From contig JAIQGG010000007.1 in NCBI GenBank assembly GCA_020072785.1, positions 73,995 through 107,793 on the forward strand: 33,799 nt of DNA. The letters run 5' to 3'. This document shows positions 1 to 33,799 of this stretch, in pieces (the first letter of the stretch is position 1; every line of letters starts with the position of its first letter). A model generated the notes under the pieces. It was not told the origin of the DNA, made no database searches, and worked only from the letters and a program-made list of their open reading frames with translations. A program made the position numbers and the translations under genes. Source of the stretch: Terriglobia bacterium (lineage in GTDB: Bacteria > Acidobacteriota > Terriglobia > Acidiferrales > UBA7541).

Positions 1-634
1 AGCGCTTCAGGAATTTTTCGGTGTAGGCGAGGGTCTCGGCGGGGGTCTTGTTGTCCGGAGCGGGAAATTCGATCAGGGTTTCCCCGAGGATGGCGCGCAT
101 GCCGGCAGCCTTGGTCTCTTCGGCGATGGCGTCCTCGAAGTAGTACATGTCGGCGAAGGTGGTGGTGCCGCTGCGGATCATCTCCAGGGCGGCGAGGCGC
201 GTACCCCAGCGCACGAACTCCTCGGTGACATTTTTGGCTTCCGCGGGAAAGATAAATTTGGTCAGCCATTCCTGGAGCGTGACGTCGTCCTTCAAGCCGC
301 GGAAGAGCGTCATGGGCACGTGGGTGTGGCCGTTGATGAGGCCGGGGAGGACGAGCTTGCCGAGGGCGTTGATGCGGCGCGAGGCGGTGTAGCGCGCCTC
401 GATCTCCGCGCGCGGGCCGACCGCGAGGATGGTGTCGCCTTTCACCACGATGGCGCCGTCCTCGATCAGGCGGCGGGAGGCATCCATGGTGACGAGGGTG
501 CCGCCGGAGACGATCAGGTCGGCGCGCTTCAGCTTCTTCGGCGGCGCGGGCTGCTTTTCCGCCGTCTGCGCGCGGACGCCTCCCGCGCAAAAAACGAACA
601 TCGCCAGAACAATTGTTGCCACTCCTCTGTTCAC
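1..634 (-). CDS. Exported amidohydrolase, ATZ/TRZ (MtaD/SsnA-like) type, 3' end outside window
   Basis: About 211 residues are visible before the window edge. The GTG start at 634 is chosen because AAGGAGGGAGGA lies directly upstream and the first residues form a Sec signal peptide (MNRGVATIVLAMFVF..., likely cut after VRA, about residue 22). The N-terminal beta-sandwich and start of the barrel are seen, with GLINGHTHVPMTLFRG carrying the metal-binding HxH (H103, H105), followed by KDDVTLQEWL. This pattern is typical of amidohydrolases deaminating S-adenosylhomocysteine, methylthioadenosine, guanine or triazines. The family is usually cytosolic, so a signal peptide is notable. It follows the cytidine deaminase gene in the same direction after 113 bp, which fits purine or pyrimidine base deamination. 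The substrate cannot be fixed from this fragment. Confidence 0.85.
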   Translation of the reverse strand, partial: MNRGVATIVLAMFVFCAGGVRAQTAEKQPAPPKKLKRADLIVSGGTLVTMDASRRLIEDGAIVVKGDTILAVGPRAEIEARYTASRRINALGKLVLPGLINGHTHVPMTLFRGLKDDVTLQEWLTKFIFPAEAKNVTEEFVRWGTRLAALEMIRSGTTTFADMYYFEDAIAEETKAAGMRAILGETLIEFPAPDNKTPAETLAYTEKFLKR

Positions 635-684
635 GTCCTCCCTCCTTGTCATGCCCAAGCCCGATTTCAGGCGTGTCATCCTGG

Positions 685-703
685 GGGCCGGCAAAGCCGG
701 CCC
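685..703. repeat. Perfect 8-bp GC hairpin between two salvage genes
   Basis: GGGCCGGC, an AAA loop and GCCGGCCC form a perfect inverted repeat in the gap between cdd and the amidohydrolase gene. No T-run follows the stem in the direction of transcription (minus strand), so it is not a canonical intrinsic terminator. It could be an mRNA-stability hairpin, or part of a dispersed intergenic repeat, since the adjacent text includes TGTCATCCTG, a string common in intergenic repeats. Confidence 0.6.
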
Positions 704-747
704 GAAAAATCCCAGCCGCTCCCCTGCCGCAGTCTTACACCGGCGAC

Positions 748-1140
748 CTATAGATTGGAAGCGTCGAAGGGCCTGGGAAAGAGTTCGCGCATCTGGTGGA
801 CTTCGACGGCGCCTTGGAGGTTGGCGAGGACCACCGGGACGTCGCCGCAGAATTCCCAGATCAACTGGCGGCAGGCCCCGCAGGGCGGCGTGAGCTTTTC
901 GGCGTCGGTGACCACGGCGATGGCGTCAAAGCCACGCTCCCCTTCAGAGATGGCCTTGAAGATGGCCACGCGCTCCGCGCAGACGGTGAGGCCATAGGAG
1001 GCGTTTTCCACGTTGCAGCCGCCAAAGATGCGGCCGGAAGAGGCGCGCAAGGCGGCGCCAACGCGGAAATTGGAGTAGGGGGCGTAGGCATTTTCGCGGG
1101 CGGCGCGGGCCGCGGCGATCAAGGTATCGAAGGCGCTCAT
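748..1140 (-). CDS. cdd: Cytidine deaminase
   Basis: A 130-residue protein of the short homotetrameric class that hydrolyses cytidine or deoxycytidine to uridine or deoxyuridine plus ammonia. The catalytic site is complete: C54-A55-E56 (zinc ligand and proton-shuttling Glu) in NVENASYGLTVCAERVA, and PCGACRQ with C87 and C90 as the other zinc ligands. The three-Cys ligand set is typical of the tetrameric Bacillus-like class, while dimeric enzymes use His. Its ATG overlaps the TGA of the purine nucleoside phosphorylase gene (ATGA), suggesting translational coupling. It would feed uridine into the pyrimidine-nucleoside phosphorylase encoded in the same cluster. Confidence 0.97.
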   Translation of the reverse strand: MSAFDTLIAAARAARENAYAPYSNFRVGAALRASSGRIFGGCNVENASYGLTVCAERVAIFKAISEGERGFDAIAVVTDAEKLTPPCGACRQLIWEFCGDVPVVLANLQGAVEVHQMRELFPRPFDASNL

Positions 1141-1994
1141 GCGACGGCCTCCGCGATGCGCGGGAGCAGGGCCTTCAGCAGGGCGATGAACTGGCCCTTC
1201 ACGCGTTCGCCGGTTTCCAGGACTTCTTCGTGGTTGATGGGCTGGTCCAGAATGCCCGCAGCCATGTTCGTGACGCAGGAGATGCCCAGGACGCGCAGGC
1301 CGGCGTGGCGCGCGGCAAGCACTTCCGGCACGGTGGACATGCCGACAAGATCCCCGCCAATGGTGCGGAAGAAACGGATCTCCGCGGGAGTTTCATAATT
1401 GGGGCCGGCAAGCGCCACATAGACGCCTTCATGCTGCGGCAAGCCGAGACGTTTCTCTTCCTCAGCGGCGAACCGGCGGAATTCGCGGTCGTAAGCGTGG
1501 GACATGTCCGGAAAGCGCGGACCGAAGCGCTCGTCGTTGAGGCCGGAGAGGGGGTTCACGCCCTGCAGGTTGATGTGGTCCTTGAGAGTGACCAGGCAGC
1601 CCTGTGAAAACTCCCGGTTGATGCCGCCGGCGGCGTTGGTGAGAATCACCGCGCGCACCCCCAGGCGCGCAAAGACGCGCACCGGAAAGGCCACCTCTTT
1701 CGCCGAGTAGCCTTCGTAGAGATGCACGCGCCCTTGCATTGCCGCGACGGCCAGGCCCGCAAAGGTGCCGAGGACGAGCTGTCCGGCATGCCCGATGGCC
1801 GTGGAGCGCGGAAAATGCGGGATCTTGGCGTAGGGGATTTTCACCGCGCGCTCGAATTCGCCGGCGAATGCGCCCAGGCCGGAGCCGAGGACCAGCGCGA
1901 TTTTCGGGCGGAGTCTGGTCTTGGAACGAATGAACTTCGCGGCGCGTTCGGCGCGCGCAAACTCCCGGCTCGCGGCTGCTCTCTTCGCGCTCAC
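1137..1994 (-). CDS. punA: Purine nucleoside phosphorylase (trimeric, inosine/guanosine type)
   Basis: A 285-residue protein splitting purine (deoxy)nucleosides with phosphate into base and (deoxy)ribose-1-phosphate. Visible family motifs are the phosphate loop GSGLG (37-41), IGHAGQ (67-72), MQGRVHLYEGY (86-96), LTNAAGG, LAGPNYETPAE and VGMSTVPEVLAARH, plus TNMAAG near the C-terminus carrying the base-contacting Asn. Length matches the low-molecular-mass trimeric class rather than hexameric DeoD. It starts with GTG overlapping the stop of the transporter gene (GTGA) and ends overlapping the cdd ATG, placing it mid-operon. punA/xapA-like naming is by family and specificity was not tested. Confidence 0.95.
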   Translation of the reverse strand: MSAKRAAASREFARAERAAKFIRSKTRLRPKIALVLGSGLGAFAGEFERAVKIPYAKIPHFPRSTAIGHAGQLVLGTFAGLAVAAMQGRVHLYEGYSAKEVAFPVRVFARLGVRAVILTNAAGGINREFSQGCLVTLKDHINLQGVNPLSGLNDERFGPRFPDMSHAYDREFRRFAAEEEKRLGLPQHEGVYVALAGPNYETPAEIRFFRTIGGDLVGMSTVPEVLAARHAGLRVLGISCVTNMAAGILDQPINHEEVLETGERVKGQFIALLKALLPRIAEAVA

Positions 1995-3223
1995 AGCAGC
2001 ATCCCCACGATGGCGGCGGAGAGGAGATTGGCCATGGTTCCGGCAAGCATGGCGCGAATGCCGAAGCGGGCGAGCTGCCCGCGCTGGCCGGGTGCCAGGG
2101 CGCCAATGCCGCCGATCTGGATGCCGATGGAGCTGAAGTTGGCAAAGCCGCAGAGGGCGAAGGTGGCGATGGTGAAGGAGCGCGGATCAAGCGCGCCGCG
2201 CATCGTGCTGAGCTGCTGGAAGGCCACCAGTTCGTTGACCACCATGCGCGTGCCCAGCAGATTGCCGATGGCCGCGGCCTCGTGCCAGGGGATGCCGATG
2301 AGCCAGGCCACGGGCGCAAAGACCCAGCCGAAGATCTGCTGCAGGCTCGCGGGGAACCAGGCCATGCCGTGGCCGGCGAGCCAGGTGTGCGCGCCGCCGA
2401 TGAGGAAATTGACGAGGGCCAGCATGGCGAGGAAGGAGATGAGCATGGCGCCGACGTTGATGGCCAGGTGCAGGCCGTCGCTGGTGCCGCGGGCCAGCGC
2501 GCCGAGGGAGTTGGCTTCCTTTTCCATGGGCGGCATCTCCACGCGCCCGGCGGTGAGCGGCTTCTCGGTTTCGGGAACGAGCATCTTGGACATGAGCAGC
2601 GTGCCCGGCGCGGTCATGATCACGGCGGAGAGCAGGTGCTTGGGCTCGATGCCGAAGGCGATGTAGGCGGCCATGATGCCGCCGGAGACGTGAGCCATGC
2701 CGCTGGTCATCACGCACATGAGCTCGGACTTGGTGAGCTTTTCGAGAAAGGGGCGGATGGTGAGCGGGGCTTCGGTCTGGCCCATGAAGATGCTGGCGGC
2801 GACGTTCAGGGATTCCGCGCCGCTGGCGCCCATGACCCGGGTCATGACCCAGGCGGCAGCGCGGATGAGCAACTGCATCACGCCGAGATGATAGAGCAGG
2901 GCGAAGAAGGCGGCGATGAAGATGATCGTGGGCAGGACCTGGAAGGCGAAGTAGAAACCGAGCGAGGAGCCTTTGCGGCCCAGTTCGCCGAAGACGAACT
3001 CCGAGCCCACGAAGGCGAAGCTCAGCAGGCGGTTGACGGCGTCGCCCGCTTTCTGGAACAGGAGACGTCCCGGCTCGAAGCGCAGGACGAAAACGGCGAA
3101 GGTGAACTGCAGGCCGAGCCCCCAGGCCACGGTCTTCAGCCGGATGGCCTTGCGGTCGGTGGAAAAGAGCCAGGCAAGCGCGAGGATTGCGGCGATCCCG
3201 AACAGCCCTGCCAGTCTTCCCAT
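1991..3223 (-). CDS. nupC: Concentrative nucleoside transporter (CNT/NupC family)
   Basis: A 410-residue inner-membrane protein that would import nucleosides by cation symport. It is hydrophobic throughout, with an N-terminal membrane segment (LFGIAAILALAWLF) and the two diagnostic CNT motifs: GQTEAPLTIRPFLEKLTKSE followed by MTSGMAHVSGGIMAAY, and the later GTRMVVNELVAFQQL, which contribute substrate- and ion-binding residues. Length agrees with bacterial NupC (about 400). It lies 50 bp downstream of the pyrimidine-nucleoside phosphorylase gene and overlaps the next gene by 4 nt, so uptake and phosphorolysis are probably co-transcribed. Substrate range (pyrimidine or purine) cannot be told from sequence. 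Confidence 0.95.
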   Translation of the reverse strand: MGRLAGLFGIAAILALAWLFSTDRKAIRLKTVAWGLGLQFTFAVFVLRFEPGRLLFQKAGDAVNRLLSFAFVGSEFVFGELGRKGSSLGFYFAFQVLPTIIFIAAFFALLYHLGVMQLLIRAAAWVMTRVMGASGAESLNVAASIFMGQTEAPLTIRPFLEKLTKSELMCVMTSGMAHVSGGIMAAYIAFGIEPKHLLSAVIMTAPGTLLMSKMLVPETEKPLTAGRVEMPPMEKEANSLGALARGTSDGLHLAINVGAMLISFLAMLALVNFLIGGAHTWLAGHGMAWFPASLQQIFGWVFAPVAWLIGIPWHEAAAIGNLLGTRMVVNELVAFQQLSTMRGALDPRSFTIATFALCGFANFSSIGIQIGGIGALAPGQRGQLARFGIRAMLAGTMANLLSAAIVGMLL

Positions 3224-3273
3224 GACGCTCCTTTTGCGTGCTACGCGATGGCCCTTCGCCCGCCCATTGCCAA

Positions 3274-4584
3274 TCAGGCGCCGATCAGGCGTTTCACCAG
3301 CTTTGGAATTTCCTGCGGCGGTTGCGCGGCGATCTCGCAGCTGTCCGCGAGCAGTTCCTGCGCCGCGGCCAGGCGGCGCTGGTCATTGTAATGGATCGTG
3401 AGCAGGGCGTCGCCCGCGGCGACGCGATCGCCGATGCGCTTGTGAAATTCCAGGCCCACGGCGTGGTCGATCGAGTCTTCTTTCTTCTCGCGGCCGCCGC
3501 CGAGCACGGCCAGTGCAGTGCCGAACTGCGCGCACTTCGTGGCCACCAGGTAGCCGGACGCGGGGCTGGGGATCTGTGCGCGGAGTGCGGCCTTGGGCAG
3601 GCGGTCCGGCTCGTCCACGACGCGCGCGTCGCCGCCCTGCCGGTGGATGCACTCCCGGAATTTGTCCTTGGCCTTCCCGCTGGCGATCATCTCTTCGGCA
3701 AGACGGCGGCCTTCGTCCAGGCTGGGGGTGCGTTCGCCGAGGAAAAACATCCAGGCGGAAAGCTCAAGGCTGAGCGCCCGAAGATCGGCGGGGCCCCGTC
3801 CGCTGAGGACCTCGAGGGACTCGATCACTTCGACGGAATGGCCGGCCATGCGGCCCAGCGGCTGGTTCATATCGGTGATGAGGGCCACGACTTTTTTGCC
3901 CATGCCCCGGCCGGCCTCCACCATGAGCTCGGCCAGACGCACGGAATCTTCTTCCTGGCGCAGAAAAGCGCCGGAGCCGGTCTTGACGTCCAGGACCAAG
4001 GCGTCCAGGCCCTCGGCAAGCTTCTTGCTCATGATGGAGGCGCAGATGAGGCCGAGATTTTCGACGGTGGCGGTGACGTCGCGCAAGGCGTAGATTTTTT
4101 TGTCGGCTGGAGCGATCTCCGCGGTCTGGCCGATCAGGGCCATGCCGCATTCGCGGAGGACGCGGCGGAAGTCGGCGAGCGAAAGATTCACGTTGAAGCC
4201 CGGAATGGATTCGAGTTTGTCGAGCGTGCCGCCGGTGTGGCCCAGGCCGCGGCCGCTGATCATGGGCACGTAGAGGCCGCCGGCCGCGACGATCGGAGCG
4301 AGGATGAGCGAGGTCTTGTCGCCGACGCCGCCGGTGGAATGCTTGTCCACTTTCCCGGCGGGGAGATCGGAGAAGTCCACAACCTCGCCGGAATGCAACA
4401 TGGCTTCGGTGAGCGCGGCGGTTTCGGCACGGGACAACCCGCGCAGCCACGCGGCCATGAGCCAGGCGGCCATCTGATAGTCGGGGATTTCGCCGCGGGT
4501 ATAGGCGGTGATGAGAAAACCGATCTCTTCGCGGGAATGTTCCCCGGAGTCGCGTTTCTTGCGGATCAGGTCGACGGCACGCAT
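3274..4584 (-). CDS. pdp: Pyrimidine-nucleoside (thymidine) phosphorylase
   Basis: A 436-residue enzyme converting thymidine, deoxyuridine or uridine plus phosphate to base and (deoxy)ribose-1-phosphate. The N-terminus MRAVDLIRKKRDSGE aligns with the family start, which is why the ATG at 4584 is preferred over an in-frame ATG at 4617 that adds 11 unusual residues. Neither has a convincing Shine-Dalgarno. Diagnostic motifs are KVDKHSTGGVGDKTSL (phosphate binding), MISGRGLGHTGGTLDKLES (the family signature) and SIMSKKLAEGLDALVLDVK (nucleoside site). The C-terminal alpha/beta domain is complete. It is the first gene of the salvage cluster and is divergent from the PilZ gene. Pdp versus DeoA specificity is not resolved. 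Confidence 0.95.
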   Translation of the reverse strand: MRAVDLIRKKRDSGEHSREEIGFLITAYTRGEIPDYQMAAWLMAAWLRGLSRAETAALTEAMLHSGEVVDFSDLPAGKVDKHSTGGVGDKTSLILAPIVAAGGLYVPMISGRGLGHTGGTLDKLESIPGFNVNLSLADFRRVLRECGMALIGQTAEIAPADKKIYALRDVTATVENLGLICASIMSKKLAEGLDALVLDVKTGSGAFLRQEEDSVRLAELMVEAGRGMGKKVVALITDMNQPLGRMAGHSVEVIESLEVLSGRGPADLRALSLELSAWMFFLGERTPSLDEGRRLAEEMIASGKAKDKFRECIHRQGGDARVVDEPDRLPKAALRAQIPSPASGYLVATKCAQFGTALAVLGGGREKKEDSIDHAVGLEFHKRIGDRVAAGDALLTIHYNDQRRLAAAQELLADSCEIAAQPPQEIPKLVKRLIGA

Positions 4585-4777
4585 GAGAACGGGAGCAACG
4601 CTGCGCGAGGGTAGCATTGCGCGGGAGAAGCGTCAACGCAGCGAGCCGGCGCCCCGGCTCTCCCGGGCGGTCCAGGCGGCGCGCTGCGGGGGAGACTTCC
4701 ACGGCGAGGAGAGGTAAAATTGCGTTCTGTTTTTTCCCATCGCCGGGAAATTGGCCCGGTGCGACGGACAGAGACGC

Positions 4778-5830
4778 ATGAGCCAGCACGACGCAAAGAA
4801 CGGAGGGATCACGGCCGAGCGGGAGCGCCGCCAGAAGGCGAGGCGCGAGCAACTCCTGTACCTGGAGCTGGGGCCGGAAAACGGGGGCGTGGTGCTGGAT
4901 GTCTCCGAGGGCGGCATCCGCTTTCAGGCGGTGAGCCCGCTTCAGGAAGGCGCCCGCGTGCATTTCCGGGTCGACCTGGATGAGACGCGGCACGTGGAAG
5001 GATACGGCCAACTGGTGTGGACGGACGAAACCGGGAGAATCGCCGGGCTCAGCTTCACGGAGTTGTCGGACACCGCCCGCAGGCAGATCCGGGGATACCT
5101 GCAGCAGCCGGCCGGTACGCGGGTGGCCGCAAGTGAGGACGTCGAGAAACCGCGCGGAAATGAAGTCGAGCGCTTGGCGGTGCCGGAATTTCTGCTGGAG
5201 AGCCGGCCGCCGAGCAACCCCTGGCTCGATCCTGAGAACGTGGCCAGGGCGGTCCGCGCCATGCTGCTGGTAACGCTGGTGGCGACACTGGGAGTGGCGC
5301 TGTTCGTGGGCCGCCGCGAGCTCGGCGGGGCACTCGCCTCGCTCGGCGGAACGATTGCCGAAAAGGCCAGGGATCTGCGAACAACGGTGGGGAAAGCATC
5401 AGCGCGCGCAGCGCGTCCGGCGCTGGTCACGAGCTCCGGAAACAGCAAGCGCGCTACCGATAAGCCGCCCGCAAAGGTGGCGCCCCCCGTCACGTCCGGG
5501 AATGCAGGAAGCATCGTAGCAGCGGCGGCACCCGCTCCTCCCTTCGCTCCTGCCCCTGCGGACGCTGGGGAAGCGGAAGTCACGGCCGCGCAGCAGATTC
5601 TGCGCCGGGGAAAAGAGATGGGCAATCCCGCGGAGGCGGTGGGGCTGCTGTGGGCCGCAGTCGAGAAAGGCAATACGCGCGCGGAACTGCTGTTGGCCGA
5701 CCTGTATGTGCAGGGCTTGGGCGTGGCGAAGAATTGCGACCAGGCCCGGGTGCTGCTCACAGCGGCGTCGAAAAAATATAAGGAAGCGCGGCAACAGCTG
5801 GCGCTGCTGGGCGCTTCCGGCTGCCCTTAG
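4778..5830 (+). CDS. PilZ-TM-Sel1 repeat protein
   Basis: A 350-residue protein with three parts. Residues about 10-110 are PilZ-like: an arginine-rich RERRQKARRE segment and DVSEGGIRF matching the (D/N)xSxxG c-di-GMP-binding motif. Residues about 160-180 are one membrane segment (AMLLVTLVATLGVALFV). The last ~80 residues after an Ala/Pro-rich linker contain Sel1/TPR-like repeats (AVGLLWAAVEKGNTRAELLLADLYVQGLG, then a second shorter unit). In the family, PilZ binds c-di-GMP and Sel1 repeats bind proteins, so this may relay a cytoplasmic c-di-GMP signal to a partner across the membrane. A TTG at 4751 gives a 9-residue extension, but ATG at 4778 is the simpler choice. It stands alone, divergent from the salvage cluster. 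Confidence 0.8.
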   Translation: MSQHDAKNGGITAERERRQKARREQLLYLELGPENGGVVLDVSEGGIRFQAVSPLQEGARVHFRVDLDETRHVEGYGQLVWTDETGRIAGLSFTELSDTARRQIRGYLQQPAGTRVAASEDVEKPRGNEVERLAVPEFLLESRPPSNPWLDPENVARAVRAMLLVTLVATLGVALFVGRRELGGALASLGGTIAEKARDLRTTVGKASARAARPALVTSSGNSKRATDKPPAKVAPPVTSGNAGSIVAAAAPAPPFAPAPADAGEAEVTAAQQILRRGKEMGNPAEAVGLLWAAVEKGNTRAELLLADLYVQGLGVAKNCDQARVLLTAASKKYKEARQQLALLGASGCP

Positions 5831-5980
5831 GCGCCCGCTATTTCTTCTTTCCGGCATTTTCTTTTCGTTTTTTTTCTACCCGGGCCTCTCCTGGCCCTGA
5901 ACATCCGGCATAGGGCGGCCTTGTGCCCGCTGGACTGCACCAGGGCTCGCGTGAGTGGACGGCGCAAGGAGAGGGACCGT

Positions 5981-6011
5981 TTGCGTTTCCCTGCGCCGAC
6001 TCTGCTAGAAT
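5981..6011 (+). promoter_or_regulatory. Candidate sigma-70-like promoter for the MBL-fold gene
   Basis: TTGCGT (5981-5986) and TAGAAT (6006-6011) are spaced by 19 bp, ending 37 nt before the ATG of the MBL-fold gene. The spacer is slightly long. The call rests on position and resemblance only. Confidence 0.3.
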
Positions 6012-6048
6012 CCTGACTTCGTTTGCAGTGCCAACTTCCGGAGGAGCC

Positions 6049-7182
6049 ATGACCGATCTTTCCCTTGGGGAGCGCGCCAAGCCGTTTTCGCGGCGGACTT
6101 TTCTGGCCGGGACATCGTGGTGCGCGGCGGCCTACGCGCTGGCGCGGCTGATCCCCACGCCGGCGCTGGCGGCATCGCTGGCCGCGGATGCGCGGGTGGC
6201 GCAGGCGCCGCTGGTGGACAAGGGCTTTGCGGCCGTGCGCAAGATCGGCGAGGGACTGTACGCGACGATCTCCGACGGGTCCAAGGGCGCGCAAACGATG
6301 TGCAACGGCGGCTTCCTCGCGGGGAAGGACGGGGCGCTGCTGATCGAGGGCTATGCCAGCACGGCGGGCGCGGCGTTCCAGTTGGAGGCCCTGCGCATGG
6401 TGAGCCAGGCTCCGGTGCACGCGGCGCTGAACACCCATTATCACTTCGACCATTCGCTGGGCAACGCCTTCTACGGCGGACAGAATATCCCGCTCTGGGG
6501 ACACGCCCAGACAGCCAGCCGGATCGCCTCGAGCTACATTCCACTGCAGGGAACGGACCGTGCGGCGGTGCTGGCTCCTCTGGAGAAGCGCGCGAAGGAA
6601 GCGAAGTCGGAGACCGAACGGCAGCATGCGCAGAGCGACGTGCGCACCATGGGCTCGGTTTTCGATATTCTGCAGAACGCCGTGCTGGCGGTGCCCAATC
6701 ACCCCCTGGACCCCGCAAAGCTGCCCTTGACGGTGGACCTGGGCGGAGTGCGGGCCGTGCTGGAGAGTTTCCCGGGGCATTCGGGCACCGACATCATCGT
6801 GAGCGTGCCGGAGCAGAACGTGGTGTACGCGGGCGACCTGCTCTTCCACGGCATGTATCCGGTGTGCTTCGATGAAAAAGCCACGGTTTCCGGCTGGCGC
6901 GCGACGCTGAAGACCTTCGCGTCCTACAGCAAGGAGACGCTCTTCGTGCCGGGACACGGGCAGATTTGCGGGCAGGATGGGATCCAGCAGTTGCGCGACA
7001 TTTTTGATGACCTCTCGGAGCAGGCGGAGAAGCTGTACCAGGCGGGGGTGCCGGCGGAAGCGGCGGCGCACCTCTACACCCCGCCGGAAAAATTCAAGAG
7101 CCTGGGGATTTTTGCGTGGGGCTTCACCATCGGCCCGGCGATCACCAAGCTGTACGAGGAGTGGCAGGGCAAAAAAGCCTGA
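6049..7182 (+). CDS. Tat-exported metallo-beta-lactamase-fold hydrolase
   Basis: A 377-residue protein. ATG 6049 is chosen because GGAGGAG lies just upstream and the reading begins with a twin-arginine signal (FSRRTFLAGTSW, then an Ala-rich stretch ending near PALAA, about residue 42). A complete dinuclear metal site is visible: HYHFDH (H130, H132, D134, H135), a His in FPGHSGTD, Asp in YAGDLLFHG and His in FVPGHG. Tat export suggests folding and metal loading before secretion. The fold covers beta-lactamases, lactonases, glyoxalase II and alkylsulfatase-like enzymes, and nothing here picks one. It is convergent with the downstream suhB-like gene, 36 bp away. Confidence 0.9.
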   Translation: MTDLSLGERAKPFSRRTFLAGTSWCAAAYALARLIPTPALAASLAADARVAQAPLVDKGFAAVRKIGEGLYATISDGSKGAQTMCNGGFLAGKDGALLIEGYASTAGAAFQLEALRMVSQAPVHAALNTHYHFDHSLGNAFYGGQNIPLWGHAQTASRIASSYIPLQGTDRAAVLAPLEKRAKEAKSETERQHAQSDVRTMGSVFDILQNAVLAVPNHPLDPAKLPLTVDLGGVRAVLESFPGHSGTDIIVSVPEQNVVYAGDLLFHGMYPVCFDEKATVSGWRATLKTFASYSKETLFVPGHGQICGQDGIQQLRDIFDDLSEQAEKLYQAGVPAEAAAHLYTPPEKFKSLGIFAWGFTIGPAITKLYEEWQGKKA

Positions 7183-7218
7183 CCGGGATGGCCTGCTTTC
7201 GCCCGCAGGGAACGCGGG

Positions 7219-8025
7219 TCAGCGCTGGAGCGGGGCCGCGGGGTAGCGGCGGGCGATGTCGGCGGCGACGCGCTGCATTTCGGCGTGCACCAGGGTATTG
7301 CTGGCGAGGATGGAGCGGCCGCCGAGGCGGTAGGGCTCCCCGGCGAGGTCGCTGATCTTTCCGCCGGCCTCTTCGACGAGCAGCACTCCGGCAGCGGTGT
7401 CCCAGGGCTTCAGGCCGAACTCCCAGAACGCGTCGAAGCGCCCGGCGGCCACGCAGGCCAGATCGAGCGCGGCGGAGCCGTCGCGGCGCACGCCGTGGGA
7501 GCGCAGCGTGAAATCCCAGTAGTAGTGGATGTTGGGATGGGCCTGGCGCTTGTGGTTGGGAAAGCCCGTGCAGAGCAGGCTGGTGGCCAGGGTGGCGTTC
7601 TTGGAAACGCGCATGGGTTGGCCGTTGAAGGTGGCGCCTGCGCCGCGCGCGGCGGCGAAGAGTTCGTCGTAGATGGGGTTGTAGACCACGCCGGCGAGGA
7701 GCGCGTCGCCCTGCGCGAGGGCAATGGAGACGGCGAAGCAGGGGTAGCCGTGGGCGAAATTCGTGGTGCCGTCGAGCGGGTCGACGTGCCAGCAGAATTC
7801 CGAAGCGCTCTCGCGCCCGCTGCCCTCTTCCGCGGCGATGCCGTGTTCCGGAAAATATTTGTGCAGGCGCGTGACGATGACCTCCTCGGCGCGCCGGTCG
7901 GCTTGCGTCACCAGGTCAAAATCGCCCTTGTAGGCGATGTCCGGGGGACGCGCGTACTCCTCGCGCAGGACCTTCCCGGCTTCCCGGGCGATTTCGACGG
8001 CGGCTTCGAGATAGTTCTTAGACAT
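7219..8025 (-). CDS. suhB: Inositol-1-monophosphatase family phosphatase
   Basis: A 268-residue Mg-dependent phosphatase of the FIG superfamily. Metal-binding residues are present: the EE pair (66-67) in GIAAEEGSG, DPLDGTTNF (82-90, with the two Asp and the Thr), and the C-terminal PWDTAAG. GSAALDLACVAAGRFDAFWE matches the usual family C-terminal core. The family hydrolyses inositol phosphates, and some members act on other sugar or nucleotide phosphates (3'-phosphoadenosine 5'-phosphate, fructose-1,6-bisphosphate), so inositol phosphate is only the default substrate. It is separated by 116 bp from the upstream vWA gene in the same direction. No regulatory site is evident. Confidence 0.92.
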   Translation of the reverse strand: MSKNYLEAAVEIAREAGKVLREEYARPPDIAYKGDFDLVTQADRRAEEVIVTRLHKYFPEHGIAAEEGSGRESASEFCWHVDPLDGTTNFAHGYPCFAVSIALAQGDALLAGVVYNPIYDELFAAARGAGATFNGQPMRVSKNATLATSLLCTGFPNHKRQAHPNIHYYWDFTLRSHGVRRDGSAALDLACVAAGRFDAFWEFGLKPWDTAAGVLLVEEAGGKISDLAGEPYRLGGRSILASNTLVHAEMQRVAADIARRYPAAPLQR

Positions 8026-8141
8026 GTCGGATGCTCGGGAACAGCGTCTGCTTCTTACTCCGCGTACTGCGCGAATCCCTTCTCCACTTTACCATCTGCA
8101 GCAAAGAAGAACAGTTCCGCGGCAATGGCTTCGCCCTCGCG

Positions 8142-9116
8142 CTATTCCGGTGCGGTGAAATAGCCTTTGCGGTGCCGGACTTCGTAGTCGCCCTGGACTT
8201 TGACTTCGATGGTGCGGAAGGAGCCGGCGGGGCCGCGCGGCTTCGGGTAGTAGGCCAGGCGGTACTGGGTGCGCAGCTCGCGGTCGATGCGCTCGAAGAT
8301 GGCGTCGAGGTCCTGCGAGGAATCCGGAAAAAACAGGGCGCCGCCGGTGGTGTCGGTAATGGTCTCCAGGGCGTGTTCGCCGGCGGTATTGCGGCCGCTC
8401 TCGCCCCGGATGGAGCGGATGACGATGGTGTAGAGGAGCGCGCCGGAGCGCACGGCCTCCTTGCGCGCGGTGTCGAAATCGGAGTGGCTGGTAGTTTCCC
8501 CGGCGTCGGTGACCAGGATGATGACGCGGCGGCGCTCGTCGCCGCGGCGCTCGAGGGCCCGGGCGCCGAGCAGCACGGCGTCATAGATTGAGGTGCCGGC
8601 GCCCTCGGAGACGCGGCGGACGGCGCTCTGCAATCGCGCCACGTCGTTGGTGAAGGGCACCAGCTGCGTGACCGTTTCGTCAAATTCGTAGAGGGCCATT
8701 TGGTCGCTCGTGCGCAGGACCTGGCGGATGAAGCGCGCAGCGGCTTCGCGCTCGGCAGCCATCTCCTTCTGCGCGCTGAGGCTGGAATCGATCATCAAAA
8801 CGAGATCGAGGGGCTGCTGGGTTTCGGATTCGAAGACCTCGATCTTCTGCGGCACGCCCTCTTCTTCGATGACAAAGGCGCCGCGGGTCAGATCGGGCAC
8901 CGGGCGGTGACGGGCGTCGGAGACGCTGACGAGGACGTTGACCAGGTCGACCTGCACGCGGATGCGGCCTCGTTCCTGCTGCAAGGCTGCGTCGGCGCGG
9001 CCCCGCGCCGCGCGGGGCTCGGCGCCGCGCAGGAGAGACAAGGGAAGAAGCGTGGCCGCGGCCGCGAGGAGCAGCAGGCCGAAGAAAAATGGAAAACGCC
9101 GGGACGGGAGTCGCAT
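8142..9116 (-). CDS. Exported vWA-domain protein (acidobacterial VWFA-related family)
   Basis: A 324-residue protein with an N-terminal signal anchor (FPFFFGLLLLAAAATLLPLSLL, residues about 9-29, following arginines). A short beta-rich region follows (RIRVQVDLVNVLVSVSDARH...VPDLTRGAFVIEEEGV, about 51-90), characteristic of the family often named VWFA-related Acidobacterial domain. The vWA domain begins at LDLVLMIDSSLS with MIDAS residues D110, S112 and S114; later Thr (GAGTSIYDAV) and Asp (LVTDAGE) complete the metal site. The ATG immediately follows the TAG of moaE (TAGATG), so the gene is probably translated with moaD-moaE. Function is unknown; vWA domains bind protein ligands. Its link to the molybdopterin genes may be coincidental. 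Confidence 0.85.
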   Translation of the reverse strand: MRLPSRRFPFFFGLLLLAAAATLLPLSLLRGAEPRAARGRADAALQQERGRIRVQVDLVNVLVSVSDARHRPVPDLTRGAFVIEEEGVPQKIEVFESETQQPLDLVLMIDSSLSAQKEMAAEREAAARFIRQVLRTSDQMALYEFDETVTQLVPFTNDVARLQSAVRRVSEGAGTSIYDAVLLGARALERRGDERRRVIILVTDAGETTSHSDFDTARKEAVRSGALLYTIVIRSIRGESGRNTAGEHALETITDTTGGALFFPDSSQDLDAIFERIDRELRTQYRLAYYPKPRGPAGSFRTIEVKVQGDYEVRHRKGYFTAPE

Positions 9117-9611
9117 CTAGGAGTGAGACTCCGGCGGAGGCGGCGGGGTTGCCGGGGGGGTGGGAGGCATTTCGCCGTCGGCCCAGACGGCGCCGTCCGC
9201 GAAGAACTCCTTTTTCCAGATGGGCACGGTTTTCTTGAGGGTGTCGATGGCCAAGCGGCAGGCCTCGAAGGCCGGGCCGCGGTGCGGAGCACTGACGGCA
9301 ATGAAGACGCTGGTCTCGCCGATCTCCAGCTTTCCCAGGCGGTGCACGATGGCCACGCGGTCGATGGCCAAGCGGGAGTGCATCTCGGCGGCGATCTCGC
9401 GCATCTTGGCCAGGGCCATGGCCTCGTAGCCCTCGTATTCGAGATAGAGCGTGGCGCGCCCGCGGGAGTTGTTGCGCACGCAGCCGTCGAAGGTGGCCAC
9501 GGCCCCGTCGCCGGGGGCGCGCACGTGGGCGATGAGAGCCAGCGGCTCGATGGGCTCGCGGACGAGCCGGATGAGGTCCTGGGCGTTGCTCATGGGGCTG
9601 GGCGGCGTCAT
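9117..9611 (-). CDS. moaE: Molybdopterin synthase catalytic subunit
   Basis: About 164 residues. With thiocarboxylated MoaD it converts precursor Z (cPMP) to molybdopterin in the cytosol. Visible family features are GAVATFDGCVRNNSRG, LEYEGYEAMALAKM, IVHRLGKLEIGETSVFIAVSAPHRGPAF and the catalytic-lysine motif KKTVPIWKKE. The C-terminus is unusual: a proline-rich tail (PPTPPATPPPPP) after the core. The start is uncertain: GTG at 9635 overlaps moaD by 11 nt, while ATGs at 9611 and 9593 give no overlap; none has a well-spaced Shine-Dalgarno. It lies directly downstream of moaD and directly upstream of the vWA gene. Confidence 0.93.
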   Translation of the reverse strand: MTPPSPMSNAQDLIRLVREPIEPLALIAHVRAPGDGAVATFDGCVRNNSRGRATLYLEYEGYEAMALAKMREIAAEMHSRLAIDRVAIVHRLGKLEIGETSVFIAVSAPHRGPAFEACRLAIDTLKKTVPIWKKEFFADGAVWADGEMPPTPPATPPPPPESHS

Positions 9612-9624
9612 GGCGGGATGCTTA

Positions 9625-9870
9625 TCAGCCTCCACTCACGGGAGGAAGGAAGGCGACTTCGTCACCGGAGGCCAGCGGCGCGCTCCAGGGGGCGAATTCC
9701 TGGTTGCGCGAGGCAACCAGAGAAGGCCGGTAAGGGGCGAGCTCGGGGTGGAGCTGGCGATAGCGGGTAAAGAGATCTTCGATGCGTGCGCCTTCGACCA
9801 TGTTCACGGAGTCCTCCGCGCGTCCCACGATCTCCTTGAGGCGGCCGAAGAAGAGTACGCGTATCTGCAT
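9625..9870 (-). CDS. moaD: Molybdopterin synthase sulfur carrier subunit
   Basis: An 81-residue ubiquitin-fold protein starting MQIRVLFFGRLKEIVG and ending FLPPVSGG. The C-terminal Gly-Gly is the tail that is adenylated and thiocarboxylated to donate sulfur in molybdopterin synthesis. Length is normal for MoaD. It is the first gene of moaD-moaE-vWA and is divergent from the TIGR01777 gene across a 159-bp gap. No other molybdenum cofactor gene is in the window. Confidence 0.95.
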   Translation of the reverse strand: MQIRVLFFGRLKEIVGRAEDSVNMVEGARIEDLFTRYRQLHPELAPYRPSLVASRNQEFAPWSAPLASGDEVAFLPPVSGG

Positions 9871-10029
9871 AAAGCCTTCCGGATGATTCTAACCTGCCGG
9901 GAGCGCTGCGGGCCACTGCCAGAAAGACGGCCGGCGGAATTGCCGGTTTGTGCTTGACCGCAGGCGAAGGGGGTCGTAGGTTTCGAGAGGGACCACTTCC
10001 CTTTCGCGCGGGCCACGAGGAAATCAACG

Positions 10030-10983
10030 ATGAAGATTCTGGTGACGGGAGCGAGCGGGCTGGTGGGGACCGCGCTGGGCAAGGCGCTGGCGCGCGACGG
10101 GCATACGGTCTGCCGGCTGCTGCGCCCGGGGAGCCGGACGGCCAGCGAAAAGGGCGCCGCTGCCGGAACCGGCTTCGATGTGGCGTGGAATCCTGCGACG
10201 GGCGAGATGGGCGGAGCGGCCGTCGGCGCCGACGCGGTAGTGCATCTGGCGGGGGCGCCGATTGCGGAAGGACGCTGGACGGCGGGGCGGAAAGAGCTGC
10301 TGCGTTCGAGCCGGGTGGAGACGACGCGGGCGCTGGTGAATGCGCTCGCGAAGATGAGCGTGCGGCCGCGGGTGCTGGTGTGCGCTTCGGCGACCGGCTA
10401 CTACGGCGACCGCGGGGAGGAAGTGCTCACGGAGGAGAGTCCCGCGGGCACGGATTTCCTGGCGGGCATCGGACAGCAGTGGGAAGGGGAAGCGGTGAAG
10501 GCGGAAGTTCTGGGGATCCGCGTGGTGCGCGCGCGCCTGGGCATGGTGCTGGCCAGGCATGGCGGGGCGCTGGCGAAGATGCTGCTGCCCTTCCGCTTGG
10601 GCGTGGGCGGGCGGTTCGGCTCCGGGCGGCAGTGGATGCCCTGGGTGACGCTGGAAGACGTCGTGGGCATCTTCCGCTTCGCGCTGGAGGAGGCCCCGGC
10701 GGGAAGCGTGCTGAGCCGCATGCCGCTGAGCGGCGCCGTGAACGCGGTGGCGCCTCAACCGGTGCGCAACGCTGAGTTCACCCAGGCGCTGGCGCGGGCC
10801 CTGCATCGCCCGGCGATCTTTCCCGTGCCGGCGCTGGCTCTGCGCCTGACGCTGGGCGAGATGGCCGGCGCGCTGCTGCTCTCCAGCCAGCGCGTGCTGC
10901 CGCAAAAGCTCGAGCAGTGCGGCTATCGCTTCCGCCATCCGGAACTGCGCGCGGCGCTCGCCGCCGTCCTCGCCGCGGATTGA
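10030..10983 (+). CDS. TIGR01777 family NAD(P)-binding epimerase-like protein (YfcH/SDR39U1 type)
   Basis: A 317-residue Rossmann-fold protein of the extended short-chain dehydrogenase superfamily. The nucleotide-binding motif GASGLVG is at residues 7-13, and VVHLAGAPIAEGRWT and ATGYYGDRGEE (the YxxxK-equivalent region lacks a clear catalytic Lys) are typical of this subfamily. The C-terminal domain YRFRHPELRAALAAVL corresponds to the DUF1731-like tail. GAGGA lies about 9 nt before the ATG. The family is widespread but its substrate is unknown, with roles proposed in cell division or sugar-nucleotide handling. It is a single gene, divergent from moaD and convergent with the next gene. Confidence 0.9.
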   Translation: MKILVTGASGLVGTALGKALARDGHTVCRLLRPGSRTASEKGAAAGTGFDVAWNPATGEMGGAAVGADAVVHLAGAPIAEGRWTAGRKELLRSSRVETTRALVNALAKMSVRPRVLVCASATGYYGDRGEEVLTEESPAGTDFLAGIGQQWEGEAVKAEVLGIRVVRARLGMVLARHGGALAKMLLPFRLGVGGRFGSGRQWMPWVTLEDVVGIFRFALEEAPAGSVLSRMPLSGAVNAVAPQPVRNAEFTQALARALHRPAIFPVPALALRLTLGEMAGALLLSSQRVLPQKLEQCGYRFRHPELRAALAAVLAAD

Positions 10984-11012
10984 ACGGCAGGGCTCTCCTT
11001 CGATTGCACGGT

Positions 11013-11044
11013 TTAACTGTTCGACCGTTCTACTTTTCAACTCT
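11013..11044 (+). repeat. Degenerate octamer repeat, 4 units
   Basis: TTAACTGT, TCGACCGT, TCTACTTT and TCAACTCT run head to tail (consensus TYNACYNT). The block lies between two convergent genes and covers the last codons of the small unknown gene ending at 11037. It resembles the heptamer blocks elsewhere in the window. Confidence 0.5.
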
Positions 11045-11441
11045 TCGGGCGGTCGGGGTCGAGACGCTCGAGCAGGACGTCGAGGTTGGACTCATCCACA
11101 AAGAGCTGCGCCCCTCTGCCGGCTCTATCGCCGGCCGGAGGTGCGGCAAGGGATTCGTCCTCGTCGAAGGCCTGGAAGAGACGCAGCTTGGCCACCGCGT
11201 ACTCTTCGGTCCCCGTGAGGGCGTGGCCGGCGCGCTTCTTCCACGCTTCCACCGCGGCGCCATCTACGAAGATGCGCAGGGGGAAGGTGGCTTTGCGATC
11301 GGCGGAGATCATATAGCAGTATTCGGTGCCGGACTTGGCTCCGCGGCACACGCGCTCCACTTCGAAAAAGTAGTATTGGAAGACATAGCCGGTCGCCGCG
11401 GAATACGCTTTTACGCGGCGGGCAGCGTCGGGGCGAGGCAT
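11037..11441 (-). CDS. Small protein of unknown function
   Basis: A 134-residue soluble, acidic protein with no signal peptide that I do not recognise. The N-terminal half (KAYSAATGYVFQYYFFEVERV, RGAKSGTEYCYMISADR, FPLRIFVDGAAVEAWKKR) has alternating hydrophobic and polar residues suggesting a compact alpha/beta domain, followed by ATGTEEYAVAKLRLFQAFDE-like helical text and a charged tail ending in LDPDRPKS. ATG 11441 has no clear Shine-Dalgarno. Good codon use and a conserved-looking fold argue that it is real. It is convergent with the TIGR01777 gene (53-bp gap) and divergent from the lipoprotein gene. Confidence 0.65.
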   Translation of the reverse strand: MPRPDAARRVKAYSAATGYVFQYYFFEVERVCRGAKSGTEYCYMISADRKATFPLRIFVDGAAVEAWKKRAGHALTGTEEYAVAKLRLFQAFDEDESLAAPPAGDRAGRGAQLFVDESNLDVLLERLDPDRPKS

Positions 11442-11769
11442 GGGCGGATTATTCGGTGTGCGGTGGAGTCTGTCAATGGATGGCCAGCGAAGATTTGCAG
11501 GTAGTCGGAGATGGAAGAATCAATAAAGGAATTCCGAAGTGGGAATGAGCCATCCTGGTGCAGTGCCAAAACGAAACTTTCCACTGCCATACTCGGCCAC
11601 GAGAATTCGCGCTAAGCTTACTGCGGTTTGCAAGAATACAGCCAGACATCTCCCATAACTCTTTGTTCCACAGTTGCTTAGAGATAAGTCATGGCTCCTC
11701 CAATGGAGCCCTGCGGCCAAAAACCATTCTTCGACGTTCGCTGGCCCTTCGCCTGCTTTTCTTGCGGGC
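11442..11769. other. Gene-free divergent region upstream of the lipoprotein gene
   Basis: A 328-bp stretch of lower GC content between the small unknown gene (minus) and the Ig-repeat lipoprotein (plus). It must hold promoters for one or both. GCAGTG (from 11562) and CACTGC (from 11582) form a 6-bp inverted repeat with a 16-nt loop. I see no convincing sigma-70 promoter, riboswitch or RNA gene. Confidence 0.5.
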
Positions 11770-14100
11770 ATGCCGCCCCTCTCCGAGCATCGCAAACGAA
11801 TCGTTGCCGCACACGGATTTCTTGTTCTCCTCACGGCGAGTGCGTGCACGCTGGGCTGCGGCGGGGGAGGCGCAAGCCCTGTAGCGCCCCCGCCGCCTTC
11901 ACCTCCCCCTTCTCCGCCCCCGGCGGTAACGGTGAACCTGACGCCCGGGAGTGCCTCCATCCTCTTGGGCAACACGCAAGCGTTCACGGCCACGGTCAGC
12001 GGCACAACCGACGCCGCCGTCTCCTGGACGGTGAACGGCGTGGCCGGAGGTAATGCCACCCTGGGAACGATCTCCGCCGCCGGGCTGTACACCGCCCCGG
12101 CCGATCTGCCGTCTCCCGCCACGGTAGAGGTGCGTGCCACCAGCCATGCCGATAGCACCCGGTACGCCGCAGCGCAAGTCACCGTCACCAGCGACATTGC
12201 CCTCAGCCTCGCGCCGGGCGCGGCCAGCGTGGAGCTGGGCGCGGTGCAGAGTTTTCACGCCACGCTCGCAAGCAGCGGCCATCCGGACACCGCGGTGCGC
12301 TGGAGCCTCAGCGGAGCGGCATGTCCGGCGGCCTGCGGCGCGGTGGATGGCAGCGGCAACTACACGGCGCCAGCGATCCTGCCCTCCTCGCCAAGCGTCA
12401 CCGTCACCGCGCGGAGCGCCGCGGACAGTTCCAAACAGGCCACGGCGACAATCAACATAACCAGCAGCTTCATTCTGACAATTGCGGCGCCGGCGAGCGA
12501 GCCCGCGGGCGGAACGGCCAGCCTCACGGCCACGCTGCAGCCGGTCTCCGGCTCGAACCCGGATTCGGTGCTGAGTTGGTCGCTCTCCGGGGCGGGCTGC
12601 ACGGGGAGCGCCTGCGGCACCCTGACCAGCACCGGCAGCGCTTCGTCCGCGGGCGGCGCTACCACCGCCTCGGCCACGTACACCGCGCCGGCCACGCAGC
12701 CGAATCCGGCGAGCGTGGTCATCACCGTGACCCCCGCGGCCGATCCCGCGCGAAAGGTCCAGGCCACGGTGACCATTACAGCCGTGGTATCGGTCGGCGT
12801 CTCGCCTGCCTCCGCCACGCGGGCGATAAACCACCGCCTCACGCTGAGCGTGACGGTCGGGGGAACGGCGAATGCCACCGTCACCTGGAACGTCAACGGC
12901 GTGGCCGGCGGTAACGCCGGCGTGGGACAAATCTGCGTGGCCGGCTCAAACCCCTGCCAGGCCGTGACCACCAGCAGCAACGCCCAGGTGGACTACCTCG
13001 CGCCCGGCGCTCTGCCCCTGCCCAATCCGGTGACCGTGCAGGCGGTCAGCCAGGCCGATCCCACCAAGAACGCCGCGGCGCAGATCACCATCATCGCCCA
13101 CATCCTGGTGACCGTCGCGCCGGCCAGCGTGACGCTCGCGCCCGCGGCGGCGCAGGCATTCGCCGCCAGCGTTCTGGGCACGGACAACCAAAACGTCGTC
13201 TGGCAAGTGCAGGGCGCGGCCTGCGGCGGCGCCGGAGCGCCCTGCGGAACGATCAACGCCAACGGCATCTATACCGCGCCGGTCAGCGCGCCGTCGCCGA
13301 ACACCCTGCAAGTGGTGGCCGTCAGTTCCGAGGACACTGCGCAGACGGGTACGGCCAACGTCACTTTGACGTCCGGCCCGGCCATTCTGGGGCTCCTCCC
13401 GGCGAGCATCTATGCCGGGGGTACGGCGGGATTCACGCTGAAAACGGAGGGCAGCGGGTTTGTCGCGGCGAGTCCGGGGCCGGGTTCGACGCTGCTCCTT
13501 GGCGGAGCAGCGCGCACCACTACGTGCAACTCGGCGCTGGAATGCACCGCGGCGGTGGCCCCCGCGGACGTGGCCGCGGCGGGCACGCTGGCAGTGCAGG
13601 TCAGGAATCCGGACGGCTCGCTCTCGAACAGCGTCTCGCTGGTGGTTCTGGCGGCGCCGGGCAGCGCGGAAGTGATCGCGCTGACGGCCGCCGCACCGCA
13701 GGCCGGCGGAAAAGACCTCGTGGTGGTGCAGCCCACCACGGCGGGGGTTTCCTCGCCCGGCGCCAGCGTGGACCTGAACGTGGCGGCGCTGGGCCTGTTT
13801 TCGACGGCCAACAACTCCTGCACGCTCGGCGGAAATCCCGTCGCGCTGCTGCGCCCCGCGTCGGGAACCGCCGCCGTGGATATCTGTCTGTTTTCAGAGA
13901 GCGGCCTGGACACCAGCATGACCTACACGGTCTCCGGGCCGGGCGACGTCCTGGTCATCGCCAAGCAGCCGGCGGGACTGGGGATTATCCACCTGACGCT
14001 GCAGCTCGCGAGCACCACGCTGCCGGGCGCGCGCACGCTCTTCATCCAAAACACCAATCTGGACGAGACCGCGGCCAGCGGCGCCCTGGAGGTCGAGTGA
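11770..14100 (+). CDS. Probable lipoprotein with tandem bacterial Ig-like domains
   Basis: A 776-residue exported protein. ATG 11770 is preferred over an upstream TTG (11674) because it places the signal peptide first (HRKRIVAAHGFLVLLTASAC). Either Cys26 or Cys30 (ACTLGCGGGG) could be lipidated. A Pro-rich linker (39-51) follows, then about five Ig-like repeats of 85-105 residues, each opening with a TVNLTPGSASILLG-like strand and holding a xWxVNG or WSLSG core and GxYTAPAxLPSP signature. Next comes an IPT/TIG-like domain (ILGLLPASIYAGG...VRNPDGSLSNSVSLVV), then a C-terminal domain of about 140 residues I cannot name. Such repeats form rod-like surface stalks. It is followed by two further exported proteins 1 and 13 nt downstream. 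Confidence 0.85.
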   Translation: MPPLSEHRKRIVAAHGFLVLLTASACTLGCGGGGASPVAPPPPSPPPSPPPAVTVNLTPGSASILLGNTQAFTATVSGTTDAAVSWTVNGVAGGNATLGTISAAGLYTAPADLPSPATVEVRATSHADSTRYAAAQVTVTSDIALSLAPGAASVELGAVQSFHATLASSGHPDTAVRWSLSGAACPAACGAVDGSGNYTAPAILPSSPSVTVTARSAADSSKQATATINITSSFILTIAAPASEPAGGTASLTATLQPVSGSNPDSVLSWSLSGAGCTGSACGTLTSTGSASSAGGATTASATYTAPATQPNPASVVITVTPAADPARKVQATVTITAVVSVGVSPASATRAINHRLTLSVTVGGTANATVTWNVNGVAGGNAGVGQICVAGSNPCQAVTTSSNAQVDYLAPGALPLPNPVTVQAVSQADPTKNAAAQITIIAHILVTVAPASVTLAPAAAQAFAASVLGTDNQNVVWQVQGAACGGAGAPCGTINANGIYTAPVSAPSPNTLQVVAVSSEDTAQTGTANVTLTSGPAILGLLPASIYAGGTAGFTLKTEGSGFVAASPGPGSTLLLGGAARTTTCNSALECTAAVAPADVAAAGTLAVQVRNPDGSLSNSVSLVVLAAPGSAEVIALTAAAPQAGGKDLVVVQPTTAGVSSPGASVDLNVAALGLFSTANNSCTLGGNPVALLRPASGTAAVDICLFSESGLDTSMTYTVSGPGDVLVIAKQPAGLGIIHLTLQLASTTLPGARTLFIQNTNLDETAASGALEVE

Positions 14101-14101
14101 A

Positions 14102-14665
14102 ATGAACTTTGCGCAACGTCGCCGCTTTCTGTGGATCCTGTTTCTGGGCGGGCTGCTGCTCATCGCCCTGGTGGCCAACGCCACGACCTTCATCCGGCTG
14201 CCCTTCGGCGCGCTGGCGCAGCAGGCCGCGGCGGTGGCGCGCCTGCGCTGCCTCGCGACGGAGAGCCGCTGGGAGCAGGGCGTGATCTGGACGGACACGC
14301 GCTTCGCCGTGCTGGAAGCGGAGAAAGGGACGCTGCCGCGGCAGATCACGGTGCGCACCCCGGGCGGCCGGGTCGGCGGGCTGCAGGCGCACGTGGACGG
14401 CGCTCCGCGCTTCCGTCCGGGCGAAGAGGTCTACCTCTTTCTGTGGGCGCCTGCGGGCGAGCCCTACCGCGTGCTGGGCTGGGCCCAGGGCACGTTTCGC
14501 ATCGCGAAGAATCCGCGGACCAGGCAGGAGACGGTCACGCAGGAATCCGCGGCGATGCCCGTCTTCGACCCGCAAAGGCGCGAGTTTCGCAGCGCAGGTT
14601 TCCGGCGGGTGCCGCTGGCGGAATTCCGCGAACGGCTGCGGCGGGCCGTGGCCGAAGCGCGATAG
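14102..14665 (+). CDS. Small exported protein of unknown function
   Basis: A 187-residue protein with an arginine-rich start and signal peptide (NFAQRRRFLWILFLGGLLLI, predicted cut after ANA at about 27). The mature part is beta-rich (QAAAVARLRCLATESRW, ITVRTPGGRVGG, FRPGEEVYLFLWAP, YRVLGWAQGTFRI) and ends in an Arg-rich helix (FRERLRRAVAEAR). Its ATG lies 1 nt after the lipoprotein's TGA (TGAAATG), so the two are probably translated together, and the protease gene follows 13 nt later. I do not recognise the family. Position suggests an accessory role for the surface lipoprotein or the protease. Confidence 0.75.
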   Translation: MNFAQRRRFLWILFLGGLLLIALVANATTFIRLPFGALAQQAAAVARLRCLATESRWEQGVIWTDTRFAVLEAEKGTLPRQITVRTPGGRVGGLQAHVDGAPRFRPGEEVYLFLWAPAGEPYRVLGWAQGTFRIAKNPRTRQETVTQESAAMPVFDPQRREFRSAGFRRVPLAEFRERLRRAVAEAR

Positions 14666-14678
14666 GAGGTATGCACAG

Positions 14679-15902
14679 ATGCAGCGTTGCCTTTACAGAT
14701 TCACCGCGGGCGCCCTGGCGCTGTGCCTGACTCTGTTTTCGGCGCAGACGGCTCGGGGCTATGCCTTCAACCAGGTCGTGCCCGACCTGCGGCTCTCCCC
14801 CAGCGTGGCGGGCAGCTCCGCGTGCCCCATCCCGGCGCATCAACTGACGGCCGCGGGAAGCCTCACGGTGCAGTGGAGCACAATCCTGGGAACGAACCCG
14901 CTAACCATCCTGACGCAGGACCAATCCACGTCCGGGCGGCTCAATGAAATCGAGCAGGCTATCCAGCAATCGCTGAACGTGTGGACGGGCGTTTCGGGGA
15001 GCGCGCTGCAGCCCGCCGTGCTCGCCCCGCTCGTGCGCGCGGCCTCGGCAAACATCTGCGCCGCGGACGGCCTCAACTCCATCTGCTTCGACCAGAGCGA
15101 CGCCGCGTTCACTCCGGGCGTGCTGGCCTTCACGCGCGTGCTCACCGCGGACCACATCGGCGCGCAGGTGGGCAGCGGCGCGCCGGCGACGGAGCTGGGG
15201 GAAATTCTGGACGCGGACCTCTATTTCAATCCGGGAGATTCGCGCATCACCTTCGCCACGCCGCAGGCGCTCGCCGCTGCGCCCGCCGCGTATGACCTGG
15301 AATCGGTGCTGACGCACGAACTGGGGCACCTTTTCGGCTTCAGCCATTCCGCCGTCTGGAGCGCGATGATGAATCCTTTCGCGCCCGCGCCCGGCAACTA
15401 CACCGGAGCGCGCCCCACCGCGCAGCAGCCGGACGCGCCGCTCGGCGAAGACGACCGCACCGGCCTGCGCGTCCTGTATCCCAGCGCGGGCGACACCACA
15501 CACATCGGGAGCATCACCGGACGCGTTCTCCCGGCCAATGCCCTCGCCCTGCCCGCGGCGCCCGCGGGCGTCACCGGCATCTTCGGCGCGCACGTGGTGG
15601 CCGTGGATGCCTCCAGCGGCGCGGTGATCGCCGGCGTCCTGGGCGGGTGGAGCTGCAGCGGAGCGGGGCCGCCGCAATTCGACGGCAGCTATCGCTTCGA
15701 CCGCCTCGCGGTGGGCGCGGCACAAAGCTATCAGGTCTACGCGGAGCCGCTCAACGGAGCCGTGGATCCCTCGGCGGTCAGCAATGCCCTGGGCGCGCTG
15801 TGCCGCAACGTCTCGACCGACCCGGGCTGGCCCTCCGCGGCGGCGTGCGTCGTGCCCCCGGTGGATATCGAATTCACCACCCGCATCCGGACATCTCCTT
15901 GA
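14679..15902 (+). CDS. Exported matrixin-like zinc metalloprotease
   Basis: A 407-residue protein with a signal peptide (about 1-27, ending TARG) and a strong Shine-Dalgarno (AGGAGGT, 8 nt before ATG). Zinc-binding HELGHLFGFSH (213-223) fits the metzincin HExxHxxGxxH motif, and SAMMNPF just after supplies the Met-turn, placing it nearest the M10 matrixins. The pre-catalytic region (NEIEQAIQQSLNVWTGVSG) is the usual matrixin helix. After DRTGLRVLYPSAG (end of the catalytic domain) come about 130 residues with a CarboxypepD_reg-like beta fold (ITGRVLP...GAHVVAVDASSG). No obvious cysteine-switch propeptide is seen. It ends the exported three-gene cluster. Confidence 0.88.
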   Translation: MQRCLYRFTAGALALCLTLFSAQTARGYAFNQVVPDLRLSPSVAGSSACPIPAHQLTAAGSLTVQWSTILGTNPLTILTQDQSTSGRLNEIEQAIQQSLNVWTGVSGSALQPAVLAPLVRAASANICAADGLNSICFDQSDAAFTPGVLAFTRVLTADHIGAQVGSGAPATELGEILDADLYFNPGDSRITFATPQALAAAPAAYDLESVLTHELGHLFGFSHSAVWSAMMNPFAPAPGNYTGARPTAQQPDAPLGEDDRTGLRVLYPSAGDTTHIGSITGRVLPANALALPAAPAGVTGIFGAHVVAVDASSGAVIAGVLGGWSCSGAGPPQFDGSYRFDRLAVGAAQSYQVYAEPLNGAVDPSAVSNALGALCRNVSTDPGWPSAAACVVPPVDIEFTTRIRTSP

Positions 15903-15984
15903 GCGCGGGAACCCGCCCAAATATGCCGCACGAGAAATCCCCAAGGTGTAAAATGTTTTTCTAGGGAGTTCGCCTCGGAATTTC

Positions 15985-15999
15985 CGGACAACGTGTCCG
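15985..15999. promoter_or_regulatory. Inverted repeat upstream of the methyltransferase gene
   Basis: CGGACA, 3 nt (ACG), TGTCCG: a perfect 6-bp palindrome 55 nt before the methyltransferase ATG, with TTC and GAA extending it if one base is bulged. Size and position fit a dimeric repressor operator, but no regulator gene is adjacent. Confidence 0.35.
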
Positions 16000-16054
16000 A
16001 ATTCGGTCGTTCCTCCCGGGATTGGCAGCGCAGTAAAGTCTGGAGAGCGCGAAA

Positions 16055-16915
16055 ATGAGCACCCGACCGAACAACCCCGCCGATATCAAAGAGACCGTGC
16101 GCCAGGAATGGACCGGCGCCGCGCCGCTTTGGAAAAAGTGGAATCACAAGTCCGTCGTGCAGTCGCACGCGGCCACGCAACTGGTCGTGCAGGGGGCGGA
16201 GTTGCAGCCCGGGATGCACGTGCTGGATCTGGCCAGCGGCACGGGCGAGCCCTCGCTCAGCCTGGCGAAGGCCGTGGGATCCGCAGGGCGCGTGGTGGCC
16301 ACCGACCTGGTGCCGGAGATGCTCGAAGCGGCCCGCGAAAACGCGCGCGCGCAGGGACTCTCCCAGATGGAGTTTCAGGTGGCGGACGCGGAGCACCTGC
16401 CCTTCCAGGCCGGTGAATTCGACCGCGTCACTTGCCGCTTCGGCCTGATGTTCTTCCCCGAGGTCCAGAAGGCGCTGGCGGAAATTCGCCGTGTGCTGAA
16501 GCCCGCCGGGCGCGTTTCCTTCGTCGTCTGGGGCGCCTTCGAGGAAAACCCCCTCTTCTCCCTCACCCTCGGACCGTTCCTGAAACATGTGCAGATGCCG
16601 CCGGCCCCTCCGGATGCGCCGGGTGTGTTCCGCTTCGCCGACCAGGCGCATCTCACCGCGACGCTCACCGCGGCGGGAATCCGCAATGTGCGCACGGCCA
16701 AAAACCACGTGGCCTGGCCCTGGCCGGGCCCCGCGGAAGAGGCCTGGGAGTCCATCCGCGAGCGCGCAGCTCCGTTCAAGAAGCTGGTCGCGGCCCTTCC
16801 TCCGGAAAAAACTCCGGAAGTGATGCACGAAGTTCTGGAAGGCCTGCGCCGCTTCCACGACGGCGAAAAGATCGGCTTGACGGCCACGCTGATCTCCGCC
16901 ACCGGCGCGGCCTGA
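16055..16915 (+). CDS. Class I SAM-dependent methyltransferase, UbiE/Coq5-like
   Basis: A 286-residue cytosolic protein. Motif I (VLDLASGTGEPS, about 56-67) binds S-adenosylmethionine; VVATDLVPEMLEAARENA is motif post-I with the acidic residue for ribose hydroxyls; FQVADAEHLPFQAGEFDRVTCRFGLMFFP covers motifs II/III; and LKPAGRVSFVVWG is the typical small-molecule methyltransferase strand. GGAGAG precedes the ATG by about 8 nt. Substrate unknown; UbiE-type similarity alone does not imply quinone methylation. It sits alone, convergent with the M20 gene (25-bp gap). Confidence 0.9.
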   Translation: MSTRPNNPADIKETVRQEWTGAAPLWKKWNHKSVVQSHAATQLVVQGAELQPGMHVLDLASGTGEPSLSLAKAVGSAGRVVATDLVPEMLEAARENARAQGLSQMEFQVADAEHLPFQAGEFDRVTCRFGLMFFPEVQKALAEIRRVLKPAGRVSFVVWGAFEENPLFSLTLGPFLKHVQMPPAPPDAPGVFRFADQAHLTATLTAAGIRNVRTAKNHVAWPWPGPAEEAWESIRERAAPFKKLVAALPPEKTPEVMHEVLEGLRRFHDGEKIGLTATLISATGAA

Positions 16916-16940
16916 AGGGCCGCGCTTCGCGCCATCCCCT

Positions 16941-18137
16941 TTACGCCGCGCCCGGCGCGGAACAGACCGCAGCGATCAGCTCGGCCAGGACCCGCGCGCA
17001 GATTTCCACCGAAGCGAGCTCCACGTACTCTTCCCGTCCATGCAGGCCCCGGCCCGCGGGACCGAAGACAACTCCCGGGATGCCTGCCGCGGCCAGCAGC
17101 GCGGTGTCCGTCCAGGGAGCCATGCCCGCCAGGCGCACACTGCCCGTGACCGCACGGATGGCCGCGGCCGCGGCGCGCGCGATGGGCGCTTCTGGCGAAA
17201 TTTCGTACGCGGGGCGCGCGCCGAGTGGCCGGACGGTGGCCGCAAACTCGGGATTGCCGGCGCGCAGCTCCGCGAGACACCGCTCCAGCTCTTCCCGCGC
17301 GGACTGCTCCGTCTCCCCCGGCAGGAGCCTGCGCTCGTATTTCAGGCGGCACTCCGCGGGATAGCTGGATAGCTCCTGCCCGCCGGCGATCAACGAAGCG
17401 TGCAGCGAGGCCTGGCCGAGCAGCGGGTGCGGCGGCGGAAGACGCAGGCGCGCTTCCACCTCATCGAGGGCCCGCAGAACGCGGCCCATCGCGCGGATGG
17501 CGTCGCGGCCTTCGCCGGGCATGCTGCCGTGCGCGGCGCGCCCCTGCGTGGTCACTTCGAACCACGCGTAGCCCTTGTGCGCGACGACCAACTGCAGATC
17601 GGTGGGCTCGAGAACCACGGCGCAGCCGGCAGTGACATGCTCGAGAAGTGCCGCGGTCCCCAGGCTGTTGCACTCTTCATCCACCACGGCGGCGAAAAAG
17701 AGCGGCTGGGCCAGAGCTTGGCCGCTGCGCGCAATGGCCACCGCCGCGGCGGCCATCGCTGCCACGCCGCTCTTGATGTCCAGCGCCCCGCGCCCGTAGA
17801 GCCGTCCTTCCTTCTCCCGGGGCGTGAACGCCTCGGGCATGTCCCCCGCGCCGACGGTGTCCATGTGCGCCAGGATCGCCAACCCGGCGCGCGGTTTGCC
17901 GCCGGCCCCGGCCGGGGCCTGCGGACCGAGCCAGGCGGTGACGTTGGGGCGGCCGGGCGCGGCTTCCGCGAGTTCCGCTTGAATTCCCTGCTGGCGCAAA
18001 AATGCGCAGAAAAATTCCGCGGCCGCTTTTTCGCCTTGGGCCCCCGGAACCAGCGTGGAATTGACGGAATCGATGGCCACCAGATCGCGCAGCAGCGCGT
18101 CCAGCAGCGCGCGGTCGATTTCGTGCGGCGCGCTCAT
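16941..18137 (-). CDS. M20 family zinc metallohydrolase (ArgE/DapE/ACY1 type)
   Basis: A 398-residue enzyme of the di-zinc M20 peptidase/deacylase family. H91-D93 (LAHMDTVGAGD), D120 (YGRGALDIKSG), the catalytic Glu and next Glu (E154-E155 in VVDEECNSLG) and the Glu in VLEPTDLQL build the metal site; HGSMPGEGRDAI and GGQELSSYPAECRL belong to the dimerisation domain, and GLHGREEYVEL gives the last ligand His. ATG 18137 overlaps the ketosynthase TGA by 4 nt. Upstream open frame to 18929 is antisense-like shadow and rejected. Family members hydrolyse peptides or N-acyl amino acids; next to an acyl ketosynthase, N-acyl hydrolysis is a possible but untested role. Confidence 0.92.
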   Translation of the reverse strand: MSAPHEIDRALLDALLRDLVAIDSVNSTLVPGAQGEKAAAEFFCAFLRQQGIQAELAEAAPGRPNVTAWLGPQAPAGAGGKPRAGLAILAHMDTVGAGDMPEAFTPREKEGRLYGRGALDIKSGVAAMAAAAVAIARSGQALAQPLFFAAVVDEECNSLGTAALLEHVTAGCAVVLEPTDLQLVVAHKGYAWFEVTTQGRAAHGSMPGEGRDAIRAMGRVLRALDEVEARLRLPPPHPLLGQASLHASLIAGGQELSSYPAECRLKYERRLLPGETEQSAREELERCLAELRAGNPEFAATVRPLGARPAYEISPEAPIARAAAAAIRAVTGSVRLAGMAPWTDTALLAAAGIPGVVFGPAGRGLHGREEYVELASVEICARVLAELIAAVCSAPGAA

Positions 18138-19438
18138 GCCCCGCTCGCGACCGGCTCGACCCAGCCGCCGCCGAAGAGCAGCCCTGGACCGAGGGAAGCC
18201 AGGAACACGGGCTGGCGCTCCGCGGCCGGAACCGAGGCCTGCGCGGCGAGCGCCGCATGCAACGCCGCGCCACAGGTGGACGATCCAAGATTTCCGCAGG
18301 TTCTGGCGATCAGCGGGAATTTCCCCGCGGGCACGCCGAGATGCCGCGCGAGTAGCTCGACCAGCCGCGGGTTGGGCTGGTGCGTGGCAAAGCCCGCGGC
18401 CTCGGCCAGCGCAAAGCCGCTGCGCAGGGCGGCGGCGCGCAACACTTTTTCCATGCGCGAGACGGCCGCGCGGGAGAGCGCCTCTCCATCGAACTGCACA
18501 TCCAGCGTTCCGCCCGGTGCGCCGGCATCGGCGGGCGCCACGCGAATGGCCGCCGCATATTGCCCGGCGCAGCCGAACTGGAATTCCCCCAGCCGGTAGG
18601 CGTTCTCTCCGGCGGCACGTGCCTGCAGGAGAAACGCGCTGGCGCCATCGCCGAAAAGCCCGCCGAATTCGCCAACCACGCGCCCCGGCGCGAGAATGCG
18701 GCTGTGCACGTCGGCGGAGACCACCAGAATCGTCCGGGCCAGCCCCGCGGCAAGATAAGCCCGCGCCGCGGCCATAGCGTTGAGCAGCCCGAGGCAGGCG
18801 CCGCCGATATCCAATGCGCCGCAGTTTTCCCGTGCCAGCAGCCGCGAGTGCAACTGCGCGCCGAGCGAAGGATAGGAGTGCTGCGTCTCGCTGGTGGCCA
18901 GGATCCAGTCGATTTTCCCCGCGCCGCAACCCGCTATGCGCAGCGCCTGCTGCGCCGCCTGCGCCCCCAGCGTCAGCTCGCTCTCGCCTTCCCCCGCCCG
19001 CGCAATGGACTCGATCCCCGCGCGCTTCCGCAGCTTGCCAACAGGCATCCCGAATTCCCGGTCCACCACCTCGGAAGGAACGGTCCGCGACCCAAAAGCC
19101 GTGCCAGAACTGATGAGAAAGCCTCCTTCTACGGGGTCGCTCGCGATCACAGCGGTTTTCACTGGAAGTTCGGCAACTGCTGGCCCATCCGACGCGGCGA
19201 TGGCCGCCAGGATGCTTTCGATGCTCGACGGCCTGCCCATCAACAGCGCGCCCAGGTCGGGTGCACCGGTGGACGATTCGAGGGCGCGGAGGAAACTCAC
19301 CCAGGCCATGGAATCGAGAACGCCTTCTTCCACGAGATCCACGTTTTCGCGTGGAAGAGCTGCGTCCGGGGCAAGCTCCCTGCGCAGACAGCTTTCGATC
19401 AAGCGGCGTGCGCGGCTGGCATCCATGGTCTTGGGCAT
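18134..19438 (-). CDS. ACP-KAS III fusion (FabH-like ketosynthase with N-terminal carrier domain)
   Basis: A 434-residue protein. Residues about 5-85 look like an acyl carrier protein: VDLVEEGVLDSMAWVSFLRALE places Ser43 in the phosphopantetheine-attachment position (the usual DSL reads DSM). Residues about 95-425 are a thiolase-fold ketosynthase with an intact FabH-type triad: Cys215 (DIGGACLGLLNA), His353 (GFATHQPNP) and Asn383 (CGNLGSSTCGAA). FGDGASAFLL is also conserved. ATG 19438 is chosen because GAGGAG lies 6 nt upstream and it shares its first base with the stop of the preceding gene (TGATG). KAS III enzymes condense an acyl-CoA with ACP-bound malonate or do acyl transfer; a built-in carrier is unusual. 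No fatty-acid genes are nearby, so a dedicated secondary pathway is inferred. Confidence 0.85.
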   Translation of the reverse strand: MPKTMDASRARRLIESCLRRELAPDAALPRENVDLVEEGVLDSMAWVSFLRALESSTGAPDLGALLMGRPSSIESILAAIAASDGPAVAELPVKTAVIASDPVEGGFLISSGTAFGSRTVPSEVVDREFGMPVGKLRKRAGIESIARAGEGESELTLGAQAAQQALRIAGCGAGKIDWILATSETQHSYPSLGAQLHSRLLARENCGALDIGGACLGLLNAMAAARAYLAAGLARTILVVSADVHSRILAPGRVVGEFGGLFGDGASAFLLQARAAGENAYRLGEFQFGCAGQYAAAIRVAPADAGAPGGTLDVQFDGEALSRAAVSRMEKVLRAAALRSGFALAEAAGFATHQPNPRLVELLARHLGVPAGKFPLIARTCGNLGSSTCGAALHAALAAQASVPAAERQPVFLASLGPGLLFGGGWVEPVASGA

Positions 19439-20151
19439 CAAAACTCCTCGAGCCATTCCCGGCTGGGCAAAGGAAATAGTGTATCCAACATCACCCAGCA
19501 ACGGTCATGGAAAGGCCGCGTGAGGCCCAGGCGAATATAGTGATGCGGGCAGCAGATGACTTTGTTGTGAAAACGGGAGTTGAAGAAGCGTTCGAGGCGG
19601 GCATGGCGGTTGGCGCCGCGATGCTCGGCGAGCGCGGCTTCCATGAACTCGTTCCAGTCACGATCCACCATGGGCAGATCGCGGAGCGCCTCACCCGAAG
19701 GAAGAACGAGCGAGGCGCGCAACTCGTTGCCGCAGAGCTCGAGCCGCACGTTCTGCGTTTCGCAGCCGCAGATCGAGCGCTGCGCCTCGGCTGGCGCGGC
19801 GTACAAGCCCGCGCCGCGCCGGCTCTCGCGGATTTTGCAGCCGAATAGTTCGGCGAGGGAACGCGCAGTTTCCGCTTTGCGCAGGTAGGGGACAATTTCC
19901 GCCTCCGCTACTTCCCCAACTTTCTGCAGCCCTCTTGTGGAAGTCCGGTCCTCGACGTGTGGCGGAGGCGCGGGAAGGCTCAGGAGACTGCCTTCGAGAA
20001 TGTCGCCGCGGCGATGCGGAAAATACGCCCATCCTTTGCCGCGCGGCGGCAGAGGCCGCAGGGAATGGATTTTTTCGGCTTCGCGCGCGAGGCCGATGAT
20101 ACAAAACGCCGGCCCCATCCGGGTGATTTCCGTAATGAGGAGTTTCGTCAC
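19438..20151 (-). CDS. Probable dual-OB-like domain protein of the DUF488 operon
   Basis: A 237-residue protein. The GTG at 20151 comes 1 nt after the stop of the preceding DUF488 gene, with GGAG about 9 nt upstream; longer upstream reading has poor sequence. The N-terminus KLLITEITRMGPAFCIIGL, followed by RPLPPRGKGW and HRRGDILEGSL, resembles the start of the dual-OB (DuOB) domain found in uncharacterised, possibly immunity-related operons. The C-terminus VICCPHHYIRLGLTRPFHDRCW fits a second beta-barrel with a terminal His. Fold assignment is from memory of the pattern and is tentative. OB folds commonly bind nucleic acids or nucleotides. It overlaps the ACP-KAS III gene by one base. Confidence 0.6.
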   Translation of the reverse strand: MTKLLITEITRMGPAFCIIGLAREAEKIHSLRPLPPRGKGWAYFPHRRGDILEGSLLSLPAPPPHVEDRTSTRGLQKVGEVAEAEIVPYLRKAETARSLAELFGCKIRESRRGAGLYAAPAEAQRSICGCETQNVRLELCGNELRASLVLPSGEALRDLPMVDRDWNEFMEAALAEHRGANRHARLERFFNSRFHNKVICCPHHYIRLGLTRPFHDRCWVMLDTLFPLPSREWLEEF

Positions 20152-20152
20152 G

Positions 20153-20656
20153 CTAGGCGCTCCGGGGCGGGCGTTTCTTGCGGGGAGGCTTGTATTTTTC
20201 GGAGACGAGATGGCGCACTTCGACGGAGTGACCCTGCCCGCGCCACCATTCAGCCAAACAATCAGCAGCGATGCGGCGGTGGCATTTCTCGGGACCCGGT
20301 TCGGAACACAGCAGAGCCATGGGCGCATCGGGCGGTGGCATCTCGAGAGAATGCGGCACGTCACGTTCTTTCAGCAACGCAAGAAAGGCGGCTTCGTAGC
20401 AGTTCCAGTCCTTCGTGGTGCGATAGGTCTTCAACAGCTCCGGCGTGGGCGCGAGCAGCACCTGGTGCTTATAGGAGATGCCGGCGAGGCGCTCCAGAAA
20501 GTAGGCCAGATCGGGATGCTTGGCGAAGCCCGAAAGCTGGCCGCCGCGGTGCTGGCGTATGTCGAGTACTTGTTTCACGCCGGCCGCCTGCAGCAAGGAA
20601 AAAAACTCCTCGGCCGTCTTGCCCGCGAAGCCGATGGTGCAGAGTAGGATGTGCAT
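20153..20656 (-). CDS. DUF488 family protein (second copy)
   Basis: A 167-residue protein starting MHILLCTIGFAGKTAEEF. DUF488 landmarks: TIGFAGK (in place of TVGHSN), VLDIRQHR (31-37), and LLCSEPGPEKCHRR with C117, C125, H126 and R127. It differs from the upstream copy at the first motif and has a much shorter C-terminus ending in a basic tail (KYKPPRKKRPPRSA). The family's biochemical function is not established; conserved Cys and CHR residues suggest a catalytic or metal-binding site. The gap to the first copy is 5 nt and the next gene begins 1 nt after its stop, indicating one transcript. Confidence 0.9.
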   Translation of the reverse strand: MHILLCTIGFAGKTAEEFFSLLQAAGVKQVLDIRQHRGGQLSGFAKHPDLAYFLERLAGISYKHQVLLAPTPELLKTYRTTKDWNCYEAAFLALLKERDVPHSLEMPPPDAPMALLCSEPGPEKCHRRIAADCLAEWWRGQGHSVEVRHLVSEKYKPPRKKRPPRSA

Positions 20657-20661
20657 GGCGG

Positions 20662-21291
20662 CTAGAAAGATTCCAGCGCTTCGGGCGAAACCCGGAAGGC
20701 ATATTTCTCGGACTGGAGGCGCAGGGCGTCCTCGAGGGCGGCGTCGCGGCCGGAAGTGAAGAGCGCGTCACTGGTCACATCCGCAAAACCGTGCAGGGCG
20801 AGGAGGCGATCTTCCGCTTCGCGCTGCGATTCGAGCGCACCGCCGCGGCGGATGTGCTGCGGCGCAACTCCGGCGGCCACCAGCGCGGGGCAGATGAGCA
20901 GAAAGCGATGGCATTCCAGGGGGTCTTCCTCCGCGCACAGCAGGGCGATATTGCCTCCGTGCGCGAGGGCGAGGCCGCGGTCGAGGCCGCTGCGAAACTC
21001 CGCGGAGTTGCGGCGCTTCGCATAGTCCACGAGACCGTCAGAGCGGTACGCGCGGGGGTCGCCGGGGCGGCCCCCCAGCTCCTCCCCGAGAAATTCGTAG
21101 CGGATGCCGGCGGAGGCCAGCGCTTCCTCTAAGAATTCGCGGTTGAACTGGGGAAAACGCGAACTGGCAGGGCGGCTGCGGACATCGCCAAGGATGCCAA
21201 TGGAATGGCGCTGCAAGGCGGCGAGGAGCGCCTCGGCCTCCAGATTCGAGTGACCAACGGTGAAGAAAGCGCCGGATTGTGACGGGGGCAT
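20662..21291 (-). CDS. DUF488 family protein (first copy)
   Basis: A 209-residue protein. ATG 21291 is used; a GTG at 21294 gives one extra residue and neither has a clear Shine-Dalgarno. Diagnostic DUF488 features are FFTVGHSNLE (9-18), LGDVRSRPASSRFPQFN (34-50) and ALLCAEEDPLECHR (C119, C127, H128, R129). A ~75-residue C-terminal extension (RGGALESQREAED...SEKYAFRVSPEALESF) is absent from the second copy. Function of the family is unknown. It is the first gene of the five-gene minus-strand set, and the 200-bp upstream intergenic region holds a CGAGTTT repeat array. Confidence 0.92.
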   Translation of the reverse strand: MPPSQSGAFFTVGHSNLEAEALLAALQRHSIGILGDVRSRPASSRFPQFNREFLEEALASAGIRYEFLGEELGGRPGDPRAYRSDGLVDYAKRRNSAEFRSGLDRGLALAHGGNIALLCAEEDPLECHRFLLICPALVAAGVAPQHIRRGGALESQREAEDRLLALHGFADVTSDALFTSGRDAALEDALRLQSEKYAFRVSPEALESF

Positions 21292-21400
21292 CACGGGAAG
21301 CCAGCGGGCGTATTCTGCCGAATTCTGCGGCCAGGAACAAGGGCGGTCTTCAAAGACAGGGGGAACGAGACGAAATTCGAAAGCGCCTAATGAGGAAGAA

Positions 21401-21453
21401 CGAGTTTCGAGTTTCGAGTTTCGAGTTTCGAGTTTCGAGTTTCGAGTTTCGAG
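21401..21453 (+). repeat. Perfect tandem array of CGAGTTT, 7 units plus CGAG
   Basis: Seven identical heptamers without a mismatch, plus a 4-nt partial, in the 204-bp space between the first DUF488 gene (start) and the HD gene (end), both on the minus strand. About 30 nt to the left lies CGAAATTCGAAAGC, which reads as degenerate inverted units (CGAAACT is the complement frame of the repeat), so a hairpin could form. Open frames reading RVSSFEF repeats across it are artefacts. Confidence 0.97.
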
Positions 21454-21495
21454 GTATGACAGAGTTCAATGCATTTTTCTAACAGCAACAACCTG

Positions 21496-22128
21496 TCAGT
21501 CGGCAGGGCGGGCGCGGCGTTCCAGCGCGGAGACCACGCGGTCGAGCTCCTCGACGAGCGGCGTCACTCCGGCGGCGCGGAACTCCTCGACCAGAGCGCG
21601 GTAGTACCACAGCGTGCCTTCTTTGCGCCCGTGAAAGCGCTCGAAGACCGCGTCGCCGAGCAGGCGATGGTCGGCGAGAATCTCGCGTACGTTGGAAAGC
21701 TTGTCGGCGGCGGAAACCAGGCGGACCTCGGGCGATTCCCGGCGCACGCGGCGGATGTAGCGCTCCTTGCGTTCGCGCCACGGCGGGCGGAAGGTTTCGT
21801 CGGTGTCCGTGCAGCCCGCGACGATGCGCGCCACGCGCGTCCCGAACTTGCGGCGAATCTCGCGCAACCGCGGCAGGCCGCCCTGATCCTCCACGGCGTC
21901 GTGCAGCAGCGCGGCGATGACCGCGTTCTCGTCGCCGCCATACTGGATCACAATGGAAGCCACGGCCAGGAGATGCCCGACGTAGGGGTGTTCCTTGCCC
22001 TTGCGCGTCTGCCGGGCGTGGATGCGCGCGGCGTAGCCCAGCGCGCGGATGAAGCGGGAGGTCAGGGCGGGCGCGTGCGGCGCTTTCTTTGGCGGCGTGC
22101 GGCGCGCTCTTTTTTTCGGCGTGGACAT
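21496..22128 (-). CDS. HD-domain phosphohydrolase, MESH1/SpoT-hydrolase-like
   Basis: A 210-residue protein, starting with a basic Lys/Arg-rich stretch (1-20) and then a full HD domain: AARIHARQTRKGKEHPYVGHLLAV (H52), AALLHDAVEDQGG (H76, D77, E80, D81) and SAADKLSNVREIL (D142, N146). This order (RKG...PY..H, LLHD..ED, DKL.N) is that of the (p)ppGpp hydrolase domain of SpoT and of stand-alone MESH1-like small alarmone hydrolases; there is no synthetase domain. Thus alarmone degradation is a good but unproven guess. Most other HD enzymes would lack the DKLxN spacing. It is transcribed divergently from the DinB-like gene. Confidence 0.85.
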   Translation of the reverse strand: MSTPKKRARRTPPKKAPHAPALTSRFIRALGYAARIHARQTRKGKEHPYVGHLLAVASIVIQYGGDENAVIAALLHDAVEDQGGLPRLREIRRKFGTRVARIVAGCTDTDETFRPPWRERKERYIRRVRRESPEVRLVSAADKLSNVREILADHRLLGDAVFERFHGRKEGTLWYYRALVEEFRAAGVTPLVEELDRVVSALERRARPAD

Positions 22129-22136
22129 ATGCGCTG

Positions 22137-22152
22137 ATACGTATACTAGTAT
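22137..22152. promoter_or_regulatory. Overlapping palindromes in a divergent promoter region
   Basis: ATACGTAT (22137-22144) and ATACTAGTAT (22143-22152) are perfect palindromes sharing two bases, in an AT-rich island only 8 nt before the HD gene start and 66 nt before the DinB-like gene. TATACT inside could be a -10 element for the plus-strand gene, although no good -35 is seen. A shared operator is the simplest reading. Confidence 0.4.
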
Positions 22153-22217
22153 GCCACGGGAACGAAGACGAGGACGGCGGAACGAAACGCAAATTATTGT
22201 ATGCTCGGCAGCGAATT

Positions 22218-23084
22218 ATGAATGCAGCGGAACCCATCGTGGTGACCCAGGTCTACCCGCAGGTGGAAGCCCGCCTCATCGAGTTGCTGCGCGCGCTTTC
22301 TCCCGAAGACTGGCGCCGCGCGACCCTCTGCCCCGGCTGGACCGTGAAGGACATCGCCGCGCACCTGCTGGATACTAACCTGCGCCGCCTGTCTATGGCC
22401 CGCGACGCATTTTTCGGCGAGGCGCCGGAGAACGCGAACAGCTACGAGGGCCTGGTGCGCTTTCTCGACCGCTTGAATGCCGATTGGGTGCGCGCCGCCC
22501 GGCGCATCAGCCCGCGCCTGCTCACCGATTGGATGGAGATCACCAGCCGCGAGGTCTGCGCGCACTTCGCTGCGCTCGATCCCTTCGCCAAGGCGCCGTT
22601 CTCCGTGGCCTGGGCCGGCGAGAGCGAATCGCTCAACTGGTTCGATATCGCCCGCGAGTACACCGAGCGCTGGCACCACCAGCAGCAGATCCGCCTGGCG
22701 GTGGCGCGCCCGGGCAGCTCCACGGCCTCGGACATCCTGACCCGCGAGCTCTACTATCCCGTGCTGGATACCTTCATGCGCGCGCTGCCGCGGACGTATG
22801 CGCAGGTGGACGCTCCGGAAGGCACAACCGTGAAAGTGACCGTGACCGGCGAGGCCGGCGGCGCCTGGCTTCTCCTCCGCCGCGCCGCCGCGTGGCAGCT
22901 CACAAATACGGAGCCGGCTTCCCTCGCCGCCGAAGCCGCCATCCCGCCAGATCTCGCCTGGCGCCTCTTCACCAACAGCCTCCCCGCCGAAGCGCGCCGC
23001 GCCGTGCAGACGCGCGGCGACGCGCGCCTCACTGCTCCGCTCTTCCAGGCCGTCGCCGTCATGGCCACGCCGAAAAGTCATTAG
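22218..23084 (+). CDS. DinB/maleylpyruvate isomerase N-terminal domain protein
   Basis: A 288-residue protein; ATG 22218 begins MNAAEPIVVTQVYPQVEARL, and the longer upstream reading is a shadow of the HD gene region. The four-helix DinB-like domain is seen as LSPEDWRRATLCPGWTVKDIAAHLLD (the CPGWTVKDIAAHL signature of the MDMPI_N family) and IAREYTERWHHQQQIR with the metal-binding His pair. A smaller C-terminal beta domain (TVKVTVTGEAGGAWLLLRR) follows. In the family these are thiol-dependent isomerases or transferases, but most members are uncharacterised and mycothiol is not expected in an acidobacterium. The Shine-Dalgarno is weak. Confidence 0.82.
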   Translation: MNAAEPIVVTQVYPQVEARLIELLRALSPEDWRRATLCPGWTVKDIAAHLLDTNLRRLSMARDAFFGEAPENANSYEGLVRFLDRLNADWVRAARRISPRLLTDWMEITSREVCAHFAALDPFAKAPFSVAWAGESESLNWFDIAREYTERWHHQQQIRLAVARPGSSTASDILTRELYYPVLDTFMRALPRTYAQVDAPEGTTVKVTVTGEAGGAWLLLRRAAAWQLTNTEPASLAAEAAIPPDLAWRLFTNSLPAEARRAVQTRGDARLTAPLFQAVAVMATPKSH

Positions 23085-23116
23085 TGAAATTGGGTTGGGG
23101 ACCAGATGCCAGGTGC

Positions 23117-23869
23117 CTATTTCGCTTGGGTCGTGGAAACCGGACGTAGTGAATAGAGGATGGTATTGATATCTGCTTGGGAAGGTCTGTTTTTCGAGCC
23201 GCGTTCCGCCCCGATCAAAATCTCAATTTTACGATCCTGCGCATCGAATGCCTCAATGTTGACCACATCGTCTTGTGCCGGACCGCCCTTTTGGAAGCCT
23301 CGAAACCGGCTGGTCTCGAAGGAATACAAACCACCTTTGATCCCCGTCATCCATATTTGCTTCAGGGTGAGGAAAACCGAGTTGCTCACCATTTCCTGCC
23401 TGGAGGAAAGCAACCGTAAGTCTCCGGGGGTAAGGTTCCACATCCAGGAACGCAGTGCATATCTTGAACGCACAGCCTCGTCACCAAGCACAGCCCGGAG
23501 CTCCACTCCACGCTTCGTCGAGCTCTGCTTCATTAGATCCAGTTCATTGGCACTTTGCGCTGAGTCAAAAATCGTAACGAATTGCCCGCCTGAGAAGTTG
23601 AGCGTGGCGACCGACTCAAATTTTCTTTCTCGCTTCACGTCGGTCCATGGCGATTCGAATTCGTATCCGAAATAGGAGAATGTCCTTCCTTTGGATGGCT
23701 CGGTCGCGACGACGGGCAGCGGCGTCGGCACAACCCATAACTCGGCCGCATTGCGAACCTCCCACTTCGTATAAAGAAGAACGCCAATCGGGCGTGCATA
23801 GATGGCAAGGAACACACCCATGACAACGCACCTGATTGTCGAGGGCCTTAGGATGCGCCGAACGCTCAA
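23117..23869 (-). CDS. Membrane-anchored protein of unknown function
   Basis: About 250 residues from a TTG at 23869, or 234 from ATG 23821; neither start has a strong Shine-Dalgarno and the true one is not settled. The N-terminus has one hydrophobic segment (TIRCVVMGVFLAIYARPIGVLL); the rest (FGYEFESPWTDVKRERK, VTIFDSAQSANELDLMKQ, RSWMWNLTPGDLRLLSSRQEM, KGGLYSFETSRFRGFQKG) is probably outside the cytosol. I do not recognise it. Base composition is clearly lower in GC than in genes to the left, marking the start of the atypical stretch. Convergent with the DinB-like gene. Confidence 0.65.
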   Translation of the reverse strand: MSVRRILRPSTIRCVVMGVFLAIYARPIGVLLYTKWEVRNAAELWVVPTPLPVVATEPSKGRTFSYFGYEFESPWTDVKRERKFESVATLNFSGGQFVTIFDSAQSANELDLMKQSSTKRGVELRAVLGDEAVRSRYALRSWMWNLTPGDLRLLSSRQEMVSNSVFLTLKQIWMTGIKGGLYSFETSRFRGFQKGGPAQDDVVNIEAFDAQDRKIEILIGAERGSKNRPSQADINTILYSLRPVSTTQAK

Positions 23870-24066
23870 GAGATTCGGAATGCCTCGTTTGGAACTTGTA
23901 CGAATGATTTACTTAAGCCCCGCATCGTACACCCGCTTTACCCGCTTCTACAACACTCTGGAATGCGCACACTCAGGAAGCGAGTCCGCATTTCTCGTGC
24001 TCCCCCTGCAAAACGGGACACGTAGGTTAGGTAGGGACTGGGGCCTCCCAGATCAACTTCATCGGG

Positions 24067-24414
24067 CTACGAGCGAATCATCGTCAGCAGCATTTTGAAT
24101 CGGGTGAGCGCCTTCAGCGAGTGCGGTTGATTTGCCGGCATGAGGACCGCTTCTCCGGCTCTCGCCATCAGCGGTTTGCCGGAAATCACGATTTCCACTT
24201 CGCCCTCTAAGACATGCGCCAGCGCGTCGAACGGTGCGGTATGCTCGCTGAGACCCTGGCCCTCGTCGAAAGCGAACAGCGTAACGGTCCCTGTGGCGCG
24301 CTTCACCAGCGTCCGGCTGACCACTGCTCCATCTTGATACGCCACCAGCTCCGCCAGCGAAACCGCTTCCGCCGCGGGCATCTCGCCCTTGCTTGGTGCA
24401 TTTGGTGAACTCAT
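24067..24414 (-). CDS. Single-domain cupin protein
   Basis: A 115-residue protein with GGAGG 9 nt before the ATG. The two cupin motifs are visible: LSEHTAPFDALAHVLEGEVEI (H58, H67) and GEAVLMPANQPHSLKA (H98). The metal-binding site may be partial, since the usual second His of motif 1 (HxH) is here HTAPFDALAH. Cupins of this length are often metal-binding or small-molecule sensing proteins; the substrate is unknown. It faces away from the IS element. Confidence 0.85.
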   Translation of the reverse strand: MSSPNAPSKGEMPAAEAVSLAELVAYQDGAVVSRTLVKRATGTVTLFAFDEGQGLSEHTAPFDALAHVLEGEVEIVISGKPLMARAGEAVLMPANQPHSLKALTRFKMLLTMIRS

Positions 24415-24534
24415 CTTTAACCGCCTCCGCTGCGACTCTCTGACGGTATCACGAGCGATCTGAAAATAGGCGCTTCCCGGAAGCGTACCGGGAGTCAGAG
24501 GATGAAAACGGGAAAAGTTGGTGGCCTAGAAGCC

Positions 24535-24556
24535 ATCTGGCTCTGTTGACATCCTC
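24535..24556 (+). repeat. Left terminal inverted repeat of the IS
   Basis: Perfect complement of 25523-25544. It contains TTGACA (24546-24551), a consensus -35 box pointing into the element; GAAAAT at 24568-24573, 16 bp on, is a poor -10 candidate for transposase transcription. Confidence 0.92.
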
Positions 24557-24626
24557 GTGACAACTATGAAAATTCGCAGGAGCCGACGGGTCGAGTTTGT
24601 TGTTTGCTACGGAGGCAGGAGGCGCG

Positions 24627-25553
24627 ATGGCCGAAGTCGGACTCCTGCCTTTTGCTCGCATCGCCCTGCAAGTCTCCAAGGCGGTGCTTCCGCGTTACCG
24701 CAGCCGTTTCAGCAGGCGCCAATTCACGCAGCCGCAGTTGCTGGCCGTCCTCTGTCTGATGCGCTACGAGGACTGGACCTTTCGCGAAGCCCAGGTGCGA
24801 TTGGGCGGGCACCGCGAATTGCGTCAGACGTTGGGGCTCGTGAGTGTGCCCGATTTCACGACTCTGTATCGCTTCCTGAAGCGTCTCGACGACCAGACCA
24901 TCGATCGAGCGGTCGGCGAGGCGGTGCGCCGGTTGCGCGGTTCGCGATGCCGGGGGCGCAGGCGGGCTCGCGTGGCCGTGGACGCGACGGGCTTGGCGCA
25001 GGGAGCGGTCAGCACGTTCTTTGTGCGGCGCATGCATCATCACGGGTAAAAACCGCTGTCGTGGCGCCACTGGCTGAAGTGGGTGGTCGTGGCGGATCTG
25101 GATCAACAGTTCTTGTTGTCGCAGATCGCGCGACGCGGTCCGTGCAACGACTGCGCGAATTTGCCCGCCGTCGTCGAAGCGGCTTCCGAGCAAACGCGCA
25201 TCGGGCTGGTCCTGGCCGACGCCGAGTTCGACAGCGGGAGAAATCGCACGTATATCCGGCAGCATCTCGGGGCGCGGAGGGTGATCCCCGCCAAGCGCGG
25301 AAAGAAAACGTGGCGCGTGCGTGGAGTGCGTGCCGAGATGCGGCGGGCGTTTCCGCGAAAGCTCTACCGGCGCCGCGCCCTGATCGAAACCCTGTTCTCT
25401 TCGGTGAAGCGCAAGCTCTCGGCTCGCGCACCGGGTCGCTCGCTGCGGATGCAGATGCGCCAAGCCCTGCGGCTCGGACTGAGTTTCAATCTGTATCGCT
25501 TGAGGCATCGCTATCCTTTCCTGAGGATGTCAACAGAGCCAGATAACTTTTAG
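24627..25553 (+). pseudogene. DDE transposase interrupted by an in-frame TAA
   Basis: ATG 24627 has AGGAGG 6 nt upstream. The frame runs 140 codons, meets TAA at 25047-25049 and continues in the same frame for 168 more codons to TAG at 25551-25553, for an intended length near 308. The DDE catalytic residues span the break: D119 (AVDATGL) before, D198 (LADAEFDS) and E254 (ALIETLFSS) after. One C-to-T change (CAA to TAA) would explain it, since Gln after HHHG is plausible. No frame change is involved, so programmed frameshifting is not the explanation. Without readthrough it should be inactive. The final stop lies outside the right inverted repeat, so the last three codons come from host DNA. 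Confidence 0.88.
25523..25544 (-). repeat. Right terminal inverted repeat of the IS
   Basis: 22 bp complementary to 24535-24556 without mismatch. The transposase frame reads straight through it (RMSTEPDNF). Confidence 0.92.
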
Positions 25554-25638
25554 AATGATCTGCCTTTTTCTGTTGACTTTGGCTCTTGATGTGCCTCATT
25601 CTTTCTATCCTGGCCGAAAAAACTCACAGGAGAGTTCT

Positions 25639-25986
25639 ATGCGACTCCGAACAGTTCTTTCGCTGGCCACCCTCTTTGTACTCTGCTTTACCGTCGCTGT
25701 GTGGTCGCTACCCGTGAACACCCGCCCTTTGCTCAGCGGCCTCGCATCGTCAAATCCCACAGTCACGGGAAAACTCTCCGCGATTGGAGTTGCCTCGCTC
25801 ACCAATGATGTGAAGAAATCACAAGACGCCGAACCCATGCAATTCCTCATTGATGACAACACCAAACTCGAAGGGAAGCTTACAGTCGGTGCGCAAGCAA
25901 CGGTCGAATACCGCGCGTCGGACAATGGTAAAAACGTTGCCCTGCACGTTGTCGTTCAGCCGGTGGCATCTCTTCACGAACATTAA
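25639..25986 (+). CDS. Small exported protein (DUF5666-like)
   Basis: A 115-residue protein with AGGAGAG 6 nt before ATG 25639; a longer frame from 25555 is rejected since it lacks a Shine-Dalgarno and hides the signal peptide (RLRTVLSLATLFVLCFTVAVWS, cut about residue 22-25). The mature part TVTGKLSAIGVASLTN...MQFLIDDNTKLEGKLTVGAQATVEYRAS resembles the beta-barrel repeat seen in DUF5666-type secreted proteins (TVTGxxS, IDxxTKxEG, GAxVxVxY). Function unknown. It starts 94 bp after the IS, so the insertion may have altered its promoter; TTGACT at 25573-25578 is a possible -35. Confidence 0.75.
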   Translation: MRLRTVLSLATLFVLCFTVAVWSLPVNTRPLLSGLASSNPTVTGKLSAIGVASLTNDVKKSQDAEPMQFLIDDNTKLEGKLTVGAQATVEYRASDNGKNVALHVVVQPVASLHEH

Positions 25987-26091
25987 TTGCAACGGCTCAT
26001 TTTTCTCTTGCTAGCCGAATCCTTCTGAACCCATTCGCGCTCGACGCATCCAGCCTCCCTGCGCGATATTTTTTGAACCGCGAGGCGACTG

Positions 26092-28368
26092 ATGCGCACG
26101 ACTCTGAAAATGATCCTGCCCCTCATTATCAGCGTGTCCGCTGTCTCTCTGCTGTTCGCTGGTTATCAGGTCCGCACAGAGCGCCGCAATCTACGCCGGG
26201 ATCTCTCGCGACGCTCCCAAGTTCTTGCAGAAAGCCTGCAGACAAACATCGAGCCTCTCTTCGAACGCGCGAATGAAAAAAACAATGAAAGGTATATGCA
26301 GCGTCTCGTGGAGCGGTTCGGCAAGCACGATCAATTCAAAGGTATCGCCGTCTATGACACGGCTGGCACTGCTCTAGCCATGACTTCCGGCCTCGCCGCG
26401 CTGCTCCGCACCTGCCCGGCCACCGCAGCGCACGCCGTCCAACAAGATGCGGCCACCGAGGACTATGTCGTCATCGGCGACGCTCCGTTCCAGATCTACG
26501 CTCTGCCGCTACATCGGGCTGGAGAAATCGTGGGGGCACTGGCGCTCGTCAATGACACTGCTTACATCGATGCCCAGGTCTCCCACACGCTTCGCGATTC
26601 ACTGGTGAATGCCGGCGTTCAGACTCTGCTCATCGCCGGACTCGCTCTTCTCCTCGTCCGCTGGAATTTCATTGCCCCGCTCGCGCGAACTGCAAAATGG
26701 CTCAGCATCCTTCGCACCGGCCAGCCGCATGCTCCTCCGGCTCTTTCGCAGAGCGAAATCTTTGCTCAGTTCAATCAAGAGGTCACGCACCTCGCCAACG
26801 ATCTCACCTCTGCCCGCGCCGTCGCCGAAGAAGAAGCCCGCCTGCGCGACTCCCATGTTTCTCTATGGACCGCCGAGCGCCTGCGCGTCAGCTTCCGCGC
26901 CAAGCTGCAGGGCACGCCCCTTTTTGTGGTTTCCAATCGCCAGCCGTACATCCACACCTTCAACGGAAAAAAATCCATCGAAGTCATCGTCCCGGCGAGT
27001 GGGCTGGTCACCGCGCTCGAACCCGTCCTCCTGGCGTGCGACGGCACTTGGGTTGCCCACGGCTCGGGCAGCGCCGACCGCGCAGTCGTGGACGCGCACG
27101 ACCGTCTCCGTGTGCCGCCCGATCATCCGAGTTACACGCTGCGCCGCGTCTGGCTCACCCCCGAAGAGGAGCGCGGCTACTATGCCGGCTTTTCCAATGA
27201 AGGCCTCTGGCCGCTCTGCCACATCGCGCACACCCGCCCGGTCTTCCGCCCGCAGGATTGGGAGCGCTACCAGGAAGTCAATCGCCACTTCGCCGACACC
27301 ATCCTCCAGGAAATGCAGGGCACCGAATCACCGATACTTCTGGCGCAGGACTATCACTTTGCTCTGCTGCCGCGCATGGTCAAGGAAGCTCGCCCCGATG
27401 CCCGCGTCGCCATTTTCTGGCACATTCCCTGGCCCAATCCCGAAGTCTTCGGCATTTGTCCCTGGCAGCGCGAGCTTGTTGACGGTCTTCTCGGCGCGGA
27501 CCTCATCGGCTTTCACATTCAGTCGCACTGCAACAATTTCCTGGAAACCGTCGAGCACGCCTTGGAAGCTCTCACCGAATGGGACCGCTTCGCCGTCAAC
27601 CGCCAGGGCCATGTCACTCGCGTGCGTCCCTATCCCATCAGCGTCGCGTTTCCTGACAGCAGTCAGACGCGAGTCCCGCTGCGCTCCCCGGGCAAGGAGC
27701 GTGCCGATCTATTCGCCGAGCTCGGCGTCGAAGCCTCTCTCCTCGGCCTCGGCGTAGACCGTGTTGATTACACCAAAGGCATTCTCGAGCGCTTCCGCGG
27801 CATCGAGAGATTCCTCGAACTGTTTCCCGTCTACCTGAACCGCTTCACTTTCGTTCAGATCGGCGCACCTAGCCGCACCCACATCGACCGTTACCACCAT
27901 TATCTTGAGGAAGTCTCCGCGGAAGCCGATCGCATCAACGCCCGCTTCCAAACCGCCCTCTGGAAGCCCATCGTGCTATTGAAGCGCCACCATTCACACG
28001 AGGAAATTGCGCGCTTTTATCATGCCGCTTCGGTGTGCCTCGTCACATCGCTCCACGACGGCATGAACCTCGTCGCCAAAGAATTTGTCGCCGCGCGCGA
28101 CGACGAGCGTGGCGTTTTAATCCTCAGCACTTTCGCCGGCGCCGCGAATGAACTCTCCGACGCGCTCCTCGTCAATCCCTATGATGTGCAACACCTGGCT
28201 CTGACCGTTTGCCGCGCCCTGGAAATGCCGGATGAGGAACAGACTGCCCGGATGCAGCGCATGCGCCGCGGCGTCCGGAAACACAACGTCTATCGTTGGG
28301 CCGCAAATCTCCTCTCTGACCTGACCGAAATTCGCATTGATACTCCGGAGCGCGCCGAAGTGCCATGA
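26092..28368 (+). CDS. otsA: Membrane sensor fused to trehalose-6-phosphate synthase
   Basis: A 758-residue protein. Residues 1-26 hold a first membrane helix ([18 protein letters not shown]). Residues about 27-170 form a presumed extracytoplasmic sensor ([52 protein letters not shown]), like single-Cache/PAS-like sensors. A second helix is at about 174-190, followed by a HAMP/coiled-coil-like linker (to about 265). From 277 to the end is a complete GT20 synthase: [48 protein letters not shown] and [12 protein letters not shown], covering UDP-glucose and glucose-6-phosphate sites. Normal OtsA is about 450-500 residues and soluble. It overlaps otsB by 4 nt. External conditions may directly control trehalose synthesis; this is inference. 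Confidence 0.92.
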
Positions 28369-29207
28369 ACCCCGCCCAACGCCGATTCCTCATACAACCT
28401 GGAGACTTGGTCGAATCAGCCTCAGGACATCTCTCCTCTGGCCGCGTCACTCATCTTTTTTCTCAGTGGCCTATTCTCGCTCCTCCGATTCGCGAAGCTT
28501 CCCATATCGTCCTGTTCCTCGATTTTGATGGCACCTTGGTCCCCATCGCTCCGCGTCCCGGGCAAGTTCGGCTGCGGGCCGCGACACGCGGACTCCTACG
28601 GCGCCTCGCCCCTCACCCTCGTCTCTCTCTCATCGTCATCAGCGGTCGCCGCCGCGCTGAACTCCAGCGGTTCATCGGCATTCGCGGCATCCGATATCTG
28701 GGCCTTTATGGCTGGGAACATGATGGTAAAGTGCAGCTTCCCATTCAAGCGACCACTGCCCTGCGCTGTGCCCACAACACGCTCAGAAATCTTCTTTCGG
28801 CGTCTCCCGGCGTCTGGATCGAAGACAAGCGCCATAGTCTTTCCATCCATCTTCCCGACACGGCTCAAGCATTGCGGCGCAATCTTCGCCGCACCCTTCG
28901 CGTGCTCCTTCGGCCATTCCTTGACCACCTGCACATTTTCGAAAACTGTCGCGACTTTGAAATTGTTCCGCGCTCGAATCAAGGCAAAGGCCGCGCCGTG
29001 CGTGATCTTCTCGCTCAGCCAACCTTCCGCCGCGCTTTGGTCATCTATTTCGGCGATGATCTCTCCGACGAACCCGCCTTCGCCGCCATCCCCCATGGCG
29101 TCTCCGTCCACGTCGGTTCGCCTCGCGCGACGTCCGCCCGCTATTTCCTTCGCAATTCCGCGGAAGTCACCGCCGCACTCAAACGATTGGAGGCTGCTCT
29201 TTCATGA
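28365..29207 (+). CDS. otsB: Trehalose-6-phosphate phosphatase
   Basis: A 280-residue HAD-superfamily phosphatase releasing trehalose from trehalose-6-phosphate. HAD motif I FLDFDGTLVP (nucleophile D53, acid D55), motif II IVISGRRRAEL, the conserved LGLYGWEHDG (usual GxxGxE) and motif IV IYFGDDLSDEPAF are seen. Residues 1-45 form an N-terminal extension beyond the usual start ([19 protein letters not shown]), probably unstructured. ATG overlaps the otsA stop (ATGA), and its own stop overlaps the next gene. Functional pairing with the sensor-TPS gene is clear from order. Confidence 0.95.
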   Translation: MNPAQRRFLIQPGDLVESASGHLSSGRVTHLFSQWPILAPPIREASHIVLFLDFDGTLVPIAPRPGQVRLRAATRGLLRRLAPHPRLSLIVISGRRRAELQRFIGIRGIRYLGLYGWEHDGKVQLPIQATTALRCAHNTLRNLLSASPGVWIEDKRHSLSIHLPDTAQALRRNLRRTLRVLLRPFLDHLHIFENCRDFEIVPRSNQGKGRAVRDLLAQPTFRRALVIYFGDDLSDEPAFAAIPHGVSVHVGSPRATSARYFLRNSAEVTAALKRLEAALS

Positions 29208-29863
29208 ACATTGCCGAAACACCTTTCGAATTCTTCACCGTTGCTTATCTCACACGTATCGGCAACCAGTCCGCCTGCACGCTCTCCGAGCTGCTCTCCG
29301 GACTCGAACATTGCAGCGACAACTCCATCTTTCATCACACCTATCAAACTCTCGGTGCCCACCACTTCCTGACGGAAGGTTTTTCGAATGATTTCGCCCA
29401 GTGGGTGCTTGCCGCTGCGAACCGCGACCCGCTCGCCGAGCAGCTCGCCGCCCTCGACATCCGTGACTACGTCTCTATCGCCGCCCTCCGCAGCGATCTC
29501 TGCCGTCTCGTCCGGGATTACTGCGCCGAGCATCCGCAGTTCGCCGCGCAATCCGCCCTCGAACCTTTCTACTTCTGCGAAAGCGTCGAGGTGACCGCGC
29601 CTCTCCGCTACAAAGCCGCCACGCTCGAACAATTCCGCTACGGTCTCGAACGCCTCAGCCACGCCGCTTTCTACTTTCATTTCATTTCCTCTCGCCTTCG
29701 CCTGCACCTCCAGACCAACGATTTTTCGCTTTGGCTGAATGGCGGTCTCGGCCTTTCCACTCTCGCCTCGAGTTTCAATCGCATCGACATCTACACCAAC
29801 ACGCTCGACACCGTGCGCAGCAAAATGTTCCGCCTCATCGATCGGGAACAGAGGAAACCATGA
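29204..29863 (+). CDS. DUF5752 family protein
   Basis: A 219-residue soluble protein. Distinctive strings are ETPFEFFTVAYLTRIGNQSA, SDNSIFHHTYQTLGAHHFL and TEGFSNDFAQWVLAA, the signature of DUF5752, commonly found beside trehalose synthase TreT. The protein ends with many hydrophobic helices (LERLSHAAFYFHFISSRLRL) and a final SSFNRIDIYTNTLDTVRSKMF motif. Biochemical role unknown; a regulatory or accessory function for trehalose metabolism is inferred from position. It overlaps both neighbours by 4 nt. Confidence 0.9.
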   Translation: MNIAETPFEFFTVAYLTRIGNQSACTLSELLSGLEHCSDNSIFHHTYQTLGAHHFLTEGFSNDFAQWVLAAANRDPLAEQLAALDIRDYVSIAALRSDLCRLVRDYCAEHPQFAAQSALEPFYFCESVEVTAPLRYKAATLEQFRYGLERLSHAAFYFHFISSRLRLHLQTNDFSLWLNGGLGLSTLASSFNRIDIYTNTLDTVRSKMFRLIDREQRKP

Positions 29864-31086
29864 TCGAAGCGCCCGTTGCACTGCGTATCCCCCTGGATGC
29901 CTACGCCGCGCTTCTCGGCGCCGGGGAAATCGATGAGCTCCGCGCTCTCGCCGCTCCGCTCAAGGGCCGTAGGGTCCAGATGGTCAATTCCACCGCCGTC
30001 GGCGGCGGCGTCGCGGAAATTCTCAACCGCCTCGTGCCTCTCGCACAGGAGCTCGAACTCCCCATTCGCTGGGATGTCATGACCGGCGGCGAAGATTTCT
30101 TCGAAGTCACCAAATCCTTCCACAACGCCTTGCACGGCGGCTCTTATCATCCTTGCGCCAAAGACTTCGAAATCTTTCTCGCCTACAACGAACGAAATCG
30201 TGCGCGCCTCTCCTTGGACGCAGAATTCACCGTCATCCACGACCCGCAACCCGCCGCGCTCATTGATGCGCGCCGGAGCGGCTCGGGTCATTGGATCTGG
30301 CGCTGCCACATCGATCTTTCCCACCCTCATCACGCTGTCTGGACTTTTCTCGAAAGGTTCGTCTCGCACTATGACGGCGCCATCTTCTCTTCGCCCGAGT
30401 TTTCCCGGCACCTTCCCATTCCGCAATATCTGTTCTATCCCGCCATCGATCCTCTCTCCGACAAGAATCGCGATCTCGATCCCACTTTCGTATCTGGCGT
30501 TCTCGAGCGCTACAACATCGATCCCCGCCGGGTCATCCTCACCCAAATCTCCCGCTTCGATCGCCTCAAAGACCCTGTGGGCGTCATTCGCGCCTATCGC
30601 ATCGTCAAGCGCTATTTCGATTGCCAGCTTGTCCTCGCCGGGGGCAGCGCCTCCGACGACCCCGAAGGCTCCGCCGTCCTAAAAGAAGTCCTCCACGAGG
30701 CCGGCAACGACCCCGACATTCACGTCCTCGAACTTCACGCCTGGGCCCCGCTCGAAGTCAACGCCCTCCAGCGCGCCTCCACTATCGTCATCCAAAAAAG
30801 TCTCCGCGAAGGTTTTGGCCTCACCGTCACCGAAGCGCTCTGGAAGAAGAAACCTGTCGTCGCCTCAGCCGTCGGCGGCATCCCCACGCAGATCATCCAT
30901 AAACACACCGGCCTCCTCGCGCATTCCGTGGAAGGCACGGCCTATCAAATACGTTATCTGTTGTCGCATCCGGAAATCGCCGCGAAACTCGGGGAGCACG
31001 GCCACCAGCATGTCAAGGAAAACTTCCTCATCACGCACAATCTCAAGAACTACATCGTCCTCTTCTTGAGCCTCTTGCGTAAGTAA
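29860..31086 (+). CDS. treT: Trehalose glycosyltransferring synthase, GT4
   Basis: A 408-residue GT4 glycosyltransferase that in the family joins NDP-glucose and glucose to make trehalose directly. ATG 29860 is chosen from GAGGAAACC upstream and the ATGA overlap; longer readings extend across DUF5752. N-terminal VNSTAVGGGVAEILNRL (glycine-rich acceptor loop), HDPQPAAL, WRCHIDLSHPH, and C-terminal TQISRFDRLKDPVGVI and SLREGFGLTVTEALW (the E-x7-E nucleotide site) match TreT. It ends the operon, followed by an 8-bp inverted repeat. With OtsA-OtsB it provides two trehalose routes. Confidence 0.93.
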   Translation: MIEAPVALRIPLDAYAALLGAGEIDELRALAAPLKGRRVQMVNSTAVGGGVAEILNRLVPLAQELELPIRWDVMTGGEDFFEVTKSFHNALHGGSYHPCAKDFEIFLAYNERNRARLSLDAEFTVIHDPQPAALIDARRSGSGHWIWRCHIDLSHPHHAVWTFLERFVSHYDGAIFSSPEFSRHLPIPQYLFYPAIDPLSDKNRDLDPTFVSGVLERYNIDPRRVILTQISRFDRLKDPVGVIRAYRIVKRYFDCQLVLAGGSASDDPEGSAVLKEVLHEAGNDPDIHVLELHAWAPLEVNALQRASTIVIQKSLREGFGLTVTEALWKKKPVVASAVGGIPTQIIHKHTGLLAHSVEGTAYQIRYLLSHPEIAAKLGEHGHQHVKENFLITHNLKNYIVLFLSLLRK

Positions 31087-31123
31087 TGTCTGGTTACAGA
31101 TCTACCGTAGTTTTTCCAGACAT
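31086..31123 (+). terminator. Candidate hairpin at the end of the trehalose operon
   Basis: ATGTCTGG (31086-31093) pairs perfectly with CCAGACAT (31116-31123), starting at the last base of the treT stop codon, with a 22-nt loop that includes TTTTT. No T-run follows, so intrinsic termination is doubtful; it may be a 3'-end stability structure. Confidence 0.35.
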
Positions 31124-31677
31124 ATCGCGCGGAAAGGTCCTGGGGAACTTATATCGAACGAAGAGATTGGTAGCGTTGAAAGTACAGAGTAACGTTTTCA
31201 TAGACAACGCCTCACTGCGAATCGCGAACGCAGGAAGCAGTCTCTTATTATCCATCTACCCACTGGGGCGAGGTTGATTGATACAGCGCCCAAATGCCTC
31301 CGCTCGTCTCAACTTGCTGCTAACCGCCCGATGATTGTCAAACCGGGACATACGCAGCATACCCCGCCCGTCCGGAATGTCTATTAGCAGCTACAAATCC
31401 TTCCCTTTTCGCACACCAATAAGCACTGGAAAACATTCCGATACGGCTGGAATGGTGACATATCCGCGACAACTTTCAGCCGAGCCGTCGTCAGCCTTGG
31501 CCAGTCCTTACTTCTGAATGCTCCTCGGTTCTGGGCTGAGTTGTCTTTGGAACAGCGACAAACATTGCAGCAAGTTTTTTTCGCGTGGTGTTCAGCATAG
31601 GGACAGAACTTATCGAACCGCTGAAACCAGCTTGCTTTTTCTGCAGTTAGAGACGAATCCGGTCAACAAAGAAGAGT
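31087..31677. other. Gene-free stretch between treT and tRNA-Glu
   Basis: 591 bp of lower GC content with no supported gene; short open frames here have no homology I recognise, no Shine-Dalgarno and random composition. Two segments (31145-31180 and 31604-31690) share GAACTTAT...CGAAC and GAAGAG..TTGGTAGCG, including the end of the tRNA gene, which looks like a decayed duplication. Confidence 0.6.
31160..31176. repeat. Imperfect copy of the tRNA-Glu 3' end, possible att remnant
   Basis: GAAGAGATTGGTAGCGT versus GAAGAGTTGGTAGCGC at the tRNA 3' junction (from 31671): one inserted A and one substitution. It lies on the side of the tRNA 3' end, where integrases commonly attach elements. It is short and could be coincidence. 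Confidence 0.3.
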
Positions 31678-31752
31678 TGGTAGCGCTAACGGGAATCGAA
31701 CCCGTATTTCAGCCTTGAAAGGGCCGCGTGCTAACCGTTGCACCATAGCGCC
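31678..31752 (-). tRNA. tRNA-Glu, anticodon UUC
   Basis: The 75-nt sequence folds as a cloverleaf: acceptor GGCGCTA with TAGCGCT (first pair G-U), D arm GTGC...GCAC, anticodon stem CGGCC/GGCTG enclosing loop CTTTCAA (anticodon TTC), T arm ACGGG-TTCGATT-CCCGT, discriminator A and an encoded CCA. It reads glutamate codons GAA and, by wobble, GAG. Confidence 0.96.
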
Positions 31753-31885
31753 ACCGCTGTGAGGCCGTAACCTTACTAGAATAGGAGAAAACGGAGGATT
31801 GGTCAAAGCGGCCTGGGGTGACGGGAAGAAAAAGACGAAATTCGAAACGCGAAATCCCTTAACAAACACACCCTGCGAGAGGAGA

Positions 31886-31983
31886 CGAGTTTCGAGTTTC
31901 GAGTTTCGAGTTTCGAGTTTCGAGTTTCGAGTTTCGAGTTTCGAGTTTCGAGTTTCGAGTTTCGAGTTTCGAGTTTCGAGTTT
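31886..31983 (+). repeat. Perfect tandem array of CGAGTTT, 14 units
   Basis: Exactly 14 identical heptamers (98 nt), ending 3 nt before the iscX stop codon and so lying just downstream of that gene. To the left at about 31838-31858, CGAAATT, CGAAACG and CGAAATC form three degenerate inverted units, able to pair with the array. Unit and flank match the 7-unit array at 21401. Confidence 0.97.
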
Positions 31984-31986
31984 CCC

Positions 31987-32205
31987 TTACCCCTGCCGGT
32001 CCTGATACTCCTCACGCCAGGCCATCTGCACCGCTTCCAGCTTGGCTTCGTTGGAGGCCTGCGGGTCGCCCGCAAAGCCGGGCAGCTCGCACACCCACTT
32101 GTGCAGGTCGGTGAAGCGCACGGTCAGCGGGTCGGTCTCCGGAAACTTGTCCGCCAGCGCGATGGCGATGTCTTCTATCTTGTCCCAACCGAATGTCGCC
32201 GGCAT
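31987..32205 (-). CDS. iscX: Iron-sulfur cluster assembly protein IscX
   Basis: A 72-residue acidic protein; ATG 32205 is preferred because AGGAG lies 7 nt upstream and IscX begins here; the reading from 32265 is too long. PLTVRFTDLHKWVCELPGF and DDPQASNE-like DPQASNEAKLEAVQMAWREE are the family's conserved sequences. IscX binds IscS, competing with frataxin and IscU, and modulates cluster assembly. It follows fdx by 148 bp in the same direction. Confidence 0.95.
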   Translation of the reverse strand: MPATFGWDKIEDIAIALADKFPETDPLTVRFTDLHKWVCELPGFAGDPQASNEAKLEAVQMAWREEYQDRQG

Positions 32206-32255
32206 GCCTGGCTCCTGCAAGAAGTGGACTCGTGACGCGTGAAAGCCCGCGGGTT

Positions 32256-32331
32256 CGACAGTCAACAGCTTGTAAAGCTACGCCCAGCAGTAGGGTTTAC
32301 TGTCGACTTTCAACTGTCAACTTTTGACTTC
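32256..32331. repeat. Hairpin plus degenerate heptamer repeats upstream of iscX
   Basis: CGACAGT (32256-32262) pairs with ACTGTCG (32299-32305); inside lies AGCTT-GTA-AAGCT. Overlapping this, five heptamers of consensus YNACTKT run from 32297 to 32331 (TTACTGT, CGACTTT, CAACTGT, CAACTTT, TGACTTC). The region separates fdx and iscX. Confidence 0.5.
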
Positions 32332-32353
32332 CCCCGTCACAAATCGCGTCCTC

Positions 32354-32764
32354 TCAGTGATCCAATTCTTTCGCGTAGTTCTTGTTCCACTCCGGAATCT
32401 CCACGGTGATATCCGTTGTCCCGTCGGGTACGCACTGGCAGCCCAGGCGCGACTTCGGCGTGATCCCGGGCGCTTCGTCGAGCTGGTCGAGTTCGGCGTC
32501 GGTAGCTTCGTTGCACGTCTCCATGCCCTGCTGCACGATGACGTGGCAAGTGGAGCAGGCGCACACCCCGCCACAGGCGTGGTCCAGGCCCATCTTGAAG
32601 CCCTCGGCGATGTCCAGGATGCTTCCCGGAATCCCGTTGTGGCCGTAAGGGAACTGCGCCGGATCGACCTCGACCGTCTTGCCGCTGGGAAGAAACGTAA
32701 CCTTGTATTTCTTCGTGGCGGTTTTGTATTTGACTTCGTCAATATAGGGGTTGCTGCCGCCCAT
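32354..32764 (-). CDS. fdx: Isc-type [2Fe-2S] ferredoxin
   Basis: A 136-residue electron carrier of the adrenodoxin-like Isc ferredoxins. ATG 32764 is preferred over 32785 for its strong Shine-Dalgarno (AGAGGAG, 6 nt). Cluster ligands are C64, C70, C73 (HACGGVCACSTCHVIV) and C109 (SRLGCQC); C68 and C111 are additional. The N-terminal 20 residues are an extension absent from Escherichia coli Fdx. It supplies electrons for cluster assembly on IscU. It lies 17 nt after hscA. Confidence 0.95.
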   Translation of the reverse strand: MGGSNPYIDEVKYKTATKKYKVTFLPSGKTVEVDPAQFPYGHNGIPGSILDIAEGFKMGLDHACGGVCACSTCHVIVQQGMETCNEATDAELDQLDEAPGITPKSRLGCQCVPDGTTDITVEIPEWNKNYAKELDH

Positions 32765-32781
32765 GTGATTCTCCTCTGCCC

Positions 32782-33799
32782 TCAAACCTCTGCCAGGCGC
32801 CGGCCTTCGAGGGCCGTCGAAAGCGCGCTGTTCATCATCAGCTCGGCCAGGTGCGTGGTCGCCTGGTTCAGCTCGTCAATGCGCGCGCGCACCAGCTTGT
32901 AATCGCTGCCCGCGGCCGCGGCCTGCAGCGCCGCGACACTCGCGTCAATCTTTTCGCGCTCGCCGCCGGCGAGCTGCGCGGCTGGAACCGCGGCCAGCGC
33001 CTTGGCCGTGGCGGTCAAGATCGATTCCGCCTCGGTGCGCGCTTCGATCAGTTGGCGCTCCGCAAAATCCTGCTCCGCATACTCGATGGACTCCTCCAGC
33101 ATGCGCTCGACCTCGGCGTCGTTCAGCCCGTAGCTCGGCTGCACTTCCACCGTGTGCTGCTCGCCGGTGCGCAGATCTTTCGCGGCCACCTGCAGGATGC
33201 CGTTGGCGTCGATCAGGAATTTCACCTCGATGCGCGGCAGCCCCGCCGGCGCCGGCGGCACCTTCAGCGTAAAGCGCGCCAGCGAGCGGCAATCCTTGGC
33301 CATCTCGCGCTCGCCCTGCACCACGTGAATGTCGATCCCTGTCTGGTTGTCCACCCCGGTGGTGTAGAGTTCCTGCGCGCTCGCCGGAATCGTCGAATTG
33401 CGCGGGATGATCTTGGCCACCGCGCCGCCGTACGTCTCGATGCCCAGCGAAAGCGGAGCAACATCCAGCAGCAGCATGTTCTTCACCCCGCGCGCCAGGA
33501 TGTCCGCCTGCACGGCCGCACCGAGCGCCACCACTTCGTCGGGGTTCAGTTCGACGTGCGGCTTGCGGCCAAAGAATTTCTCGACCGTGCTGCGAATCAG
33601 CGGCGTGCGCGTGGTGCCGCCCACCAGCACCACTTCGTCCATCTCCGTGGGCTGCAGCTGCGCGTCGGCCAGCGCCTGGCGCACGGGCTTCATGGTGCGC
33701 TCCACCACCGGCGCGATGAGCGCATCGAGCGCCGCGCGCGTGAATTCCCGGGCATAGACGGCGCCGCCCGCCAGCGGGAAGCGCAGCGTGGCCTTATCC
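32782..33799 (-). CDS. hscA: Hsp70-type chaperone HscA, 5' end outside window
   Basis: 339 codons of the C-terminal half are present; no start is visible and the frame is open to the window edge. The end of the ATPase domain (VVLVGGTTRTPLIRSTVEKFFG, LNPDEVVALGAAVQADILARG), the hydrophobic interdomain linker (NMLLLDVAPLSLGIET), the substrate-binding beta-domain (PAPAGLPRIEVKFLIDANGILQVAA) and the helical lid are complete. Its place upstream of fdx and iscX, plus the short lid, points to HscA, which with HscB releases clusters from IscU, rather than DnaK. Confidence 0.93.
   Translation of the reverse strand, partial: DKATLRFPLAGGAVYAREFTRAALDALIAPVVERTMKPVRQALADAQLQPTEMDEVVLVGGTTRTPLIRSTVEKFFGRKPHVELNPDEVVALGAAVQADILARGVKNMLLLDVAPLSLGIETYGGAVAKIIPRNSTIPASAQELYTTGVDNQTGIDIHVVQGEREMAKDCRSLARFTLKVPPAPAGLPRIEVKFLIDANGILQVAAKDLRTGEQHTVEVQPSYGLNDAEVERMLEESIEYAEQDFAERQLIEARTEAESILTATAKALAAVPAAQLAGGEREKIDASVAALQAAAAGSDYKLVRARIDELNQATTHLAELMMNSALSTALEGRRLAEV

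Follow-up and report, generated by a model that had tools for sequence, protein, structure and literature searches.

The analysed window, a 33,799-nucleotide stretch of a Terriglobia genome, carries an operon of five genes on the same (minus) strand at positions 16,941 to 21,291, with a gene for an HD hydrolase upstream. The genes and domains are as follows.

21,496–22,128, minus strand: HD_4 hydrolase (RelA/SpoT-HD/Mesh1-like), with an intact HDAVED motif; a frequent upstream neighbour
20,662–21,291, minus strand: DUF488a (B), 209 amino acids, with PF04343 and a match to PDC-M45B
20,153–20,656, minus strand: DUF488b (C), 167 amino acids, with PF04343 and DUF488-N3a (the 'active' subclade) and a match to PDC-M45C
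19,438–20,151, minus strand: dual-OB-fold protein, 237 amino acids, GTG start, probably a diverged DuOB-like protein
18,134–19,438, minus strand: carrier-KASIII fusion, 434 amino acids
19,187–19,438, minus strand: carrier (ACP/PCP-like) domain of the fusion, residues 1–84
18,137–19,126, minus strand: KASIII domain of the fusion, residues about 105–434, with Cys215, His353 and Asn383
16,941–18,137, minus strand: M20 metallohydrolase (ArgE/DapE-like), 398 amino acids; an accessory member

The DUF488a gene starts with the ATG at 21,291, and a GTG lies in frame at 21,294. When recomputed, the spacings between the five genes (+5, +1, −1 with TGATG, and −4 with ATGA) matched the original prediction exactly, and Pfam agrees with its assignment of two DUF488 proteins, a KASIII and an M20 enzyme. 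The arrangement is beyond chance, because the tight spacings recur in diverged relatives, mostly just 50–70% identical, and dN/dS across the genes tested is 0.07–0.26. By eye, a short tandem repeat with a unit of about 7 bp (CGAAACT) is visible at 21,400–21,450, upstream of DUF488a. Elsewhere in the window, a trehalose cluster on the plus strand (26,092–31,086; GT20, trehalose phosphatase, DUF5752 and a TreT-type glycosyltransferase) is followed by an hscA-like HSP70 gene (32,782–33,708, minus strand).

DUF488 proteins belong to the rhodanese-phosphatase superfamily and are predicted to process nucleotides or nucleic acids. Both proteins encoded here match PF04343 (6.8e-21 for DUF488a and 1.9e-13 for DUF488b), and both retain a conserved cysteine together with a Cys-His-Arg signature (C119 and C127-H128-R129 in DUF488a, C117 and C125-H126-R127 in DUF488b). 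They correspond to the B (PDLC04657, 1.3e-54) and C (PDLC04658, 6e-44) components, respectively, of PDC-M45, a phage-defence candidate computed by PADLOC (DuOB PF22557 + DUF488 + DUF488) that was named in no paper found in a literature search; this match accords with the earlier suggestion that DUF488 and OB proteins recur as a candidate immunity set. On plasmids of Agrobacterium, Allochromatium and Rhodovastum, the DUF488 pair follows DuOB (PF22557, PDC-M45A), and one of these three sets adjoins CRISPR genes. Canonical DuOB sets are also found elsewhere in the close relatives G299, G300 and G340; thus, both forms coexist in the genus. The operon in the window differs from PDC-M45 in its gene order (B-C-A vs. 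A-B-C in the three plasmid examples), in the added carrier-KASIII gene and in its fixed chromosomal locus, as opposed to plasmid surroundings. A search of viral contigs with DUF488b found nothing. Lone M45C-type DUF488 genes on an IncX5 plasmid (L011:4995-5426) and a Comamonas plasmid (L012:4989-5420) adjoin uvrA or uvrB and formaldehyde-resistance genes (frmR, S-formylglutathione hydrolase), neighbours suggesting that this clade of DUF488 may have a role in DNA damage. On two enterobacterial plasmids (L009:211-1244 and L010:132-1795), an M45-type DUF488 lies beside a DUF4326 protein, which is an mSLOG-DUF4326 fusion in the former, whereas the latter has DuOB upstream; DUF4326, a relative of DUF488, has been linked to the rhodanese-phosphatase group, with a predicted role on the phosphates of ADP-ribose (PMC9503650).

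The third protein of the operon has no significant Pfam match and no PADLOC match at E 10. Its AlphaFold2 model, built with 14 homologues (pLDDT 88.7, pTM 0.86), is a tandem OB fold, so that the OB assignment, originally a guess, was upheld by fold prediction; the model resembles the tandem OB folds of HIN-200 domains, Teb1, telomere end-binding protein and LEF-3, with Z < 7, values that support the fold only and not nucleic-acid binding. The motifs C17-x-x-G20, R32-P33, D50 and H65-x-E67-D68 are colinear with the C-x-x-G / R-P / D / H-x-E order of DuOB. The best Pfam DuOB value was 0.0092, reached in 2 of the 14 homologues, and end-to-end hhalign against the DuOB profile gave P = 1.9e-4 at a probability of just 48%. 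A protein that misses the DuOB and PDC-M45A profile thresholds and yet aligns through shared motifs is suggestive of a diverged relative, not a member, and the third protein is probably a diverged DuOB lying under all profile thresholds. DUF488b has a basic pI of about 9, and the third protein is mildly basic as well. A plasmid tblastn with the OB protein returned nothing, PDB sequence searches with the DUF488 and OB proteins gave no usable match, and Foldseek against viral models yielded just weak LEF-3 matches for the OB protein.

In the fusion protein, the ACP_syn_III domains PF08545 and PF08541 score above their cut-offs (51.2 and 38.6 bits vs. 24 and 26.6), whereas the match to FabH (TIGR00747), at 116.8 bits, lies below the curated cut-off of 292.1. 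Decarboxylative condensation is the normal reaction of KASIII enzymes whose Cys-His-Asn triad is intact, such as FabH; the triad is invariant in all 37 KASIII proteins, and the structures closest to the model are FabH, BioZ and PqsD (Z 37–38). This enzyme differs from that family in the N-terminally fused carrier and in sharing an operon with DUF488/OB genes. The carrier domain, which had been proposed from the sequence, is substantiated by a four-helix layout in the model (helices 7–21, 43–57, 62–65 and 73–82), by an invariant DSM, in which S43 at the start of helix II (codon 19,310–19,312) is the predicted phosphopantetheine serine (Ser43 in 15/15 carriers of full blocks), and by a profile match to D-alanyl carrier proteins (DltC; E 0.0013). 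PP-binding PF00550 matched 7 of the 15 carriers (best 0.0041), the window carrier being without a match. The domain thus shares the four-helix layout and GxLDSM motif of DltC-type and peptidyl carriers but is fused to KASIII, and no adenylating partner was recognised nearby. The genome also encodes one separate second KASIII and a holo-ACP-synthase-family protein; therefore, a Ppant transferase is available. These features bear on a small-molecule pathway in which a PqsD-like KASIII would yield a diffusible acyl-derived metabolite or signal that the DUF488 and OB proteins tailor or sense, with no nucleic-acid modification. The structural neighbours of the KASIII model, the DltC- and peptidyl-like carrier, the second KASIII (so that the block enzyme is not the sole FabH candidate) and the stable chromosomal site of the block near hscA/ferredoxin all fit such a pathway; however, other tailoring or export genes are not conserved with the block and a dual-OB protein is unusual in small-molecule pathways, and we consider this explanation rather unlikely.

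To map the neighbourhoods, 120 relatives were searched with DUF488b and with KASIII. A profile search found the OB protein in 22 of 399 Terriglobia genomes, with the gene broken in two (G306 and G326); phylum-wide, 2 of 396 genomes matched, namely, the window's own and one weak, uncredited match. An OB match in G010/L117 (E about 1e-5) was rejected as chance, as it overlaps a frame antisense, by eye, to a helicase-like coding sequence that we take to be RecG-like, and a partial match in G278/L164 (E 5e-4, within a 1285-codon frame) was not credited. A pattern scan, not exhaustive, through 84,980 species representatives turned up 19 loci, titled Acidobacteria or Terriglobia with one exception, a Betaproteobacteria entry (L122, CAJCHZ010000050.1) that is G302, from the window's genus, and probably a mislabelled genome. 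Within the reach of their contigs, 20/20 Terriglobia genomes whose OB gene is intact show the order DUF488a-DUF488b-OB-carrier-KASIII (the block is split between contigs in G307 and G332, and the contig ends early in G448 and G458), and this order spans at least two families, including f86, where OB identity is 33–39%. The nearest relatives of each block gene largely agree, and therefore, the block genes travelled together. We conclude with high confidence that the two DUF488 genes, the dual-OB gene and the carrier-KASIII gene are one conserved unit, as originally proposed; a split at the OB/ketosynthase junction, which would mean two operons, was not found across genomes. That the DUF488/OB genes and the ketosynthase are two unrelated adjoining units with accidentally tight spacing is very improbable: KASIII, and KASIII with M20 in G301, do occur at the same locus without DUF488/OB, but gene order does not vary between genera or families, and loss of the DUF488/OB genes goes together with loss of the carrier domain from within the ketosynthase gene. 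On synteny and this joint loss, chance adjacency of two operons was rejected. We know of no described system that pairs DUF488/OB proteins with a carrier-ketosynthase, and a literature search found no paper linking DUF488 to a ketosynthase.

The M20 enzyme does not belong to this unit. It contains PF01546/PF07687 above the Pfam cut-off and the motifs HMDTV, GALDIKSG, DEECNS and GLHG, and thus resembles ArgE/DapE deacylases in domains and metal-ligand-type motifs, but its score against TIGR01910 (203.7 bits) is below the curated cut-off of 217.6, and it is only occasionally linked to the block. It adjoins KASIII in 5 of 37 loci (the window genome, G303, G332, G353 and G301), one of which, G301, has no DUF488/OB genes. 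This distribution rules out M20 as a core part, contrary to the original prediction, and the removal half of the scheme proposed there, to build and remove an acyl modification, is absent from most genomes. An intact HDxxED motif is retained in the HD hydrolase, whose gene often lies upstream of the block and also upstream of KASIII-only loci, and is possibly part of an extended operon. In several relatives (L083:10229-15935 and similar), the KASIII gene is followed by a four-gene block encoding three proteins with prepilin N-methylation motifs and a protein of ~1000 amino acids without a Pfam match.

KASIII stands alone at the same locus in 17 of the 37 loci, and the carrier domain is absent from all 17. 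Four loci are partial: DUF488b with KASIII in G298, DUF488a with KASIII in G330 and G331, and a decaying block in G326, where DUF488a is split, DUF488b is cut to its first 29 residues and joined to the OB frame, and the carrier DSM helix is deleted with KASIII intact. G341 is the sole locus with carrier-KASIII but without DUF488/OB genes. On the KASIII tree, the block underwent ~11 state changes and the carrier ~10. Among five independent pairs on supported branches, the carrier moves with the block in 4.6 of 5 on average and never in the opposite direction (p = 0.0625, the floor for five pairs; the tree is a quick one with long branches). From roughly where the KASIII domain begins, G323 shares 94.6% identity with its KASIII-only sister G308, which is without the 2.2 kb block found upstream in G323; because the upstream sequence of G308 is common to other KASIII-only genomes, this pair fits loss or regain of the block. 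The break falls inside the ketosynthase gene and therefore marks a functional boundary, with the carrier and DUF488/OB on one side and KASIII on the other. In the absence of the block, KASIII is under purifying selection (dN/dS 0.09–0.18), and given the invariant triad in KASIII-only loci, it must have a function of its own too, independent of the block.

Patchy presence and repeated state changes, like the strong PDC-M45B/C matches and the canonical set beside CRISPR genes on a plasmid, are compatible with PDC-M45-type defence or repair, in which carrier-KASIII would only sense or regulate, through a tie to lipid metabolism, and would not be the catalytic core. However, the block lies outside recognised defence islands and mobile elements, at a syntenic locus and in a gene order different from that of PDC-M45, itself just a computed candidate in no paper found; this role appears quite unlikely. 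The most probable interpretation is that a nucleotide or nucleic-acid module of DuOB/DUF488 type is hard-wired to a carrier-KASIII acyl enzyme dedicated to it. With a probability that we estimate at about 0.4, the carrier-bearing KASIII, the dual-OB protein and the two DUF488 proteins work together as one co-inherited Terriglobia system, the last three being a diverged relative of the DuOB-DUF488-DUF488 set.

Taken together, these parts are most simply read as acyl chemistry with a nucleotide or nucleic acid as the substrate, although such chemistry on a nucleotide is, in itself, doubtful. Under this reading, phosphopantetheine on Ser43 of the carrier would hold an acyl, malonyl or aminoacyl unit, the dedicated carrier probably holding extender or product, and the KASIII domain, through Cys-His-Asn, would condense or transfer that unit; the OB protein may hold the nucleotide or nucleic acid that serves as substrate and that the two cysteine-containing DUF488 domains would process, and M20, where present, could serve as an optional deacylase. 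The substrate, the order of reactions and a physical complex are parts of this mechanism that we infer. The purifying selection on KASIII without the block and the carrier-KASIII of G341 without DUF488/OB count against it, as does the lack of a recognisable adenylation or acyl-loading enzyme beside the block. In its specific form, whereby KASIII with its dedicated carrier places a (beta-keto)acyl group on the OB-held, DUF488-processed nucleotide or nucleic acid, the mechanism is unlikely; if true, it would be, as far as we know, the first case of fatty-acid-type condensing chemistry put to such a use.

The claim of linkage is strong and that of function modest, with the conserved block pointing to an undescribed acyl-chemistry system in soil Acidobacteria. 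DUF488 and DuOB are widespread, and we know of no established biochemical function for either. Here, shared loss ties them to a carrier domain and to an enzyme class that is well understood, which makes the cofactor and the chemistry directly assayable, and knowing what the carrier is loaded with and where that load goes may reveal the role of DUF488 and DuOB.
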